In this document: piece after piece, positions 1 to 64,000 of the stretch
Layout: every line of letters starts with the position of its first letter
Numbering within the stretch: the first letter of the stretch is position 1
Source of the DNA: Agromyces kandeliae
GTDB taxonomy: Bacteria > Actinomycetota > Actinomycetes > Actinomycetales > Microbacteriaceae
Reading direction: 5' to 3'
NCBI RefSeq assembly: GCF_009674665.1
Contig: NZ_WKJD01000018.1
Location: 62,001 to 126,000, forward strand
Length of the DNA: 64,000 nucleotides
The notes under the pieces: model-generated
Told to the model about the DNA's origin: nothing
What the model saw: only the letters and a program-made list of their open reading frames with translations
Databases searched by the model: none
Position numbers and translations under genes: made by a program

Positions 1-855
1 GGGCATCCGCTGCTGCTCAGCGGCCAGGCGGTCGGGGCGCTCTGCTTCCTCGCCGCGTCGATCGTCGTGGCGAGGCAGGCGGCACGCCGCAACGACGAAC
101 TCCTGCGGTGGCTCGCGCCCGCCTGCACGCTCGCGGGCTTCGCCCGGGTCAACTACCTCCTCTATCCGTCGCTCTACACCGACTGGCTGTACACGGGCGA
201 CGTGCTCCGCACCGCCTGCTACCTCCTGCTGCTCGTCGGGGCGCTCCGCGAGCTGCAGCTCTACTGGAGCGCGCAGACGCAGGTCGCGGTGGTCGAGGAC
301 CGCCGCCGGCTCGCGCGCGAACTGCATGATGGAGTCATGCAGGAACTGGCGTACATCCGCGTCGAGACCTCGATGCTGCCCGACCAGGCCGCATCGAAGC
401 GCCAGATCTCCGACGCGGCCGTGCGCGCGCTCGACGAGGCGCGGGCCGCCGTGAACGCGCTCGGCAGCCTCGACGACGAGCCGCTCGGCTACGTGCTGCA
501 TCGCGCCGCGCGCGAGCTCGCGGCGCGCTACGACGTGCGCCTCGAGGTCGACGTCGACGACTCGATCGCCGCCGATCGCGACCAGCGGCACGCCCTGGTG
601 CGGATCATGCGCGAAGCGGTCGTCAACGCGGTGCGGCACGGAGACGCCCGGCTCGTCCGCGTGCGACTCGACCAGGTCGACGGGGAGCGGCGACTCACGA
701 TCGAGGACGACGGATCGGGCTTCGACGTGGGCTCGGGCGAATCCGCGGGCGGGTACGGCATCGTCAGCATGCGGGACCGGGCGAAGGGCCTGCCCGGGTC
801 GATGCGCATCGAGTCCGCACCGGGTGACGGAAGCACGGTGACCGTGACGTGGTAG
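1..855 (+). CDS. Sensor histidine kinase (NarL-partner type), 5' end cut by window edge
   Basis: The frame is open from base 1, so the N-terminus lies outside the window. The visible part starts with hydrophobic membrane segments (about codons 3-25, 36-55 and 70-80), then a HisKA_3 dimerisation/phosphoacceptor helix with the motif ARELHDGVMQEL (His at 325-327), then a HATPase_c domain with the N-box region REAVVNAVRHG and the G-rich GYGIVSMRDR loop. Such kinases autophosphorylate on His and pass the phosphate to a LuxR/NarL response regulator. Its stop overlaps the start of the regulator at 849 by 7 nt, so the pair is translationally coupled. The stimulus cannot be read from the sequence. Confidence 0.93.
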   Translation, partial: GHPLLLSGQAVGALCFLAASIVVARQAARRNDELLRWLAPACTLAGFARVNYLLYPSLYTDWLYTGDVLRTACYLLLLVGALRELQLYWSAQTQVAVVEDRRRLARELHDGVMQELAYIRVETSMLPDQAASKRQISDAAVRALDEARAAVNALGSLDDEPLGYVLHRAARELAARYDVRLEVDVDDSIAADRDQRHALVRIMREAVVNAVRHGDARLVRVRLDQVDGERRLTIEDDGSGFDVGSGESAGGYGIVSMRDRAKGLPGSMRIESAPGDGSTVTVTW

Positions 856-1490
856 CTGCGCCCATCACCGTCGTGCTCGCCGACGACCACGCGGCGATGC
901 GATCGGTCGTGCGCCGCGGGCTCGAAGCGGGCGGATGCCGCGTGGTCGGCGAGGCCGCCACCGCCGACGAGGCCGTCGAGCTCGTGACCGGGCATCGGCC
1001 CGACGTGGCGCTGCTCGACATCCACATGCCCGGCAACGGCATCCGCGCCGCCGAGGCGATCAGCCGCGCCGTGCCGACGACCGCGATCGTCATGCTCACC
1101 CAGTCGCGCGAGGACGACGACCTGTTCGACTCGCTGCGGGCGGGCGCGGCCGGGTACCTGTTGAAGGATGCCGCGCCGCAGTCGCTGGCCGACACCCTCC
1201 GCGGCGTCCTGGCCGGCGAGGCGGCGATGCCGCCGGCGCTGGTGGCGCGGATCCTCGACGAGTTCCGCGGGCCCGCGCGGCGCCGGTTCGGGCGGGGCTC
1301 CGCCGCCGCGTCCAGGCTGAGCACGCGGGAGTGGGAGGTCATGGACCTGCTCCGGCGCGGTGACAGCACCGACGAAGTCGCGGCTCGGCTGTTCCTGTCG
1401 CCGACGACCGTGCGCGTGCACGTGTCATCCGTCCTGCGGAAGCTGTCGGTCACCGATCGGGCGAGCGCGTTCCGCCTGCTCGAGGAGTAG
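849..1490 (+). CDS. Response regulator, NarL/LuxR family
   Basis: This 213-aa protein has an N-terminal receiver domain (acidic pair ADDH at residues 11-14, phospho-acceptor Asp57 in LLDIHMP, conserved Lys in LLKD) and a C-terminal LuxR-type helix-turn-helix (about residues 155-210, LSTREWEVMDLL ... TVRVHVSSVLRKL). The GTG start at 849 lies inside the end of the kinase gene, the normal arrangement for a cognate pair. It should act as a phosphorylation-dependent DNA-binding regulator in the cytoplasm. No target promoter can be assigned; an inverted-repeat terminator follows directly. Confidence 0.95.
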   Translation: MVAAPITVVLADDHAAMRSVVRRGLEAGGCRVVGEAATADEAVELVTGHRPDVALLDIHMPGNGIRAAEAISRAVPTTAIVMLTQSREDDDLFDSLRAGAAGYLLKDAAPQSLADTLRGVLAGEAAMPPALVARILDEFRGPARRRFGRGSAAASRLSTREWEVMDLLRRGDSTDEVAARLFLSPTTVRVHVSSVLRKLSVTDRASAFRLLEE

Positions 1491-1502
1491 CGCGCGAACA
1501 CC

Positions 1503-1541
1503 ATCGAGGGGGCCGCGAGCGATGCTCCCGGCCCCCTCGAT
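1503..1541. terminator. Bidirectional hairpin terminator
   Basis: Perfect 13-bp stem ATCGAGGGGGCCG (1503-1515) with its complement at 1529-1541 and a 13-nt loop. It lies between the convergent ends of the response regulator (stop 1490) and the PxKF gene (stop 1566). There is no clear U-tract, as is usual at high GC. Confidence 0.7.
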
Positions 1542-1565
1542 CCCGGGGGAGGGTTTCGACCCGAC

Positions 1566-3080
1566 CTACTTCAGGATGAAGCCGGCGCTGATGCTCGAGC
1601 CGTCGTCGGTCGTCATCGTGACCGTGTAGCAGGCGCCCGGCTTCTTCGGGGTCGCCCAGTTCTGGACGAACTGGCCGGCCGTGGCGTCGTACCGGAGCGC
1701 CGTGCCGCCGGTCGTCGTGAACTCGATCGCGTCCATCGGTGCATCGGCGCCCGGGCAGGTCGTCGGCGTGGCGGTGAAGCGGTCGATCGCCGACGTGTCG
1801 GTGAACTCCTTGGCGCCCGCGAACACCTCGAACTTCAGCGGCACGGTGCTGCCGCCCTTGACCGTGTTCCACGTGCGGCCCATGTCCACCGGGCTGAAGA
1901 AGCCGCTCAGGTTCCAGGCGAGGACCGTGTACGCCAGTTCCGCCGTCGCCACGTTGCCGGCGCGGTCGGTCGCGGTCGCGGTCAGCGTGTGCGGCCCGAC
2001 GGCCGTGCTGTAGCCCGAGACGGAGCACGCGGAGGCCAGGCCCGACAGCGCGTCGTCCGCCGTGCAGGCCGGAGCGGCGGGCACCTCGCCGAAGTAGTGC
2101 GACGAGCCGAAGACACCGGCGAACTCGACCGTCGGCTTCGTGAGGTCGACGTTGATGCCCGCCACGGTGTCGGTCGTGGTGTTGCCCGCCCAGTCGACGG
2201 CCGTTCCGGTGACCGTCTGGTTCGCACCCTCGCCCAGGAGCGCATCCGGGCCGCACGACTGGATGCCCGAGCCGCCGATGTCGGCGCAGTCGAACGTGAC
2301 GTCGACCTCCGTCTTGTACCAGCCGTTCGCGTTCGGTGCGGCGGGGCTCAGCGTGTGGTCGATGGTCGGGGCGCCGGTGTCGACGATCGAGTAGATCACG
2401 GTTGCGGTGTCGGCCGCCAGGCCGCCCTGGTCGGTGTGGTCGCACGTGGCGGTCAGCGTGCCGAGTCCGTGCGCGAGGGTTCCCGTGACGACCGCGGGGA
2501 ACGAGCTCGGGCCGTCCTCTGCATCGGTCACGGCGCAGGTGGGCGTCGGCTCCGAGCCGATCTCGTAGTCGCCCGCCGTCACGCCCTGGACCGAGACCGT
2601 CGGCTTGGTGTTGGACGGCGTCGGCGGCCGGGTGACGGTGATCGGGATGAGGACCTGGTTGAGGTAGGAGCCGCCACCCGCGGGGCCGGAGACGATGGCC
2701 ACCGTGACGTTGCCGCTCACCGCGTCGGCTGCCGCGGAGAAGACGACGGTGAACTCGGTTCCGCACTCGGTGATCACCACCGGGTCCGGATTCGCGGTGA
2801 TGCCGGTCGGCGTGATCACGTCGAGACGCAGCGGGCTCTCGCCGGCGTCGATGTTGCAGCCCGGGTCGTCGTCGCCCTGCGAGCTGTTGCCGATGAGACG
2901 GATGCCCGCGCTCTTCGTCGTCGAGCTTCCCGCCTGAAGGACGAGCGCGGCGTCGGCCGTGTCGGCGATCGTGTCCTGGATGTTGTCGGCGTGCGCGACC
3001 AGCGCACTGCCGAACACGGCGGCGGCGGTGAGGAGTGCTGCGGCGGAGGCCATGCCTGCACGCGTGATGCTTCGTTCCAT
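1566..3080 (-). CDS. Secreted PxKF domain-containing protein with Ig-like/HYR-type repeats
   Basis: The 504-aa product starts at ATG 3080. It has a Sec signal peptide (MERSITRAGM, hydrophobic run to AHADN at about residue 33). Next come beta-rich extracellular repeats resembling Ig-like/HYR modules, with recurring W-x-G-N and D-x-x-G-N-x-x-T motifs (AVDWAGNTT, ATDRAGNVAT) and paired cysteines. The C-terminus is a PxKF-type domain with the signature VPLKF and ending near ISAGFILK. Proteins of this class are exported and probably cell-surface adhesion or structural proteins; no enzymatic motif is visible. The same frame stays open upstream of 3080, but that part has no sensible composition and lacks a ribosome site, so the signal-peptide start was chosen. 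Confidence 0.85.
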   Translation of the reverse strand: MERSITRAGMASAAALLTAAAVFGSALVAHADNIQDTIADTADAALVLQAGSSTTKSAGIRLIGNSSQGDDDPGCNIDAGESPLRLDVITPTGITANPDPVVITECGTEFTVVFSAAADAVSGNVTVAIVSGPAGGGSYLNQVLIPITVTRPPTPSNTKPTVSVQGVTAGDYEIGSEPTPTCAVTDAEDGPSSFPAVVTGTLAHGLGTLTATCDHTDQGGLAADTATVIYSIVDTGAPTIDHTLSPAAPNANGWYKTEVDVTFDCADIGGSGIQSCGPDALLGEGANQTVTGTAVDWAGNTTTDTVAGINVDLTKPTVEFAGVFGSSHYFGEVPAAPACTADDALSGLASACSVSGYSTAVGPHTLTATATDRAGNVATAELAYTVLAWNLSGFFSPVDMGRTWNTVKGGSTVPLKFEVFAGAKEFTDTSAIDRFTATPTTCPGADAPMDAIEFTTTGGTALRYDATAGQFVQNWATPKKPGACYTVTMTTDDGSSISAGFILK

Positions 3081-3246
3081 GCGTCGTTCCACTTTCGAGT
3101 CCGTCCGGCGTGCCCCCCTCCGGGACGGCCGTCCATCCGACGGTAGGTACGGGGAACGGACGGGGGAATACGTCGCGCGTTCAAATCCCTGAACACGGAC
3201 CCGAACGGGGGGCAGACGACGCGTCGCGGGCGACGGGATCGGGCCC

Positions 3247-4224
3247 TTACGGCCGCAGCAGCACCTTGCCGACGCGTCCGGGCGTCGTGCTCGCGACGAC
3301 CGCGTCGCCGATCTCGTCGAGGGCGTAGACGCCTGCGACGGGCAGGGTGAGCGCGCCGGACAGCACGTGCTGCATGAGGTGCCCGAACAGCATCGATCGC
3401 GTCTCGGCATCCATGTCGCGGCTGACGCGGCTGCCCCAGAAGCCCTGGATCGCCAGCTGCTTGTAGATGACGTCGGACGAGGCGAGCTGCATGTTCGGGG
3501 AGTGCATGGCGCCGAACACCACGAGGGTGCCGTTCTCGGCGAGCAGGGACGCCAGGTCGCCGGTGGAGGTGCCGCCGACCGAGTCGACGCCGGCGACGAT
3601 GGGCGCACCGCCGGTGAGGGCGGCGACCTCGTCGCGCCATCCGTCGCCGTCGGTGGCGACGACGTTCGCGATGCCCTGGTCTCGGAGTTCGTCGACGCCC
3701 GCGGCGCGGCGGACGAGCCCGATCACGTTGATGCCGCGGGCGGCGCCGATCTGGGCGACCATGCGGCCCACCGCGCCGTTCGCCGCGTTCTGCACCATCC
3801 AGTCGCCGGGCTTGAGGTCGAGCGCGTGCATCAGGCTCACCGCACTGAACGGCATCGACACGAGCTGCGCGGCGGCCTCGTCGGTCACGCCGTCGGGCAC
3901 CGGGATGAGGCCCGCCGCGTTCGCCACGAAGTGCTCGGCCCAGACGCCGAACGTGCCGCCGGTGACGACGCGCTGGCCGGCCTGCACGTTGGTCACGTCG
4001 GCGCCGACGGCGTCGACGATGCCCACGGCCTCGGTGCCGGCGGGGGCCGGCAGCTCGGGCGTGAACCCGTAGTCGCCGCTCACGGTGAGCAGGTCGTGGT
4101 TGTGGATCGCCGCGAGCAGCGTGCGCACGCGGGCCTGGCCCGGCCCGGGCTCGGGGAGCGGGCGCTCCTCGACCTCGAGCACGGTGCCGGGCTCGCCGAA
4201 GGCGGAGTGGATGAGTGCGCGCAT
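3247..4224 (-). CDS. Zinc-type alcohol dehydrogenase-like / quinone oxidoreductase (MDR superfamily)
   Basis: This 325-aa protein has the MDR layout: N-terminal GroES-like fold (MRALIHSAFGEPG...; PAPAGTEAVGIVDAVG) and a Rossmann NADPH domain (VQNAANGAVGRMVAQIGAARG at about 145-165, cut here by family knowledge). The zinc-ligand cysteines of true alcohol dehydrogenases are absent, so it fits NADPH:quinone reductases or enoyl reductases that detoxify electrophiles. The ATG at 4224 is preceded by AAAGGAA, a good ribosome site. It lies 80 nt downstream of the OhrR-like regulator in the same direction and is probably its target. Substrate unknown. Confidence 0.88.
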   Translation of the reverse strand: MRALIHSAFGEPGTVLEVEERPLPEPGPGQARVRTLLAAIHNHDLLTVSGDYGFTPELPAPAGTEAVGIVDAVGADVTNVQAGQRVVTGGTFGVWAEHFVANAAGLIPVPDGVTDEAAAQLVSMPFSAVSLMHALDLKPGDWMVQNAANGAVGRMVAQIGAARGINVIGLVRRAAGVDELRDQGIANVVATDGDGWRDEVAALTGGAPIVAGVDSVGGTSTGDLASLLAENGTLVVFGAMHSPNMQLASSDVIYKQLAIQGFWGSRVSRDMDAETRSMLFGHLMQHVLSGALTLPVAGVYALDEIGDAVVASTTPGRVGKVLLRP

Positions 4225-4304
4225 GACGCGGTTCCTTTCGTTCGTGTGCGATCGCGCGGCACGGGATGCCGCGGGCGACGACGTGAGTGGCGGTCGTCGC
4301 GACG

Positions 4305-4772
4305 TCAGCCGGTAGTGGCGGATGGCGCGTCGAGGTCGTGACCGGATGCCGCTGCCGTGTGCATCGACGCGGTGACCCGCTGGAGCGTGCGGATCAGCGA
4401 TTCGGCGTCGCCCTCGCGCACGCCGGCCGCCTCGGCGATCCGCGACGGCAGGTGGGCCAGCTCGGCGCGGAGCGCGGTGCCGCGCTCGCCGAGGGCGACG
4501 GTGACCACGCGCTCGTCCTGGGCGCTCCGGGCTCGCACGACGAGCCCGGACTGCTCCATGCGTCGAAGCAGCGGCGAGAGCGTGCCCGAGTCGAGCTGTA
4601 GCAGGTCGCCGAGCGAGGTGACCGTCTGATCGCCCTCGCGCCAGAGTGCCACGAGCACCAGGTACTGCGGGTAGGTCAGGCCCCACGGTTCGAGCAGCGT
4701 GCGGTAGAGCTGCGTCGTCGCCCGGGAGGCGGCGTACAGCGAGAAGCACACCATCTCATCCGTCACGACCAT
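4305..4772 (-). CDS. MarR-family redox regulator, OhrR-like
   Basis: With the ATG at 4772 this is a 155-aa winged-helix MarR protein. The motif VCFSLYAASRA near the N-terminus matches the OhrR region carrying the peroxide-reactive cysteine (Cys9 with this start). The wing region LQLDSGTLSPLLRRMEQSGLV and DERVV are classic. OhrR proteins are repressors released when that Cys is oxidised by organic hydroperoxides. A GTG at 4790 is also in frame, but it lies inside the operator. ATG 4772 sits 6 nt after a -10-like AAGTCT with TTGCGC 17 bp further up, so a leaderless mRNA is the better model. The neighbour is a quinone oxidoreductase, not ohr. Confidence 0.88.
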   Translation of the reverse strand: MVVTDEMVCFSLYAASRATTQLYRTLLEPWGLTYPQYLVLVALWREGDQTVTSLGDLLQLDSGTLSPLLRRMEQSGLVVRARSAQDERVVTVALGERGTALRAELAHLPSRIAEAAGVREGDAESLIRTLQRVTASMHTAAASGHDLDAPSATTG

Positions 4773-4782
4773 GCAGAAAGAC

Positions 4783-4807
4783 TTGCACACAATTCAGTTG
4801 TGCGCAA
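4783..4807 (-). promoter_or_regulatory. OhrR/MarR-type operator overlapping the regulator's own promoter
   Basis: Inverted repeat: TTGCACACAA (4783-4792), 5-bp centre, TTGTGCGCAA (4798-4807), 9 of 10 bases symmetric. Read on the minus strand, the -35 TTGCGC (4807-4802), a 17-bp spacer and the -10 AAGTCT (4784-4779) lie across the same bases, with the ATG 6 nt further on. Repressor binding would block RNA polymerase directly, so autorepression is the obvious model. Confidence 0.75.
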
Positions 4808-5008
4808 TTCACTTCGCCGGCATCCGCAGGTCGAGGGGAGCGCGCGGTGGCGGGCGTGCCACCGGTGGCGAGACGCCATCGGTGGAAATCGCCGGAGAAC
4901 GGCCCCGTGAAGCAATAGATGTGCGCTCAGCTGCGGTTCTGTGATCATGAGTTGCGCGATGGGCCCCCGTCGCGCACACTGTTCCGAGCTCTCACCGATC
5001 GGAGGAAC

Positions 5009-6403
5009 ATGTCGACCCCAGCCGCCCCGTCGTCCGCGACATCCATGCACGAGGTGTCGGGCAGCACCTCCGACCTCGTGCGGCTCGTGCTCCGGTACGC
5101 CGAGAACCGCATCCTCTCGAGCGACACGCCGCTCGACAAGCCGATCGCGCCGACGGACCTCGCGCGCCTCGCGGGGCGCAGCATCGACGAGCACGGCATC
5201 GGGGCCGAACGGGCGCTGGATCGATTCGAGCACGTGCTCGCGCCGGCGTGCATCACGACCGATCACCCGCAGTACCTCTCGTTCATCCCGACCGCCCCGA
5301 CCAAGGCCGCCGTCGCCTTCGATCTCGTGGTCTCGGCGAGCGCGCTGTACGGAGGGTCCTGGCTGGAGGGCGCCGGTGCGGTCCACGCCGAGAACGAGGT
5401 GCTCTCATGGCTCGCGGCGGAGTTCGGCCTGCCGACGACCGCGGGCGGGGTGTTCGTGCAGGGCGGCACGCTCGGGAACCTCTCGGCGCTCGTCGCCGCG
5501 CGCCAGCACGCCCGTACGGTCGTCGCCCGGTCCGGCGCGGAGCCGCCTGCCCGATGGAAGGTCGTCTGCAGCGCCGAGGCGCACTCGTCGATCGCGTCGG
5601 CCGCCCGCGTGATGGACGTCGACGTCGTGCCCGTCGACCCGGGGGCGGACGGCGTGCTGCGCGGCGACGCGGTCCGCGCCGCGCTCGACGAGCACGGGGC
5701 ATCCGTCTTCGCGGTCGTCGCGACCGCCGGGTCGACGAACTTCGGCATCGTCGACGACCTCGCCTCGATCGCCGCCCTGAAGGACGAGTTCGACGTGTGG
5801 CTCCATGTCGACGGGGCGTACGGCCTCGCCGGCATGCTCTCGTCGACGGCGCGCCACCGGTTCGCCGGTGTCGAGCGAGCGGACTCCGTGATCGTCGACC
5901 CGCACAAGTGGCTGTTCGCACCGTTCGACGCCTGCGCCCTGATCTACCGCGACCCCGAGGCCGGGCGCCGCGCGCACACGCAGCACGCCGAGTACCTCGA
6001 CACCCTCACCGAGACGAGCGAGTGGAGCCCGTCGGACTACGCCGCGCACCTCACCCGCCGTGCCCGCGGGCTGCCGCTGTGGTTCTCGCTCGCGACCCAC
6101 GGCGCCGCCGTCTACCGCGACGCCGTCACGGCCTCCATCCGGCTCGCGCACGACATCGCCCGCGAGATCGACCGCCGCGAGGGATTCCGACTCGTCCGCG
6201 AGCCGCAGCTCTCGGTGGTGGTGTTCGAGCGCGACGGCTGGGCGAAGGCCGACTACGCCAGGTGGTCCGCGCGGCTGCTCGACGAGCAGCACGCCTTCGT
6301 GACGCCGAGCTCGCACGCGGGCCGGCCCAACACGCGCTTCGCGATCGTCAACCCGCTGACGACGTTCGAGCACCTCACGGCGATCCTCGACACCATGGAG
6401 TGA
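5009..6403 (+). CDS. Pyridoxal-5'-phosphate-dependent group II decarboxylase
   Basis: This 464-aa protein has the fold-type I layout of group II amino acid decarboxylases. These include the substrate-loop region QYLSFIPTAPTKAA, HVDGAYG with the cofactor-pyridine Asp, and DPHKWLFAP with the Schiff-base lysine at Lys300. Family members decarboxylate aromatic amino acids, glutamate/aspartate or 2,4-diaminobutyrate; the sequence alone does not settle the substrate. The ATG at 5009 has a perfect GGAGGAAC ribosome site; the frame is open for 30 codons upstream but without support. The gene stands alone, divergent from the OhrR-like regulator, with no transporter beside it to indicate a substrate. 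Confidence 0.9.
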   Translation: MSTPAAPSSATSMHEVSGSTSDLVRLVLRYAENRILSSDTPLDKPIAPTDLARLAGRSIDEHGIGAERALDRFEHVLAPACITTDHPQYLSFIPTAPTKAAVAFDLVVSASALYGGSWLEGAGAVHAENEVLSWLAAEFGLPTTAGGVFVQGGTLGNLSALVAARQHARTVVARSGAEPPARWKVVCSAEAHSSIASAARVMDVDVVPVDPGADGVLRGDAVRAALDEHGASVFAVVATAGSTNFGIVDDLASIAALKDEFDVWLHVDGAYGLAGMLSSTARHRFAGVERADSVIVDPHKWLFAPFDACALIYRDPEAGRRAHTQHAEYLDTLTETSEWSPSDYAAHLTRRARGLPLWFSLATHGAAVYRDAVTASIRLAHDIAREIDRREGFRLVREPQLSVVVFERDGWAKADYARWSARLLDEQHAFVTPSSHAGRPNTRFAIVNPLTTFEHLTAILDTME

Positions 6404-6427
6404 GGCCCGTCATGACCCGCCCTGAGG

Positions 6428-6814
6428 TCAGTCGGCGCCGGTTCGCATGCCCGCCGAGCCGAGCACCCGCTCGACGGTCAGCTCGAGCACGATCCGCTTC
6501 GGATTGGGGCGCGGCTGCCGGTACCGCGCCGCATAGAGTTCGACGGCCAACGCGACCGACTCCGGATCCGACAGGATGCGGACCGGCCCCTCGAAGCTGA
6601 TCCACCTCGCGCCGTCCACCGTGTTCACGCTCGCGCGCCCGCTGCGCTCGGCATTGACGAACTTCTGCGACCCGCGGCTGCCGATCACGCGGACGATGCC
6701 GTCGAGGTAGGTGATCCCGACCGGCACCGAGTGGATCCGGCCGTCGCGGCCGATCGTCGAGAGCGTCGCGAGGTGGCGCTCGGCCAGGAGCTCGCGTGCG
6801 GCGTCGGTGATCAT
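6428..6814 (-). CDS. PPOX-class (pyridoxamine-phosphate-oxidase-fold) F420/FMN-dependent oxidoreductase
   Basis: The 128-aa split-barrel protein matches the short Rv1155-like group. It starts ARELLAERHLATLSTIGRDGRIHSVPVGI, has an RGSQKFVNAERSGRASVNT cofactor-binding stretch (19 residues), and ends RIVLELTVERVLG. Actinobacterial members use F420 or FMN to reduce small cofactors or xenobiotics. It converges with the PLP decarboxylase (24 bp apart) and diverges from the KAS III operon. No SD-like sequence or leaderless hexamer is obvious at the start, so the start is less certain than the family. Confidence 0.82.
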   Translation of the reverse strand: MITDAARELLAERHLATLSTIGRDGRIHSVPVGITYLDGIVRVIGSRGSQKFVNAERSGRASVNTVDGARWISFEGPVRILSDPESVALAVELYAARYRQPRPNPKRIVLELTVERVLGSAGMRTGAD

Positions 6815-6915
6815 CCGTTCTCGTGCTCCACTCTTCCTGGCGGTCGGGCGTCCGCCGCCGCATCAGTCTCTCATCCGCGAAACCTGTGCGATCTCGTTGC
6901 ACGATGTGCCGCGGA

Positions 6916-6939
6916 CGGGTGTCGCGATCGTGACACCCG
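6916..6939. promoter_or_regulatory. 24-bp near-perfect palindrome, putative operator of the KAS III-HDO operon
   Basis: Positions 6916-6939 read the same on both strands except for one symmetric mismatched pair (22 of 24 bases). The outer arms are CGGGTGTC and GACACCCG around a CGATCG core. The element ends 7 bp before the -10 hexamer at 6947 and 20 bp before the ATG at 6960, where a repressor would occlude the -35 region. It lies between divergent genes, so a terminator role is unlikely. No regulator gene is adjacent. Confidence 0.65.
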
Positions 6940-6946
6940 CGTGCCC

Positions 6947-6959
6947 TACTGTCATCCCC
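6947..6959 (+). promoter_or_regulatory. Leaderless promoter -10 element of the KAS III operon
   Basis: TACTGT at 6947-6952 followed by 7 nt and the ATG at 6960. No Shine-Dalgarno sequence precedes the ATG. The spacing fits actinobacterial leaderless transcripts and recurs at many genes in this window. No good -35 match is visible; the palindrome occupies that place. Confidence 0.6.
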
Positions 6960-8102
6960 ATGGGCACGACGGCGTCTGCGTACCTCACCGGCTTCGGGCG
7001 GTACCTTCCGGGTGAGCCGGTCGACAACGACGGCATCGTGGCGCGCCTCGGCGGCGACGACCCGGTCACCTCACGCATCCGCGGCATGATCCTCGACCAG
7101 AACGGCATCCGGCAGCGGCACTACGCGCTCGACGAGCACGGCGAGCCGACCGAGCTCAACGAGGAGCTCGCGGTGAAGGCGCTCCGGGCGGCGCTCGACG
7201 ACCGCGGCATCCGCCCCGACGACCTGCGCATGCTGGCGACCGCGACGACCATCGGCGACGTGCTCGTGCCGGGATTCGCATCGATGGTGCACGGCCGCCT
7301 CGGCGGCGGACCGATGCAGCTGCTCTCGGCGTCGGGCGTCTGCGCCTCGAGCCTGCAGGCCCTCGACGCGGCGGTGGGCAAGGTCAAGCTCGGCGAGCAC
7401 CCGAGGGTCGCGGTCGTCGGCTCCGAGCTCGCGAGCCGCAGCCTCCGGCAGCGCCGGTTCGACGGCATCCGCGCGGGCATGGACTCCCACTTCCTCCGCT
7501 GGATGCTCTCCGACGGCGCGGGTGCCGTGGTCGTCGAGTTCCAACCGCACCCGACCCGCCCGTCGCTCCGCGTCGACTGGGTGCGCCACGTCTCGCTCGC
7601 GCACGAGCACGACGTGTGCATGCGCGCGGGGATGGACGGGCTCGAACCCGAGGTCGGACGCACCTGGCAGGACGTCGGCATCGGCGACGCCGAGGCATCC
7701 GGCATGTTCGTGCTCCGACAGGACGTCGGCGTGCTCGACGACCTCGCCGGCGCGGGGCTCCGCGAGTTCGAGCAGCTCGTCGACATCGGACTCGTCGACG
7801 TCAGCCACCTCGACCACGTCGTCTGCCACTACAGCACGAACGCCTTCCGCGACCTCGCCTTCGACGGGCTCCGCAAGCGCATCCCGACGCTCGACACCGA
7901 TCGCTGGTTCTCGAACCTCGAGACCTGCGGCAACACGGGCGCGGCGAGCATCTTCATCGCGCTCGAGGAGGCGTGGCGCACCGGCCGGTTCTCGCCCGGC
8001 GAGACCATCCTCCTCGCCGTCCCAGAGTCGGGGCGGTTCTCGTTCGCCTTCGCCCATCTCACCGTGGTCGCCCCACCCGAACCGCAAGGAGCAACGACAT
8101 GA
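6960..8102 (+). CDS. 3-oxoacyl-ACP synthase III-like (KAS III/OleA-type thiolase superfamily) enzyme
   Basis: This 380-aa protein carries the complete Cys-His-Asn triad of KAS III enzymes: Cys128 in SGVCASSLQA, His290 in CHYSTNAF and Asn325 in ETCGNTGAAS. FabH proteins condense acyl-CoA with malonyl-ACP, and OleA-type relatives condense two acyl chains. The size, the N-terminal insertion after residue 60 and the unusual neighbours suggest a specialised rather than housekeeping role. No acyl carrier protein or other fab gene is present. Start ATG 6960 is leaderless. The stop overlaps the next start (ATGA), so the three genes 6960-9719 form one operon. Confidence 0.88.
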   Translation: MGTTASAYLTGFGRYLPGEPVDNDGIVARLGGDDPVTSRIRGMILDQNGIRQRHYALDEHGEPTELNEELAVKALRAALDDRGIRPDDLRMLATATTIGDVLVPGFASMVHGRLGGGPMQLLSASGVCASSLQALDAAVGKVKLGEHPRVAVVGSELASRSLRQRRFDGIRAGMDSHFLRWMLSDGAGAVVVEFQPHPTRPSLRVDWVRHVSLAHEHDVCMRAGMDGLEPEVGRTWQDVGIGDAEASGMFVLRQDVGVLDDLAGAGLREFEQLVDIGLVDVSHLDHVVCHYSTNAFRDLAFDGLRKRIPTLDTDRWFSNLETCGNTGAASIFIALEEAWRTGRFSPGETILLAVPESGRFSFAFAHLTVVAPPEPQGATT

Positions 8103-8818
8103 CGACCGACACGACCGCGACCGCGTCGACGGCGGATGCCCCCGGCTCGACCTCGCCCGGCGAATCCGCCGCACTCTCCGAGCGGCTCGCCGAGGTGTGG
8201 GTCGGGCTCGAGGAGCGCCTCGACCGCGTGCCGATCCTGCGGGCGCTCGCCGAGGGCACCGTGACCATCGACGACTACCGGCGGCTCCTCTTCAACCTGC
8301 GGCAGCAGGTCGTCGACGGGTCGCCGTGGATCTCGCGTGCGGCATCCAACTTCGACATCGACCACTTCACGTTGCGGGCGGCGGCGATCACGCACGCCGA
8401 GGAGGAGCACCGCGACTACCTGATGCTCGAGCGCGACTACGTCGCGATCGGAGGGTCGCTCGACGAGTTGCGCGCCGGCCGGAAGAACCTCGGCTCCGAG
8501 GCGCTCTCGGGCTACATGTTCACCTACGCCGACCGGCCGAACCCGGTGGGGCTGCTCGGGGCGATGTTCATCATCGAGGGCCTCGGCGCGAAGCGCGCGG
8601 CGGGCTGGGCCGCACGGTTCCAGGAGGTGCTCGGGCTCGCCGACAACCAGGTGCACTTCATGCAGTACCACCAGGAGGCAGACGGGGCGCACACCGGCGA
8701 CCTGCAGGCGATCCTCGACTCGGGCATCATCGACGACGCGGCCGCCGACGAGATCGTCCGCTGCGCCGAGGTCGTGGCGCGGCTCTACGCCCTGCAGCTC
8801 GAAGAGCTGGACCGCTGA
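8099..8818 (+). CDS. Iron-containing redox enzyme, heme-oxygenase-like diiron oxidase (HDO) family
   Basis: The 239-aa all-helical protein resembles the TenA/PqqC/UndA fold. A full set of candidate metal ligands is visible: Glu101-Glu103 and His104 (HAEEEHRDY), Glu160 (FIIEGLG), and His191, Asp195 and His198 (QYHQEADGAHTGD). HDO enzymes use a diiron centre and O2 to cleave or desaturate fatty-acid- and amino-acid-derived substrates (UndA, BesC and SznF are known members); PqqC uses no metal. The first 28 residues are a low-complexity Thr/Ala/Ser tail. A strong AAGGAG ribosome site lies inside the end of the KAS III gene. Its place after a thiolase suggests it acts on a beta-keto or fatty acyl product. 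This is inference. Confidence 0.85.
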   Translation: MTTDTTATASTADAPGSTSPGESAALSERLAEVWVGLEERLDRVPILRALAEGTVTIDDYRRLLFNLRQQVVDGSPWISRAASNFDIDHFTLRAAAITHAEEEHRDYLMLERDYVAIGGSLDELRAGRKNLGSEALSGYMFTYADRPNPVGLLGAMFIIEGLGAKRAAGWAARFQEVLGLADNQVHFMQYHQEADGAHTGDLQAILDSGIIDDAAADEIVRCAEVVARLYALQLEELDR

Positions 8819-8819
8819 C

Positions 8820-9719
8820 GTGGCGAGGATGCCGAAGGTGCCGGTGCCGAAGATGGCGGTGCCGCGGGTGCCCGAGTACGTCCGCTCCGATCCGAGCATG
8901 TGGCAGGCGGTCTACGCCGACCCGTCGGTGCCGCTCGACCGCGCGCTCGTGCGGCAGATCATCAACGACCAGCGCCGGCTGTCGCGTCGCTGGCTCTACC
9001 CGATCGCGCGCGTCGTCTCACGGGTGCTCGTCGCGCTCATCTCGATCGTCAAGCGCGTGCTGCCGTTCCGGTGGATGCCGCTGCACACGATGGACGTGCT
9101 CTGCGTGTGGTTCCTCCGCCGGTTCGTCTCGCCCGACGCGGTCGACCTGCTGATCCGGCACTTCGTCGTCGAGACGAACCTCGTGAACTTCATCATCCGG
9201 AACACCCCGGTCGACATGGAACCGGTGACGCTCCGGCCCGAGAAGCTCTCCGGGCTCGGCGACCAGGCCGTCGTCGAGCACGACGTCAACGTCTACGACG
9301 TGCTCATCGCCCTCGACGACGTGAAGCTCGCCAAGCCCGAGACTCTCGACTTCTCGCAGCTCGACGTGCCACCGCTCGACGCCGAGCGGGGTCGTCGCCG
9401 GCTGCTGCGCCTCGACATCCAGACCGCGCTCTGCTTCATGAACATCCCGTTCTCGATGGCGCTCACCGTCGAGGAGTACCGCCGCGCCGTGCACTCGATC
9501 CGCTTCGACGACTCGTTCCTCGAGATCCTCGCGCTCGTCACCGACGACGACACCTTCCGGCACTGGAAGCTCGCAGGCATGAGCCTCTGGATGGACTCCA
9601 ACGTCGACGTGCCGCGCATGGTCTACCGGCACGCGCTCGTGTGCGAGTACGCGCACGCCCGGCTCGTGAAGCTCGCGGGCGGGGCGTACCCGCGCGACAC
9701 CGACGTCGCGTTCGACTGA
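8820..9719 (+). CDS. Unrecognised 299-aa protein of the KAS III-HDO operon
   Basis: I do not recognise this family. It starts at GTG 8820, one base after the HDO stop (ATG 8829 is an alternative). The N-terminus is proline-rich with repeated V-P pairs (residues 6-18). Two hydrophobic/amphipathic stretches follow (about 60-80 and 88-105), too basic to be certain membrane spans. Next are conserved-looking His114 and Glu118 in RHFVVETNLVNF, an acidic segment DVNVYDVLIALDDV, and a C-terminal helical half with RHWKLAG-like and YRHALVCEYAHAR motifs. The tight coupling means it serves the same pathway, possibly as a membrane-associated acyl-handling or second redox protein. A strong hairpin terminator follows. 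Confidence 0.75.
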   Translation: MARMPKVPVPKMAVPRVPEYVRSDPSMWQAVYADPSVPLDRALVRQIINDQRRLSRRWLYPIARVVSRVLVALISIVKRVLPFRWMPLHTMDVLCVWFLRRFVSPDAVDLLIRHFVVETNLVNFIIRNTPVDMEPVTLRPEKLSGLGDQAVVEHDVNVYDVLIALDDVKLAKPETLDFSQLDVPPLDAERGRRRLLRLDIQTALCFMNIPFSMALTVEEYRRAVHSIRFDDSFLEILALVTDDDTFRHWKLAGMSLWMDSNVDVPRMVYRHALVCEYAHARLVKLAGGAYPRDTDVAFD

Positions 9720-9736
9720 GCGGGGAACGACGACGA

Positions 9737-9770
9737 CGGATGCCCCGGGGCCGGCGCCCCGGGGCATCCG
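9737..9770. terminator. Bidirectional hairpin terminator containing the GGATGCC word
   Basis: Perfect 15-bp stem: 9737-9751 with its complement 9756-9770, loop CGGC. Arms begin CGGATGCC and end GGCATCCG. It separates the convergent ends of the KAS III operon (9719) and the ABC exporter operon (9793). Confidence 0.8.
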
Positions 9771-9792
9771 CTCGCTCGCGGGTCGCCCGGGC

Positions 9793-10557
9793 CTACGCGG
9801 CCTTGCGCCGGTAGATCCGCATGGCGACGACGAACGCGACGGCCATGATGCCGAGGAGCCACGCGAGCGCGACCCAGATGTCGGTGCCGACCGGTCGGCC
9901 GGCGAAGAGCGCGCGCATCGTGTCGACGATCGAGGTGACCGGCTGGTTCTCGGCGAACCAGGCGACGGGCCCCGGCATCGAGTCGGTCGGCACGAAGGCC
10001 GAGCTGATGAACGGGAGGAAGATCAGCGGATAGCTGAACGCGCTCGCCCCGTCGACGGTCTTCGCCGAGAGCCCGGCGATCACGGCGATCCAGGTCAGCG
10101 CGAGCGTGAACAGCACGAGGATGCCGATCACCGCGAGCCAGGCGCCGACCGATGCGCCCGTGCGGAAGCCCATGACGAGGGCGACTCCCACGACTATCGC
10201 GACCGACACGAGGTTGGCGACGAGCGAGGTCAGCACGTGGCCCCACAGCACGCTCGACCTCGCGATCGGCATCGACTTGAAGCGCTGGAAGATTCCGCCC
10301 TGCAGGTCGAGGAACAGCCGGTACGCCGTGTAGGCGACCCCCGAGGCGATCGTGATGAGCAGGGTACCGGGGAGCAGGTAGTCGATGTACGACTCCGAGC
10401 TGCCGGTCCGGATGGCGCCGCCGAAGACGTAGGTGAACAGCAGCATCAGCGCGATCGGCGTGACCGCGGTGGTGAGGATCGTGTCGGGGCTGCGGACGAT
10501 GTGGGTGAGCGATCGCACGGTGAGGACGCGGGTGTCGCTCAGGAGGTGGGTGGTCAT
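9793..10557 (-). CDS. ABC-2 type exporter permease (DrrB-like)
   Basis: The 254-aa protein has six hydrophobic segments (about 30-50, 62-85, 110-135, 142-165, 175-195 and 225-245) with the ABC2_membrane pattern. Key features are a conserved YLLPGTL region, a FQRFKSMPIARSS coupling-helix stretch, and SAFVPTDSMPGPV before the last spans. DrrB-like permeases export hydrophobic drugs or lipids together with a DrrA-like ATPase. ATG 10557 has AAGGAG upstream and overlaps the ATPase stop by 4 nt. It is the last gene of the PadR-DUF1048-ATPase-permease operon. Confidence 0.9.
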   Translation of the reverse strand: MTTHLLSDTRVLTVRSLTHIVRSPDTILTTAVTPIALMLLFTYVFGGAIRTGSSESYIDYLLPGTLLITIASGVAYTAYRLFLDLQGGIFQRFKSMPIARSSVLWGHVLTSLVANLVSVAIVVGVALVMGFRTGASVGAWLAVIGILVLFTLALTWIAVIAGLSAKTVDGASAFSYPLIFLPFISSAFVPTDSMPGPVAWFAENQPVTSIVDTMRALFAGRPVGTDIWVALAWLLGIMAVAFVVAMRIYRRKAA

Positions 10558-11384
10558 CGTGGCTCCTTCCCGGTCGCCCGGTCGGGCTCGTCCGCCCGGG
10601 CGGGCTCCCCGACGAGGGCGAGGAAGACCTCTTCGAGGCTGGGCTGCTTCTCGACGTACTCGACCTTCGCGGCCGGGAGCAGGCGCTTGAGTTCGGCCAG
10701 CGTTCCGTTCCGGATGATCGCGCCCTCGTGGAGGATCGCGATCCGGTCGGCGAGCTGCTCGGCCTCGTCGAGGTACTGGGTGGTGAGCAGCACCGTCGTG
10801 CCGCCGTCGGCCAGGGCGCGGATGGTCTGCCAGACCTCGATGCGCGCCTGCGGGTCGAGCCCGGTCGTCGGCTCGTCGAGGAAGATCACGGGCGGGTCGC
10901 CGATCAGGCTCATCGCGATGTCGAGGCGGCGCCGCATGCCGCCCGAGTAGGTCGCCGCTCGGCGCCCTCCGGCCTCGGAGAGCGAGAACCTGTCGAGGAG
11001 GTCGTCGGCGGTGGCGCCCGGGTCCTCCACGTGGCGGAGCCGCGCGACGAGCACGAGGTTCTCGCGGCCGGTGAGCACCTCGTCGACCGCGGCGAACTGC
11101 CCGGTCAGGCTGATCGAGCGTCGCACCTCGGCGGGCGCGGCCCCGACGTCGAACCCCTGCACGGTCGCGGTCCCGGCATCGGCCTTCAGCAGCGTCGAGA
11201 GGATGTTCACCAGGGTGGTCTTGCCGGCCCCGTTCGAGCCGAGCAGGGCGACGATGCTGCCCGTGGCGACCTCGAGGTCGACGCCACGGAGCACGTGCAG
11301 GTCGGCGAAGGACTTCTCGATGCCCCGAATGCGGATCGCCTGCGCTGCCGGCGCCGCGGGTGCGGCGGGCGCTGCGGCGATCAT
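10554..11384 (-). CDS. ABC transporter ATP-binding protein (DrrA-like)
   Basis: This 276-aa nucleotide-binding subunit has Walker A (GSNGAGKTT), Q-loop region SLTGQFAAVDEVLTG, signature YSGGMRRR, Walker B with catalytic Glu (VIFLDEPTTGLD) and an H-loop-like TTQYLDEAEQ in which Gln replaces the usual His, as is normal in DrrA. The C-terminal extension with YVEKQPSLEEVFLAL is the DrrA-type tail. An Ala/Pro run opens the protein. AGGAGGAA precedes ATG 11384, which overlaps the DUF1048 stop. It powers export by the permease encoded next. Confidence 0.93.
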   Translation of the reverse strand: MIAAAPAAPAAPAAQAIRIRGIEKSFADLHVLRGVDLEVATGSIVALLGSNGAGKTTLVNILSTLLKADAGTATVQGFDVGAAPAEVRRSISLTGQFAAVDEVLTGRENLVLVARLRHVEDPGATADDLLDRFSLSEAGGRRAATYSGGMRRRLDIAMSLIGDPPVIFLDEPTTGLDPQARIEVWQTIRALADGGTTVLLTTQYLDEAEQLADRIAILHEGAIIRNGTLAELKRLLPAAKVEYVEKQPSLEEVFLALVGEPARADEPDRATGKEPR

Positions 11385-11755
11385 CGCGGTTCCTCCTCGT
11401 CGCGCTTGGCGTCATCGATCGCCCTGGTCAGGCGTGCGCGCTCCTTGTCGATCCACTGCGTTCCGCCGTAGGCCTGGGTGAACGTCTCGGCGAATCCGAC
11501 CGGGTCGTCGCCGACGATGTCGCCGATGGGCGTGCCGTCGATGGCGGCGCGCTCGAACAGGTCGGCGAAGTCGCCGAGCATGGTGACGAGGGTGTCGCCG
11601 TCGGTGATGCCGCCGTAGTACATGAAGTACCGCTCGAACGCCTTCGCGGCGCCGGCGTACGGCTCGGGCAGCGCGGCGACGCGCGCCTTGTACTGGCGGT
11701 ACTGCTTCTTCTGCTCGAGCGATCCGGTGATCGCCTCGATCCACTTCGCGGCCAT
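11381..11755 (-). CDS. DUF1048 domain-containing protein
   Basis: This 124-aa soluble protein begins MAAKWIEAITGSLEQKKQYR and keeps the family pattern KARVAALPEPY and FERYFMYYGG. DUF1048 proteins are short helical proteins found repeatedly beside PadR regulators and ABC-2 exporters. Their role is unknown, but the conserved neighbourhood suggests they assist the exporter or its control. Here the gene sits between PadR (2-nt gap) and the ATPase (4-nt overlap). Confidence 0.85.
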   Translation of the reverse strand: MAAKWIEAITGSLEQKKQYRQYKARVAALPEPYAGAAKAFERYFMYYGGITDGDTLVTMLGDFADLFERAAIDGTPIGDIVGDDPVGFAETFTQAYGGTQWIDKERARLTRAIDDAKRDEEEPR

Positions 11756-11757
11756 GG

Positions 11758-12105
11758 TCACTTCTCCTCTTCGTGGAGCGGTTCGATGTCGTGGAGCTGT
11801 TCGATGCGTGCTGCGAGGAAGCTCCACGTCCTCCAGAACTCGTCGAGGGAGTCGCGCCCCCGTGCGTTGAGCGAGTACACCTTGCGCGGTGGTCCCTTCT
11901 CCGACGGCACCTTCTCGACGTCGACGAGGCCGCGCTGCTCGATGCGTACGAGCAGGGCGTAGATGGTGCCCTCGGCGATGTCGGTGAAGCCCTGTTCGCG
12001 CAGCCACGAGGTGATCTCGTAGCCGTAGGCGGGCCGGCCGGACAGGACCGCGAGCACGATGCCCTCGAGCGTGCCCTTCAGCATCTCGGTCGCCTGCTTG
12101 CCCAT
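11758..12105 (-). CDS. PadR-family transcriptional regulator
   Basis: The 115-aa protein has the PadR winged helix. It opens MGKQATEMLKGTLEGIVLAVL, followed by YGYEITSWLREQGF, the recognition/wing stretch EGTIYALLVRIEQRGLV and PPRKVYSLNARGRDSLDEF, and a C-terminal dimerisation helix. PadR proteins of this size repress multidrug exporters and are released by the drug. ATG 12105 has AGGAGG upstream. The promoter/operator at 12123-12181 shows it probably represses its own four-gene operon. Confidence 0.93.
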   Translation of the reverse strand: MGKQATEMLKGTLEGIVLAVLSGRPAYGYEITSWLREQGFTDIAEGTIYALLVRIEQRGLVDVEKVPSEKGPPRKVYSLNARGRDSLDEFWRTWSFLAARIEQLHDIEPLHEEEK

Positions 12106-12122
12106 CGGGCCTCCTCGACTAA

Positions 12123-12181
12123 TCAGTGTTGCTGAGTACCGGTACATAGTAACCACGAGTACCGGTAGATAGCAACACTGA
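12123..12181 (-). promoter_or_regulatory. PadR operon promoter with nested operator repeats
   Basis: On the minus strand, -35 TTGCTA (12175-12170), 18-bp spacer and -10 TACTAT (12151-12146). Two copies of GAGTACCGGTA on the plus strand (12134-12144 and 12157-12167, 23 bp apart) contain the palindrome GTACCGGTAC. One lies in the spacer and one just downstream of the -10. An outer perfect 11-bp inverted repeat TCAGTGTTGCT (12123-12133) and AGCAACACTGA (12171-12181) frames the whole. The layout predicts PadR autorepression. Confidence 0.8.
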
Positions 12182-12362
12182 ATACCGAACTCCTCGGCGG
12201 GTGTCTCGTGGCGCCGGACGTACGGCACCTTCTCAGGCGGTGTCGGACGGCGCAGGGGTAGCCTGAGGGCGGGTCGCGCCGCGATGCTCCGGCACGCGGC
12301 GAAGAGGTCGGCCCGCGGGGGCGCGAAGTCCGAACCATCGCCCGAAACGGAGCTGCTGACCG

Positions 12363-13271
12363 ATGTCCTGGGACGACGACGAATCGACCGGCGACCGCCG
12401 GCGCGATTCGCGCCGCCGGACGTCCGCCCGCGAGATCCTCCTCCAGATCGCCGGCTACGTCGGCCTGGTGACCGCGGTCGTCGCCCTGGTGGTGGGCGCG
12501 GTGTTCGCGGTGACCGTCTGGGGCGTCGCGGCGAAGCCCGGGGGGTTCGCCGCTCCGTCCGCGTCCGGGCGCGGCGCCCCGCTCCCGCCGGTGACCGCGT
12601 CATCGGCCGACGGCGAGCCGGGAACGGGTGCCCGTGCCGAGTCGACGGCTGACCCGAACGCCCTGACCGGTTCGGAAGTGGCGCCGCTCGTCGAGCCCGA
12701 ACCCGTGGCCGAACCGGAGGTCGAGGTCGACTGGCTCTCGGTGGTCGCCGAGGCGACGGGCATCCCCGCCCGGGCCCTGTCGGCCTACGCGCTCGCACAC
12801 GTCGCGATCGCCGAGGAGGAGCCGTCGTGCGGGCTCGACTGGACGACGATCGCCGCGATCGGCGCGATCGAGTCCGGCCACGGCGGCCACGGCGGATCGG
12901 TCCTCGAAGCGTCGGGCATGGTCCGGCCCACGATCCTCGGCCCGGCGCTCGACGGCGACGGCGTGGCGGCGATCCACGACACCGACGGCGGCCTCCTCGA
13001 CGGCGACGTCACGTGGGACCGCGCGGTCGGGCCCATGCAGTTCATCCCGTCGACCTGGGAGCAGTGGGGGGCCGACGCGAACGGCGACGGCGTCGCCGAC
13101 CCCAGCCAGATCGACGACGCGGCCCACGCCGCCGCACGCTACCTGTGCGCCTCCGGCCCGATGACCACGCCCGACGGCTGGCGCGCAGCCGTCTTCTCGT
13201 ACAACCACCTCGACTCGTACGTCGACAAGGTCGCGAGGATAGCGAACGGCTACGCCGACGCGATCGGGTAG
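12363..13271 (+). CDS. Membrane-anchored lytic transglycosylase
   Basis: In this 302-aa protein a basic N-terminal cytoplasmic tail (residues 1-24) leads into one membrane span (about 28-58). A low-complexity Pro/Ala/Glu linker (60-120) follows, then an SLT-type catalytic domain outside the cell. The likely catalytic glutamate is in AIGAIESGHGGHGG; VGPMQFIPSTWEQWG and FSYNHLDSYV are the typical substrate-groove motifs. A DANGDGVADPSQ stretch resembles the calcium-binding loop seen in related actinobacterial enzymes. It would cleave peptidoglycan glycan strands during wall remodelling. No partner gene is adjacent. Confidence 0.9.
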   Translation: MSWDDDESTGDRRRDSRRRTSAREILLQIAGYVGLVTAVVALVVGAVFAVTVWGVAAKPGGFAAPSASGRGAPLPPVTASSADGEPGTGARAESTADPNALTGSEVAPLVEPEPVAEPEVEVDWLSVVAEATGIPARALSAYALAHVAIAEEEPSCGLDWTTIAAIGAIESGHGGHGGSVLEASGMVRPTILGPALDGDGVAAIHDTDGGLLDGDVTWDRAVGPMQFIPSTWEQWGADANGDGVADPSQIDDAAHAAARYLCASGPMTTPDGWRAAVFSYNHLDSYVDKVARIANGYADAIG

Positions 13272-13300
13272 GCCTTCGTCGAACGTGCAAGACTGCCTCG

Positions 13301-14047
13301 ATGACCGCCGACATCGAGCTCGCACGCATCGACGGCGGCACCGTCGCGATGCACGACGCCCGCCGCAGGCTGCGGTGGAGCGTCGAGCTCGAGCCGTTCG
13401 AGATCGGCGTGTACCCGGTCACGCAGGAGCAGTTGGCCGAACTCCTCGGTGAGACGGCGACGCACCCGCGCCGACCCGCCACGGGCGTGAGCTGGCTCCG
13501 CGCCATCCGCTTCTGCAATGCCGCGTCGGAGTGGGAGGGGCTCGACCCCGCGTACACGTTCGACGGCGAGGAGGTGACCTGGCACGTCGACGCCGACGGG
13601 TTCCGCCTGCCGACCGAAGCGGAGTGGGAGTTCGCGTGCCGCGCCGGCTCGACGACCCCGCACTACGGCCCGCTCGACGAGGTGGCGTGGACGAGCGCCG
13701 ACGGCGTGACCGCCCCGCAGGACGTCGGCGGCAAGCTGCCGAACCTCAACGGGCTGTTCGACACGCTCGGCAACGCGTGGGAGTGGTGCTGGGACCTTCT
13801 GGACCCGGCCCGCTACGACGAGTACCGGGTGTTCCGCGGCGGCGGCTTCGCCGACGACGCCTGGAGCGTCAGGGCGTCGGTGCGCCGCGGGGGAGCGCCG
13901 CGCATGCACCACGAGGACGTCGGCTTCCGGGTCGCGCGCGGCGGCTTCGATGCGACGGATGCCGCGCAGGGCTGGTCGGCGCAGGCCGACCTCGAGCGCG
14001 CGACGGTCGACGGTCCGCTGCCGCCGGGCTGGACGCCGCGCGGGTGA
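13301..14047 (+). CDS. SUMF1/FGE-fold domain protein
   Basis: This 248-aa protein has the formylglycine-generating-enzyme fold: YPVTQEQLAEL, VSWLRAIRFCN, FRLPTEAEWEFACRAGS, NGLFDTLGNAWEWC and VFRGGGFADDAWSVRAS. The paired cysteines that bind copper in true sulfatase-maturing enzymes (expected in the last motif) are missing, and there is no sulfatase nearby. A general ligand-binding, EgtB-like or unknown role is therefore more likely. ATG 13301 lies 6 nt after the -10-like AAGACT (13289-13294), which suggests a leaderless transcript. Confidence 0.85.
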   Translation: MTADIELARIDGGTVAMHDARRRLRWSVELEPFEIGVYPVTQEQLAELLGETATHPRRPATGVSWLRAIRFCNAASEWEGLDPAYTFDGEEVTWHVDADGFRLPTEAEWEFACRAGSTTPHYGPLDEVAWTSADGVTAPQDVGGKLPNLNGLFDTLGNAWEWCWDLLDPARYDEYRVFRGGGFADDAWSVRASVRRGGAPRMHHEDVGFRVARGGFDATDAAQGWSAQADLERATVDGPLPPGWTPRG

Positions 14048-14159
14048 TCCGCATCCGGCGGGGCCGCCCACGCCGCCCTTCCGCTCGCGGTGCGGGGTGC
14101 CTACGGTTGGGTGCGCGCCCGGTGCACCGGCCGGGTCGAAGTCCGAGGGAGGATCCGCC

Positions 14160-14873
14160 GTGTCGCCTCAGCAGACCGTGCTCGCCGCCATGTCCGCGCT
14201 GTTCGGGCGTCGGGACATCGCGGCGCTCGACGAGTACGTCGCCCCCGGAGCCGCGCTGCGCGCGTTGGTGAGCGGGCTGCCCCCGGCGTACCGCTTCGAG
14301 CCCGTGCGGGTGATCGCCGAGGGGGAGTTCGTCGTCGTCCATGGCCTGCACCACGGTCTCGGTCCGGTCCCGCTCGTCGGATTCGACCTCTTCCGCGTCG
14401 TCGACGAGCGCATCGTCGAGCACTGGGCCGCGCGCACGCCGGTCGTGGACGAACCGGTCGGCGGTCGATCGCAGACCGACGGACCGGTCGAGCCCGCCGA
14501 CCACGAACGGACCGCCGAGAACCGGGCGCTCGTCGTCGGCTGGATCGATCGGGTGCTCATCGGCGGCGACCGCGCGGTGCGGGCGGAGTACGTCTCGACG
14601 GAGCGCTACGCCCAGCACAATCCGGAGGCCGGCGACGGACTCGACGGGCTGGCCGCGGCCGTCGCCGCGTGGGCGGACGCCGGTCGACGGCTCACCTACG
14701 TCGCTCGGCGGCAGGTCGTCGCCGAGGGCGACTTCGTGTTCGCGCGGTGCGAGGGCGACTTCGGCGGGCCGGTGGTGTTCAACGACCTCTGGCGGGTCGA
14801 GGGCGGCCGGATCGTCGAGCACTGGGACGTCATCGCCCCGACCCTGCGACCCGTGGACGGCGCCCGGGCCTGA
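14160..14873 (+). CDS. Protein with two tandem SnoaL-like (NTF2-fold) domains
   Basis: The 237-aa product is two cone-barrel domains in one chain: residues 1-105 (SPQQTVLAAMSALFGRRD ... VDERIVEHWAAR) and 120-237 (NRALVVGWIDRVLIGGD ... VEGGRIVEHWDV). Each ends with the same GGRIVEHWD-type strand, so an internal duplication is evident. SnoaL-like proteins are small hydrolases, isomerases or polyketide cyclases; nothing here identifies a substrate. GTG 14160 follows AGGGAGGATCC, a strong ribosome site. Confidence 0.85.
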   Translation: MSPQQTVLAAMSALFGRRDIAALDEYVAPGAALRALVSGLPPAYRFEPVRVIAEGEFVVVHGLHHGLGPVPLVGFDLFRVVDERIVEHWAARTPVVDEPVGGRSQTDGPVEPADHERTAENRALVVGWIDRVLIGGDRAVRAEYVSTERYAQHNPEAGDGLDGLAAAVAAWADAGRRLTYVARRQVVAEGDFVFARCEGDFGGPVVFNDLWRVEGGRIVEHWDVIAPTLRPVDGARA

Positions 14874-14890
14874 GCCGGGCGCCGATCCGG

Positions 14891-15061
14891 CTACGGCAGC
14901 TGCAGCGCCGTGTCGCCGAGCACGACGGCGGCGACCGACAGGATCGCCCCGGCCGCGAGGACCAGCCCAGCCATCACGAGCACGAGCGCTGTGCCGAAGA
15001 GGGTGGCCTTCGATTCCTCCCGGATCGTCTGCGCGGGCGGTTTCGGGGTGTTCGAGGTCAT
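14891..15061 (-). CDS. Small single-span membrane protein (56 aa)
   Basis: A short Lys/Glu-containing cytoplasmic tail (MTSNTPKPPAQTIREESKA) is followed by one hydrophobic span (about residues 21-51). An AGGAA ribosome site precedes ATG 15061. A longer reading to 15145 (84 aa) is possible but adds an unlikely charged segment. Function unknown. An AT-rich TATGTT about 110 nt upstream (15176-15171) could be its -10. Confidence 0.6.
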   Translation of the reverse strand: MTSNTPKPPAQTIREESKATLFGTALVLVMAGLVLAAGAILSVAAVVLGDTALQLP

Positions 15062-15241
15062 CGCGGTTCCTGCTTCATGTCGGATCCCCTTCGATTCCGA
15101 TTCGGAGGAGGGCGCTGAGGTGCTCTCCTCCCGGTTGGAGCACATGCTGCGCGCTCAGCGGCGAGGCCGAAACATACTTTCGGATGAACCGACCCGTGGA
15201 TCGAGGGTCCGTCGTCGGGCGCGCCGCGGCAGCCCCGGGGA

Positions 15242-16222
15242 TCAGCCCAGCGGGTCCACGCCGGTCGCCGAGACCGAGAGCTCCCACAGCCGCTCGGCCG
15301 ACGGCACGTCGATCGCCCACTCCTTGACGCCGCCCGTCCGGAGGTCCGCGTGATCCGGGGGCACGACGCCCTTGAGGGAGCAGTCCTCGCAGTACACGCC
15401 GCCGCGCGACTCGAGCTCGGGCGCGGTCGCTGCCCACAGGCCGGTCGACGCACCCTCGGCCGGGGTCTTGAAGAGCGGATTGGGGTTGCCCTCCTCGTCG
15501 ATCCACTGGCGGGCCAGCAGTTCCTCGCGCGGCATGTGGCGCTGGAGGTCGGTCATGATGCCGCCGGGGTGGGCCGAGTAGGCGTGGATGCCGCGGGACA
15601 CGCCGCGCGCGTCGAGCCCGACGGCGAAGAGGGCGTTGGCGGTCTTGGACTGGCCGTACGCGATCCACGGGTCGTACGGGGTCGTCTCGAAGTCGATGTC
15701 CTCGAACCTGACGGGGGAGCGGTAGTGCGCCGTCGACGAGTACGAGACGATGCGCGCTCCGTCGACGAGCAGGTCGGCGACGCCGCCGACCAGGGCGAAG
15801 TGGCCGAGGTGATTGGTGCCGAACTGCCACTCCCAGCCCTGCGGCGTCTGCTGATGGGGCGACGCCATGACGCCGGCCACGTTGATCACGAGGTCGATCG
15901 GGTGGCCGTCGTCCCGGACGGAGGCGGTGAGCGTCGCGACCGAGTCGAGGTCGCCGAGGTCCATGGTGCGCACCTCGACGCCGTCGAGATCGGCCAGGGC
16001 GGCGGATGCCGCGTCCGGACGCCGAGCGGGGACCAGCACGGAGACCCCGGCAGCGGACAGCGCCTTCACGGTCTCGAGCCCGAGCCCCGAGTACCCGCCG
16101 GTGACGATCGCGCGCTTCCCTGCGAGGTCGTGCCCGGCGATCACCTCGGCGGCAGTGGTCCGATAGCCGAACCCGGCATCGAGCGGGTGCTGGCGGGCGA
16201 TCATGTCCTGTGTAGTGACCAT
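15242..16222 (-). CDS. Short-chain dehydrogenase/reductase (SDR)
   Basis: This 326-aa protein has the NAD(P)-binding motif TGGYSGLG (about residues 42-49), NVAG, the catalytic Ser (SYSSTAHY) and the Tyr-x-x-x-Lys pair in AYGQSKTANALF. It belongs to the long SDRs resembling retinol dehydrogenase or light-dependent protochlorophyllide-reductase-like enzymes. The substrate is unknown. ATG 16222 is 6 nt from the -10, so translation is probably leaderless; an internal ATG at 16204 is too close to its AGGA to be better. It is the obvious target of the divergent MerR regulator. Confidence 0.9.
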   Translation of the reverse strand: MVTTQDMIARQHPLDAGFGYRTTAAEVIAGHDLAGKRAIVTGGYSGLGLETVKALSAAGVSVLVPARRPDAASAALADLDGVEVRTMDLGDLDSVATLTASVRDDGHPIDLVINVAGVMASPHQQTPQGWEWQFGTNHLGHFALVGGVADLLVDGARIVSYSSTAHYRSPVRFEDIDFETTPYDPWIAYGQSKTANALFAVGLDARGVSRGIHAYSAHPGGIMTDLQRHMPREELLARQWIDEEGNPNPLFKTPAEGASTGLWAATAPELESRGGVYCEDCSLKGVVPPDHADLRTGGVKEWAIDVPSAERLWELSVSATGVDPLG

Positions 16223-16228
16223 GTCCCG

Positions 16229-16259
16229 AGGCTAGGATCTCGAGTGCACTCGAAGTCAA
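16229..16259 (-). promoter_or_regulatory. MerR-type promoter with 19-bp spacer and dyad operator
   Basis: On the minus strand, -35 TTGACT (16259-16254), exactly 19 bp, -10 TAGCCT (16234-16229), then 6 nt to the SDR start. The spacer begins with the perfect 14-bp palindrome TCGAGTGCACTCGA (16240-16253). An over-long spacer with a dyad is the hallmark of promoters that MerR-family activators untwist. The divergent merR-like gene starts 9 bp from the -35. Confidence 0.85.
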
Positions 16260-16268
16260 GGAGGGGCG

Positions 16269-16694
16269 ATGGCCATCGACGCGACGACCGCGGAGCGCAC
16301 CTACAGCATCGGCGAGCTCGCCGACCGCACCGGGATGACGGTCCACACGCTTCGGTGGTACGAATCGCAGGGGCTCTTCCCGGCCGACGTGCCGCGCACC
16401 GCCACCGGCCGTCGCGTCTACGGCGAGGACGCCGTGCGCTGGCTGCGACTCCTCGCGCGGCTCCGGGAGTCCGGCATGCCGATCTCGGACATCGCGACGT
16501 ACTCCGATCTCGTCCGCGCCGGGCGCGGGAACGAGGGTGAGCGGGTGGCGCTCATGGAGGCGCATGCGCGTTCGCTCGACGAGCAGATCGAGCAGCTGAT
16601 CGCCGCGCGCGAGGTGATCCGCGCGAAGATCTCCGACTACCGGCGCGTGCTCGCGGGGCGGGGGATCGAACTGCCACCCGGCGAGCCCGCCTGA
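16269..16694 (+). CDS. MerR-family transcriptional regulator
   Basis: In this 141-aa protein the N-terminal winged helix (YSIGELADRTGMTVHTLRWYESQG) and the RRVYGEDAVRWLRLLARLRESGMPI stretch are classic. A coiled-coil dimerisation helix follows (about 85-130). There is no C-terminal cysteine cluster, so it is not a metal sensor; it fits the small organic/aldehyde-responsive MerR group. AAGGAGGGG precedes ATG 16269. It should bind the dyad at 16240-16253 and control the SDR gene and itself. Confidence 0.93.
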   Translation: MAIDATTAERTYSIGELADRTGMTVHTLRWYESQGLFPADVPRTATGRRVYGEDAVRWLRLLARLRESGMPISDIATYSDLVRAGRGNEGERVALMEAHARSLDEQIEQLIAAREVIRAKISDYRRVLAGRGIELPPGEPA

Positions 16695-16722
16695 CCGGGG
16701 CGGCGCGTGCCGCCGCCGGCGC

Positions 16723-16740
16723 GTACTGCGATCGCGGTAC
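16723..16740. promoter_or_regulatory. 18-bp near-palindrome upstream of the MacB-type ABC/two-component genes
   Basis: Positions 16723-16740, arms GTAC and GTAC around a GCGATCGC core, symmetric at 16 of 18 bases. It lies 100 bp before the ATPase start (16840). A TTGACT at 16786-16791 could be a -35, but no good -10 follows. A possible binding site for the response regulator encoded at 20286; inference. Confidence 0.45.
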
Positions 16741-16839
16741 CCGAAGATCGGGCGATCGGAGGACGCGCCATCCGCTCGTACCGCGTTGACTCGAAGCACG
16801 GTCGCCGCACTCGGCGATCGCCCCGCCGAGAGGAGCACG

Positions 16840-17595
16840 ATGTCCACCCCAGTCCTGCGTGTCGAGGGCCTCCACCGGGCCTACGGCCGCGGTCCGACCC
16901 GCTTCGAGGCGCTCAAGGGCGTCGACGTCGAGGTGCGCGCCGGCGAGTCGCTCGCGATCGTCGGCAAGTCCGGTTCGGGCAAGTCGACCCTGATGCACCT
17001 GCTCGCGCTGCTCGATCGTCCGACCTCCGGGAGCGTCGAGCTCAACGGCCTTCCGGCCGACCGCCTCCGCGGCCGCGAGCTCAACCGCGTGCGGAACCAG
17101 ACCTTCGGGTTCGTGTTCCAGCAGTTCTTCCTCACCCCGAGCGCCACGGTGCTCGAGAACGTCATCCTCCCGCTGAAGATCGCGGGCGTCGGGCGGGGCG
17201 AGCGCAAGCGCCGCGGGATGGCCGTGCTCGAGCAGCTCGGCCTCGCCGACAAGGCGAAGAACAAGGCGATCGACCTCTCGGGCGGGCAGAAGCAGCGCGT
17301 GGTCATCGCCCGCGCACTCGTCAACGACCCGCAGGTGATCTTCGCCGACGAGCCGACCGGCAACCTCGACACGACGACCGGCGCCGCCGTCGAAGACCTC
17401 CTGTTCGGACTGAACCGCGAGCGCGGGATCACGCTCGTGGTCGTCACGCACGACGAGGAGCTCGCTTCCCGCTGCGACCGCCGGATCACCGTGCGCGACG
17501 GCCGGATCGAGGCATCCGCCACCGCGCCGACCGCCGCCGCGACCGCCGCCGCGCCCGGTGAACCCGGCCGCCCGACCGAGGGGGTGGCCGCGTGA
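16840..17595 (+). CDS. ABC transporter ATP-binding protein, MacB/LolD/Bce type
   Basis: The 251-aa subunit has Walker A (VGKSGSGKST), Q-loop (FVFQQFFL), signature LSGGQKQRV, Walker B (VIFADEPTGNLD) and H-loop (VVTHDEEL). An Ala/Pro-rich tail fills the last 30 residues. These ATPases drive FtsX-type permeases that work by mechanotransmission, for example in antimicrobial-peptide resistance. AGAGGAGC precedes ATG 16840, and the stop overlaps the permease start. Confidence 0.95.
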   Translation: MSTPVLRVEGLHRAYGRGPTRFEALKGVDVEVRAGESLAIVGKSGSGKSTLMHLLALLDRPTSGSVELNGLPADRLRGRELNRVRNQTFGFVFQQFFLTPSATVLENVILPLKIAGVGRGERKRRGMAVLEQLGLADKAKNKAIDLSGGQKQRVVIARALVNDPQVIFADEPTGNLDTTTGAAVEDLLFGLNRERGITLVVVTHDEELASRCDRRITVRDGRIEASATAPTAAATAAAPGEPGRPTEGVAA

Positions 17596-18893
17596 CCCCC
17601 GCCGACGTCGTCGGCTCGGCCGTCGCGAACACCTTCCGGTCGAAGACCCGCACCATCCTCACCGTGCTCGCGATCTTCATCGGCGCGTTCACGCTCACCA
17701 TCACGACCGGGCTCGGCACCGGCATCAACCGCTACATCGACCAGACGGTCGCCGAGATCGGCGCCGAGGACGTCATGACGGTCGCGCACCAGGCCGAGGA
17801 GACGACGGATGACGGCCCGCGCGAGTACGACCCCGACGCCGTCACGGCCTCCGGGCTCGGCGCCGACGGACCCGGCGGCGGCGGGACCATCGACCCGATC
17901 ACCGACGACGACCTCGTGACGATCGCGGCGATCGACGGCGTGGAGTCCGTCGAACCGCTCAAGCAAGTGTCGGTCGACTACATCCAGCACGACGACGGCA
18001 CCCGCTACGAGGTCTCGGTCGGGTCGTTCATCCCGGGCATGGAGCTCGTGCTCGCCTCGGGCGAGCAGCCCGACCCCGACGCGGCCGCAGCCCAGGTCGC
18101 GATCCCCGTCGACTTCGTCGAGCCGCTCGGGTTCGACTCGCAGGCCGACGCACTCGGCAGCGAGGTCGCATTCGGCGTCGCGGATGCCACCGGCGTCGAG
18201 CACGTCGTCACGGTCGAGGTCGTCGGCGTCTCCGAGGCCGGCCTGATCGGCACCGGCAACAGCGTCTCGCCCAACACCGCGCTCACCGACGAGCTCTACG
18301 CCGCGCAGGCGACGGGCGCGATCGGGCAGACCGACCTCTACGGATCGGCGGTCGTCACGTTCGACCCCGAACTCGGCGAGACGGCGACGCAGGCGCTGAA
18401 GGACGACCTCGACGAGGCCGGGTTCACCGCGACCACGGTCGAGGACCAGATCGGCGCCTTCCAGTCGGTCATCGACGGCATCGTGCTCGTGCTCAACGCC
18501 TTCGCGGTCATCGCGCTGCTCGCCGCGGGCTTCGGCATCGTGAACACCCTCCTGATGTCGGTGCAGGAGCGCACCCGCGAGATCGGCCTGATGAAGGCGA
18601 TGGGCATGGGCTCGGGCCGGGTGTTCGGGCTGTTCAGCACCGAGGCCACGTTCATCGGCTTCCTCGGCTCCGCCGTCGGCGTCGTGCTGGGAATGGTCGC
18701 CGGGACGGCCGTCGGCGACGCGCTCGCGACCACGATGTTCGCCGATCTCCCGGGCCTCACGCTCATCGCGTTCGACCCGACCTCGGTCGCATCGATCATC
18801 GTGCTGGTGATGGCGATCGCCTTCCTCGCCGGCACGATCCCGGCCGGGCGCGCCGCCCGGCAGGACCCCATCGAGTCGCTCCGGTACGAGTAG
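17592..18893 (+). CDS. MacB/FtsX-type ABC transporter permease
   Basis: In this 433-aa permease an N-terminal span (about 18-40) leads to a large extracellular MacB_PCD-like domain (45-295, acidic, with IDGVESVEPL). Three spans follow (about 305-335, 355-385 and 395-425) with the FtsX motif QERTREIGLMKAMGM. It has four spans, not the ten of BceB. GTG 17592 overlaps the ATPase stop by 4 nt. With the two-component genes behind it, the set looks like a peptide- or envelope-stress detoxification module. Confidence 0.93.
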   Translation: MTPADVVGSAVANTFRSKTRTILTVLAIFIGAFTLTITTGLGTGINRYIDQTVAEIGAEDVMTVAHQAEETTDDGPREYDPDAVTASGLGADGPGGGGTIDPITDDDLVTIAAIDGVESVEPLKQVSVDYIQHDDGTRYEVSVGSFIPGMELVLASGEQPDPDAAAAQVAIPVDFVEPLGFDSQADALGSEVAFGVADATGVEHVVTVEVVGVSEAGLIGTGNSVSPNTALTDELYAAQATGAIGQTDLYGSAVVTFDPELGETATQALKDDLDEAGFTATTVEDQIGAFQSVIDGIVLVLNAFAVIALLAAGFGIVNTLLMSVQERTREIGLMKAMGMGSGRVFGLFSTEATFIGFLGSAVGVVLGMVAGTAVGDALATTMFADLPGLTLIAFDPTSVASIIVLVMAIAFLAGTIPAGRAARQDPIESLRYE

Positions 18894-18978
18894 GAGACGG
18901 CGCGATGGATGAGCGGATGGGTCGGGCATGGGGGTGCCCGGCCCATCCGCGACGACGCGGATGCGCGAGGATCGAGGC

Positions 18979-20289
18979 ATGAGCGACGGCGTCAGCGGGC
19001 TCGGCGCACCCGACCGGGTGGCAGCGCACCGGACCATGCCCGCCTGGGCGTGGGACGTCGTCGTCGTGGTCGTCGCGATCGCGTCGGCGTGTGCGCCCTA
19101 CCGCGGGCCCACGCCCGCGTTCCTCGCGGTGGAGTCGCCGGTCGCCTTCGCGCTCGCGCTCGCGCAGGCGCCCGTGCTCCTGCTGCGCCGCCGATTCCCG
19201 CTCGTCGCGTACGGCGTGATCTGGGCGCTCATGGCCGCCGGCACGCTGGTCGTCGGAAGCGCACTGCCGTTCGTGGTGCCCGCCGCCATCGCGGCCTACG
19301 TCCTCGCGACACGGTCGCCGCGGCGCACCGTCCTCGTCGTCGTGCTCGCCTCGATCGTCCTCCTCATCGGCGTCGAACTCGTCGCGGGCGCGGGCGCCGG
19401 ATTCGATCCGCGGTTGATCCCCGTGCCGGCGCTCCTCGCGTTCGCCGCCGCGGCGGGGGATGCCACGCGCTCGCGCCGTGCGTACGTGGCCGCGCTCGCC
19501 GAGCGCGCCGAGCGCGCCGAGGCGACCCGCGAATCGGAGGCCCGGCGTCGGGTCGCGGAGGAGCGGCTGCGGATCGCGCGCGACCTGCACGACGCCGTCG
19601 CCCACCAGATCGCCGTCATCAACCTGCAGTCGAGCGTCGCCGAGCGAGCGATCGCCGAGGGTCGCGAGCCCGACCTCCGACGTGCGCGCGATTCCGTCGC
19701 GACGGCGGCGCGGGCCGCACGCGAGGTGCTCGGCGAGATCGGCGACCTGCTCTCCACGCTCCGCACCGACTCCGACGACGCGACGCCCTCGGCCCCGCCG
19801 GCCGGCCTCGCCGACCTGGACCGGCTGGTCGACGACTTCGCCTCCGCCGGCCTCCGCGCGACCGTCCGCCTCGAGGTCGCCGACGACGCCGGCGACGTGC
19901 CTCCGACCGTCGACCGCGCGGCGTACCTCGTGGTCCGCGAGGCGCTCACGAACGCCAGCAAGCACGGTTCCGACGGTCGCGCCCACGTGCTCGTCGAACG
20001 GGGCGCGTCGAGGCTCGCGATCACCGTGACCAACGCCGCGTCGCGCGACGCGGAGCGCGGCGAGGTCGAGCGCGGCCGTCCGGAGCGGACGTCGGGCGGC
20101 CACGGACTGCTCGGCCTCCGCGAGCGGGTCGCCGCCGCCAGGGGCACGCTCGTGACGAGCGAGGACGACGGCGTCTTCCGCCTGCGCGCCGAGCTCCCCG
20201 TGGGGCCGCGTGGGGCGGTCGGGCAGGCGGATGCCCCGGGGCCGAATGCTCCGCCATCGGATGCTCCGCCATCGGAGGCCCGGCGATGA
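18979..20289 (+). CDS. Sensor histidine kinase, NarL-partner type
   Basis: The 436-aa kinase has four or five N-terminal spans (about 22-40, 52-72, 76-95, 97-112 and 117-138) and a coiled region (165-195). Next is a HisKA_3 helix with the phospho-accepting His204 in ARDLHDAVAHQ, and HATPase_c with VREALTNASKHG and GGHGLLGLRERV. The tail is a Pro/Ser/Asp repeat (PNAPPSDAPPSEA) near the C-terminus. It is coupled to the regulator by an ATGA overlap. No large sensor domain is present, so the signal is probably membrane-linked, perhaps through the adjacent ABC transporter. Confidence 0.93.
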   Translation: MSDGVSGLGAPDRVAAHRTMPAWAWDVVVVVVAIASACAPYRGPTPAFLAVESPVAFALALAQAPVLLLRRRFPLVAYGVIWALMAAGTLVVGSALPFVVPAAIAAYVLATRSPRRTVLVVVLASIVLLIGVELVAGAGAGFDPRLIPVPALLAFAAAAGDATRSRRAYVAALAERAERAEATRESEARRRVAEERLRIARDLHDAVAHQIAVINLQSSVAERAIAEGREPDLRRARDSVATAARAAREVLGEIGDLLSTLRTDSDDATPSAPPAGLADLDRLVDDFASAGLRATVRLEVADDAGDVPPTVDRAAYLVVREALTNASKHGSDGRAHVLVERGASRLAITVTNAASRDAERGEVERGRPERTSGGHGLLGLRERVAAARGTLVTSEDDGVFRLRAELPVGPRGAVGQADAPGPNAPPSDAPPSEARR

Positions 20290-20981
20290 CCGCCCGGATC
20301 CTCGTGGTCGACGACCAGCCGCTCATCCGGCAGGCGGTCGCCGCGCTGCTCGGCGCCGAGCCGACCCTCGAGGTCGTCGGCGAGGCCGCCGACGGGAACG
20401 AGGCGCTCGACCTCGTCCGTGGACTCCGACCCGATGTCGTGCTCATGGACATCCGGATGCCCGGACTCGACGGCATCGAGGCGACGCGCCGAATCGGCGC
20501 GGACCCGGACCTCGCCGACGTGCGGGTGCTCATCCTCACCACGTTCGAGGAGGACGAGAACGTCGTGCGTGCGCTGCACGCCGGGGCGTCGGGCTTCATC
20601 GGCAAGGGCACCGACCCCGACGCGCTCGTCGAGGCCGTGCACACGGTGCACGCGGGGGAGTCGCTGCTCTCGCCATCCGCGACCCGCGTGCTCATCGAGC
20701 GGTACGTGCGGCCCGGCCCGGTGCCGGCCCCGGCCGCGACGTCGGCGCTCGGCGCCGCGCTCGCGTCGCTCACCGACCGGGAGCACGAGGTGCTCGTGCT
20801 CGTCGCCGGCGGCCTGTCGAACGACGACCTCGCCGAGCGGTTGGTGATCTCCCGACACACGGCGAAGACGCACGTGAACCGGGTGATGGCGAAGCTCGGC
20901 GCCCACGACCGCGCGCAGCTCGTGATCGCGGCCTACGAAGCGGGGCTCGTCCGGCCGGGTGATAGCGCGGGCGGGGACTGA
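20286..20981 (+). CDS. Response regulator, NarL/LuxR family
   Basis: This 231-aa protein has a receiver domain (VVDDQ at 7-11, Asp55 in LMDIRMPG, Lys in GKG) and a LuxR helix-turn-helix (about 165-225, LTDREHEVLVLVAGGLSNDDLAERL ... HVNRVMAKL, cut by two positions). It is the last gene of the ABC-kinase-regulator set. It likely controls the transporter genes at 16840. Confidence 0.95.
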   Translation: MTARILVVDDQPLIRQAVAALLGAEPTLEVVGEAADGNEALDLVRGLRPDVVLMDIRMPGLDGIEATRRIGADPDLADVRVLILTTFEEDENVVRALHAGASGFIGKGTDPDALVEAVHTVHAGESLLSPSATRVLIERYVRPGPVPAPAATSALGAALASLTDREHEVLVLVAGGLSNDDLAERLVISRHTAKTHVNRVMAKLGAHDRAQLVIAAYEAGLVRPGDSAGGD

Positions 20982-20994
20982 GCGCGCCGATGGG

Positions 20995-21354
20995 TCAGTC
21001 CGCGGACGCCCCGCGCATCGCGACGATCGCCGCCGCGATGCGGCCGACGAGCTCGACGGGCAGCTCGGCGCTGTGCGGGAGGTTCACCGTGTCCTTGGCG
21101 GTCCGCCGCGGCGCGACCTCGGACTCGAGCGGCTCGGGGAGCGCCGGCACCGGGTAGAGGCCGACGTGGTGCTTCCATCCGGCGAAGTGGATGGCGTACC
21201 TGCCGCCGATCATGACGGCGGCGATGCCGTAGCGGACCTTCTCCTCCACCGGCGGCGGGACCTCGGCGACGATCGCCGCCCGCACCTGCCGGAGGCGATC
21301 CGCGACATCGTCGGGAAACGACGCGATGTACTCGTCCACCGTCTGGGCTGCCAT
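20995..21354 (-). CDS. DUF1801 family protein (YdhG-like)
   Basis: The 119-aa protein has the DUF1801 pattern. It opens VDEYIASFPDDVADRLRQVR, has EEKVRYGIAAVMIGGRY (17 residues), the GWKHHVGLYP core and a C-terminal helix VELVGRIAAAIVA. Members are small alpha/beta proteins sometimes called iron chaperone-like; no catalytic role is established. ATG 21354 follows GAGCGT by 6 nt, so a leaderless transcript is likely. It converges with the response regulator 13 bp away. Confidence 0.85.
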   Translation of the reverse strand: MAAQTVDEYIASFPDDVADRLRQVRAAIVAEVPPPVEEKVRYGIAAVMIGGRYAIHFAGWKHHVGLYPVPALPEPLESEVAPRRTAKDTVNLPHSAELPVELVGRIAAAIVAMRGASAD

Positions 21355-21512
21355 GCGGTCACGCTCGCACCGCTCGGCGGGATGCGCCAGAGCGATGAAT
21401 CCATGGTGCCGACATGGCGCTCGCCGAGCGGGCCGGGGCGGGACACGGCCGGTGCGCCAAGCTGCGAATTCGCGCGCACCCCCTGCCGTTTCCGGCCGAC
21501 CTGGCGTAGATT

Positions 21513-21547
21513 GCGATATATCGCGTCAAGACACGTTATATCGCGTC
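21513..21547. promoter_or_regulatory. Tandem TATATCGCGTC repeats with a perfect palindrome upstream of the PspA operon
   Basis: GCGATATATCGC (21513-21524) is a perfect 12-bp palindrome. TATATCGCGTC occurs at 21517-21527 and 21537-21547, exactly 20 bp apart, so two dimers would bind the same face of the helix. AT-rich elements are conspicuous at this GC content. Lies 100 bp before the operon; probable operator and -10 region. Confidence 0.65.
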
Positions 21548-21593
21548 GTCGGCGCGACGACCGCAGGGACGACGCGACGGGGAGGGGCGGCGC

Positions 21594-21650
21594 ATGGATT
21601 CGGATGGGCGCGGAGGCTTCCGCGCGAGCCGGCGGGGGAGCCGGCCATGA
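21594..21650 (+). CDS. Putative 18-codon leader ORF of the PspA operon
   Basis: ATG 21594 is preceded by GGGGAGGGGCGG, a strong ribosome site. The 18-residue Arg/Gly-rich peptide ends in a TGA that overlaps the next ATG (ATGA at 21647-21650). Four arginines and five glycines give no recognisable motif. It may couple translation to the next gene or act as an attenuating leader. Short length makes chance possible. Confidence 0.4.
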   Translation: MDSDGRGGFRASRRGSRP

Positions 21651-22309
21651 CCGGGCTCGAGGTGGTGCTGGCCGCACTCGGCGTCATCGTGCTCATCGGC
21701 ATCGCGAGCTTCGTGACCCTCGTGCTCCTGGTGCGGCACGTCTACCGACGCATCCGTCGCAGCCGACGTGTCGACGGTGCGCTCATGCGGGGCCGCGCCC
21801 GAGTGAGCCGCGGACCGCAGCGCACGATCCTCGACCTCAGGGTGCGACTCGACGACGCGCTCGCGAGCGGCCAGGCGGCGGTCGACCTCGCGGCGACCGG
21901 CCCCGGCCCGCGTGGGGAGTTCCCGGGCATCTTCCGACGCATCCGCGAGGAGGGCGCGTCGCTCGATGCGCAGCTGCGGTTGATGGAGAGCGAGATCGAC
22001 CGGTCAGTGCTGACCTCCGAGCTTCCCGCCGCCGAGGAGCGGGTCGGCCAGGTCGAGGCGCTCGTCCGACGCATCCGCTCGGCCGTGGCATCCGCCCTCG
22101 CCGGGTCGAGCGACGACGGTCTCACGGGCCTCCGCGCCGACGTCGACCGCGAGGTCGCCGCGCTCCGCGCCGGCGTCGAGGAGCTCCACGCGCTCAGCCT
22201 GCGCGACATCGCGGCCGACCCGACCCGGCGGCCCACCACCTCGACGGTCCGCGACCCCGCGACCGTGCACGACAGCTCACCCGTCCGAGACAAGGGGAAC
22301 CGATCATGA
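21647..22309 (+). CDS. Membrane-anchored coiled-coil protein of the PspA operon
   Basis: One N-terminal span (about residues 4-28) is followed by an Arg-rich stretch (RRIRRSRRVDG) and a long helical, charged region likely to form coiled coil (60-190). The family is not recognised, but proteins of this kind commonly precede pspA in Micrococcales. The ATG 21647 overlaps the leader ORF, and the stop overlaps the pspA start. It probably recruits PspA to the membrane or senses membrane stress; this is inference. Confidence 0.75.
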   Translation: MTGLEVVLAALGVIVLIGIASFVTLVLLVRHVYRRIRRSRRVDGALMRGRARVSRGPQRTILDLRVRLDDALASGQAAVDLAATGPGPRGEFPGIFRRIREEGASLDAQLRLMESEIDRSVLTSELPAAEERVGQVEALVRRIRSAVASALAGSSDDGLTGLRADVDREVAALRAGVEELHALSLRDIAADPTRRPTTSTVRDPATVHDSSPVRDKGNRS

Positions 22310-23082
22310 GCGACAACACCTCGCGGATGCGCACCATCTTCCGCAGCAAGACCACCAAGGCCCTCGACCGGATCGAGGACCCGCGAGACACCCTCGACGA
22401 CAGCTACGACCAGCAGGTCAAGCTGCTGCACGAGGTGCGGCGTGCCGTCGCCGAGGTGGCGACGGCGAAGAAGCGGATCGAACTGCAGGGGCAGGAGATG
22501 GGCGGGCGCTACCAACGCCTCGGCGTGCAGGCCCGGGATGCGCTGACGCAGGGCCACGAGGACCTCGCCCGCGCCGCGCTCGAGCGCCGCGCGCTGCTCG
22601 AGGGCGAGGTCGCGAAGCTGCAGGCGCAGTACAGCTCGCTCGAGAAGCAGGCGTCGCAGCTGCAGGAGCGCGAGCGTCGACTGACCGACCAGATCGCCGC
22701 GTTCCGCGTGGAGAAGGAGACGATCAAGGCCACCTACACGGCGTCGGCCGCCCAGGTGCGGGCCAACGAGGCGGTCGCGGGTCTCAGCGCGAACATCGAC
22801 GACATCGGCACGAGCCTGGACCGGGCCCGCGACCGTGTCGCGCAGATGCAGGCGCGTGCGGCCGCCACCGACGAGCTGCTCACGAGCGGCGTGCTGAAGG
22901 ACCTCACCGCGGCGCCCGACGCCGACATCGAACGCCAGCTGGCCGCGATCACCGCGCAGGCCGAGGTGGAGCGGCGCCTCCAGTCGATGCGGGATGCCGC
23001 GGGGTCGGACGCCCCCGCCGCCGAACGCGGGGACCAGGGGCCCGACGGCTGGCTGAGCATCGGGCAGGGGCCCGCGAGCTGA
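22306..23082 (+). CDS. pspA: PspA/IM30 family phage-shock protein
   Basis: This 258-aa protein has the near-continuous helical, coiled-coil composition of the ESCRT-III-like PspA/Vipp1 family: EDPRDTLDDSYDQQVKLL near residue 20, then heptad-like repeats to about 215. A Gly/Pro-rich tail ends it. The usual N-terminal amphipathic helix is short and basic (SRMRTIFRSKTTKALDRI). PspA assembles on stressed membrane and stabilises it. AAGGGGAA precedes the start. It is co-transcribed with the membrane-anchored partner upstream. Confidence 0.9.
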   Translation: MSDNTSRMRTIFRSKTTKALDRIEDPRDTLDDSYDQQVKLLHEVRRAVAEVATAKKRIELQGQEMGGRYQRLGVQARDALTQGHEDLARAALERRALLEGEVAKLQAQYSSLEKQASQLQERERRLTDQIAAFRVEKETIKATYTASAAQVRANEAVAGLSANIDDIGTSLDRARDRVAQMQARAAATDELLTSGVLKDLTAAPDADIERQLAAITAQAEVERRLQSMRDAAGSDAPAAERGDQGPDGWLSIGQGPAS

Positions 23083-23102
23083 GCCGGTTCGCGCGTCGGG
23101 CC

Positions 23103-23795
23103 TCAGGTCGACTCGGGCGCGCCCCCGCTCCGCCCTGACACCGCCCGTGCCGCCGCCGCGGCCCTCTCGACCCACTTGGGCGTCGCTCCGTAGCGCTGGA
23201 ACGGCACGAGCTCGCCGGCTGCGCTGCACTCGACGAGCTGCGACATCCGTCGTTCGCGCGTGGCTTCCTGCTTCGCGGACAGCACCCAGTAGGCGACCAC
23301 CTTGCGGTAGCTCGGAGTCGCGACCTCCCAGAAGGCGGACGCTGCGGCATCCGCCTCGAGCATGCGCGTGAACTCGGGCGGCATCGCCTGCTCGGGGTTC
23401 TCGAAGGAGTAGATCGACGACCGGTCGTCGCTGCGTCGCTCGTACGCGGCAATGCCCGCCGGCCGCATGCGGCCCTCGGCCGTGAGTCGTTCGACGTGCG
23501 CGATGTTCACGGCCGACCAGTTGCTCGTCGGCTTCCGCGGAGTCCAGCGCTGCCGGCGGGCGAGGTCGTCGATGCGCTGGGACACCGAGTCGATCCAGCC
23601 GAAGCACAGCGCCTCGGGCACCGCCTCCTCCCATGTGAGCCCCCGCTCGGGTGCGCCCTTCTTGTAGAGGCCCATCCACAGCTCGGTCTCGGTCTCGTGG
23701 TTGGCCTCGAGCCAGGCTCGGAATTCGTCGGGGCCGGAGAAGAAGATCGCGGGGCGGTCGGGCGTTCCGCCCGGCGTTCCGATGGAGCCGCTCAT
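23103..23795 (-). CDS. YdeI/OmpD-associated family protein (bacteriocin-protection type)
   Basis: The 230-aa protein shows the family motifs ELWMGLYKKG, LTWEEAVPEALCFGWIDS, RQRWTPRKPTSNWSAVN and the C-terminal YRKVVAYWVLSAKQEATRERR helix. YdeI-type proteins are linked to resistance against cationic peptides and polymyxin, but the biochemistry is unknown. ATG 23795 lies 6 nt after CAGACT, fitting a leaderless transcript. It converges with pspA (20 bp), and both may serve envelope defence. Confidence 0.88.
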   Translation of the reverse strand: MSGSIGTPGGTPDRPAIFFSGPDEFRAWLEANHETETELWMGLYKKGAPERGLTWEEAVPEALCFGWIDSVSQRIDDLARRQRWTPRKPTSNWSAVNIAHVERLTAEGRMRPAGIAAYERRSDDRSSIYSFENPEQAMPPEFTRMLEADAAASAFWEVATPSYRKVVAYWVLSAKQEATRERRMSQLVECSAAGELVPFQRYGATPKWVERAAAAARAVSGRSGGAPEST

Positions 23796-24106
23796 GCCAC
23801 GAGTCTGGCAGGAGCCGCCGACGCCGGCACCGGCACGCGGGCGGGTCGCCGCGCCCGCACCGCACCGACGCCCCGCCGGGCCGATCGTCCACCGAGGTCG
23901 ACGCAGAACGCGCAATTCGTCCCGAGAACTTTTGACATCGTTGACGCGAAAGTTGCCCGACCGATAGACAGAGCGCACGCTCGATCCGGCCGCGCACCTG
24001 CGGGGCCGGGCCGGCCGGCCGGAGTCGGGGGACGACGGTGTTCGCGGGTTCTCCCTTCGGCGCAGGCTCCATCTCAGGGTCCACCGCAACGAGGGGGAAG
24101 ACATCG
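23796..24106 (+). promoter_or_regulatory. 311-bp divergent intergenic region with the M14 carboxypeptidase promoter
   Basis: Holds the promoter candidate TTGACG (23941-23946), 18-bp spacer, TAGACA (23965-23970), about 135 nt before ATG 24107. A second TTGACA lies at 23932-23937 and is too far from this -10. The leaderless -10 of the opposite gene (CAGACT, minus strand 23807-23802) is at the other end. The 130-nt leader has no obvious hairpin or riboswitch-like pattern that I can see. Confidence 0.5.
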
Positions 24107-26545
24107 ATGTCCACGATGAGACGCAGGGTGCTCGGGGGGTCGGCGGCGTTCGCGGCGCTCGCCGGGCTCGTCCTGACCAGCATGACGCCCATCGGTCCGG
24201 CCAGCGGCACCGAGCCGCTGCCCGAGCTCATCCGAGACGCCGGCGATGACGTCGCCGTCGTCGAGGTGATCGTCGCCGACGCCGCAGAGCTCGACCGCCT
24301 GGTCGACACCGGCGTCGACCTCGACCACGCCGCCCATGCCAACCCCGACGGCACGATCACCGCGCACGCGGTCCTCAGCGACGGCGAGGCCGACGCGCTC
24401 CGGGCGCACGGATTCGCGGTCGGGAAGTCCCTGCACGACGAGGACGACACCGCTGCCGTGCTCGCCGAGCGCGACGCGACCATCGCCGAGGCGGTCGCCG
24501 CGAACGAGGAGTTCGCCGAAGCGGCCGAGGCCGCCGACGTCTCCGACGTCAAGATCATCCGCGCCGATTACTACACCTCGTACGGCGTCGGCTACCTCTC
24601 GGTCGAGGCCAAGTGGGCAGAGGGCCAGACGAACTCGGCCCAGCTCACGGTCGAGCGCGACAGCGGTCCGGGCACCGACCTCGGCTCCGGCGGCAGCCAG
24701 AACATCAACCGCTTCGTCGACGCCGGCGTGTACCTGTACCACCGCGGCGCCGCCGTCGTCGAGACGCGGCCCGACATGATCCGCATCGTCAGCCCGACCG
24801 GCGACGTCGCCACCGCGAAGGTGAACGACTGGCTCCCGCTCGACGGCGACGACGCGTTCGGCCCGAACTACCAGAGCGACTTCATCACGTCGTACCTGAC
24901 GCCGACCGAACTCTACGACCGCATCGCGGACCTGGCCGGGGAGTTCCCGCAGATCTCGGAGATCGTCGAACTGCCCTACAAGACGAACGGCTACCGCCGC
25001 CTCGCCCAGGCGGTGCTCGGCTCCAGCAGCAGCACCCGCGTCGCGGTCGACTCGATCGCCTGGGGCCATGAGGGCGGCAACGACCTCAGCGTCGCGACGG
25101 TCGACCCCGGAGCGCCGAACTCGGCGCTCTCGGTCTCCGTCACCGGCGACGACATCACGGTGTCGCTCGCGACGGACGCCGCCGGCGCGGTCACGAGCAC
25201 CGCCGCGCAGGTCGTCGCGGCGATCAACGCCTCGCCCGAGGCATCCGCCCTCGTCGTCGCGTACACCTACCGCGGCAACTCCGGGTCGGGGGTCGTCGCC
25301 CCGGCGGCGGCGGACCTCACCGATGGCCTGTCGGCGCCCGAGACCGTCTCGCGCGACCCGCACCCGGTGTACGCGATCCGGATCGGCAAGGTGCGCGACG
25401 GCTCCAAGCCGGGGGTCCTCGCCTACGCCCAGGAGCACGCACGCGAATGGGTCCCGCCGCTCGTCGCGGTCGAGACCGCCGAGCGGATGCTGCGCAACTA
25501 CGCGCAGGATGCCGAGACCAAGCGCCTCGTGAACAACCTCGACATCTGGATCGTGCCCTCGGTCAACCCGGACGGGGGCCACTACTCGTTCTACGACTTC
25601 AACTCGCAGCGGAAGAACATGTTCAACCACTGCGAGCGGACGGGCAGTGCCGACTTCCTCGCCAGGAACACTTGGGGCGTCGACAACAACCGCAACTACG
25701 ACACGTACAGCCTCTTCGACGGCTACAACGGTGCATCGACGTCGTGCACGAGCAGCACGTACGCCGGGCCGAGCGAGCTCAGCGAGCCGGAGAGCGCCAA
25801 CGTCGACTGGATCGCGGCCGAGAACCCGAACATCGAGTTCTCGATGAACCTGCACAGCTCGGGCAACTACTTCATGTGGTCGCCCGGTGCGTACATCACG
25901 CCGGGTCGCATCTCGGCGCCGCGCCCGACGGTCGAGGACGAGGCGTACTTCTGGGGCGCGTCGTCGCGGATCCTGTCCGAGATCAAGCGCTACCGCGGCC
26001 TGTCGGTGACGCCGGCGCGAACGGGACCGGTCTCCGACGTGCTGTACTCGGCTGCCGGCAACTCCGGTGACATGCTCTGGTACAAGTACGGCATCTACGC
26101 CTGGAACTTCGAGGTCGGGACGCAGTTCCAGCCGCCGTTCGAGAACGAGAACCCGATGGGCGCCTCCGCGCACGCCGAGTCGCAGGAGTTCGCGAACGGC
26201 CTCGTCGAGCTCATGCGCGTGGCGTACGACTTCGACAGGGACTCGCAGCGGCCCTCGAGCTCGGTGGTCGTCTCGGCGAGCGCCGAGGCGGGCATGGTCG
26301 ACGTCGTCTTCGAGACGTCGGAGCCGGCGTCGGTGTTCTACACGGTCGACGGATCCAAGCCGACGTTCGCGTCGACGATGTATGCCTCCGCCGGCATCCG
26401 CGAGGGCGGTGAGACGGTCACCGTGCCCGCGGGCACCAGCATCAAGTGGTTCTCCGTCGACTCCGCCGGCAACATCGAGAAGAACTACAAGCCCGACGGG
26501 GGCGGGACCAACTTCAGCACGACCACGGCGAACGCGCCGAGCTGA
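24107..26545 (+). CDS. Secreted M14-family zinc carboxypeptidase with C-terminal CHB_HEX-type domain
   Basis: The 812-aa protein has a signal peptide (residues 1-32, MSTMRRRVLGGSAAFAALAG) and a pro-region/propeptide-like segment (35-240). The M14 peptidase domain (about 245-705) has zinc ligands His444 and Glu447 (EHARE), Asn-Arg in GVDNNRNY, third ligand His583 (NLHSSG) and catalytic Glu669 (WNFEVG). A beta-sandwich domain like the chitobiase/hexosaminidase C-terminus completes the protein (730-800, VFYTVDGSKPTF). An extra block of about 80 residues (333-415) interrupts the peptidase fold before the zinc motif. It would remove C-terminal residues from peptides outside the cell. GGGGGAAG precedes the ATG. 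Confidence 0.92.
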   Translation: MSTMRRRVLGGSAAFAALAGLVLTSMTPIGPASGTEPLPELIRDAGDDVAVVEVIVADAAELDRLVDTGVDLDHAAHANPDGTITAHAVLSDGEADALRAHGFAVGKSLHDEDDTAAVLAERDATIAEAVAANEEFAEAAEAADVSDVKIIRADYYTSYGVGYLSVEAKWAEGQTNSAQLTVERDSGPGTDLGSGGSQNINRFVDAGVYLYHRGAAVVETRPDMIRIVSPTGDVATAKVNDWLPLDGDDAFGPNYQSDFITSYLTPTELYDRIADLAGEFPQISEIVELPYKTNGYRRLAQAVLGSSSSTRVAVDSIAWGHEGGNDLSVATVDPGAPNSALSVSVTGDDITVSLATDAAGAVTSTAAQVVAAINASPEASALVVAYTYRGNSGSGVVAPAAADLTDGLSAPETVSRDPHPVYAIRIGKVRDGSKPGVLAYAQEHAREWVPPLVAVETAERMLRNYAQDAETKRLVNNLDIWIVPSVNPDGGHYSFYDFNSQRKNMFNHCERTGSADFLARNTWGVDNNRNYDTYSLFDGYNGASTSCTSSTYAGPSELSEPESANVDWIAAENPNIEFSMNLHSSGNYFMWSPGAYITPGRISAPRPTVEDEAYFWGASSRILSEIKRYRGLSVTPARTGPVSDVLYSAAGNSGDMLWYKYGIYAWNFEVGTQFQPPFENENPMGASAHAESQEFANGLVELMRVAYDFDRDSQRPSSSVVVSASAEAGMVDVVFETSEPASVFYTVDGSKPTFASTMYASAGIREGGETVTVPAGTSIKWFSVDSAGNIEKNYKPDGGGTNFSTTTANAPS

Positions 26546-26572
26546 GCCTCCCTGCCCAGGCCCGAACCGGCT

Positions 26573-26606
26573 GCGGCCGCGGCGTCCGAACGGATGCCGC
26601 GGCCGC
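26573..26606 (+). terminator. Hairpin terminator after the M14 gene
   Basis: 16-bp stem (26573-26588 with 26591-26606) with one G-U pair and a minimal AA turn. The inner arms are GTCCG and CGGAT, and the right arm carries GGATGCC. The distal arm runs almost into the -10 of the next gene (26618). Confidence 0.7.
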
Positions 26607-26629
26607 GGTCGTCGGCGTAGGGTGTGCCC

Positions 26630-26959
26630 ATGTCCGACACCGCCATGCCCGAGGCCGTCCGAGCGTTCGTCGACACCACCAACGCCGGCGACTCCGAGGG
26701 GTTCGTCGCCGCCTTCACCGAGGACGCGTACCTCAACGACTGGGGTCGCGAGTTCCACGGCCGCGACGGCGTCGCGAGCTGGAACGAGACCGACAACATC
26801 GGCAGGAACGCGCACTTCGACGTGCACGGCATCAGGGCGGGGCGGATGCCAGAGCAGTACCTGCTCACGGTGACCGTCTCGGGCGACGGGTACAACGGGC
26901 CGGGCGTCTTCACGTTCGACCTGCGTGACGGGCTGATCGCGCGCTTCCTCATCGCGTAG
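26630..26959 (+). CDS. SnoaL-like / NTF2-fold small protein
   Basis: The 109-aa single cone-barrel domain has AVRAFVDTTNAGDSEGFVAAF, FTEDAYLNDWGREFHGRDGV (20 residues) and a final strand VFTFDLRDGLIARFLIA. This is the short actinobacterial 'nuclear transport factor 2 family' type. Function unknown; ligand binding or hydrolysis is typical. ATG 26630 is 6 nt after TAGGGT (26618-26623) and lacks an SD, so a leaderless mRNA is likely; a GTG at 26624 would fall too close to the -10. Confidence 0.8.
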   Translation: MSDTAMPEAVRAFVDTTNAGDSEGFVAAFTEDAYLNDWGREFHGRDGVASWNETDNIGRNAHFDVHGIRAGRMPEQYLLTVTVSGDGYNGPGVFTFDLRDGLIARFLIA

Positions 26960-26980
26960 GCATGCGATCCGGACATGCGC

Positions 26981-27009
26981 TTGCACAGGGCGACGCGACG
27001 GCGCACACT
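26981..27009 (+). promoter_or_regulatory. Leaderless promoter of the three-helix-bundle gene
   Basis: -35 TTGCAC (26981-26986), 17-bp spacer, -10 CACACT (27004-27009), then 6 nt to ATG 27016. The best complete example in the window of the leaderless arrangement. Confidence 0.7.
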
Positions 27010-27015
27010 GCAACC

Positions 27016-27372
27016 ATGACCACTGAGGCCGATGAACAGCAGGCCGTCGAGCACGTCGTCTCGCGCCTGCTGGAGCGCTTCCCCTCCCTCTCCGAGGATC
27101 ACGTGCACGCGATCGTCGACGAGGAGCACCACCGGTTCGACGGTCGACCGGTCCGCGACTTCGTGCCCGTGCTCGTCGAGCGCGAGGCCCGCAAGCGGCT
27201 GAAGGCGGAGGCGAAGAGCGTCGACGTCGAGCCGGACGCCGCGGCGCTCGCCGCGGCGGACGAGGTCCGGCGCGCCGACGGCGCCGAGGTCGACCCGATG
27301 GAGCTCGCGCGACGCCGCGAGGTCGACGGGAGCGACTTCCTCTTCGGGGACCTCGGCGGCCGCGCGTCCTGA
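27016..27372 (+). CDS. Three-helix bundle dimerisation domain protein
   Basis: This 118-aa protein has the actinobacterial three-helix-bundle pattern. It includes EQQAVEHVVSRLLERFPSLS, EDHVHAIVDEEHHRFDGRPV and RDFVPVLVEREARKRL, followed by an acidic tail. The role of this family is not established; a dimerisation or adaptor function is assumed from the fold. Start ATG 27016 follows a complete leaderless promoter; a longer frame from 26962 lacks a ribosome site. Confidence 0.78.
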   Translation: MTTEADEQQAVEHVVSRLLERFPSLSEDHVHAIVDEEHHRFDGRPVRDFVPVLVEREARKRLKAEAKSVDVEPDAAALAAADEVRRADGAEVDPMELARRREVDGSDFLFGDLGGRAS

Positions 27373-27486
27373 GCCTCGCGGGGCGACTGCGCGGGGCGGC
27401 TGCGCGCGGGACCTTCCGCCGGTGGAGCCGACGCCGCCCGACGTACCATGGCAGGACCACGCCCCGAACCGCAGACGGGAGTCGCC

Positions 27487-27987
27487 ATGGTCCAGGTCCG
27501 CGTCCTCGGGATCGCGCTCGACGCGGCCCGGCAGCACATCGTCCTGCTGAAACCGCTGGGTGAGGAGTCGGCCGAGGGGCGCGTGCTGCCGATCTGGATC
27601 GGCGAGCAGGAGGCGACGTCGATCCTCATCGCCCTGGGCGGCGACCATGCGCCCCGTCCGCTCACGCACGACCTGCTGGTCACCCTCATCGAGGCCGTCG
27701 GCGGCAACCTCGAGCGCATCGACGTGACCCGCATCGAGGAGGGCACGTTCTACGCCGAGCTCACGCTCGTCACGCCGACCGGACCGCTCGTGATCGATTC
27801 ACGGCCGTCGGACGCCATCGGCATGGCCGTCCGCATCGACGCGCCCCTCTTCGTGGCCGACGCGGTGATGGATGACGCGGGGATCCCGGCGGAGATGGTC
27901 GAGCACCACGACAGCGAGGACGAGGAGAAGCTCGAGGAGTTCAAGAAGTTCCTCGAGGACGTCGACCCGGAGGACTTCCAGGGCTGA
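27487..27987 (+). CDS. Bifunctional nuclease (BFN/DUF151) family protein
   Basis: The 166-aa product has the DUF151 core: LLKPLGEESAEGRVLPIWIG, EQEATSILIALGG, RPLTHDLLVTLIEAVGG, FYAELTLV and IDSRPSDAIGMAVRIDAPLFV. The C-terminal tail is very acidic (EDEEKLEEFKKFLEDVDPED). Plant BFN proteins degrade RNA and DNA; the bacterial role is less clear, and in actinobacteria the gene is conserved as single copy. ATG 27487 has GGGAG upstream; an ATG at 27448 overlaps the likely -10 TACCAT (27444-27449) and is less likely. Confidence 0.88.
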   Translation: MVQVRVLGIALDAARQHIVLLKPLGEESAEGRVLPIWIGEQEATSILIALGGDHAPRPLTHDLLVTLIEAVGGNLERIDVTRIEEGTFYAELTLVTPTGPLVIDSRPSDAIGMAVRIDAPLFVADAVMDDAGIPAEMVEHHDSEDEEKLEEFKKFLEDVDPEDFQG

Positions 27988-28044
27988 TCGGGCGCGCGCC
28001 GGCGGAGTGGACGCCACCCGGCGGCGCGCTCGTAGCATGGGCGG

Positions 28045-28950
28045 GTGAGCGTGCTGTGGGTCGTCGCCGGGGTCGCCCTCATCGTGATGGGACTCGATGA
28101 GGTCTTCCACACGGTGCTGCACCCGACGGGCCGCGGCCGGCTCTCCCACCTCGCCGCCCGATCGACGTGGGCGTTGACCTCCCGCTTCGGACGTCGCGGG
28201 CGCACCGTGGCGGGGCCGGTCGCCGCGGTCGCCGTCGTCGCCGTCTGGGCGGCGCTCCAGGTCGTCGGATGGACGCTGGTCTACCTGCCGTTCGTGCCCG
28301 ACGGCTTCGAGTACAACCCGGGCATCGACCCGGAGGCCTACCCGGCGATCGTCGAGGCGTTCTACTACTCGACGGTGAGCATGTCGACGCTCGGGCTCGG
28401 CGATGTGTACCCGACCGACCCCTGGCTGCGCATCTTCGCGCCCCTGCAGGGGCTGATCGGGTTCGCGCTGCTCACCGCTGCGGTGGCCTGGTTCCTCCAG
28501 CTCTACCCGGACCTCGGACGTCGGCGCACGCTGGCGCTGCGCATCGCGCTCATCGGGCGCGCCGACACGGCGGGGCACCTCCTCAACATGGAGTCGGCCA
28601 CGTCGAGCGGACTGCTGGACTCGCTCACGGCCGCCCTCGCGCAGTCTCGCGTGGACGTGTGGCAGAACTCGGAGTCGTACTACTTCACCGAGGCGGAGGA
28701 GACGGCGTCGCTCGCCGCGCAGTTGCCCTACGCGCTCCACCTGGCCCGGCTCGCCCGGCGCTCGTCGGACCGGACCGTCCGCAACAGCGGCCAGATGCTC
28801 GAGGAGGCGATCGACGACTACGCGAGCGTGCTCCGCGATCGGTTCATGCGGGTGGGCTCCGATACCGGCGAGATCCTGCGCGAGTACGCGCGGCAGCATC
28901 GGCAGCATCCGACCGTGCCCGATGAACCGGCGGGATCGGCCCCCGCCTGA
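28045..28950 (+). CDS. Two-span potassium channel family protein
   Basis: The 301-aa protein has spans at about 3-20, 55-80 and 130-155, with a pore loop whose filter reads TLGLGD (Thr115-Asp120) instead of the canonical TVGYGD. The cytoplasmic half (160-290) is helical and resembles no RCK/TrkA domain I know. It should form a tetrameric or dimeric ion channel; the altered filter leaves K+ selectivity open. GTG 28045 lies 6 nt after TAGCAT (28033-28038), so translation is leaderless. Confidence 0.85.
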   Translation: MSVLWVVAGVALIVMGLDEVFHTVLHPTGRGRLSHLAARSTWALTSRFGRRGRTVAGPVAAVAVVAVWAALQVVGWTLVYLPFVPDGFEYNPGIDPEAYPAIVEAFYYSTVSMSTLGLGDVYPTDPWLRIFAPLQGLIGFALLTAAVAWFLQLYPDLGRRRTLALRIALIGRADTAGHLLNMESATSSGLLDSLTAALAQSRVDVWQNSESYYFTEAEETASLAAQLPYALHLARLARRSSDRTVRNSGQMLEEAIDDYASVLRDRFMRVGSDTGEILREYARQHRQHPTVPDEPAGSAPA

Positions 28951-28997
28951 ACCGGCCGCTCGCACCTCCGCCGGCGCCGCGCGGCAGAATGGCCGAC

Positions 28998-29798
28998 ATG
29001 GATGCCGCGTTCCCGTCGCTGACCGAGATGCCCGCGCCGCAGTTCGTCATGTCGGGGGAGGGGCGTCGCATCGCGACGTACTCGTGGGGCGAGGAGGACG
29101 CGCCGACCGTCCTCTGCGTGCACGGCTTCGCCTCGAGCTGCCGTGACAACTGGGCGAGCACCGGATGGGTGCGCGACCTGCTGCGCGCCGGATTCCGGGT
29201 GCTCGGGGTCGACCAGCGCGGACACGGGGCGAGCGACACGCCGCACGAGGCGTCCGCCTACGGCATGGACTCGTTCGTCGGCGACCTCGTCACCGTCCTC
29301 GACACCTACCTCGTCGACACCGTGCGCTACGTCGGGTACTCGCTGGGCGCCCGGGTCGGCTGGCAGGCGGCCGTGCAGGTGCCCCAGCGCATCGAGCGGG
29401 CCGTGCTCGGGGGCATCCCCGACGGGCGGCCGCTCGCGCGCATGCAGATCGAGCAGGCGCGCGCCTATGCCGAGCACGGCACACCCGTCGACGACCCCGT
29501 CACCCGCAACTACGTGACGCTCGCGGAGCGCGTCGCCGGCAACGACCTGCTCGCGCTCGTCGCGCTCGCCGAGGGCATGCGCGCCGGCGACGCCGATCCC
29601 GACCCCTCGAACCCGCCGCCGCAGCCGATCCTCTTCGCGACCGGCACCGAGGATGCGATCATCGAGCAGTCGCGCGCGCTCGCCGCGGCGACGCCCAGCG
29701 GGTCGTTCGCCGAGATCCCCGGTCGCCACCACTTCAACGCGCCCGGGTCGCGGGAGTTCCGGCGCGCCGCGATCGGGTTCCTGTCCGAGGCGCGGTGA
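28998..29798 (+). CDS. Alpha/beta hydrolase
   Basis: In this 266-aa hydrolase the oxyanion motif HGF is at VLCVHGFASS, the nucleophile Ser in VGYSLGAR, the acid in ATGTEDA and the catalytic His in GRHHFNAPG. Substrate unknown; epoxide hydrolase, esterase and lactonase roles are all possible. An ATG at 28989 is in frame, but ATG 28998 sits 7 nt after CAGAAT (28985-28990), consistent with the leaderless pattern here. Confidence 0.88.
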   Translation: MDAAFPSLTEMPAPQFVMSGEGRRIATYSWGEEDAPTVLCVHGFASSCRDNWASTGWVRDLLRAGFRVLGVDQRGHGASDTPHEASAYGMDSFVGDLVTVLDTYLVDTVRYVGYSLGARVGWQAAVQVPQRIERAVLGGIPDGRPLARMQIEQARAYAEHGTPVDDPVTRNYVTLAERVAGNDLLALVALAEGMRAGDADPDPSNPPPQPILFATGTEDAIIEQSRALAAATPSGSFAEIPGRHHFNAPGSREFRRAAIGFLSEAR

Positions 29799-29816
29799 TC
29801 GGCGTGCGGCGCGATC

Positions 29817-30161
29817 TCAGCCCGCCGTCTCGAAGTACAGGTGCGTGTGCAGCCGGCAGCGCGGGTTGAACGCCGCGGCGCACTCCGGGCAGGCCTCGAC
29901 CTCGAGGTAGGCGGCGATCGGGAGTTCGGCGCCGCACGCTCCGCAGAGGACGGCGCGCGCATCGCGTTCGGCGACGGGCCACTGCCGTGCGGTGTGCCCC
30001 GCGGCCTCCTCGTGGCAGAGGTGGCACGGGTAGTACTCGCCGCAGCAGGCGAACCGGATCGCGACGATGTCGACCTCGGTGCGGTAGTGCACGCAGCGGG
30101 TCTCGTCGTCGACCACCGCGCCGAGCACGCGCGGTCGTGCGGGCGGGGCGTCGTGCGTCAT
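29817..30161 (-). CDS. CHY-type zinc finger protein
   Basis: The 114-aa protein has the cysteine/histidine pattern of the CHY finger: RCVHY, FACCGEYYPCHLCHEE, H-T-A-R-Q-W, LCGACGAEL and CPECAAAFNPRCRLHTHLYF. In bacteria such stand-alone CHY proteins bind two or three zinc ions, with no proven enzymatic role. GGAGGC precedes ATG 30161. It is coupled closely (7 bp) to the DUF6518 gene upstream on the same strand. Confidence 0.88.
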   Translation of the reverse strand: MTHDAPPARPRVLGAVVDDETRCVHYRTEVDIVAIRFACCGEYYPCHLCHEEAAGHTARQWPVAERDARAVLCGACGAELPIAAYLEVEACPECAAAFNPRCRLHTHLYFETAG

Positions 30162-30168
30162 GCCTCCA

Positions 30169-30924
30169 TCATCCCCGGAACACGAGGATCGGGAGCAGCA
30201 CGAACGCCGACCAGAACAGGCCCGCGACGAGCACGGTGCCGGTGAGCGCCACCAGCGCGAGCCCCCATGGCCGCACGCGCAGCACGCCGGCGACCAGGAC
30301 GGCCGAGCCGACCGCGACCTCGATCCACCACCACACGGGGCTCGTCGTGTCGGCGACGACCGTGAGCCCGTAGACGCCCTCGCCGACGAGGATCCCGGCG
30401 AGCACCGAGGTGCCGAGCGCGAGCTGCATGCCCCGGCGGCGGAGCGCGTGCGCCGCGCACCCGACGACCGGGCCCGCGAACACGCCGATGATCGCCCAGG
30501 TCGTCGGGTCGAAGGCGATGCCGCGCCAGCCGGATGCGACGGCGTAGCCGAGCGTCAGCGAGACGAACGACGCCGCGCCCGCGAGGGACGCCTCGGGGTA
30601 CGTGCGCGCGAGGAGGAGGACGAGCAGCGCGGTCGGGATGGTCCAGCCCCCCGCCGAGTTCGCCGCCGACGCCGTCTCGGCGGGGAGCAGGAGCTGACCC
30701 CACGAGGTGAGCCCGCCCAGCACGACGGCGGCGACGGCGACGAGCAGGATCCGCCGCGCGGCGGCGAACCACGGATGCCGCGGTGCGTGCGCCGGGACCG
30801 GGCCGCCGATGTGTCCGTGGGCGTCCACGCGCGCGGCGCCCGGGCCGGGTGCCGCCGGACCGGGCACGCCACCGGGTGCTCCCGCGCCGCCCGGCGCAGG
30901 GGCCCGACCCGTGCTTCGTGCCAT
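30169..30924 (-). CDS. DUF6518 family membrane protein
   Basis: This 251-aa protein has a Gly/Pro/Ala-rich cytoplasmic tail (1-55) and about six membrane spans. It shows the family's SWGQLLLP, NSAGGWTIPTALLVLL and VGEGVYGLTVVADTTSP motifs. Function unknown. ATG 30924 lies 7 nt after TAGCGT (minus strand 30937-30932), so a leaderless start is likely; the frame continues upstream to 30963 without support. Confidence 0.78.
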   Translation of the reverse strand: MARSTGRAPAPGGAGAPGGVPGPAAPGPGAARVDAHGHIGGPVPAHAPRHPWFAAARRILLVAVAAVVLGGLTSWGQLLLPAETASAANSAGGWTIPTALLVLLLARTYPEASLAGAASFVSLTLGYAVASGWRGIAFDPTTWAIIGVFAGPVVGCAAHALRRRGMQLALGTSVLAGILVGEGVYGLTVVADTTSPVWWWIEVAVGSAVLVAGVLRVRPWGLALVALTGTVLVAGLFWSAFVLLPILVFRG

Positions 30925-31000
30925 GCAACGCACGCTAGACGCCATCGGCCCGCCCCGCGTCATCCGCTCGGCTGACTCGCAGGTGGGCCGGCGCCTCGGC

Positions 31001-31978
31001 TCAGGCCCGGAACAGCAGGAGGCTCGCGAGGTACGCCAGGTAGGCGACGACGAACACGGCTCCCTCCACCCGCTGCATGCGCCGTCCCGTGAGGAACACC
31101 GGGATGCACGCGATCGTCGCCGCGACCATGACCGGCAGGTCGATGGCGAGGATCCCCGGGTCGACCCCGATCCCGTCGGCCGGGACGAGGCTCGTGATCC
31201 CGAAGATGAACAGGATGTTGAACACCGTGCTGCCGAGGAGGTTGCCCACGGCGATGTCGCGCTCGCGTCGGATGGTCGCCACGATCGCGGTCACGAGCTC
31301 GGGCGACGAGGTGCCGATCGCGACGATCGTGAGTCCGATGACCGAGACCGGGATGCCGAACCCCTCGGCCATCGCGACCGCGCCGCTCACGAGCCAGTCG
31401 GCGCCGAGGACCACGATGCCGATGCCCACGACGAGCTGGACGGCATCGCGCACGGCCCGGGTGCGCGCCGCGGCGACGCGTGCCCGAGGCTCGCCGAACT
31501 CGCGCGCGAACTCGGCGCGCGCGGCGAGGCCCTCCCGGCGCGCTGCGCGGACGATGGTCACCGTGTAGACGATGCCGAGCATCACGAGCAGTGCCCCGTC
31601 GAAGCGCGTCACGACGCCGTCGGCGCAGAGCAGCAGGAGGGTCACCGCGGCGACCACCATCGCCGGGAGGTCGAGCCGGATCGCGTGCGACCGCAACGTG
31701 AGCGGCCGGATGAGCGCGGCGATGCCGAGGATGAGGAGCACGTTCAGCGTGTTCGTCCCGACGATGTTGCCGAGGGCGAGCGAGCCGCTTCCCTGTGCGG
31801 CCGCATCGATGCCGATCGCGAGCTCGGGCGCGCTGGTGCCGAGCGAGACGACGGTCACGCCGATCACCATCGGCGAGACGCCGAGCCGCGCGGCGAGGCG
31901 CGTGCCGCCGCGCACGAGCAGCTCGGCGCCGCCGACGAGGGCGAGGAGGCCCGCGACGAGCAGCAGGGATTCGGACAT
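31001..31978 (-). CDS. Calcium/sodium antiporter (YrbG/CaCA family)
   Basis: The 325-aa protein is made of two inverted repeats of five spans, each with the CaCA alpha motif: GTSAPELAIG with GNIVGTNTLN in the first half, and GTSSPELVTA with GNLLGSTVFN in the second. The acidic residues in both motifs bind the cations. A basic loop (about 145-175) joins the halves. It exchanges Ca2+ for Na+ across the membrane. GGAGGGAG precedes ATG 31978. Confidence 0.95.
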   Translation of the reverse strand: MSESLLLVAGLLALVGGAELLVRGGTRLAARLGVSPMVIGVTVVSLGTSAPELAIGIDAAAQGSGSLALGNIVGTNTLNVLLILGIAALIRPLTLRSHAIRLDLPAMVVAAVTLLLLCADGVVTRFDGALLVMLGIVYTVTIVRAARREGLAARAEFAREFGEPRARVAAARTRAVRDAVQLVVGIGIVVLGADWLVSGAVAMAEGFGIPVSVIGLTIVAIGTSSPELVTAIVATIRRERDIAVGNLLGSTVFNILFIFGITSLVPADGIGVDPGILAIDLPVMVAATIACIPVFLTGRRMQRVEGAVFVVAYLAYLASLLLFRA

Positions 31979-32087
31979 GCCGCTCCCTCCGAGGCTCGCC
32001 GGTTCGCAGGTCCGTCCGTTCGACAGTAGGGCCTTTCGCAGCGAATCCGCAGGTGCAGGTCGGGAGCGAACGCCTAGCGTCGGAGGC

Positions 32088-33011
32088 ATGAGCGACGGCG
32101 GGCGCGACGGCGCCGCGGCCCGCGCGGGGAGCGCGCGGTGGAGTCCGCTGCGTCGTCGTCGCGACGAGCCGCCCGCCTGGACGCGGGCGCTCGCGGAGGG
32201 CGACGATGCCGGGCTGTTCGGTCCGGGGAGCGCGGTGTGGGCGGTCAACGGCGCCCTTCCGACGCTCGTCGCGGGCATCCGCGCGCTGCTCCTGCAGACC
32301 CTGCACCCGGGCGCGATGGCGGGCGTCCACGATCACTCGCGGTACCGGGAGGACCCGCTCGGGCGGCTCGACGGCACCGTGCGGTGGGTCGCGACGACGA
32401 CCTTCGGCGACCGGCGTGCCGCCGCGGCGGCGTGCGCCGCGGTGTCCCGACTGCACGAGCGGGTGACGGGGACGTACGTCGACGCCCGCGGAGCGACGCG
32501 CGCCTACGCCGCGAACGACGAGGAGCTGCTGCGGTGGGTGCACGACGCGTTCACCGAGGCGTTCATCGGCGCGCACGAGCGCTGGGGCGGTCCGATCCCG
32601 GGCGGCGCCGACGCGTACGTGCGCGAGTGGGCGGAGGTGGGGCGGCTGATGGGCGTGCGCGAGCCGCCGACGTCGCTCGACGCGCTGCGCGCCGAGCTCG
32701 ACGGCTTCCTGGAGGGCGCCCGGCCCGACGAGCGCGTCGCCGAGGCCGTGCGGTTCATCCGGCGCCCCGGCCTCCCGGGGGTCGTGGGCGGTATCTACCC
32801 GATCCTGTTCGGGGGTGCGGTCGCCTCGCTCGACGCGCGCGAGCGCAGCCTGCTCGGCCTCCGGCGGCCGTGGTGGCCCGCGGTCACGCTCACGCGCGCG
32901 GTGCTCGCCATCGGCGCGCAGCGGTTCGGGCGGATGTCGCCGAGCGAGCGCAACGCGCGGCAGCGCCTCGCACGGCTCGCGGGCGCGTCGGAGTCGGCCT
33001 CGCGCGCCTGA
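32088..33011 (+). CDS. MpaB-type oxygenase (DUF2236) family protein
   Basis: The 307-aa protein shows the DUF2236 pattern. It includes LQTLHPGAMAGVHDHSRYRE, the conserved VHDAFTEAFIGAHERWG stretch, and a C-terminal RFIRRPGLPGVVGGIYPIL. Fungal MpaB cleaves a prenyl chain oxidatively and Lcp-type relatives cleave rubber using heme; conserved His residues (LHPG, VHDA) could bind heme. The bacterial role is unknown. ATG 32088 follows TAGCGT (32075-32080) by 7 nt, and GGAGG is embedded in that interval. Confidence 0.83.
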   Translation: MSDGGRDGAAARAGSARWSPLRRRRDEPPAWTRALAEGDDAGLFGPGSAVWAVNGALPTLVAGIRALLLQTLHPGAMAGVHDHSRYREDPLGRLDGTVRWVATTTFGDRRAAAAACAAVSRLHERVTGTYVDARGATRAYAANDEELLRWVHDAFTEAFIGAHERWGGPIPGGADAYVREWAEVGRLMGVREPPTSLDALRAELDGFLEGARPDERVAEAVRFIRRPGLPGVVGGIYPILFGGAVASLDARERSLLGLRRPWWPAVTLTRAVLAIGAQRFGRMSPSERNARQRLARLAGASESASRA

Positions 33012-33033
33012 TCCGCGCCCCTCCCGACCCGGC

Positions 33034-35025
33034 TCAGTCGCCGGGGTCGTGCCCGCGGTGCAGGCTCGGATCCCCGCCGGGCTCCACCATCGCGCCGAAC
33101 TCGTCGGCCGCGAGGGTCGCGATCACGCCCGTGTCGGCGCGCTCCTCGTCGTCGGCGCCGCCGACCGCGGCGGTCGCGCCGGCGCCGGCGCCGACGGCTC
33201 GACCGGAGCCCGCCGCCGCCCGCTCGTCGGCGGCTGCGCGTTCGTCGGCCGCCTCCTGCAGCGCCGACTTGGCGCGCAGCGGCGGCGTCCGGAAGAACAG
33301 CGAGAGCACGAACGCGATCAGCACCACGACGAGTGCGACCCAGTACACCTGCACGGCCGACTCGTTGAAGCCCACGAGGAACGGCTTCGCCAGCCTCGGA
33401 TCAGCGCCGGTGAGGAAGGACGTGTCGTCGAGCGCGCTGCTGCCGACCGAGGCGCCATCGCCCTCGTCGCCGGACTGCGCGCCGTCGAACGCCTGCTGCA
33501 CCGCGGGGAGCGCCTGCTCGACGACCTGCTGCCGTGCCGCATCGTCACCCAGGTCGACCTGCGGCGGCAGGCTCGCGACGATGGGCTCGACGATCGGCGT
33601 GTAGATCGTCGCCATGATCTCCTCGTTCGCGGGCGCCTCGGCGACCGTCGGATCGAGGGCCGCGTCGAGGGCGTCGGAGAGCGTCGCCTCGTCGGAGAGC
33701 GAGCCCGTGACGTTCGCGGGCATGAGCGTGAACAGGAGCGAGAGCAGCACCGCGGTTCCCGCGGTGCCGCCGATCTGGCGGAAGAACGTGGAGGCACTGG
33801 TGGCCACGCCCATGTCGCGCAGCCCGACCGAGTTCTGGCTGGCGATCGTGAGCGTCTGCATGAGCTGTCCGAGCCCGAGGCCGATGAGCAGCATCGCGCC
33901 GGCCATGACCCAGTACGACGAGTCGTACTGGAGGGTGGTGAGGTCGAGGAAGCCGCCCGCGAGCATCGCCGTGCCGAGGATCGGGAAGATGCGGTAGTGG
34001 CCCGTGCGCGCGATGATCTGCCCGCTCAGGATCGAGGCGATCATGAGGCCGAGGATCATCGGCAGCATCTGGAAGCCGCTCTCGGTCGGGGTCGACCCGA
34101 ACACCAGCTGCAGGTACAGCGGGATCGTGAGCATCGCGCCGAACATGCCGAAGCCCACGAACACGCCGATGACGGTCGCCATCGAGAAGGTGCTGGAGCG
34201 GAACAGCTTCAGCGGGATCAGCGCGTCGTCGCCCATGGCGCGCTCGATGAGGACGAACGCGATGAGGCCGGCCGCGCCGACCGCGTAGCAGGCGACCGCG
34301 AGCGGGCTGGTCCAGCCCCAGTCGCGCCCCTCCTCGGCGACGAGGAGGAGCGGCACGAGCCCGATGATGATCGTGGCGGCGCCCCACCAGTCGATCCGCA
34401 CCCCGGGGCGGGCGTGCTTCGGCAGGTGCAGGAAGCGCAGCACGATGGCGAGGGCGACGAGGCCGATCGGCACGTTGACGAGGAACACCCACCGCCACCC
34501 CGCGATGCCGAGGATCTCCTGGGCACCTGCGAACAGGCCGCCGACGAGCGGGCCGATCAGGCTCGAGATGCCGAACACGGCGAGGAAGTAGCCCTGGTAC
34601 CGCGCGCGTTCGCGCGGGGCCAGCATGTCGCCCATGATCGCGAGCGGCATGGACATCAGGCCGCCGGCGCCGAGGCCCTGGATGGCGCGGAACGCGGCGA
34701 GCTCGAGCATCGAGGTCGAGAACGTCGCGAGCAGCGACCCGACCATGAAGATCACGATCGCCGCGATGAACAGCGGACGACGGCCGAAGATGTCGGAGAG
34801 CTTGCCGTAGATCGGCGTCGAGATCGTCGAGAGGATCAGGTACGCCGTCGTCACCCACGCCTGCTGGCTGAGGCCGTTCAGGTCGTCGCCGATGGTGCGG
34901 ATCGCGGTGCCGACGACCGTCTGGTCGAGAGCCGAGAGGAACATGCCCGCCATCAGGCCGAAGATCACGAAGAGGATCTGCCTGTGCGACATCAGCGGCG
35001 TGGACGCCGGTGCTGGATTCGTCAT
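33034..35025 (-). CDS. MFS drug exporter, DHA2 (14-TMS) family
   Basis: This 663-aa transporter has an N-terminal LDQTVVGTAIRTI motif (DHA2 motif D1), GKLSDIFGRRP (motif A) and about 14 spans. Between the last two spans is an unusually long acidic extracellular loop (about 440-560). After the last span there is an Ala-rich cytoplasmic tail of about 70 residues. DHA2 exporters expel drugs using the proton gradient. ATG 35025 is 9 nt from TAGCAT (minus strand 35040-35035), perhaps a very short leader. No TetR or MarR regulator is adjacent. Confidence 0.93.
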   Translation of the reverse strand: MTNPAPASTPLMSHRQILFVIFGLMAGMFLSALDQTVVGTAIRTIGDDLNGLSQQAWVTTAYLILSTISTPIYGKLSDIFGRRPLFIAAIVIFMVGSLLATFSTSMLELAAFRAIQGLGAGGLMSMPLAIMGDMLAPRERARYQGYFLAVFGISSLIGPLVGGLFAGAQEILGIAGWRWVFLVNVPIGLVALAIVLRFLHLPKHARPGVRIDWWGAATIIIGLVPLLLVAEEGRDWGWTSPLAVACYAVGAAGLIAFVLIERAMGDDALIPLKLFRSSTFSMATVIGVFVGFGMFGAMLTIPLYLQLVFGSTPTESGFQMLPMILGLMIASILSGQIIARTGHYRIFPILGTAMLAGGFLDLTTLQYDSSYWVMAGAMLLIGLGLGQLMQTLTIASQNSVGLRDMGVATSASTFFRQIGGTAGTAVLLSLLFTLMPANVTGSLSDEATLSDALDAALDPTVAEAPANEEIMATIYTPIVEPIVASLPPQVDLGDDAARQQVVEQALPAVQQAFDGAQSGDEGDGASVGSSALDDTSFLTGADPRLAKPFLVGFNESAVQVYWVALVVVLIAFVLSLFFRTPPLRAKSALQEAADERAAADERAAAGSGRAVGAGAGATAAVGGADDEERADTGVIATLAADEFGAMVEPGGDPSLHRGHDPGD

Positions 35026-35059
35026 GACAGGTCGATGCTAGCCCTCAGGGCGTTCCCTG

Positions 35060-35115
35060 TTGCCGCGCCGGTCGGGGGTCGATAGGTTCGGCCCTGCACG
35101 GCACGCATCATGCGT
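35060..35115 (+). promoter_or_regulatory. Promoter of the metallopeptidase-MBL operon with downstream palindrome
   Basis: -35 TTGCCG (35060-35065), 17-bp spacer, -10 TAGGTT (35083-35088). ACGCAT-C-ATGCGT, a perfect 13-bp dyad (35103-35115), lies just downstream of the expected transcript start. The ATG is at 35142, giving a leader of about 50 nt. Confidence 0.65.
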
Positions 35116-35141
35116 TCCAGCCTTGTCGAGGAGGCCCCGCG

Positions 35142-36983
35142 ATGCTCTCCAACCACAACGTGCCCGCCGTCCAGGCACCCGATCGCCGCCTGCTGCGCGC
35201 CTTCGCGTTCGACCCGATGAGCTCCCGGCTCAGCGGCCAGTTCCTCACGGTCGACATCCCGTTCGAGACGGGCCTCCGGCCGGGCCCCGACGGCGAGCTC
35301 GTCCAGGTCGTCGACTACGACGCGACCCGGCGACGGTGGTACCACCCCGTCGACCTCGACGACCCGCCAGTGCTCGCGCAGGAGGGGCTCCGTCCGTCCG
35401 AGAGCGATCCGCGGTCGCACCAGCAGATCGTCTACGCGATCACGATGAGCGTCATCGAGCGGTTCGAGCGGTTCACCGGTCGTCGCTTCCGCTGGCGCGG
35501 CGACGACCGCCTCCGGCTCGTGCCGCACGCGTTCTACGGCCGCAACGCGTACTTCGACCCGGACCGGCGCGCGGTCCTCTTCGGGTACTACCGCGCGGAC
35601 GACTCCGACTCGCAGGCGAACCTGCCGCACCAGCTGATGTTCACGTGCCTCTCGGTCGACATCATCGCCCACGAGGTCACGCACGCGATCGTGCACCGGA
35701 TGCGGCCGCTCTTCACGATCGCGACGAACTCCGACGTCTTCGCCTTCCACGAGGCGTTCGCCGACCTCGTCGCGCTGTTCCACCACTTCCTGTTCACCGA
35801 CATCGTCGAGGACTTCGTCGCCGGCTCGCGCAGCGAGCTCGCGGATGCCACGGCGCTGCTCTCGCTGGCGGACGAGTTCGGCCGCTCGACCGGGCGAGGC
35901 GGGCCGCTGCGCTCGGCGGTCGGCTCGACGCCCGACCCGGCCGACTTCCACGCGGCGCGCGAGCCGCATCGCCGCGGCGCGATCTTCGTGGCGGCCGTGT
36001 TCGACGCGTACCTCGCGACCTACCGATCGCGGATCGCGGACCTCCGACGGCTGGCCACCGGGGGCTCCGGCGTGCTCGCCGACGGCGAACTCTCGCCCGA
36101 CCTCGTCCGCCGCATCGCCGGTGAGGCGGTGAAGAACGCCGACCGGATCCTCGGCATGGTGGTGCGCGGATTCGACTACCTGCCCGCCGTCGACGTCACG
36201 TTCGGAGATGTCGTGCGCGCCGTGATCACGGCCGACCGGGACCTCTTCCCCGACGACCGGGGCCATCTCCGCGGCCACCTCGTCGAGGCGCTGCGTCGCC
36301 GCGGGATCTTCCCGCCCGGCGTCGTCTCGCTCGCCGACCAGGCGCTGCTCTGGCGTCGCCCGACCATCCCGCTGAACCTCACCACGGGCGATGCGACGGT
36401 CGACCTCGGGCAGCTGATCCTCGACTCGACGATCAAGCTCGACCCCGCCGCGTCCTCGGTCACCGCGGCCGGCAACGCCGCCAAGGAGCGGTCGAAGGCG
36501 GTGTACGCGCAGACGGTGAACTGGGCGAAGGCGCACGCCGTCGAACTGGGCCTCGATCCCCACGCGGGTCGGATCCGGGTCCTGGGCATGCACGTCGGGT
36601 TCCAGAGCGGTGGCGACGGCCAGCCGCACCCGAGGATCTTCATCCAGATCGTGCAGCGGCGCGAGGACCTCGAGTCGGGAGCCGATCGGGACACCCGGAC
36701 CCGACTCCACGCGGCCTGCACGGTGATCGCGAACGTCGACGGGCGCGTCGCCTGGCTGGTCCCGAAGCCCCTGCCGTTCACGCGCCCGGCCGAGCTCGCG
36801 AAGCTTCCGGAGTCGCTCCGGGCGCACGGCCGCCACCAGCACGCCGCCGGCGTGGCACGCCTCGAGGAGATCCACGAGTGGTTCGACGAGGTCGAGGACG
36901 GCGACCCGCTCGCGATCTGGCTCGACGAGCCCGCCGTCGGCCGGCTGACGTTCGCGAGCCTGCACGCACCGGAGGGGGACTGA
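35142..36983 (+). CDS. Cytoplasmic gluzincin metallopeptidase-like protein
   Basis: In this 613-aa protein residues 177-181 read HEVTH and are followed 23 residues later by E204-x-x-x-D208 (FHEAFADL). This is the zinc-binding set of gluzincins such as M4/M36. No signal peptide or membrane span is present, unusual for such peptidases. The C-terminal 200 residues (MHVGFQSGG ... FIQIVQRRED ... ) form a separate domain I do not recognise. Its stop is 3 nt before the MBL gene, so the two are co-translated. A role in stress, defence or regulated proteolysis is possible but unproven. Confidence 0.75.
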   Translation: MLSNHNVPAVQAPDRRLLRAFAFDPMSSRLSGQFLTVDIPFETGLRPGPDGELVQVVDYDATRRRWYHPVDLDDPPVLAQEGLRPSESDPRSHQQIVYAITMSVIERFERFTGRRFRWRGDDRLRLVPHAFYGRNAYFDPDRRAVLFGYYRADDSDSQANLPHQLMFTCLSVDIIAHEVTHAIVHRMRPLFTIATNSDVFAFHEAFADLVALFHHFLFTDIVEDFVAGSRSELADATALLSLADEFGRSTGRGGPLRSAVGSTPDPADFHAAREPHRRGAIFVAAVFDAYLATYRSRIADLRRLATGGSGVLADGELSPDLVRRIAGEAVKNADRILGMVVRGFDYLPAVDVTFGDVVRAVITADRDLFPDDRGHLRGHLVEALRRRGIFPPGVVSLADQALLWRRPTIPLNLTTGDATVDLGQLILDSTIKLDPAASSVTAAGNAAKERSKAVYAQTVNWAKAHAVELGLDPHAGRIRVLGMHVGFQSGGDGQPHPRIFIQIVQRREDLESGADRDTRTRLHAACTVIANVDGRVAWLVPKPLPFTRPAELAKLPESLRAHGRHQHAAGVARLEEIHEWFDEVEDGDPLAIWLDEPAVGRLTFASLHAPEGD

Positions 36984-36986
36984 GCC

Positions 36987-38285
36987 GTGTCCGAGGCGAC
37001 CGTGACGATCCGGATGTACAACCCCGGCTTCGGCGACTGCTTCCTGGTGACCGTCGCCGACGCCGACGCGACCTGGCGGATGCTCGTGGACTGCGGGGTG
37101 CACAGCCACGGCCGTGCCCGGGTCGACGACGTGCCGCGGAAGATCGGCGACGTGGTCGACGCCGTCATCGCCCAGCTCGCGGGCGAGAGCGACGACGGGA
37201 TGCCGCGGCTCGACGTCGTCGCCGCGACCCACCGCCACTCCGACCACGTCTCGGGGTTCGCGGACGACGCCTGGGCGGCCGTCGACGTCGGCGAGGTGTG
37301 GGTGCCGTTCGTCGAGGACGAGCACGACGCCGACGCGATCGGCCTCCGCCAGGGGCTCACCGTCGCGGCGACCGCCCTCCAGGGGCTCGTCGAGCAGGCC
37401 GCCGGCGGACGGCCCGTCGAATCGCTCGGACGTTCGATGGCGCTCGCGCTGGACTTCGCCGTGAACTCGGGCCCGAACCTCGCGGCGGCGAGGCGGCTCG
37501 TCGACGGCGGGTTCAAGGGGGGTGCCGAGCACCACGACGTGCGGTTCCTGCCGAAACGCGACGCGGCGGCCAACCGCGTCGAGCTGCCCGTCGAGGGAGC
37601 CGTGGTGCACGTGCTCGGGCCGAGCCGCGACGCCGAGTACCTCAAGCGGATGGACCCGCCCGCGGCCGTGCACTGGCTCGAGGAGGCGGCCGCAGAGCTC
37701 GGTCGCGACGAGGAGGAGGACATCTTCGACCGCATGTACGAGGTGCCGCGCGACGAGGTCTCCGCCCGGGTCCCGATCCAGCTCGTGCGCGCGCGGAACG
37801 CCATGCGCCTCGGGCAGCTGGCGCTCGACGAGGAGGCGCTGCTCCGCGCGGCATCCGTCCTCGAACGCTCGGTGAACAACACCAGCCTCTTCTTCGTCCT
37901 CGACGTCCGCGGCACCCGATTCGTCTTCGTGGGCGACTCGCAGCAGGGCGCGTGGGAGCACGTGCTCGACGACCCGGCGTCGAGGGCGCTCGTGACCGGC
38001 GCCGCGTTCTACAAGGTCGGGCACCACGGCTCGCACAACGCGACGCCCAAGCCGATCGCACGGGAGCTCGTGCACGCCGGCGGCGTCGCCATGGTTCCGG
38101 TCGGCACGGTGAAGGCATGGCAGGACAGCATCCCGAAGTCGGAGATCCTCGAGGCGCTCCACGAGAGCGGGGCGCACGTGATCCGCGCGGACGACCCGGA
38201 GGCGGGAGCCGAGGGCGACGACGACCTCGACTTCCACGCCGCCCCGGACGGGCTCTGGAGCGAGGTGCGCTTCCGGGTCCCCTGA
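36987..38285 (+). CDS. MBL-fold metallohydrolase (ComEC/Rec2-like type)
   Basis: The 432-aa protein opens with YNPGFGDCFLVTV, typical of ComEC-like soluble MBL proteins. The metal motif THRHSDH is at residues 81-87, further ligands are in FVFVGDSQQG and YKVGHHGSHNATP. A helical insertion of about 190 residues (105-295) separates the two halves. No membrane segments exist, so this is not the DNA-uptake channel. GGAGGGGG precedes GTG 36987. Substrate may be a nucleic acid or a small phosphoester; its partner is the metallopeptidase. Confidence 0.85.
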   Translation: MSEATVTIRMYNPGFGDCFLVTVADADATWRMLVDCGVHSHGRARVDDVPRKIGDVVDAVIAQLAGESDDGMPRLDVVAATHRHSDHVSGFADDAWAAVDVGEVWVPFVEDEHDADAIGLRQGLTVAATALQGLVEQAAGGRPVESLGRSMALALDFAVNSGPNLAAARRLVDGGFKGGAEHHDVRFLPKRDAAANRVELPVEGAVVHVLGPSRDAEYLKRMDPPAAVHWLEEAAAELGRDEEEDIFDRMYEVPRDEVSARVPIQLVRARNAMRLGQLALDEEALLRAASVLERSVNNTSLFFVLDVRGTRFVFVGDSQQGAWEHVLDDPASRALVTGAAFYKVGHHGSHNATPKPIARELVHAGGVAMVPVGTVKAWQDSIPKSEILEALHESGAHVIRADDPEAGAEGDDDLDFHAAPDGLWSEVRFRVP

Positions 38286-38310
38286 CGCCGGCGCGGACGA
38301 CCGTCAGGGG
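38279..38310. terminator. Hairpin containing both convergent stop codons
   Basis: CCCCTGACG (38279-38287) pairs with CGTCAGGGG (38302-38310). The TGA of the MBL gene (38283-38285) and the TGA of the DUF2235 gene (38304-38306, minus strand) both lie in the stem. Likely bidirectional terminator. Confidence 0.6.
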
Positions 38311-39347
38311 ATCCGCAGCGTCGCCCAGTCGTCGTCGACCCAGGTCGTGTCGGCGGGCAGTCGCGGCCGGTAGTCCGTCGCCGACATCCGATCGCGCACG
38401 CTGGCGTGGACCCGGACGCCCGGGGGGATCGGACGCCGACGCGGCACGAGGAGGCTCCATACGGCCCCGTTCCGGTGCGCCGCTCCGGCCGCGTGCGCGT
38501 CGGAGAACCCCTCGAAGGCCTTCGCGGTGCGCTTCGCGTCGAGCTTCAGCCCATGGTCGACCGCGCCCTCGAGCACCCACTTGAGGGCGATGGTCGAGAG
38601 CTTCGGGTCGTCGGCGTACGTGCCGCCGACGTCGGAGTGGATGCCCGCGAACCACGCCTCCTCGAGCGTCTCGGGCGCCTTGGTGCGGACCTCGTACTCG
38701 CGGAACGGGCGGCGCCGCTCGTCGATCGAGATCGCGTGCCGGACGTGGAGGGCGTTCGGCAGCTGCCTCGTGTACGGCCAGTCCGGGGCGATGCGCACCA
38801 CGCCGAGGGCCTTCACGGTGTCCCACAGCCCGAGGTACTCGATCGGGATCGTGCTCCGACCGTCGACCTGGCGTGCGAACAGCCGTGAGAAGCGGTGGAT
38901 CTCGTCCCACGGGATCCGCCCCTCTCCGCCACGGCGGGCGTACTTCGCCACCGCGTACTGCAGCTGGTTCTCGGAACCCTCTCGCATCAGCCCGACCAAC
39001 CGGAGCATCCCGGTCAGCGCGCGGGCCGTGAACGCGCCGCGGCTGAAGCCGAACACGAAGATCCGGTCGCCGGGCTGCCAGGTCCGCATGAGCCACGCGT
39101 AGGCCTCGCCGAGGTTCTGCCGCATCCCCGCCCCGTAGATCAGTCCGCCGAGCCGGGAGAGGCCGCGCGCCAGCGGGGTCCACGCGCCCGGCGAGGCGAA
39201 CGTGCCGACGCCGGGGTCGTAGTACGCGATCTGCACGGTCTCGTCGGAGAGGTCGAGCAGGTCGTAGACCCGCACGCAGTTCGAGTCGGCATCACCCCGC
39301 ACCTGGCCGGCCGTCCCGTCCAGGCAGAGCACCAGATTCCGCGCCAT
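38304..39347 (-). CDS. DUF2235 alpha/beta hydrolase (Tle1-like lipase fold)
   Basis: The 347-aa protein has LVLCLDGTAGQV at the N-terminus and the nucleophile elbow GFSRGAFTAR, the hallmark of DUF2235. It also has EYLGLWDTVKAL and IHSDVGGTYAD with the probable catalytic Asp. Related Tle1 proteins are phospholipase effectors of type VI secretion; actinobacterial copies lack that system and their target is unknown. ATG 39347 has GGGGGGAC upstream; a GTG at 39374 is less well placed. It faces the metallopeptidase-MBL operon. Confidence 0.87.
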   Translation of the reverse strand: MARNLVLCLDGTAGQVRGDADSNCVRVYDLLDLSDETVQIAYYDPGVGTFASPGAWTPLARGLSRLGGLIYGAGMRQNLGEAYAWLMRTWQPGDRIFVFGFSRGAFTARALTGMLRLVGLMREGSENQLQYAVAKYARRGGEGRIPWDEIHRFSRLFARQVDGRSTIPIEYLGLWDTVKALGVVRIAPDWPYTRQLPNALHVRHAISIDERRRPFREYEVRTKAPETLEEAWFAGIHSDVGGTYADDPKLSTIALKWVLEGAVDHGLKLDAKRTAKAFEGFSDAHAAGAAHRNGAVWSLLVPRRRPIPPGVRVHASVRDRMSATDYRPRLPADTTWVDDDWATLRIP

Positions 39348-39536
39348 GATCGCGTCCCCCCAGACGATCGGCACCCGCCGCCCCGCCCGAACGTCACGGT
39401 ACTCCCCGAGCCCGCTCCCGCGGAAGGGAGCGCAGGCGGACCGCGGGACCGATGTCCCGGTCGACGGGTTCCAGGCCGCCTACCATCGGCCGCGAGGCGG
39501 GCCGGACCGCCGGCCTCGAGCGGATGGAGGCCCAGC

Positions 39537-42032
39537 ATGAAGATCGTCGTCGTCGGAGGGGTCGCGGGCGGAGCGTCGGTCGCGGCGCGCGCACGCCGTC
39601 TCGACGAGTTCGCCGAGATCGTCGTGCTCGAGCGCGGCGACTACGTCTCGTTCGCGAACTGCGGCCTGCCGTACCACATCGGCGAGGTCATCACCGATCG
39701 CAGCCGACTCCTGCTCCAGACGCCTGAGAGCCTGCACGAGTCGCTCGCGATCGACGTGCGCGTCGGCGCCGAGGTCGTCGCGCTCGACCGCGAGGCGAAG
39801 ACCGTCACCGTCCGCGAGGCCGCGACCGGTCGCGAGTACGTCGAGTCGTACGACCGGCTCGCGCTCTGCCCCGGCGCCGATCCGCTCAGGCCGCCGCTGC
39901 CCGGGATCGACCTGCCCGGCGTGCACGTGCTGCGCAACGTCACCGACATGGACGAGATCAAGGCGCAGCTCGACGAGGCGCTCGCGGCCGCGGCATCCGC
40001 ACCGGGCCGCTCCCGCACGCCGGTGAAGGCGGTCGTGATCGGCGCCGGGTACATCGGCGTCGAGATGGCCGAGAACCTCCAGCACCGCGGCGCCTCGGTG
40101 ACGGTCGTCGAACTCGCCGACCAGATCCTCCCGCCGCTCGACAAGGAGGTCTCGGTCCCGGTCGAGCAGCACCTGCGCAGTCGCGGCGTCGAGCTGTTCC
40201 TCTCGACCGGCGCGGCGGCGTTCTCCGAGCGCCCCGGCGGCGGGCTCACGGTCGAGCTCACGAACACCCGGTTCGTCGACGCCGACCTCGTGATCCTGTC
40301 GGCCGGCGTGCGGCCGAACGCCGGCCTGGCGGCGGATGCCGGCCTCGAGCTCGGGCCGCGCGGCGGCATCCGCGTCGACACGCACATGCGCACGTCGGAC
40401 CCGTCGATCTGGGCGGCGGGCGACGCCGTCGAGACCCCGCACACCGTCCTCCCGGGCTCGTGGATCACGCCCCTCGCGGGCCCCGCGAACCGCGAGGCGC
40501 GCGTCGCAGCCGAGAACATCTGCGGGCGCGACACCGAGTACCGCTCGACGCAGGGCACGTCGATCGTGAAGGTGTTCGACATGGTCGCCGGCGGCACGGG
40601 CGCCACCGAACGCCAACTCCTTTCGGAGGGCATCGAGTACCGCGCGATCCACATCCACCCCTCCGGGCACGCGGGCTACTACCCGGGCACGGCGCAGATG
40701 CACCTCAAGCTCCTGTTCGCGCCGGGCGACGGACGCATCCTCGGCGCGCAGGTCGCCGGGTTCGACGGCGTCGACAAGCGGCTCGACGTGCTCGCGACGG
40801 TCATTCGCCTCGGCGGCACCGTGCACGACCTCGAGGAGCTCGAGCTCGCCTACGCGCCGCCCTTCGGGTCGGCGAAGGACCCCGTCAACATGGCGGGATT
40901 CGTGGCGGGCAACGTGCTCCGGGGCGACCTCGTGCTCTGGTACGCGAGCGACTGGCCCGAGCGGGTGGATGGCGCGAGGCTCGTCGACGTGCGCACGCCC
41001 GAGGAGTTCGCCATCTGGCACATCCCCGGGGCCGAGAACGTGCCGCTCGCGACGCTGCGCGCGGCCAGCGAGGACTGGGACCGATCGGTCCCGGTGCGCC
41101 TCTACTGCGCGGTCGGGTTCCGAAGCTACCTGGCCTACCGGCTGCTGGTGCAGCGCGGCTTCGCGGATGTCGCGACGCTGTCGGGCGGGTCGAACACCTT
41201 CCGGTTCCGGCACGAGGTCGAGCCGGCCTCGACCCTCGCGCCGCCGCCGGAGATCGCCTACGCCGAGGCGGTGGACCTCATCGCAGCGACCAAGGGGACG
41301 GGGAGGTCGGTCGACCTCGACTGCACCGGGCTCGCCTGCCCCGGCCCGATCATGCGGCTCTCGGCGACGATGGGCGACCTCGCGGCGGGCGACGAGGTGG
41401 TCGTGCGCGTCTCCGACCCGGGGTTCGTCAGCGACGGCCCGGCCTGGGCCGCGAGCCACGGGCACGAACTGCTCTCGATGACGCCCGACGGGCCGGGCTA
41501 CGTCGCGGCCTTCCGCAAGGGGGGCGCCGCGGCATCCGGGACCACCGCCGTCGTCGAGCGGAAGAACCAGACGTCGTTCGTCGTGTTCTCGGGCGACCTC
41601 GACAAGATGCTCGCCGCGTTCATCATCGCCAACGGCGCCCTCGCGATGGGCCAGCAGGTGTCGATGTTCTTCACGTTCTGGGGGCTGAACGCCCTCCGGC
41701 GGGACCACGCGCCCAAGCGCGAGCACGGCGCGCTCGAGCGCATGATGGGCATGATGATGCCCTCCGGGCCCGACCGGCTGCCGCTCTCGCAGATGAACAT
41801 GGCCGGCGCCGGACCGGCCATGATCAAGCACGTCATGAAGGAGCACGACGTGCAGTCGGTCCCGGAGCTCATGACCGCCGCACGCGAGGGCGGAGCGCGG
41901 CTCATCGCGTGCACGATGACGATGGACCTCCTCGGCATCGCCGAGACCGACCTGCTGGAGGACATCGAGTTCGGCGGCGTCGCGACCTTCCTCGGCGAGG
42001 CGGAGAAGTCCGGGACGACGCTCTTCATCTGA
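39537..42032 (+). CDS. Four-domain CoA-disulfide reductase / rhodanese / TusA / DsrE-family fusion
   Basis: This 831-aa fusion begins with a FAD/NAD(P) reductase (1-445) with the dinucleotide motif GGVAGGASVAARAR, redox Cys42 in FANCGLPYHIG, a second Rossmann motif VIGAGYIGVEMAEN and the dimerisation domain. A rhodanese domain follows (about 460-550, Cys524 in LYCAVGFRS). Next is a TusA-like domain (about 590-660, Cys596 and Cys601 in CTGLACPGP), then a DsrE/DsrF-like domain (675-831, Cys792). Together they can reduce CoA-disulfide or persulfide and hand sulfur along a Cys relay. GGAGG precedes ATG 39537. Confidence 0.93.
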   Translation: MKIVVVGGVAGGASVAARARRLDEFAEIVVLERGDYVSFANCGLPYHIGEVITDRSRLLLQTPESLHESLAIDVRVGAEVVALDREAKTVTVREAATGREYVESYDRLALCPGADPLRPPLPGIDLPGVHVLRNVTDMDEIKAQLDEALAAAASAPGRSRTPVKAVVIGAGYIGVEMAENLQHRGASVTVVELADQILPPLDKEVSVPVEQHLRSRGVELFLSTGAAAFSERPGGGLTVELTNTRFVDADLVILSAGVRPNAGLAADAGLELGPRGGIRVDTHMRTSDPSIWAAGDAVETPHTVLPGSWITPLAGPANREARVAAENICGRDTEYRSTQGTSIVKVFDMVAGGTGATERQLLSEGIEYRAIHIHPSGHAGYYPGTAQMHLKLLFAPGDGRILGAQVAGFDGVDKRLDVLATVIRLGGTVHDLEELELAYAPPFGSAKDPVNMAGFVAGNVLRGDLVLWYASDWPERVDGARLVDVRTPEEFAIWHIPGAENVPLATLRAASEDWDRSVPVRLYCAVGFRSYLAYRLLVQRGFADVATLSGGSNTFRFRHEVEPASTLAPPPEIAYAEAVDLIAATKGTGRSVDLDCTGLACPGPIMRLSATMGDLAAGDEVVVRVSDPGFVSDGPAWAASHGHELLSMTPDGPGYVAAFRKGGAAASGTTAVVERKNQTSFVVFSGDLDKMLAAFIIANGALAMGQQVSMFFTFWGLNALRRDHAPKREHGALERMMGMMMPSGPDRLPLSQMNMAGAGPAMIKHVMKEHDVQSVPELMTAAREGGARLIACTMTMDLLGIAETDLLEDIEFGGVATFLGEAEKSGTTLFI

Positions 42033-42119
42033 GTCCGCCCGCATCCGTCCCCCGAACGGGGTCGGACGTCGGAGTGGGAGTTCTCCCGTGTTCGGTTCAT
42101 CCGCCCCTAGCATTGGCGC

Positions 42120-43985
42120 ATGAGTGCGCCTGTCTCCGCACCCGACACCACGACGAGCCCCGCCCGTCGCAAGGTGCGGCTGCGCCGCGGTTCGAGCGAC
42201 CGATCTGCGGCCGCGCTGCTGCTGACGGGCACCGTGCTCGCCATCCTCTGGGCGAACTCGCCGTGGGGCTGGACCTACGAGGCGTTCTGGGAGACCGAAC
42301 TCGAGATCGGCCTCGGCGGATGGCAACTGCACGCCACGCTGCACGACGTCGTGAACGACGGGCTCATGACGCTGTTCTTCTTCGTGGTCGGCCTCGAGGT
42401 CAAGCGGGAGTTCACGGTCGGCGAGCTCACCGACCGGTCGCGCGCGATCGTGCCGATCGTCGCGGCCGTGGCCGGACTCGTGATCCCCGCCCTGCTCTTC
42501 GTGGTCATCGCCCTGCCGACCGGTGAGCTCAGCGCATGGGGCGTCGTGATCTCGACCGACACCGCGTTCCTGCTCGGCGCGCTCGCGATCATCGGTCCGC
42601 CGTTCCCGGCGAGACTCCGCACGTTCCTCCTCACGCTCGCCGTGGTCGACGACGTCGGGGCGCTGCTCGCGATCGGCATCTTCTACAACACCGGGCTCGA
42701 CCTCGTGCCGCTCGCGGTCGCCGCCGTGCTCATGGTCGCGATCGCCCTCGTGCGGTACCTGCGGGCCGGTCGCGGCCTCGCGTACGGGGTGCTCGGCATC
42801 TCGCTGTGGGTTGCGATCGCGATGGCGGGCATCCACCCGACCCTCGCGGGCGTCGCGGTCGCGCTGCTCATCCCCGTGTTCCCGCCGCGTCGCACCGAGG
42901 TCGAGCGGACGGAGGAGCTCACGCGCGCCTTCCGCGAGTCGCCGAGCGCGCAGTACGCCGCCGCCGTGAACCGGAGCCTCCGCGAGTCGCTGTCGATCAA
43001 CGACCGGCTGCAGGCCGAGTGGGGCCCGTACATCGCCTTCCTCGTGCTGCCGATCTTCGCGCTCGCCAACGCGGGCGTGCACCTCGACGCCGAGACGCTC
43101 GCGTCGGCATTCACCTCGCCGCTCACGTGGGCGATCATCGCCGGCCTCGTCGTGGGCAAGTTCGTCGGCATCACGGCGTTCACGGCGATCGTGCGGGCGA
43201 CCGGCATGGGCCGGCTCGCACCGGGACTCGGGATGCCGCGCATCGCGGGCGGTGCGGCCCTGTCGGGCATCGGGTTCACGATCTCGCTGTTCATCGTGGG
43301 GATCGCGCTCCCCGACGGGGAGTCCCAGGACCACGGCCGGGTCGGCGTGCTCACGGCATCGCTCATCGCATTCGGGCTCGGGTGGGCGATCTTCGCCGTC
43401 GCGGATCGCCTGGACCCCCCGAAGGCGGTCGGCAAGGTGCTCGCGCGGCCGTTCGATCCCGCGCGCGACCACTACCGCGGGCGCCCCGACGCGCCGTACC
43501 AGATCGTCGAGTACGGCGACTTCGAGTGCCCGTTCTGCAGCCGTGCGACCGGCTCGATCGACCAGGTGATCCGGCGCTTCGGCGACGAGGTGTGCTGGGT
43601 CTGGCGGCACCTCCCGCTCGAGGGGGTGCACCCGCACGCCAAGCTCGCATCCCAGGCGTACGAGGCGGCGGCGTTGCAGGGCCGGTTCCTCGACATGGCG
43701 CGAACGCTCTTCCAGCACCAGGACGCGCTCGAGACCGACGACCTGTGCCGCTACGCCGAGGAGATCGGCCTCGACGTCCCCAGGTTCCTCGAGGACCTGC
43801 AGTCGCCTGCCGTGGTGCGGCGCGTGGAGGACGACCAGATCGACGCCGAACTCATGGACCTCCATTCGACGCCGACGTTCTTCGTCAACGGCCGCCGCCA
43901 CATCGGGCCGTGGGACTCGCGGAGCCTGATCCGCTCGCTCGAGGCGTCGGCCGCGACGCCCCCGGAGGCCGCGGCCGAGCGCTGA
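42120..43985 (+). CDS. nhaA: Na+/H+ antiporter NhaA fused to a DsbA-like thioredoxin domain
   Basis: The 621-aa protein begins with the NhaA transporter (about 25-435) with about 12 spans, including LEVKREFTVGEL, STDTAFLLGALA and the ion-binding Asp pair in AVVDDVGALLAIG. It continues directly into a DsbA/thioredoxin fold (445-615) with CPFC at 470-473, WRHLPLEGVHPHA and STPTFFVNGRRHIG. The antiporter exports Na+ for protons. The thiol domain should act on disulfides, but its side of the membrane follows from NhaA topology and is probably cytoplasmic. ATG 42120 is 6 nt after TAGCAT, a leaderless start. Confidence 0.94.
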   Translation: MSAPVSAPDTTTSPARRKVRLRRGSSDRSAAALLLTGTVLAILWANSPWGWTYEAFWETELEIGLGGWQLHATLHDVVNDGLMTLFFFVVGLEVKREFTVGELTDRSRAIVPIVAAVAGLVIPALLFVVIALPTGELSAWGVVISTDTAFLLGALAIIGPPFPARLRTFLLTLAVVDDVGALLAIGIFYNTGLDLVPLAVAAVLMVAIALVRYLRAGRGLAYGVLGISLWVAIAMAGIHPTLAGVAVALLIPVFPPRRTEVERTEELTRAFRESPSAQYAAAVNRSLRESLSINDRLQAEWGPYIAFLVLPIFALANAGVHLDAETLASAFTSPLTWAIIAGLVVGKFVGITAFTAIVRATGMGRLAPGLGMPRIAGGAALSGIGFTISLFIVGIALPDGESQDHGRVGVLTASLIAFGLGWAIFAVADRLDPPKAVGKVLARPFDPARDHYRGRPDAPYQIVEYGDFECPFCSRATGSIDQVIRRFGDEVCWVWRHLPLEGVHPHAKLASQAYEAAALQGRFLDMARTLFQHQDALETDDLCRYAEEIGLDVPRFLEDLQSPAVVRRVEDDQIDAELMDLHSTPTFFVNGRRHIGPWDSRSLIRSLEASAATPPEAAAER

Positions 43986-44006
43986 CCCGAACTCCTGCGG
44001 GCCCGC

Positions 44007-45872
44007 TCAGTCGGCCGCGGTGCGGTGCCGGGACACCCCGACGACCACGAGCGCCGCGCCGATCGCCGCGTAGATGACGAGGGCGACGAGGTCGCCCCAG
44101 CCGGAGCCGACGCCGAGGCCCGCGAGGAGGAGGCTGTGGCCGGGGCCCGTCGGGACGAGGTTCGCGGGCCCGGCGATCGCGGCGGGCACGGTCGAGGAGA
44201 CCCCGGCCGCGAGCCCGATGACGCCGGCGATCGCGGCCGCGGTCCGTCCCGGCCCGCCGAAGCCGGCGGCGAGCCCGTGGTTCACGAGGGCGAACACCGT
44301 GCCGATGAACACCGCGGCCGCGGCGAAGCCCACGCGCGCGGCGGCGTCGGCGTCGAGCGCGGGCTGCAGTGCGAGCCCGACGAGCAGGCCCTGTCCGGCG
44401 CCGAGCGCCGCTCCGGGCCAGATCGAGCGCCCGGCGATCGAGACGGTCGACGCGGACGTGAGCAGGCGACGCTGCGGTACCGCGCGGCGACCGAGGGCGA
44501 GGACGATCGCGCCGACCCAGAGCGCGAACGTCGCGAACAGCGGCACCGACTGCGTCCCGTTCGCGGGGACCGCGACGTCGGTGCGGGCGGGCTGTGCGAC
44601 GACCGAGGAGAGCGTCGCGATGTCCGAGTCCGAGTACGTCGGGATCTGCTCGACGGCCTGCGCGAGCCCGTCGGAGAGCTGAGCGGCACCCGACGAGGTC
44701 TCGTCGGCCCCGGACGCCACCTCCTGCGCGCCCGAGTTCACCTGTTCGCCGCCCGCCGCGCTCTCCGCGGCTCCGGCCGCGACCTCGTTCGCCCCCGCCG
44801 ACGACGCGTCGGCACCCGCGACGAGGCCGGGCATGCCGGCTGCGAGCTGGGCGTTGCCCGCCGCGACCTGATCGGCGCCGGAGGCGAGTGCGTCGACGTC
44901 GCCGTCGACCGCCTGGACCCGGGCGAGCACGCTCCGTCCGCGTTCGCAGATGGCACCGGGACGCGCGGCGCACAGGTCGTCGACGACGCGGGCGACGTCC
45001 GCGGTGGCCCCGTCGAGTGCGGCGGCGATGGCGTCGAGCGCCGCGGCGACCTGCGCCGAGCCCGTCGCGAGCTGCGCGGTGTCGGACGGCAGGGACTGCA
45101 CCGAGGCATCGAGCTGCGCGAGGCCCGCGGCGAGCGAGGCGGCGCCCGCGTCGAGCGAGTCGAGCCCGGACGCGAGCTGCGACGTGCCGTCGGCGAGCGA
45201 GGCCGCGCCGCCCGCGAGCGACGATGCGCCCGATGCGAGTTCGGCGGCGCCGTCGGCGGCCTGGCCGATCTGCTCGTTGATGGTGTTGAACCCCTGGTAG
45301 ACGTTGCCGAGGTAGCGCTCGGTGAGCTGGGCGTTGAACGTCGCGACGGCCGCCTGCGTGATGACCTCGGTGAGCGCGGGGTCGAGGTAGGCCGACGCGG
45401 GCGTCGTCTGGACGTGCAGCGTCGCGTGCACGGCATCCGCCGCCGGCCCCGAGATCGACGTCGCGTTCGCCGAGAAGGACGGCGGGATCGTGAGCACGGC
45501 GGCGTAGCGTCCGTCGCGGAGGCCCGCGGCGGCGTCGTCGTCGTTCGTCAGGATCCACGTGAAGTTGGGACCGCTCGGAGCCGGAGTCGCCGTCGCGTCC
45601 GGCCCGGGGTCGTCGGGAGCCCCTTCGCCCGCGATGCCCCCGATGAGGCCGGCGGCGAACTCGCGGCCGAGCGGCACGGTCTGCCCGTTGAGCTGCACCG
45701 GCTCGTCGTCGTTGACCACCGCGGCGGTGACCCGGTCGAAGTCGCTCACGGGCGCGGCGAGCCCCCAGGCGAGCAGCCCGGCGATCGCGAGGGGGAGCAG
45801 CAGCACGCCGACGATCCCGAGGGCACCGAGGCGTTCGGCGCCCTGCGCCGACGAGAACGAGGTGTCGGTCAT
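44007..45872 (-). CDS. YhgE/Pip family membrane protein
   Basis: In this 621-aa protein an N-terminal span (about 17-40) is followed by a large extracellular region (45-425) with VTAAVVNDDEPVQLNGQ and a long run of Ala/Ser/Gly heptad-like repeats (SLAxGxxxL, xxAxGAxELAxGA). About five or six C-terminal spans (430-610) complete it. Such proteins span the wall and are linked to ESX/phage-infection proteins and lipid export. ATG 45872 overlaps the MMPL stop by 4 nt, so the two are one transcript. Confidence 0.9.
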   Translation of the reverse strand: MTDTSFSSAQGAERLGALGIVGVLLLPLAIAGLLAWGLAAPVSDFDRVTAAVVNDDEPVQLNGQTVPLGREFAAGLIGGIAGEGAPDDPGPDATATPAPSGPNFTWILTNDDDAAAGLRDGRYAAVLTIPPSFSANATSISGPAADAVHATLHVQTTPASAYLDPALTEVITQAAVATFNAQLTERYLGNVYQGFNTINEQIGQAADGAAELASGASSLAGGAASLADGTSQLASGLDSLDAGAASLAAGLAQLDASVQSLPSDTAQLATGSAQVAAALDAIAAALDGATADVARVVDDLCAARPGAICERGRSVLARVQAVDGDVDALASGADQVAAGNAQLAAGMPGLVAGADASSAGANEVAAGAAESAAGGEQVNSGAQEVASGADETSSGAAQLSDGLAQAVEQIPTYSDSDIATLSSVVAQPARTDVAVPANGTQSVPLFATFALWVGAIVLALGRRAVPQRRLLTSASTVSIAGRSIWPGAALGAGQGLLVGLALQPALDADAAARVGFAAAAVFIGTVFALVNHGLAAGFGGPGRTAAAIAGVIGLAAGVSSTVPAAIAGPANLVPTGPGHSLLLAGLGVGSGWGDLVALVIYAAIGAALVVVGVSRHRTAAD

Positions 45873-48742
45873 GTCGTCGTCCCCGTCGTCGCCGCCTCCC
45901 TGGCGGGGCGTGCGGACGGGGCCGGCTCGAGCACCGTCCGGCCGAGCCCGTGCGGCAGCACCGCGTCGGCCGTCGACGCCAGCTCGCACGAGACGAGCAG
46001 GGTCAGCGGATGCCCCGTCCGACGCTCCGCGCCGCGTGCGGCTCCGGTGAGCACCTCGAGCAGTTCGTCGCGCGCCGCGGGATCGGCGAGGAGGTCGACG
46101 CCGTCGATGGCGAGGAGCTCGGGGCCGTCGGCAGCGGCATCCACCACGGCGGAGATCGGGTCCGGGGTTCGGGCGAGCTCGACGACCGCGCTCCGCGCCC
46201 GCACGCTCTGCGCCCGAACGGGCAGCACGAGCCCGAGGCACTTCAGCCGGCCCTCGACGACGGGGCGGCGTCCCGTGAGCGCGAGCAGCACCGCGCGCCG
46301 CTCCTCGGGGGTCGCCCCGGCGACCACGAGCGCCTCGCCGGCCGGCACGCGCACGTCGAGGTCGACCAGGCGCGGCTCGCGCCGTACCGCGACTCCCTCC
46401 CCGACGATCGCGTGCGCGTCGCCCGGCTCGGGCCAGTCGGCGAGCTCGTCCTCTCGTGCGAGTCCCTCGCCCTCGACGTCGAAGCGGGGGAGCACCCGAT
46501 CGAGCCCGGCGGGGAACCACCAGGCGTGCCGCCCGAACCAGGCGAGGACCGCGGGCGTCAGCGTCATCCGCACGATGAACGCGTCGATCGCGACGCCGGT
46601 CGCGAGCCCGAAGGCGATCGGCTGCATCGACGCCTCGCCGTTCAGGATGAAGCCGCCGAACACCGTGAACATGATGATCCCGGCGGCCGTCACCACGCGC
46701 GCCGAGGCGTGGAACCCGCGCTCGATCGCGGGCCGCGGCTCGCCGTGCTTCAGGTAGTCCTCGCGCATGCGGCTGACGAGGAACACCTCGTAGTCCATCG
46801 CGAGCCCGAAGAGCACGCCCATCACGATGATCGGCATGAAGCTCGTCACCGACCCGACCGATTCGACGTTCAGCGGGCCGGCGAGGACGCCGTCGACGAA
46901 CACCAGGCTCGTGAGGCCGAAGGCGGCGCCGATGGAGAGCACGTACCCGAGCGCCGCGGTGATCGGCACGACGATCGAGCGGAACACCATCGCGAGCAGC
47001 ACGAGCGACAGCCCGACGACGAGCGCCCCGAACGGCAGCAGCGCGCCGCCGAGGCGCTCCGAGATGTCGACGCCGAGCGCCGTGTAGCCCGTCACCGAGA
47101 GGTCGACCGCGTAGTCCTCGAGGAACGCGTCGTGCATCGCGCGCAGCCGGTGCACGAGCTGCTCGGTCTGCTCGGAGTCCGGCGCGCCGTCGGGGATCAC
47201 CTGGATCACGGCGGTGTCGCCCGTCTCGTTCGGCGTCGCGAGCGGCACGGCCGCGACGCCCTGCACGCCGGCGACCTCGGCGGCGATGTCGTCGACGAGG
47301 TCGACCGGATCGGTGCTCTGGATGACGGAGCCCGTGAGGATGAGCGGCCCGTTCGCGCCGGCGCCGAAGTGCTCGGCGATGAGGTCGTAGGTGACCCGCC
47401 CCGGGGCGCCCTCGGGCAGCGAGCCCGAGTCCGGAAGGGCCAGTCGGAGGTTCGCCGCGGGCATCGCGGCGAGGGCGAGGAGCGCCGTGATGAGCACGAC
47501 GGTCACCGGGGGCCAGCGGATGGCGGCGCGCACCCAGTGCCCGAAGAACCCGCCGGGCCTCGACTCGGCCGCGGCCTCCGGCTGGTCCGTCCCGGCCGAC
47601 TCGGCTGCCTCGGCCGCGGCCTCCGGCTGGTCCGTCCCGGTGGGCTCGGCGTCGTGGTCCTCCGGTTCGTCCTCCGCCTCGGCCCCGTCCGCGGGTGCCT
47701 CGTGCCCCGGACGGTACCGCTTCGGCACGACGTGCCACCCCGCGAACGACAGCAGCGCCGGCGTGAGCGTCAGCGCGACGAGCGCGGCCGTCGCGACGGC
47801 GAGCGCCGCGGAGAGCCCCGTGACGGTGAGGAAGGGGATGCGCGCGACGGAGAGCCCGAGCAGCGCGATGATCACGGTCGTCGCCGCGAACATGACCGCG
47901 GAGCCCGCGGTCGCGACCGCGCGCGGTGCGGACTCGGCGGGCGGCATCCCGCGCTTCACCTGGTCCTGGTGGCGGGAGACGATGAACAGGGAGTAGTCGA
48001 CGCCGACCGCGAGCCCGAGCATGACGGCGAGGAGCGGTGCGGTCGAGGTGACCGTGAGCCAGCGCGTCGCGGTGAGGACCACAGCGACCGAGGCGCCGAC
48101 GCCGACGAGCGCGGTCGTGATCGGCATGCCCGCGGCGACGAGGGAGCCGAACGTCACGATCAGGACGACGAGGGCGATCAGGATGCTCGTGAGCTCGCTG
48201 ATGCCGATCCCCGGGTTCACCTGCGAGTACAGGGAACCGCCGACGGCCACCTGCGACCCGTCGGGGAGGTCTCCCTGGAGCGTCGAGCCCTCGGACTGCA
48301 GTGCGTCCGACGTCGAGGGCAGCACGTCGACGGCGCCGACCGACAGCTGGATCGTGACGAGGACGGCCGACGAGTCCGATGCGATGTCGGCCGACGACCC
48401 GTCGTCGTACGGCGAGCTCACGCCGGAGACCTGGGGGATCGCCTCGATGGCGGTGATCGCGTCCTCGACCGCCGACTCGAAGTCGTCGTCGGTGACGTCG
48501 CCGCCGTCGGGGGCGACCGCGATGAGCTGCGCCGAGGTGCCTGAGAACTGGGGGAACGTGCGCGCGAGGGCGTCGAGTGCGTCCTGCGATTCGGTTCCGG
48601 GGAATGCGTAGGTGTTGTTCGTCCCGGTGCCGACGAGCCCGGCGATCGTGAAGAGCACGGCGAGGATGCCGACCCAGACGAGCACGACGAGGAGGCGGGC
48701 GCGGTAGGCCCATCGTCCGAGCGCGTGCAGAGCCGAGGACAC
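45869..48742 (-). CDS. MMPL/RND-family transporter with a degenerate C-terminal P-loop-like domain
   Basis: The 957-aa protein has two RND halves, each with an extracellular loop and about five or six spans. It shows the MMPL signatures GVGASVAVV, LAVGVDYSLFIVSRHQ and FGLAMDYEVFLVSRMRED. A repeated Glu/Ala-rich cytoplasmic insert lies between the halves. After the last span come about 200 more residues (755-957). LVDLDVRVPAGEALVVAGAT resembles the start of an ABC ATPase, but the Walker A Gly-Lys-Ser is replaced. GTG 48742 was chosen for its GGGGGGAG site; GTG 48751 is too close to it. It probably exports lipids or glycolipids. Confidence 0.9.
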   Translation of the reverse strand: MSSALHALGRWAYRARLLVVLVWVGILAVLFTIAGLVGTGTNNTYAFPGTESQDALDALARTFPQFSGTSAQLIAVAPDGGDVTDDDFESAVEDAITAIEAIPQVSGVSSPYDDGSSADIASDSSAVLVTIQLSVGAVDVLPSTSDALQSEGSTLQGDLPDGSQVAVGGSLYSQVNPGIGISELTSILIALVVLIVTFGSLVAAGMPITTALVGVGASVAVVLTATRWLTVTSTAPLLAVMLGLAVGVDYSLFIVSRHQDQVKRGMPPAESAPRAVATAGSAVMFAATTVIIALLGLSVARIPFLTVTGLSAALAVATAALVALTLTPALLSFAGWHVVPKRYRPGHEAPADGAEAEDEPEDHDAEPTGTDQPEAAAEAAESAGTDQPEAAAESRPGGFFGHWVRAAIRWPPVTVVLITALLALAAMPAANLRLALPDSGSLPEGAPGRVTYDLIAEHFGAGANGPLILTGSVIQSTDPVDLVDDIAAEVAGVQGVAAVPLATPNETGDTAVIQVIPDGAPDSEQTEQLVHRLRAMHDAFLEDYAVDLSVTGYTALGVDISERLGGALLPFGALVVGLSLVLLAMVFRSIVVPITAALGYVLSIGAAFGLTSLVFVDGVLAGPLNVESVGSVTSFMPIIVMGVLFGLAMDYEVFLVSRMREDYLKHGEPRPAIERGFHASARVVTAAGIIMFTVFGGFILNGEASMQPIAFGLATGVAIDAFIVRMTLTPAVLAWFGRHAWWFPAGLDRVLPRFDVEGEGLAREDELADWPEPGDAHAIVGEGVAVRREPRLVDLDVRVPAGEALVVAGATPEERRAVLLALTGRRPVVEGRLKCLGLVLPVRAQSVRARSAVVELARTPDPISAVVDAAADGPELLAIDGVDLLADPAARDELLEVLTGAARGAERRTGHPLTLLVSCELASTADAVLPHGLGRTVLEPAPSARPAREAATTGTTT
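47564..47640 (-). repeat. 32-bp exact direct repeat within the MMPL gene
   Basis: The same 32 bases occur at 47564-47595 and 47609-47640 (45-bp period), encoding a duplicated GTDQPEAAAE segment in the cytoplasmic linker. Probably a slippage or recombination duplication with no loss of frame. Confidence 0.85.
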
Positions 48743-48766
48743 GTCTCTCACTCCCCCCGAAGTGGA

Positions 48767-48809
48767 GTTGAATGACCTCAACCTAGGGTGCGGCGCGGGG
48801 GGACCGCAA
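48767..48809 (-). promoter_or_regulatory. Promoter and small dyad upstream of the MMPL-YhgE operon
   Basis: On the minus strand -35 TTGCGG (48809-48804), 18-bp spacer, -10 TAGGTT (48785-48780). GTTGA (48767-48771) and TCAAC (48778-48782) form a 5-bp inverted repeat around the start region, a possible repressor site. Confidence 0.5.
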
Positions 48810-48971
48810 CGATGCCGCGCGGCGCCGAGTCGGCCCGCGCGGCGTCGAGCAGGTAGGGTGGCACGTCGGCTCGCGACATCCGGGCCCACCCACGGCCATC
48901 GCGGCCGCGCGCGACGGGGCGCTCGTACGACACCATCCGGCTCGAACGAGCCCCGCCGATAGGAGACCCAC

Positions 48972-50531
48972 ATGCCAGCGCCCGCGCGACCTCCTGCCGA
49001 CCCCGCCCCCGAGACCGGCGACGCGCGCGCCGCCGCCCTCGCCCGGGCCCGCGCCCAGCCCTCGGTGCTCACCGCACTCCGCACGCCCCGGTTGCTCACC
49101 CGCGAGGTGCTCGCGGGCCTCGTCGTCGCGCTCGCCCTGATCCCCGAGGCGATCTCGTTCTCGATCATCGCCGGCGTCGACCCGCGCGTCGGCCTCTTCT
49201 CGTCGTTCGTGATGGCGGTGTCGATCGCGTTCCTCGGCGGGCGTCCGGCGATGATCACGGCCGCGACGGGCGCCGTCGCGCTCGTCATCGCGCCCGTCGC
49301 GCGCGACTACGGCATGGACTACTTCATCGCGACGGTGATCCTCGCGGGCGTGTTCCAGCTCGTGCTCGGCGCCTTGGGCGTGGCGAAGCTCATGCGCTTC
49401 ATCCCGCGGAGCGTCATGGTCGGATTCGTCAACTCGCTCGCGATCCTGATCTTCGCCGCGCAGCTGCCGCACCTCGTCGGGGTGCCGTGGCTCGTCTACC
49501 CGCTCGTGGCGGCCGGACTCGTGATCATGGTCGGCGTCCCGCGGCTCACGAAGGCCGTTCCCGCGCCGCTCATCGCGATCGTCGTGCTCACGGTCGTGGT
49601 CGTCGCGGCCGGCTGGCAGGTGCCCACCGTCGGCGACGAGGGCGAGCTCCCGGAGAGCCTGCCCGAGCTGTTCATCCCGAACGTGCCGCTCACGTGGGAG
49701 ACCTTCGCGACGATCGCGCCGTTCGCGCTCGCGATGGCGCTCGTCGGCCTCCTCGAGTCGCTCATGACGGCGAAGCTCGTCGACGACATCACCGACACCC
49801 GCTCGCGCAAGACGCGCGAGGCGCTCGGCCAGGGCGTCGCCAACATGCTCTCCGGCCTCTTCGGCGGCATGGGCGGCTGCGCGATGATCGGCCAGACGAT
49901 GATCAACGTGAAGGTGTCCGGCGCGCGGACGCGCATCTCCACGTTCCTCGCGGGCGTCTTCCTGCTCGTCCTCGTCGTCGGGCTCGGGGACCTGGTCGCG
50001 ATCATGCCCATGGCCGCGCTCGTCGCCGTCATGATCATGGTCTCGGTCGCGACCTTCGACTGGCACTCGGTCCGCTGGTCGACGCTGCGGCGGATGCCGA
50101 AGTCGGAGACGACCGTCATGGTCGCGACCGTGGTGGTCGTCGTCGCCACGCACAACCTCGCGATCGGCGTCATCGTCGGCGTGCTCGTGGCGATGGTCGC
50201 ATTCGCCCGTCGCGTCGCGCACTTCGCGACCGTCACGCGTCGGGTCTCGCTCGACGAGCCGGTGCCGACCGCGCACTACCGCGTCGACGGCGAGCTCTTC
50301 TTCGCCTCGTCGAACGACCTGACCACGCAGTTCGAGTACGCGGATGACCCGGACCGGGTCGTGATCGACATGTCGGGCTCGCACATCTGGGACGCCTCGA
50401 CCGTGGCGGCGCTCGATGCGATCACGACCAAGTACGAGCACCATGGCAAGCGCGTCGTCATCGAGGGGCTGAACGAGGCGAGCTCGGCGATGCACGCGCG
50501 CCTCGCCGGTCAGCTCGGCGCCGGGCACTGA
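48972..50531 (+). CDS. SulP (SLC26-type) anion transporter with STAS domain
   Basis: The 519-aa protein has an Ala/Pro-rich cytoplasmic tail (1-40) and a SulP core of about 10-14 spans. The core shows LALIPEAISFSIIAGVDP (18 residues), GRPAMITAATGAVALV and GGMGGCAMIGQTMINV motifs. A C-terminal STAS domain follows (about 425-519, RVVIDMSGSHIWDASTVAAL). Members carry sulfate, bicarbonate or dicarboxylates. The sequence does not settle the substrate; BicA-like bicarbonate transport and sulfate uptake are both open. AGGAGACCC precedes the ATG. Confidence 0.93.
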   Translation: MPAPARPPADPAPETGDARAAALARARAQPSVLTALRTPRLLTREVLAGLVVALALIPEAISFSIIAGVDPRVGLFSSFVMAVSIAFLGGRPAMITAATGAVALVIAPVARDYGMDYFIATVILAGVFQLVLGALGVAKLMRFIPRSVMVGFVNSLAILIFAAQLPHLVGVPWLVYPLVAAGLVIMVGVPRLTKAVPAPLIAIVVLTVVVVAAGWQVPTVGDEGELPESLPELFIPNVPLTWETFATIAPFALAMALVGLLESLMTAKLVDDITDTRSRKTREALGQGVANMLSGLFGGMGGCAMIGQTMINVKVSGARTRISTFLAGVFLLVLVVGLGDLVAIMPMAALVAVMIMVSVATFDWHSVRWSTLRRMPKSETTVMVATVVVVVATHNLAIGVIVGVLVAMVAFARRVAHFATVTRRVSLDEPVPTAHYRVDGELFFASSNDLTTQFEYADDPDRVVIDMSGSHIWDASTVAALDAITTKYEHHGKRVVIEGLNEASSAMHARLAGQLGAGH

Positions 50532-50563
50532 CGTCGGGCGCGTCCGCGCGCCGCGGAGACGAC

Positions 50564-50595
50564 GAGAGGCGGATGCCACGCGGCATCCGCCTCTC
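50564..50595. terminator. Bidirectional hairpin terminator containing the GGATGCC word
   Basis: Perfect 14-bp stem GAGAGGCGGATGCC (50564-50577) with 50582-50595 and a 4-nt loop ACGC. Lies between the convergent SulP (stop 50531) and MHS transporter (stop 50610). Confidence 0.82.
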
Positions 50596-50609
50596 GCCCG
50601 ATCAGGGGG

Positions 50610-51929
50610 TCAGACGCTCAGGTCGACGTCCTTCGTCTCCTTGACCAGCGAGACGCCGATCAGGGAGATGACCGCGGCGATCGCGATGTAGAGGCCGATC
50701 GTCCACGACTGGCCGGTCTCGCCGAGCAGTGCCGCGGCGATCATCGGGGCGAACGCGCCGCCGAGGATGGCGCCCAGCGCGTAGCCGATCGAGACGCCCG
50801 AGTAGCGCACCTTCGCCGGGAACATCTCGGCGTAGAGCGCGGCCTGCGGGCCGTACGAGAGGCCGAGGCCGAACGTCATCAGGAACAGTGCCACGAAGTA
50901 CCAGACGATGTTCCCGGTGTCGATGAGGAACCACATCGGGATCGCCCACAGCGCGAGGAAGGCGTACCCGATCTGGAAGGTGCGGATGCGACCGAGGCGG
51001 TCGGAGAGGCGTCCGCCCCAGAGCGTGAAGACGAGCCAGCCGAACGACGCGAAGGTCGTGGCGAGCAGCACCGTCGGCCGGTCCATGCCGAGCGCGGTCA
51101 CCGCGTAGGTCGCGAAGTACGCGATGAGCAGGTAGCCCGCGGCGTTGTTGGCGATGAAGATGACCGCGGTGAGGACGACGTTCTTGGTGTTGCTGCGGAA
51201 CAGCTCCTTCAGCGGCGCCGAGGACTCCTGCTTGCGTTCCTGGAGCTCCTTGAAGACCGGGCTCTCCTCGACCGCACGGCGGATCAGGTAGCCGACCACG
51301 ATCAGCACGATCGAGAGCATGAACGGGATGCGCCAGCCCCACTCCATGAACGCCTCGGGCGACATGGACGAGGTGATGATCCAGAGCGTGAAGGTCGCGA
51401 GGATCATGCCGACGGGCACGCCGATCTGGGGGAAGGCGCCGAAGAAGCCGCGCTTGCCCTTGGGGGCGTGCTCGACCGACATCAGCGCCGCGCCGCCCCA
51501 CTCGCCGCCGGCCGAGAAGCCCTGCAGGATCCGGAGCAGGATCAGCAGGATGGGCGCCGCGATGCCGATCGCGGCGTACGTCGGCAGGAAGCCGATGAGC
51601 GACGTCGACAGGCCCATGAGGATGAGCGTGAAGACCAGCATCTTCTTGCGACCGAGCTTGTCGCCGAGCCAGCCGGCGACGACCGCGCCGAGCGGGCGGA
51701 AGAGGAACGAGATGCCGATCGTCGCGAAGGCGAGGACCTGCGCGAGCGTGGCGTTCGCCTCGGCGAGCGGGGCGAGGAAGAGCGGGGCGAGGACGAGCCC
51801 GGCCGCCTGTGCGTAGATGAAGAAGTCGTACCACTCGATGGACGTGCCCACGAGGGTGCCGGCGAGGACCTTGCGCTCCTCGGTGGACATCCTCCCGGTG
51901 CGCGCGGATTCCTGGACGGTTGCGGTCAT
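50610..51929 (-). CDS. MFS transporter, metabolite:H+ symporter (MHS) family
   Basis: The 439-aa, 12-span protein has the MHS signatures GTSIEWYDFFIYA near the N-terminus, AGWLGDKLGRKKML (motif A), LQGFSAGGEWGGAALM and ESPVFKELQERKQ in the central loop. ShiA/ProP/KgtP-type members import organic acids, betaines or shikimate with protons. CGGAG precedes ATG 51929. The upstream region carries a TetR-type operator (52002-52015), so expression is probably induced by a substrate. Confidence 0.93.
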   Translation of the reverse strand: MTATVQESARTGRMSTEERKVLAGTLVGTSIEWYDFFIYAQAAGLVLAPLFLAPLAEANATLAQVLAFATIGISFLFRPLGAVVAGWLGDKLGRKKMLVFTLILMGLSTSLIGFLPTYAAIGIAAPILLILLRILQGFSAGGEWGGAALMSVEHAPKGKRGFFGAFPQIGVPVGMILATFTLWIITSSMSPEAFMEWGWRIPFMLSIVLIVVGYLIRRAVEESPVFKELQERKQESSAPLKELFRSNTKNVVLTAVIFIANNAAGYLLIAYFATYAVTALGMDRPTVLLATTFASFGWLVFTLWGGRLSDRLGRIRTFQIGYAFLALWAIPMWFLIDTGNIVWYFVALFLMTFGLGLSYGPQAALYAEMFPAKVRYSGVSIGYALGAILGGAFAPMIAAALLGETGQSWTIGLYIAIAAVISLIGVSLVKETKDVDLSV

Positions 51930-52001
51930 GCGAACTCCGTTGTTCTGTGCAGGGTGAATCGGGGATCGACGCGGGGGTGGTGCGCCGTTGCGGGTTTCCC
52001 G

Positions 52002-52015
52002 ACCGATCGTTCGGT
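52002..52015. promoter_or_regulatory. TetR-type operator-like palindrome
   Basis: ACCGATCGTTCGGT at 52002-52015, 5-bp arms around a TCGT centre; symmetry extends to 7 of 8 per arm at 51999-52018. It resembles TetR-family sites of the ACCGA-n4-TCGGT type. It is 73 bp upstream of the MHS gene start; no tetR gene is nearby. Confidence 0.6.
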
Positions 52016-52123
52016 TGGAAATCCGACCATAGCGCACCGGCCGCGCCGAGCGGTAGCCCCCTGCGACGAACGGCGGTGTCTGCGCGACGAACGGATGGAG
52101 CGACCGCGCGTACGCTGTTCGCC

Positions 52124-52597
52124 ATGCCCACGCCCGACTTCGTCCTCGAGCTCCGGCGCCATGTCGGGACCGCGCCCCTCCCGCTCGTCGGCGTGACGGC
52201 CGTGATCGTCCGCGACGGACGCGTGCTGCTCGGTCGCCGCGCCGACACCGGCGCGCTCACGCCCATCACCGGCATCGTGGATCCCGGAGAGGAGCCGGCC
52301 GTGGCTGCGGCGCGCGAGGCGCACGAGGAGGCCGGTGTCCGGATCGCCGTCGATCGGCTCGCGTGGGTGCACCAGGTGCCCCGCGTCGTCTACGGCAACG
52401 GCGACCAGGCCGACTACCTCGACCTCACCTTCCGCTGCACCTGGCTCGACGGCGAGCCGTACCCCGCCGACGGCGAGATGACGGACCTCGGATGGCACGA
52501 CCCGGCCGACCTCGACGGCGTGAACGCCGAGCACCTCCGCCGCATCGAGGCCGCGCTCGCGGCCGGCGACGGTCCGGCGCGGTTCGAGGTCGGCTGA
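52124..52597 (+). CDS. NUDIX hydrolase
   Basis: This 157-aa protein has a complete NUDIX box (GIVDPGEEPAVAAAREAHEE plus AGV: G-x5-E-x7-REAHEEAGV) with the Mg-binding glutamates. It also has VTAVIVRDGRVLLGRRADTG before the box. It hydrolyses nucleoside-diphosphate-linked compounds; the substrate is unknown. ATG 52124 is 7 nt after TACGCT (52111-52116) with no SD, so it is probably leaderless. Confidence 0.92.
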   Translation: MPTPDFVLELRRHVGTAPLPLVGVTAVIVRDGRVLLGRRADTGALTPITGIVDPGEEPAVAAAREAHEEAGVRIAVDRLAWVHQVPRVVYGNGDQADYLDLTFRCTWLDGEPYPADGEMTDLGWHDPADLDGVNAEHLRRIEAALAAGDGPARFEVG

Positions 52598-52620
52598 CGC
52601 CGGCCGCACCGCGGCCGGCG
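52598..52620. terminator. Hairpin between convergent NUDIX and ROK genes
   Basis: Perfect 10-bp stem CGCCGGCCGC (52598-52607) with 52611-52620, loop ACC, starting directly after the NUDIX stop. Confidence 0.6.
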
Positions 52621-52644
52621 ATCCCGCGGCGGGTCCCCGCCCGG

Positions 52645-53574
52645 TCAGTCGTCGAACGCGAGGAGGGCGGCACCGACCAGCGGTGCGTCGTCGCCGAGCT
52701 CGGCGGGCACGACGCGCACCTCGCGCGCGGCGGGCAGGACCGCCGTGCGGTGCGCCGCCGCCTCGACGAGGGGCAGGTAGTCGTCCGCGACCCGCGAGAA
52801 GCCGCCGCCGATGGCGACGGTCGTGACGTCGAGCAGTGCGCCGAACGACGCGATGGCCTGCCCCACGGCATCCGCCGAACGGTGCACGGCCTGCACGGCG
52901 ACCGGATGGCCGGCGCGGTAGTCCGCCGCGAGTGCGAGCCCGTCGGCACCCGTCCAGCCGTGGGCGATCGCCCACCGCACCGTCCCCGGTCCGGACGCGA
53001 CGGCTTCGACCGTCGCGGCGACCGGATCGTCCGGGGACGGCTGCCGCACCCACGCCTGGCCGACGTGCCCGGCGTTGCCGGCGTCGCCCCGGATCACCCG
53101 GCCGTCGGCGATGATCCCGCCGCCGATCCCCGTCGACACGACCATCGCGATGCCGTTGCGCACACCGCGCAGCGCGCCGAACCGCGCCTCGGCCAGGGCG
53201 ATGCACGTGCCGTCGAGCGCGACGCGCACGCGCGTGCCGCCCGCGAAGCGTTCGACGGTCGGCACGAGCGGCAGGTCGCGGATGCCCGGCATGTTGAGGG
53301 GCGACACATGCGTCCCGTCGCCGAGCAGGGGGCCGGCCGTGCCGACGCCGACGCCGACGAGCCGGTGCGCCACGCCCGCGGCATCCGTCGCCTGCTCGCA
53401 CACCGAGGCGATCGCGATCGAGAAGGTCTCGGGCCTCTGGCCCGCACCGGTCGGGGCGCGGTGGCGGCTTCCCGGCACGATGCGGCCGTCCGCGCCGACG
53501 AGCGCCGCATCGACCTTCGTGCCGCCGATGTCCACGGCGAGGGCGACGGGGATCTCGGACGCGGTCGCAGGCAT
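52645..53574 (-). CDS. ROK-family sugar kinase-like protein lacking the zinc motif
   Basis: The 309-aa protein has the actin-like ATPase fold: AVDIGGTKVDAALVG (phosphate 1), VGVGTAGPL, LDGTCIALAEARFGALRG, VSTGIGGGIIADG (phosphate 2) and AIGGGFSRV (adenosine). After GNAGHVG, the normal ROK cysteine cluster CxCGxxGC is absent and the region is only PSPDDPVAATVEAVA. No helix-turn-helix precedes the kinase, so it is a kinase rather than a repressor. ATG 53574 follows CATGAT by 6 nt. Substrate may be a hexose, N-acetyl sugar or similar. Confidence 0.85.
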   Translation of the reverse strand: MPATASEIPVALAVDIGGTKVDAALVGADGRIVPGSRHRAPTGAGQRPETFSIAIASVCEQATDAAGVAHRLVGVGVGTAGPLLGDGTHVSPLNMPGIRDLPLVPTVERFAGGTRVRVALDGTCIALAEARFGALRGVRNGIAMVVSTGIGGGIIADGRVIRGDAGNAGHVGQAWVRQPSPDDPVAATVEAVASGPGTVRWAIAHGWTGADGLALAADYRAGHPVAVQAVHRSADAVGQAIASFGALLDVTTVAIGGGFSRVADDYLPLVEAAAHRTAVLPAAREVRVVPAELGDDAPLVGAALLAFDD

Positions 53575-53625
53575 GAGTCGATCATGCCGGATGCCGCGAC
53601 CGCGCCGAGCGGCACCACGGCATGA

Positions 53626-54201
53626 TCACCGCAGGTCGATCCGCATCAGGACGCGCGGGAAGCCGTTCAGCACGCTCGTCGTATCGGCGGCCTTCTCGAA
53701 TCCGGCGCGCTCGAACGCCGCGCGGGTGCCGACGTAGGCCATCGTGAGGTCGACCTTCTCGCCGCGATTGTCGACAGGGTACGCCTCGACGATCGGGGCG
53801 CCATGCTCGCGCGCGAACGCCACGGCGCCCGCGATGAGGTGGTGCGAGATGCCCTGCTTCCGGTGCCCGGGCCGAACGCGCACGCACCAGAGCGACCACA
53901 CGTCGAGGTCGTCGAGGTGCGGGATGCGCCGGTTGGTCGCGAAGCTCGTGTCGGCCCGCGGATGCACGGCCGCCCAGCCGACGGGCTCGTCGCCGTCGTA
54001 GGCGATGACGCCCGGCGCCGGATCCTGTGCGCAGAGCTGCCTGACCCGCTCGCCGCGAGCGGGACCTCGGAGCGACAGGTTCTCCTTGGACGAGGTCAAC
54101 CGGTAGCTCAGGCAGAAGCACACGTTCGCGTCGGGTCGCTTGGGCCCGAGGACCGCGGCCACGTCGTCGAAGACGGATGCCGCCCGAACCTCGATGGCCA
54201 C
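53626..54201 (-). CDS. GNAT-family N-acetyltransferase
   Basis: The 191-aa acetyltransferase has the acetyl-CoA loop at VRPGHRKQGISHHLIAGAV (R-x-x-x-Q-G/A type) and GVIAYDGDEPVGWAAVHPR. The C-terminal stretch AAFERAGFEKA completes the fold. An N-terminal NVCFCLSYRL is typical of the group annotated as 'GNAT near DUF4287 or similar small proteins'. GTG 54201 lies 2 nt after the upstream stop, so translation is coupled. Substrate unknown. Confidence 0.85.
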   Translation of the reverse strand: MAIEVRAASVFDDVAAVLGPKRPDANVCFCLSYRLTSSKENLSLRGPARGERVRQLCAQDPAPGVIAYDGDEPVGWAAVHPRADTSFATNRRIPHLDDLDVWSLWCVRVRPGHRKQGISHHLIAGAVAFAREHGAPIVEAYPVDNRGEKVDLTMAYVGTRAAFERAGFEKAADTTSVLNGFPRVLMRIDLR

Positions 54202-54203
54202 GG

Positions 54204-55145
54204 TCAGTCGATCGACGCGGGGTCGGCCCAGCGCAGCACGCGCAGGGCGCGGAGCGTGTTCCACGGGCTCGGCTCGCCGGCCGGCGCATCGATCTCGTAC
54301 CGGTTGCGGCCGGGCCAGCGATCGCCGGCGCGCCACCGGCCGTCGTCGTCGCGCTGGCCCAGTACCAGGTCGAGCGCGGGCCGCAGCCGCGCGTCGGGAC
54401 GGCCGCCCGCGTCGCGGAAGTGATCGAGCGCCCGCAGGACGTCGTAGAACCAGTACGTCGGGAATGAGAAGTTCGTGTAGCGCGGCTTCACGAGCTCGCC
54501 CGTCGACTTGCGGCGGAACAGGCTGCGCTCGAGCAGGTACTCCTCGCCGCCGCGTCGGGCGTCCGTCACCGCGGCATCCGTCGACCCGGTCGCCCGCTCG
54601 TACGCGAGGAGCCCCTCGACGACGCACAGCGTCGAGTCGAACGACGAGCGCTGCGACTCGTCGGCCGGCTCGCAGTTCCACCCGCCGTCGGGGAGCGTCT
54701 CGTCGAGGAGGCGCGCGACGATCCGGTCGCTGCCCGCGCCGAGGACGCCGAAGTACGCGGCGTTCGCGAGGACCCCGCCGTTCACGCACTCCTCGACCTC
54801 GCCGCTGAAGTAGGGCAGGTCGTCGAACTCCGCCCAGACCACGCCGTCGACGACTCGGTCGATCGCGGCCCGCACGGGTGCCGCACCGGGTGGCGCACCG
54901 AGGTTCCGCAGGACCTGCAGGGTCCACATGACCGAGTCGCGTTCGCGACCCGAGCCGTAGACCTGGCCGCCCCAGTAGCCGTCGTCGCCCTGTTCGGCGA
55001 GGAGGCGCGCACCCCAGCCCTCGGTCGCCACGCGCGCGCGTTCGGTGGCGACGGCGTCGTCGGGCGCGTCCTGCAGGTCGCGCATGACCTGCCAGCGCAC
55101 GCTCGGGTCGCCGCCGAGGAGCCAGGTGATCACATCGTCACGCAT
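54204..55145 (-). CDS. Squalene-cyclase-like alpha/alpha-toroid protein
   Basis: In this 313-aa protein repeats of the prenyltransferase/squalene-cyclase type are visible: DGYWGGQVYG, DGGWNCEPADES, DDGRWRAGDRWPG and paired helices (SVMWTLQVLRNLG, SFDSTLCVVEGLLAYE). The catalytic DxDD motif of terpene cyclases is absent, so catalysis is doubtful. The start is taken at ATG 55145, 6 nt after GAACAT, just before WLLGGDPSVRWQVMRDL. ATG 55163 is possible. It is coupled to the acetyltransferase downstream. Confidence 0.72.
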   Translation of the reverse strand: MRDDVITWLLGGDPSVRWQVMRDLQDAPDDAVATERARVATEGWGARLLAEQGDDGYWGGQVYGSGRERDSVMWTLQVLRNLGAPPGAAPVRAAIDRVVDGVVWAEFDDLPYFSGEVEECVNGGVLANAAYFGVLGAGSDRIVARLLDETLPDGGWNCEPADESQRSSFDSTLCVVEGLLAYERATGSTDAAVTDARRGGEEYLLERSLFRRKSTGELVKPRYTNFSFPTYWFYDVLRALDHFRDAGGRPDARLRPALDLVLGQRDDDGRWRAGDRWPGRNRYEIDAPAGEPSPWNTLRALRVLRWADPASID

Positions 55146-55218
55146 ACGGCCATGTTCGCCCATGCCGCCGACACCGACGAGCGGGCGATGGATGCCGCGG
55201 TACTGCGCTCGCGCGACG

Positions 55219-55722
55219 TCAGTCGTCTGCGACCTCCGGGGGCCACGCCACCTCGAACCGCTCGAACAGCACGTCGAGATCGTCGTGCCACTCGACGCCG
55301 ATCCCCGGGCAGACCCGCTGCCAGTAGCGTCGGTGGTTGTCGCGCCACGACTCGAGCGTGCGGTCGTCCTCGCCCTCGTCGAACGCGAACGCGGCGTCGA
55401 CGCTCGAGAACGGGCCGATCCGCAGCTCGGTGCTGCGGAGGATCGCGCGCGGTCGGCCCGCCGAGTCGCAGGCGATCCAGTGGCTGCCGACGCGGGGGAG
55501 CGGCTGCCCCTCGTGGCGGAACTCGGCGACGAGGGTGGCGGTCGCGCGCTTGGTGCCGTCGAGCACGAGGCCGAGCAGTTCGTCGGTGAGTGCGGGGTGG
55601 TCGCCGAACACCTCGACGCTCGGCGGTTCGGCGTCGAGGGCGCGATCCGGGCGAGCCGCGCGGTACTCCGCCCAGAACTCGTCGGCGGCCGCTCCGTCGA
55701 CGGGGGCGTTGGCCCCGCTCAT
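55219..55722 (-). CDS. ASCH domain-containing protein
   Basis: The 167-aa product has the ASCH beta-barrel pattern GLVLDGTKRATATLVAEF, LPRVGSHWIACDSAGRPRAI and LESWRDNHRRYWQRVCPG. ASCH proteins bind RNA or modified nucleosides, and some are hydrolases for N4-acetylcytidine; no specific role is evident. The ATG at 55722 overlaps the carboxylesterase stop by 4 nt, so it is the second gene of that transcript. Confidence 0.88.
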   Translation of the reverse strand: MSGANAPVDGAAADEFWAEYRAARPDRALDAEPPSVEVFGDHPALTDELLGLVLDGTKRATATLVAEFRHEGQPLPRVGSHWIACDSAGRPRAILRSTELRIGPFSSVDAAFAFDEGEDDRTLESWRDNHRRYWQRVCPGIGVEWHDDLDVLFERFEVAWPPEVADD

Positions 55723-57170
55723 ACCCGCCTCGCCAGCAGGCTGCCCGCCCATCCGTGGCCGGTCGGCACGTAGCCGGCGGGGAACGCGCCGCTCCGGGCG
55801 AACGCCGCCCAGGCGGCGCGGAGCGCGGCCCCGGCGGCGACGAGGTTCCGGGCGCCGTCAGGTGCGAGCAGCGGCGTGCCCTCCCAGGCCGCCGTCGCGG
55901 GGAAGAGCAGCGCGACCTCGATCGCGTGCGCCGACCCGATCCGGCTCCCGTCGGGATGCCCGTCGAACTCGGCGACGCGTACGTCCGCGCCGCCGCCGGC
56001 GACGATGTGCGCGAAGCGACGGGCACCGCCGACGTAGACGGCCCGCGTGGTGCGGCGGGTGATCACGCGACGCAGCAGCGGGCCGATCACCGGTCGGGCG
56101 GCGAGCGCCGCGAGCCTCGGGTCGACCTCGAAGAAGAACGCGGTCTCGTCGCGGTTCCACGTGACGAGCACGTCGAGGTCGGCGGCGTGCTCGCGCCACG
56201 CGGCCTCGATGTCGCCCTCCGCGGGGAGCGGCGCCGCCCCGGCGCGCGGCCCGAACGGCATCGCCGAGCGGAGGCCGGATCCGGCGGCGGCCTGCTTCGC
56301 CCGCGCCTGCGCGGCGAAGAGGTCGTCGAGTGAGGCGTCCGGGGCGAGCGGGCCCGCGGCCTCCGCCATGCGCCGCTGCATCTCGGCCCGTCCGGTGCGG
56401 ATGCCGAGGGGCGCGCTCTGCAGGATCACGCGATGGAAGAGCCCCCGGGCGCCCTCGGCGGCGATCAGGTGCGCGAGCGCGTCACCGCCCGACGACTGGC
56501 CGACGGCGGTGATCCGCTCGGCATCGCCGCCGAAGGCGGCGATGTGCTCGCCGACCCACCGGAACGCCGCGATGAGGTCGAGCAGCCCGAGGTTCGCGGG
56601 GTGCGCGTCATCCGTCGGGTATCCGAGCAGCCCGAGACGAGACGTGACGGCGACGACGATGACCCGCTGCTCGCGCACGATGGCGGCAGGGTCGTAGCCG
56701 GCGAGGTCGCCGGCACCGGAGACGTACGACCCGCCGTGCACCCAGACGAGCACCGGCATCGGCCCGTCGGGAGCGTCCTCCGGGATCGTGATCGTGAGCC
56801 GCAGGCAGTCCTCGTCGAACTCCACGCCGCGGAGCGGCCGTCCGAGCAGTTCGTCGCTCGGGCTCGCCGGCTGCGGGCACGCGAGCCGCTGGAATCGTCG
56901 ATCGGATGACTCGTCGGGGCGCACCTCGGCGGGAACGGGGGCCTCGAATCGGCGCGCGGTGGCGTACCGGACGTTGCGCACCCGGACGACTCCGTCGCCG
57001 GCGACCGCGGGGAACGTGCCGAGCGGCGTCGCCAGTTCCGTGGGCGTGCCGAGAGGAGGCGGGTCGGCCGGCGCGGTCGGCCCGTCGGCCTCGGTCGGGT
57101 CGGTGGTGTCCAGGTCGGTGGTGTCCGGGTCGGTGGTGTCCGGGTCGGTGGTGTTCGGGTCGGTCTGCAT
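55719..57170 (-). CDS. Type-B carboxylesterase/lipase
   Basis: The 483-aa protein has the oxyanion hole HGGSYVSGAG, the nucleophile motif GQSSGGDALAH and EVDPRLAAL-region acid. The catalytic His is in SAHAIEVALLF. There is no signal peptide. The first 30 residues are a Thr/Asp/Pro repeat (TDPDTTDPDTTDLDTTDP) encoded by a 15-bp tandem repeat. It hydrolyses esters of unknown identity. TGGAG precedes ATG 57170 at a good distance. Followed by the ASCH gene with an ATGA overlap. Confidence 0.9.
   Translation of the reverse strand: MQTDPNTTDPDTTDPDTTDLDTTDPTEADGPTAPADPPPLGTPTELATPLGTFPAVAGDGVVRVRNVRYATARRFEAPVPAEVRPDESSDRRFQRLACPQPASPSDELLGRPLRGVEFDEDCLRLTITIPEDAPDGPMPVLVWVHGGSYVSGAGDLAGYDPAAIVREQRVIVVAVTSRLGLLGYPTDDAHPANLGLLDLIAAFRWVGEHIAAFGGDAERITAVGQSSGGDALAHLIAAEGARGLFHRVILQSAPLGIRTGRAEMQRRMAEAAGPLAPDASLDDLFAAQARAKQAAAGSGLRSAMPFGPRAGAAPLPAEGDIEAAWREHAADLDVLVTWNRDETAFFFEVDPRLAALAARPVIGPLLRRVITRRTTRAVYVGGARRFAHIVAGGGADVRVAEFDGHPDGSRIGSAHAIEVALLFPATAAWEGTPLLAPDGARNLVAAGAALRAAWAAFARSGAFPAGYVPTGHGWAGSLLARRV
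57098..57157 (-). repeat. 15-bp tandem repeat, four copies, in the carboxylesterase N-terminus
   Basis: Units at 57098, 57113, 57128 and 57143, consensus GGTCGGTGGTGTCCG, with single-base differences in two units and a partial fifth copy after 57157. Each unit adds five residues (DTTDP). In-frame, length-variable microsatellite-like array. Confidence 0.9.
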
Positions 57171-57297
57171 CGGGTGGACTCCAGTGGGCGCCCGCCCGGA
57201 CCCTCCGAGCGGGGTGCGTCGCCAGCGTAGCCGGACCCCTGGACGCGCGGCGCGGCGCGACGGCCCCGCGCTCCTCGCCCCGGGCCCGGACCGGGGG

Positions 57298-57588
57298 TCA
57301 CCGGTTCGGGTTCGTCGCCGTGCCGTCGAGCCAGAGCGTGTCGGTCGGGTCGCTGTGCGTTCCGCCGCTGTCGACGTGCTTCGCGCTGATCCCGGGTCCC
57401 TTGGTGATGACGTGCACGAGTGCCATCGCGTGCCCGCGGCCCAGGTCGTAGTCCTCGGCGAGCCACTGCACGATCGGCGTCGCCTTCGTGCCGGGTCCGA
57501 AGCCCTTCGCCTCGGCGAGCGCGACGAACTCGCGCGGGGTGAGCCCGGTCTTGGCCTCGATGTTGTCGAGGTAGGCCTGGAACGACAT
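57298..57588 (-). CDS. DUF4287 domain-containing protein
   Basis: The 96-aa protein matches DUF4287 with SFQAYLDNIEAKTGLTPREF, KATPIVQWLAEDYDLGRGHA and MALVHVITKG. It is a small helical domain of unknown function, widespread in bacteria. AAGGAG precedes ATG 57588. It lies 37 nt after the cupin gene on the same strand and is probably co-transcribed. Confidence 0.9.
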   Translation of the reverse strand: MSFQAYLDNIEAKTGLTPREFVALAEAKGFGPGTKATPIVQWLAEDYDLGRGHAMALVHVITKGPGISAKHVDSGGTHSDPTDTLWLDGTATNPNR

Positions 57589-57625
57589 GGCGTGCTCCTT
57601 CGTTTCGGTGGTCGTGGTGGTGGAT

Positions 57626-58018
57626 TCAGTCCTCGTCGGCCCAGGTCTGCACGATGACGGCGGACGCGTGGATGCAGAGCACCTTCAGCCGGCCGTCGCC
57701 GACGTTCTCGAAGCGGTGCCATGTGCCGGCGGGGACGGTCGCGGTGTCACCCGTCGTGGCGATGATCCGGCGATCGCCCAGGGTGAGCTCGGCCGTGCCC
57801 TCGAGCACGACCCAGGTCTCGGGGTACGGATGCCAGTGCAGGCCGGGCCCCTCGCCCGGCTCGTTGTCGACGAAGAAGTACGAGATGCCGGCGCCGTGGT
57901 CGAGGCCGACGAAGCGGCGCGTGCGACCCGTGCCGATGCGGAGCGACTCGGCCCGCACGACGACGTCGCCCATGGGCGCGGTCGTGTTCGGCGCGAGCGT
58001 GATCTCGGCCGGGTTCAT
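57626..58018 (-). CDS. Cupin domain protein
   Basis: In this 130-aa protein a single beta-barrel carries the metal-binding motif HWHPYPETWVVLEG (H-x-H-x4-E) and the second cupin motif PAGTWHRFEN with His. All four usual ligands are present. Small cupins act as dioxygenases, isomerases or storage proteins; no substrate clue is seen. GAGGG precedes ATG 58018. It is divergent from the acetyltransferase across a region with an 8-bp inverted repeat. Confidence 0.9.
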   Translation of the reverse strand: MNPAEITLAPNTTAPMGDVVVRAESLRIGTGRTRRFVGLDHGAGISYFFVDNEPGEGPGLHWHPYPETWVVLEGTAELTLGDRRIIATTGDTATVPAGTWHRFENVGDGRLKVLCIHASAVIVQTWADED

Positions 58019-58089
58019 GGTGCCCTCGATTCGTGGTGGGTGATGACGGCTGCTGCAAGGCTCCCGCCGCGGCATCCGCTGGGGGAACT

Positions 58090-58109
58090 GTTTCGATCTG
58101 CATCGAAAC
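58090..58109. promoter_or_regulatory. Perfect 8-bp inverted repeat in the cupin/acetyltransferase divergent region
   Basis: GTTTCGAT (58090-58097), CTGC, ATCGAAAC (58102-58109). An AT-richer perfect dyad between divergent genes, 72 bp from the cupin start and 30 bp from the acetyltransferase start. The ArsR-like protein encoded at 58638 is the nearest candidate to bind it. Confidence 0.6.
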
Positions 58110-58138
58110 CCCATCGCCGGCCGTGGCATGCTGGCCGG

Positions 58139-58627
58139 GTGGGACCAGCGACGATCGAGGCCTCCGGCTCGGCCTTCGTGCTCCGCCGCGCCGGGCGGCA
58201 CGACGTCGATGCGCTCGTGGCACTGCTCGCCGCGGACGCCCTGCGGGCCGCGGAGTTCGGCTCGACGTCGGAGGAACGGGCCGGCTACGTCGCCGCGTTC
58301 GAGGCGATCGACGCGGATGCCGCGCAGCTGCTGGTCGCGGTCGACGGCCCGGACGGCGACGTCGTGGCCACGATGCAGCTCACGTTCATCCCCGGCCTCT
58401 CGCGGGGCGGTGCGACGCGCATGCAGATCGAGGCGGTGCGCGTCGCCGATTCGGTGCGGGGGCGCGGTCTCGGCTCGGCGATGATCGCGTGGGCGGTGGA
58501 CCACGCGCGCGAGCGCGGCGCGCGTCTGGTGCAGCTGACCTCCGACGCGCGACGCGACGACGCGCACCGGTTCTACGAGCGGCTCGGGTTCACCGCCTCC
58601 CACGTCGGGTTCAAGCGGTACCTGTAG
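58139..58627 (+). CDS. GNAT-family N-acetyltransferase
   Basis: The 162-aa acetyltransferase has the acetyl-CoA motif VRGRGLGSAMIAWAVDHAR and the C-terminal AHRFYERLGFTASHVGFKRY, typical of the family. The GTG at 58139 lies 6 nt after CATGCT (58127-58132), so a leaderless start is likely. Ten bases separate its stop from the ArsR-like regulator, which suggests joint transcription. Substrate unknown. Confidence 0.88.
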   Translation: MGPATIEASGSAFVLRRAGRHDVDALVALLAADALRAAEFGSTSEERAGYVAAFEAIDADAAQLLVAVDGPDGDVVATMQLTFIPGLSRGGATRMQIEAVRVADSVRGRGLGSAMIAWAVDHARERGARLVQLTSDARRDDAHRFYERLGFTASHVGFKRYL

Positions 58628-58637
58628 GGCGGGCCGG

Positions 58638-59627
58638 ATGGAGCATCGCTACGTGGACTTCCGGCTCGCACCGGGCGACGTGTCGGCGATCCGCTTCGGC
58701 GTCTCGCCCGGGCACGAGGTGTGCCACGCGGTCCGGGTCGTGCAGCGTCCGTCGGAGCATCCGCTGCAGTGGGGGTGGCTGCGGAGCGTGCGCGACCGCG
58801 TCCCGCGGGAGGCGTTCGAGCTGTTCACGCTCCTCGTGCGCGAGTCGGGGTACTTCCCCGACTTCCTCACGACGACGCCGACGTGGGACCTCGAGCCGGC
58901 CGACGAGGCCGCGCGGCTCCGCGAAGTGCCCGACGAGCTGATGCGGGTCGACCTCGGCAAGGTCGTCGTCCGCTCCACCGGTGCCCGGCGGCAGGCGGTG
59001 CTCCGCATGCTCGACGACCTCCCGCGCGCCAGGGCGATGATCGGCGACGCCTGGCTGGAGCTGTGGTCGGCCCTCGTCGAGCCCGTGTGGCCGCAGCTCG
59101 AGCGGATCGTCCGCGCCGACATCGCCGTCCGCGCGCGCCGCATCGCGACCGACGGCATCGCTGCCATGGCCGCCGGCCTGCACCACACCGTCGAGTGGCA
59201 CGACGGCGCCCTGCGGGTCGAGCTCACGCAGCACTCCGAGGTGCTCGACTGCCGCGGGTCGGGCATCGTCCTCGTGCCGTCGGTGCTCGGCGGCGGGCGC
59301 TGCATGGTGCTCACCGAACCGCCCGCGCAGCCGACGCTGTTCTACCCGGCGCAGGGCGTCACCGAGAACTGGGCGACGGATGCGACGGCGCTCGCCGAGG
59401 CGCTCGCCGCGCTCCTCGGGCCCGCTCGGGCCGGCATCCTCCTCGCCGCGCACGAGGCGCGCACGACCTCGCAGGTCGCGGCCGACTCGGGCCTCGCGAT
59501 CTCGACCGCCTCGCACCACCTCACGGTGCTGCGCGACGCGGGCCTCATCGCGAGCCGCCGCGACGGATCGCGCATGCTGCACCAGCGCACGCCGCTCGGC
59601 GAGGCGCTCGTCGGCACGGCGCTCTGA
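58638..59627 (+). CDS. ArsR-family-like winged-helix regulator with N-terminal ligand domain (DUF5937-type)
   Basis: In this 329-aa protein the C-terminal 80 residues are a winged helix: EARTTSQVAADSGLAISTAS, then HHLTVLRDAGLIASRRDGSR. The N-terminal 240 residues start VDFRLAPGDVSAIRFGVSPG and match the layout I associate with DUF5937. No metal-binding cysteine box is present, so it is not a classical metal sensor. It is presumably a ligand-controlled repressor, perhaps of its own operon via the dyad at 58090-58109. AGGGCGG precedes the ATG. Confidence 0.82.
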   Translation: MEHRYVDFRLAPGDVSAIRFGVSPGHEVCHAVRVVQRPSEHPLQWGWLRSVRDRVPREAFELFTLLVRESGYFPDFLTTTPTWDLEPADEAARLREVPDELMRVDLGKVVVRSTGARRQAVLRMLDDLPRARAMIGDAWLELWSALVEPVWPQLERIVRADIAVRARRIATDGIAAMAAGLHHTVEWHDGALRVELTQHSEVLDCRGSGIVLVPSVLGGGRCMVLTEPPAQPTLFYPAQGVTENWATDATALAEALAALLGPARAGILLAAHEARTTSQVAADSGLAISTASHHLTVLRDAGLIASRRDGSRMLHQRTPLGEALVGTAL

Positions 59628-59702
59628 TCCGACCGCCAGGGGGCGAGCAGCCGGTCGGGCAAGCCCTATCCGCACCGTCGACGGACGGGTAGGTTATGCC
59701 GC

Positions 59703-62444
59703 ATCGACGCCCCCTCGCCCCAGATCCTCGGGCGCACCGACGAGCTCGAACGGCTCGGTGCGCTGCTGGGCGGCGCGCGCAACGGGCACGGCGGCGCCCT
59801 CCTCATCCGCGGCGAACCGGGCATCGGAAAGAGCACGATCCTCGACGGGGCGGTCGACGCGGCGCGCGGCCTCAGCGTCGTGCGCGCCGACGGCTACGAG
59901 GCCGAGGCGGCGATGCCCTTCGCCGCGCTGCAGCGGCTCACGGCGCCGCTCGCGGAGCACCTCGCCTCGATTCCGCCGCGGCAGGCCGAGGCGCTCCGGA
60001 TCGCCGCCGGACTCGACCGCGGGGCACCGCCCGACCGCTTCCTCGTCGGGCTCGGCACGCTCTCCCTGCTCGCCGCGGCAGGGGAGGAGGAACCGCTCGC
60101 CTGCCTGGTCGACGACGCCCACTTCCTCGATCCGGAGTCCCTCGACGTGTTCGCGTTCGTCGCCCGGCGCCTGCAGGCCGAGCGCGTCGCGCTCCTCCTC
60201 GCGGCGCGGGCCGACGCGCTCCCTGAGGCGCGGACCACGGGCGTGACCACGCTGCGCCTCGATGGGCTCGACCCGCTCGACGCCGTGCAGCTGCTCACGC
60301 GTTCGGCGGACGAGCCGATCGACCCCTACCTCGCGGTGAGGATCGCCGCGGACACCGGCGGCAACCCGCTCGCGCTCGTCGACCTCGCGCACGAGCTCAC
60401 GGCCCACCAGTTGATCGCGTCCTCCCTCTCGGAGGAGCCGCTGCCCATCGGCGAGCGACTCGAATCCCACTATCGGGAGCGCCTCGCCGCCCTGCCCGTG
60501 CCGACACGGCTCTGGCTGCTTGCGGCGGCGGCCGAGTCGACGGGCGACCGGACCGTCATCAATGCCGCCGCGCGCCGGCTCGAGCTGCCCGGGGACGCGT
60601 CGTCGGCGGCCGAACGCGCCGACCTCGTGACCGTCCACGACACGATCCGGTTCCGGCATCCGCTCGTGCGGCTGGCCGCGTACCACGGCATGCCGGCCGC
60701 CGACCGTCGGCGGGTGCACGAGGCACTGAGTTCGCTGCTGGCCGATCACGGTCGCGAGGATCTCGGCGCGTGGCACGCGGCATCCGCCACGGTCGGTCCC
60801 GACGCCGAGGTCGCGGCCCGGATGGAGCGGGCCGCCGATGCCGCCGGTGGCCGCGGTGGCCTGGTGTCGCGTGCACGGCTCCTCGCTCGCGCGGCCGAAC
60901 TGACGCCCGACGGACCCGGCCGGGACCTCAGGCTGCTCGCCGCCGCCGAGACCGCCACCGCCGCAGGTGCGGCACAGCTCGCGGCCGAGCTGGTCGGCCG
61001 CATCGACGTGTCGCGCCTCGACCCCGTCAGCCACGGCCGTCTGCTCATGCTCCGCGTCGGGATGGCGCTGTTCCTCGGCGACGCCGAAGGCGTCCTCACC
61101 GCCTCGGCGACCATGCTCCGCGCCGCGGAGCTCTTCCACGGCCTCGTCCCGGATCTCGAGCAGCGCGCACTCCTCGCGGCATTCGAGGTCCTCCTGACGG
61201 CCGAGTGGGCGGCGCGCGACGTCACCCTGCCCGACCTCGGGCGCCGCGTGACCGAGGGCGCCGACCTCGTCGACGGCCCGCGCGCGGTCGCCCTGCGCGC
61301 CATCGGCGCCCACATGCTCCTGCCGTACCCGGAGGCCGTGCCGATCATGCGCAGGGCGGTCGACCTGCTCGTGGCCGCCGACGACGCCGAACTGCTCGAG
61401 TTCGGCAACTTCGGCGTCGCCCTCACCATGGGGCTCTGGGACGTGGAGACCTGCGTCCGTCTGCTCGAGCGGACCGCGGCCGCGGCGCGCGACGCCGGCG
61501 CGATCCAGGTGCTCGACACGACGCTCTGGCTGCTCAGCCTGCTCGAGCTCCTGCACTCCGGGCCGGCGGCATCCGCGCAGTACACCGCTCAGGTGCGCGA
61601 CCTGCGGCATGCGATCGGCTACGACAGCGAGCAGGTGGTGAACGTCTCGTACCTGGCCTGGTCGGGTGCGCCCTACGAGGTCGTCGAGCAGGTGGGGGAG
61701 CAGGCCCTCGCCGCAGGGTTCGGCGGCGTCTGGTCGCTCGCGATGACGGGCCTCGGCATCCGGGAGATCGCCGACGGGCGGTACCGCGACGCCTTCCATC
61801 GGTTCGAGCCCATGGTCGCGCGGCCGTTCCTCCAGGTCACCTACCAGCAGCTCCCCGAATACGTCGAGGCGGGCGCGCGGGCCGGTCGGCACGAGGCGGT
61901 GCGGCCCGCCCTCGCGCGCCTGCAGCTCTTCGCCGCGGAGAGCCGCACGCCCTGGATCCTCGGCGTCGCCGAACGCAGCGCGGCGCTGCTCGCCGGCGAC
62001 GACGAGAGCGAGCGCCACTACCGCGCGGCGATCGAGCATCTCACCGGGTCCGCGGCCCGTGCCGACCTGGGCCGCGCCCACCTGGTGTACGGCGAGTGGC
62101 TGCGTCGGACGAAGCGCCGCCGCGAGGCGCGCGAGCAGCTCCGCCTCGCGCTCGACCTCTTCACGCGCATCGGCGCCCCAGCCTTCGCGGAGCGGGCGCG
62201 CCGCGAGCTGGCGGCGACGGGCGAGCACGTGCCGCACCGCGAACCGGGCGGCTCCGCCGCGGACGCGCTCACGCCCCAGGAGGAGACCGTCGCCCGCATG
62301 GCCGCCGACGGTCGCACCAACCCCGAGATCGGCGCGACCCTGTTCATCAGCGCGAACACGGTCGACTACCACCTCCGCAAGGTGTTCCGGAAGCTCGGCG
62401 TCACCTCGCGACGGCAGCTCGCGGATCGGCTGCCCGCGACCTGA
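59703..62444 (+). CDS. Large LuxR-family (LAL) ATP-binding regulator with anomalous start
   Basis: About 913 aa. An N-terminal AAA/NTPase domain has Walker [10 protein letters not shown] at about residues 41-49, Walker [10 protein letters not shown] and [11 protein letters not shown]; a long TPR-like helical region follows. The C-terminal LuxR helix-turn-helix reads [20 protein letters not shown] ... [15 protein letters not shown]. In this frame no ATG, GTG or TTG exists between the previous gene's stop (59627) and GTG 59878-59882, which would remove Walker A. A -10 hexamer TAGGTT at 59690-59695 puts the expected leaderless start exactly at ATC 59703. Either ATC initiates, or the sequence carries an error or mutation there. 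Confidence 0.8.
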
Positions 62445-62553
62445 CCGGTCACGACTACGAGCCCCACGTGGTTCGGTCGGGTGCGCTCCGGCGGGAGCAT
62501 CGAGGCATCCGCTCGTCCCACCGCCACGAGCTCGATGCAACCGGGAGGCCGAC

Positions 62554-63378
62554 ATGCCGTACGTCACCGCCGATGACGGCGCCGAGATCTTCTACACCGA
62601 CTGGGGCACCGAGGGCACGCCGGTCCTCCTCAGCCACGGGTGGCCGCTGAACTCGGATGCCTGGGCGGCCGCCGCCCGCTTCCTCGCCGAGCACGGCCAT
62701 CGCGCCATCGCCCACGACCGGCGCGGACACGGTCGCTCGAGCCGCACGTGGCACGGCAACGAGATGGACACGTACGCCGACGACCTCGCGTGCCTCATCG
62801 ACCACCTCGACCTCGCCGACCTCGCGCTCGTCGGCCACTCGACGGGCGGCGGCGAGATCGTGCACTACCTCGGCAGGCACGGCAGCGCGCGCGTCTCCAA
62901 GCTCGTGCTCGTCTCGGCGGTGCCGCCGCTCATGCTCCGCACCGACGACAACCCGGAGGGCCTGCCGATCGACGTGTTCGACGGGATCCGCGCCGGCGAG
63001 GCATCCGACCGGGCGCAGCTCTACCGGGACCTCGCGGACGGGCCGTTCTTCGGCAACAACCGCAACAACGACGTCTCGCAGGGCACGCGCGACGCGTTCT
63101 GGCTGCAGTCGATGGCGTGCGGGCACCGCGCCGCCTACGAGTGCATCGCGGCGTTCTCGGCGACCGACTTCCGCGACGACCTCGCGAAGGTCGACGTGCC
63201 GACCCTCGTGATCCACGGCGACGACGACCAGATCGTGCCGTTCGAGGTCGGCGGCAAGCGCTCCGCCGCCATGGTCGACGGCGCCATGCTCCTCGTCTAC
63301 GAGGACGGCGCGCACGGCCTGCCCGACACGGACCGCGACCGGCTGCACGCCGACCTGCTCGCGTTCATCGACTCCTGA
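62554..63378 (+). CDS. Alpha/beta hydrolase, non-heme chloroperoxidase/esterase type
   Basis: The 274-aa protein opens [18 protein letters not shown], with the oxyanion motif [16 protein letters not shown], the nucleophile Ser in [18 protein letters not shown], the acid in HGDDDQIVP and His in DGAHGLPDT. This pattern is typical of so-called cofactor-free haloperoxidases, which are esterases/perhydrolases in practice. CGGGAGGCC precedes ATG 62554. It is followed by a hairpin and another hydrolase. Confidence 0.92.
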
Positions 63379-63379
63379 C

Positions 63380-63399
63380 GCGGATGCCTCGGCATCCGC
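63380..63399 (+). terminator. Short GGATGCC hairpin
   Basis: 9-bp stem GCGGATGCC (63380-63388) with GGCATCCGC (63391-63399) and a 2-nt turn (effective loop larger). Begins 2 nt after the hydrolase stop; possible weak terminator or attenuator between the two hydrolases. Confidence 0.55.
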
Positions 63400-63440
63400 C
63401 CGCACGCCCGACCCGACGACCCCACGGAAGGACACCGACC

Positions 63441-64000
63441 ATGACCGACGAGACCACCCCCGACGCCGCCGCACCCGACACCATCGTGCTCGTGCACGGC
63501 CTCTGGATGACGCCGCGCAGCTGGGAGGGCTGGAAGGCGCACTTCGAGGCGAAGGGCTACACCGTGCTCACCCCCGCCTACCCGGGCTTCGAGATCGAGG
63601 TCGAGGCGCTGCGCGAGAACCCCGACGTCATCGCGAAGCTGACGGTGCCCGAGACCGTCGACCACCTCGCGGGCGTCATCGAGGCGCTGCCGACGCCGCC
63701 CATCATCATGGGGCACTCGTTCGGCGGAACGCTCACCCAGCTCCTGCTCGCCCGCGGGCTCGGCGCCTCGGCCGTCGTGATGGACTCCGCCCCCACGGAG
63801 GGCGTGCGCGTGACGCCGCTCTCGCAGGTGCGTTCGCTCTTCCCGGCGCTGAAGAACCCCGCGAACCGGCACAAGGCCGTCGCCTTCACCCGCGAGGAGT
63901 TCCACTACGCCTTCGCGAACACGCTCTCGCGCGAGGACTCCGACGCGGTGTGGGAGAAGTACGCGATCGGCGCGCCCGGCGAATGGATCTGGGCGTACGG
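63441..64000 (+). CDS. Alpha/beta hydrolase, 3' end cut by window edge
   Basis: The first 186 codons are present and open to the last base. The N-terminus (TIVLVHGLWMTPRSWEGWK) has the HG oxyanion motif, and the nucleophile elbow is in MGHSFGGTLTQLL. A short acidic lead (MTDETTPDAAAPD) precedes the fold. It resembles the group of small hydrolases paired with chloroperoxidase-like enzymes. GGAAGG precedes ATG 63441. The catalytic His lies beyond the window. Confidence 0.88.
   Translation, partial: MTDETTPDAAAPDTIVLVHGLWMTPRSWEGWKAHFEAKGYTVLTPAYPGFEIEVEALRENPDVIAKLTVPETVDHLAGVIEALPTPPIIMGHSFGGTLTQLLLARGLGASAVVMDSAPTEGVRVTPLSQVRSLFPALKNPANRHKAVAFTREEFHYAFANTLSREDSDAVWEKYAIGAPGEWIWAY

What the first reader, a model, noticed from the sequence alone, without database searches (positions are those of the whole stretch)
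6960..9719. Three-gene operon: KAS III-like thiolase, diiron HDO oxidase and an unrecognised 299-aa protein
Seen: three genes with a 4-nt overlap and a 1-nt gap, a 24-bp near-palindrome and leaderless -10 in front, and a perfect 15-bp terminator behind. The thiolase keeps Cys128-His290-Asn325 and the HDO protein keeps a plausible full metal-ligand set. Known: UndA, BesC and SznF show that HDO enzymes do unusual O2 chemistry, and OleA-type thiolases condense acyl chains. Inferred: a thiolase product (beta-keto acid or fatty acyl) is oxidised by the HDO enzyme to an alkene-, ketone- or lactone-like product, with the third protein as membrane-linked partner. No acyl carrier, thioesterase or regulator is adjacent. 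I know no characterised pathway with this trio.
Basis: partly seen in the sequence, partly recalled or inferred. Interest (0 to 1): 0.75.

Follow-up and report, generated by a model that had tools for sequence, protein, structure and literature searches.

The report
Resorcinol-type synthase with diiron-like partner
Three adjacent genes that nearly always occur together in scattered bacteria appear to encode a small pathway that joins two fatty chains into a ring and then oxidises the ring with oxygen, using an unusual iron-type enzyme and a third protein of unknown function.

Summary
The trio is real and a conserved unit. Of 52 named loci encoding a relative of the third protein, 50 hold matches to all three genes in the same order. 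In one sample of 150 family genomes each gene was found in the same six. A diverged copy sits in Pseudoalteromonas; Caulobacter vibrioides rings for all three families (adjacency untested). In Glycomyces and four Catellatospora the first two genes are fused. The first protein is not OleA-like: its nearest characterised relatives are StlD/DarB ketosynthases, which make cyclohexane-1,3-diones; it scores below that family's curated cut-off. The second has the heme-oxygenase-like oxidase fold, but the His of its first metal-ligand motif is Asp in 52 of 52 sequences. The third is Pfam DUF6999, with no solved relative. Two non-trio DarB-like genes in actinobacteria have a DarA-like gene next door; none of ten trio genomes or records searched has one. 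Best reading: ring formation, then O2-dependent oxidation of that product by the second protein in place of DarA, probably decarboxylating aromatisation to a dialkylresorcinol. Product and DUF6999 role are inferred. New variant of a known kind.

The parts
6960..8102 (+). StlD/DarB-like ketosynthase, 380 aa; Cys128 (codon 7341), His290 (7827), Asn325 (7932)
   Evidence: NF005293 E 8e-94, 314.7 bits, under curated cut-off 450; PDB StlD 5gk0 E 1.4e-63; triad 52 of 52; tree
8099..8818 (+). heme-oxygenase-like oxidase, 239 aa; candidate ligands E103, D106, E160, H191, D195, H198, plus invariant H99, E102, H104 and a D or E at 73
   Evidence: PF14518 E 8e-10, 39.3 bits over cut-off 28.9; AF2 pLDDT 89.7; Foldseek 3dde TM 0.80, CADD 0.77, UndA 0.69; conservation
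8820..9719 (+). DUF6999 protein, 299 aa, GTG start; invariant H114/E118, E153-H154-D155, E219, H271/E276
   Evidence: PF22523 E 1e-96; 51 of 51 conservation; AF2 pLDDT 78.7, all alpha; no PDB match at E <= 0.001
8099..8102 (+). ATGA overlap of genes 1 and 2
   Evidence: an ATGA-type overlap in 37 of 50 named loci, 5 more fused, 1 damaged
6947..6952 (+). TACTGT, -10 of a leaderless start (TANNNT-N7-ATG)
   Evidence: same arrangement in 39 of 51 loci against 8 of 1245 window ATGs
6916..6939 (.). 24-bp inverted repeat in front of the operon; kept only imperfectly in the closest relatives
9737..9770 (.). 15-bp perfect hairpin behind the operon, possible end of transcription; not conserved, no T-run

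Best explanation
The operon encodes a self-contained route to a 2,5-dialkyl six-membered ring. Step 1 (inferred from family): the StlD/DarB-like ketosynthase joins a beta-ketoacyl and an alpha,beta-unsaturated acyl thioester from fatty-acid metabolism (Michael addition, then Claisen ring closure; mechanism recalled) to a 4-carboxy-2,5-dialkylcyclohexane-1,3-dione. Step 2 (inferred from fusion, operon and fold): the HO-fold oxidase takes this product directly and oxidises it with O2. The most likely reaction is UndA-like: the carboxylate binds the metal, hydrogen is taken from the beta-carbon, CO2 leaves, and the new ring C=C tautomerises to a 2,5-dialkylresorcinol. It would thus replace the separate aromatase (DarA) of known DarAB pathways. 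Step 3 (weakest): DUF6999, probably membrane-associated and carrying an invariant His/carboxylate set, modifies, hands on or supports this step. Shown here: gene identities, conserved trio, fusions, invariant residues, no DarA-like match in the ten trio genomes or records searched. Inferred: substrates, product, metal content, role of DUF6999. My odds: KS makes a cyclic dione 0.8; oxidase acts on the KS product 0.8; decarboxylating aromatisation 0.4.
For: KS nearest to StlD among solved structures, E 1.4e-63 against 1.3e-16 for the next protein, and NF005293 E 8e-94. DarB's product is given as 4-carboxy-2,5-dialkylcyclohexane-1,3-dione (PMC5515871, passages); DarB is called cyclase and DarA aromatase (PMC3949708, passages). 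KS and HDO fused in one frame in Glycomyces paridis and four Catellatospora, 5 of 50 complete named loci. All three matches in 50 of 52 named loci; same 6 of 150 genomes; 4 of the 5 genomes with a DarB-like KS at E 1e-60 among 396 phylum genomes are the same 4 that hold DUF6999, the window's own included, and the fifth (G299), like a Streptomyces plasmid, has a DarA-like gene directly behind the KS. A DarA-like query finds nothing in 10 of 10 trio genomes or records and hits G299 (trio in G489 checked). In a tree with 14 of the 52 trio KSs, Pseudoalteromonas included, these form one side of a branch beside the DarA-type ones (93/93; one change in 96% of bootstrap trees). HDO fold matches UndA and CADD. 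In the five substrate-bound 3H/3C HDO structures the substrate ligates Fe1, in UndA through its carboxylate (PMC13108848, parts 1 and 2 of 6 read).
Against: The window KS scores 314.7 bits, under the curated 450 of its family, so its reaction may differ. The oxidase has Asp where characterised HDOs have a core-helix-1 His, so metal binding and UndA chemistry are not assured. The Pseudoalteromonas oxidase has no PF14518 hit at E 0.1. The DarA-like comparator matched no Pfam or NCBIfam model; calling it DarA rests on position and a recalled flavodoxin-type motif, and a single-sequence query could miss a distant DarA. The tree has long branches that meet, and its trio branch is below the tool's starred level. 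W01 is only the chromid record of Pseudoalteromonas, so absence there is not genome-wide. Three Bacteroidota plasmids carry a DarB-like KS with neither a DarA-like nor an oxidase gene annotated beside it, so a missing neighbour alone proves little. No product is known.
Confidence: 0.45

Rival explanations
1. The ketosynthase makes a cyclic dione, but the oxidase hydroxylates, desaturates a side chain or cleaves the ring, so the end product is an oxidised cyclohexanedione, a quinol or a ring-opened compound rather than a dialkylresorcinol.
For: HDO reactions are diverse (PMC13108848); the altered ligand set could alter chemistry; a third conserved protein suggests more than the two steps of DarAB.
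Against: No DarA-like match in the ten trio genomes or records searched, and the carboxylate on the expected KS product, make decarboxylating aromatisation the economical choice.
Confidence: 0.3
2. One reading: an OleA-like thiolase gives a beta-keto acid or acyl chain, and the HDO turns it into an alkene, ketone or lactone.
For: Thiolase fold with Cys-His-Asn; UndA uses fatty acids.
Against: StlD is by far the nearest solved relative; entries that I recall as OleA (3fk5, 5vxd, 3row, 3s21, listed under generic synthase names) appear only at E 2e-5 to 1e-3. In the 21 sequences compared, no gene beside the trio recurs in all or most of the others, so no thioesterase, ligase or OleB/C/D set travels with it.
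Confidence: 0.1
3. The HO-fold protein is not a metal oxidase but a metal-free one (TenA and PqqC share the fold without metal) acting on an enolate that reacts with O2 by itself; the conserved acidic and His residues are acid-base groups.
For: Foldseek also ranks TenA-type proteins high; metal-free HO-fold enzymes exist (PMC13108848); the canonical His is lost; 1,3-diones are acidic (general chemistry).
Against: E103, E160 and HxxxDxxH at the HDO ligand positions are invariant in 52 of 52.
Confidence: 0.12

Closest known systems
DarA/DarB (StlC/StlD) dialkylresorcinol and stilbene biosynthesis
   Same: Ketosynthase of the same lineage with the same triad; lipid-derived substrates expected.
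   Different: No DarA-like match in ten trio genomes or records searched; instead an HO-fold oxidase, often overlapping and sometimes fused, and DUF6999. KS under the curated family score.
UndA (HDO fatty-acid decarboxylase, 1-undecene)
   Same: Fold (TM 0.69); expected substrate carries a carboxylate with a beta C-H.
   Different: Core-helix-1 His replaced by Asp106; partner is a ketosynthase; ring rather than chain substrate (inferred).
MboA/MboB (HDO with dedicated redox partner, mangotoxin)
   Same: HDO encoded with a dedicated companion; a core-helix-1 Asp ligates iron in one of four crystal chains (PMC13185094, passages).
   Different: MboB is a flavin/Fe2S2 reductase; DUF6999 matches no such family. 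MboA keeps 3 His/3 carboxylates.
Proteobacterial cassette with HDO, AMP-binding enzyme and SDR (L064, L065, L070, L071)
   Same: Nearest other HO-fold relatives found on plasmids, 22-27% identity.
   Different: The three that I aligned keep the canonical ExxH; no StlD/DarB-like KS is annotated in the stretches fetched.

Membership tests
StlD/DarB ketosynthases | curated NCBIfam score (NF005293, 450 bits) | tested here: not met
   314.7 bits; 0 of 150 and 0 of 396 genomes over cut-off. Not filed as a member; nearest known kin.
StlD/DarB ketosynthases | Cys-His-Asn triad and StlD as nearest solved relative | tested here: met
StlD/DarB ketosynthases | forms 2,5-dialkylcyclohexane-1,3-diones | not testable with these tools
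   needs enzyme assay
DarAB pathway | DarA aromatase encoded beside or elsewhere | tested here: not met
   0 of 10 trio genomes or records with a DarA-like query, found in the one comparator; the query's identity as DarA is itself unproved
HDO (heme oxygenase-like dimetal oxidase) | HO-like seven-helix fold | tested here: met
HDO (heme oxygenase-like dimetal oxidase) | 3 His/3 carboxylate ligands: D/ExxH on core helix 1, E on 2, HxxxD/ExxH on 3 | tested here: not met
   helices 2 and 3 met; helix 1 reads E103xxD106 in 52 of 52. Filed as HDO-like, not as a 3H/3C HDO.
HDO (heme oxygenase-like dimetal oxidase) | two bound metal ions | not testable with these tools
   model coordinates were not among the files in the Python box; needs metal analysis
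DUF6999 | Pfam PF22523 over its cut-off | tested here: met
   323.4 bits against 27

The most novel reading that the evidence does not exclude
A further way of using the heme-oxygenase-like fold: a carboxylate-rich (2 His/4 carboxylate, as in classical ferritin-type diiron enzymes) oxidase that aromatises a ketosynthase product on the spot, replacing flavin-type aromatases, with DUF6999 a so far unknown metalloenzyme that performs a further step on the lipid resorcinol in the membrane.
Probability: 0.22. Interest if true: 0.82.

Novelty: new variant of a known kind. Interest (0 to 1): 0.62.

Why it matters
If right, dialkylresorcinol-type lipids, known elsewhere as antibiotics and pigment parts (PMC3949708, passages) and signals (recalled), have a second, oxygen-dependent route in Actinomycetota, Pseudoalteromonas and perhaps the model bacterium Caulobacter. 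It would add ring aromatisation and a new metal-ligand set to the HDO enzymes and give DUF6999 a first role. Natural KS-oxidase fusions make the two-step reaction directly testable with a single protein.

Tried and rejected
OleA-like thiolase: rejected as first choice, StlD far nearer. DUF6999 as another HO-fold protein: profile comparison with the HDO alignment gives probability 1.6%, Foldseek matches to HO-fold chains are at E above 1 with TM 0.10-0.17, so not supported. Neighbouring genes as parts of the system (pyridoxal decarboxylase, PNPOx, ABC-2 transporter, PadR): in a comparison of the window with 20 of the loci, frames of the trio region recur in all 20, other window frames in at most 4. 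Palindrome as conserved operator: kept imperfectly in L008-L010 only. L043 was first listed as a fusion by my script; the printed translation shows a stop between the genes, so it is not. L059 (Brachybacterium) also came out fused, but its KS is cut after the Asn and its DUF6999 match is in two pieces, so I do not count it; it stayed in the KS and HDO counts and was dropped from the DUF6999 count. L050 and L058 lack KS and HDO matches and were left out; L058 is a short contig cut at the gene. For one search I used the 50 named loci plus window and Pseudoalteromonas, not the unnamed G-genome loci. A wider survey of Pseudomonadota was not possible: 'of' takes only genome handles and the E. coli record was not held. 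The VIA structure library was absent. No hit in viral contigs. Of the papers listed in searches (lists capped) none bore on the trio by title or abstract start; one search found no paper with the word DUF6999.
Full report
Observation. The upstream repeat, the -10-like hexamer and the downstream hairpin are also there. The source genome is 3.78 Mb in 22 contigs, the window's GC about 0.7; the closest named loci are Agromyces.

Identities. KS: Pfam ACP_syn_III C-terminal domain, NCBIfam StlD/DarB family E 8e-94 but 314.7 bits against a cut-off of 450, PDB StlD E 1.4e-63, next protein 1.3e-16. Oxidase: PF14518 over its cut-off; AF2 model pLDDT 89.7; Foldseek best 3dde TM 0.80, CADD 0.77, UndA 0.69. 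Third protein: DUF6999, E 1e-96; AF2 pLDDT 78.7, all helical; no PDB match by sequence profile at E up to 10 or, at E 0.001, by fold.

A conserved unit. The search for related loci with the third protein gave 52 named loci: Agromyces, Microbacterium, Schumannella, Cellulomonas, Demequina, Isoptericola, Pseudactinotalea, Brachybacterium, Glycomyces, Catellatospora. Matches to all three proteins, in order, are in 50 of 52. The exceptions are a remnant in Cellulomonas sp. KH9 (which has a full copy elsewhere, L032) and a short contig; a third locus, Brachybacterium L059, looks damaged. In one draw of 150 genomes of the family, DUF6999, the oxidase and the KS were each found in 6, the same 6, the window's genome among them. 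In phylum and class draws DUF6999 was in 4 of 396 and 6 of 394: rare and patchy. Flanks are not conserved (window and 20 loci), so the trio behaves as a portable cassette. A Pseudoalteromonas chromid, the only plasmid-collection record with DUF6999, has the same order, with 42%, 48% and 27% identity. Among 14 named control genomes, Caulobacter vibrioides rings for PF22523, NF005293 and PF14518; adjacency there was not tested.

Fusions. In Glycomyces paridis and four Catellatospora species the KS and oxidase are one open frame, with a DUF6999 start codon overlapping its end. Fusion in 5 of 50 loci, and an ATGA-type overlap in 37 of 50, is the strongest hint that the oxidase acts on the KS product.

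Two kinds of DarB-like KS partner. At E 1e-60, 5 of 396 phylum genomes hold a DarB-like KS. Four are the DUF6999 genomes. The fifth (G299, L072) and a Streptomyces plasmid (L062) have a related gene directly behind the KS (47% identical to each other over 286 columns) with a YSQxGQ segment near its start, which I recall as flavodoxin-like and typical of DarA; no family model confirms it. This protein, used as a query, matched 0 of 10 trio genomes or records and G299. In a tree of 20 rows, with 14 of the 52 trio KSs, these 14 form one side of a branch (93/93; one change in 96% of bootstrap trees) next to the two DarA-type KSs; long branches are flagged. Against a simple rule: three Bacteroidota plasmids have a DarB-like KS with neither partner annotated beside it. 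Published passages name DarB as cyclase and DarA as aromatase (PMC3949708), report that darA and darB expressed together give a dialkylresorcinol (PMC3992019), and give the DarB product as 4-carboxy-2,5-dialkylcyclohexane-1,3-dione (PMC5515871). Two Microbacteriaceae genome papers mention predicted resorcinol clusters, one of them in under 10% of Microbacterium genomes (PMC12089952, PMC7438953, passages); these may be this KS, which I could not check.

Metal site. AetD shows the canonical pattern: D76xxH79 on core helix 1, E on 2, an HxxxExxH motif on 3 (PMC11611611, passages). The trio oxidase has E160 and H191xxxD195xxH198, but core helix 1 reads E103-H-R-D106 where 3dde and three plasmid-borne relatives read E-x-x-H, without gaps from E102 to G119. 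E103, D106, E160, H191, D195, H198 and also H99, E102, H104 are invariant in 52 of 52 sequences. Of the sets named in a 2026 review (3H/3C, 3H/4C, mononuclear with two helix-3 ligands lost; parts 1 and 2 of 6 and passages seen) none is this one. In MboA a neighbouring Asp of the same helix ligates iron in one chain (PMC13185094, passages). Whether H99 or H104 compensates cannot be told without coordinates or metal data.

DUF6999. H114/E118, E153-H154-D155, E219, H271/E276 are invariant in 51 of 51, Pseudoalteromonas at 25% identity included. They lie on four predicted helices. I read this as a possible metal or acid-base site (inference). Residues 59-80 are hydrophobic and amphipathic, and residues 1-105 carry net charge +12 against -11 for the rest, which fits peripheral membrane contact. 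It is not related by profile to the oxidase.

Regulation. TANNNT followed by 6-7 nt and the KS start is found in 39 of 51 loci against 8 of 1245 ATGs of the window; loci are related, so this is not 39 independent events. In 9 of the other 12 a TGAAT-like element sits at the same distance, 7 of the 9 with TGGCTGAAT. The palindrome is kept with one mismatch in L008 and two in L009 and L010, and is no general feature.

Mechanism. Carboxylate at C4 of the expected KS product and hydrogen at C5 set up the same reaction that UndA does on a fatty acid: bind carboxylate, remove beta-hydrogen, lose CO2, form C=C. In this ring the product is a tautomer of a 2,5-dialkylresorcinol. This step is inference from known chemistry; for UndA itself C3-H abstraction is one of two mechanisms under discussion. 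The role of DUF6999 remains open.

Verdict. A real, conserved three-gene biosynthetic cassette for which my searches found no description; new variant of the DarB-type pathway with an unusual HDO-like enzyme.

Noticed in passing
L063, L080, L081 (Prevotella, Bacteroides ovatus, Phocaeicola plasmids): A lone StlD/DarB-like ketosynthase gene lies directly behind a TetR or HTH regulator gene on plasmids, with no DarA-like or oxidase gene annotated beside it; possibly a plasmid-borne signal synthase and receptor.
   Followed up: no
L064, L065, L070, L071: Recurring proteobacterial cassette: 'thermostable hemolysin' annotation, AMP-binding enzyme, HDO, SDR; in Pseudoalteromonas shioyasakiensis the HDO match lies inside the AMP-binding gene.
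   Followed up: no
L050:8001-8663 (Cellulomonas sp. KH9): Second, N-terminally cut DUF6999 copy without KS or HDO match, a remnant beside the full trio of L032.
   Followed up: partly
L059:6368-8603 (Brachybacterium squillarum): KS reading runs from just after the catalytic Asn straight into the oxidase; DUF6999 match in two pieces; looks damaged.
   Followed up: partly
upstream of KS in L042, L045-L047, L054-L057: Loci without TANNNT share TGAAT at the same distance from the ATG, within TGGCTGAAT in 7 of these 8; perhaps another sigma factor.
   Followed up: no
upstream of KS in L012, L022, L024 (Microbacterium): Perfect inverted repeats with 9-bp arms around GGATGCTG, unrelated to the window's palindrome, 0 of 100 shuffles as good.
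   Followed up: no
window 50563-50596: A second perfect 15-bp hairpin with a 4-nt loop, the only other one of 13 bp or more (loop 3-8) in the window.
   Followed up: no
L061:12645-13202: In Pseudoalteromonas a 185-aa protein with no family match sits directly in front of the KS, likely in the same operon.
   Followed up: partly
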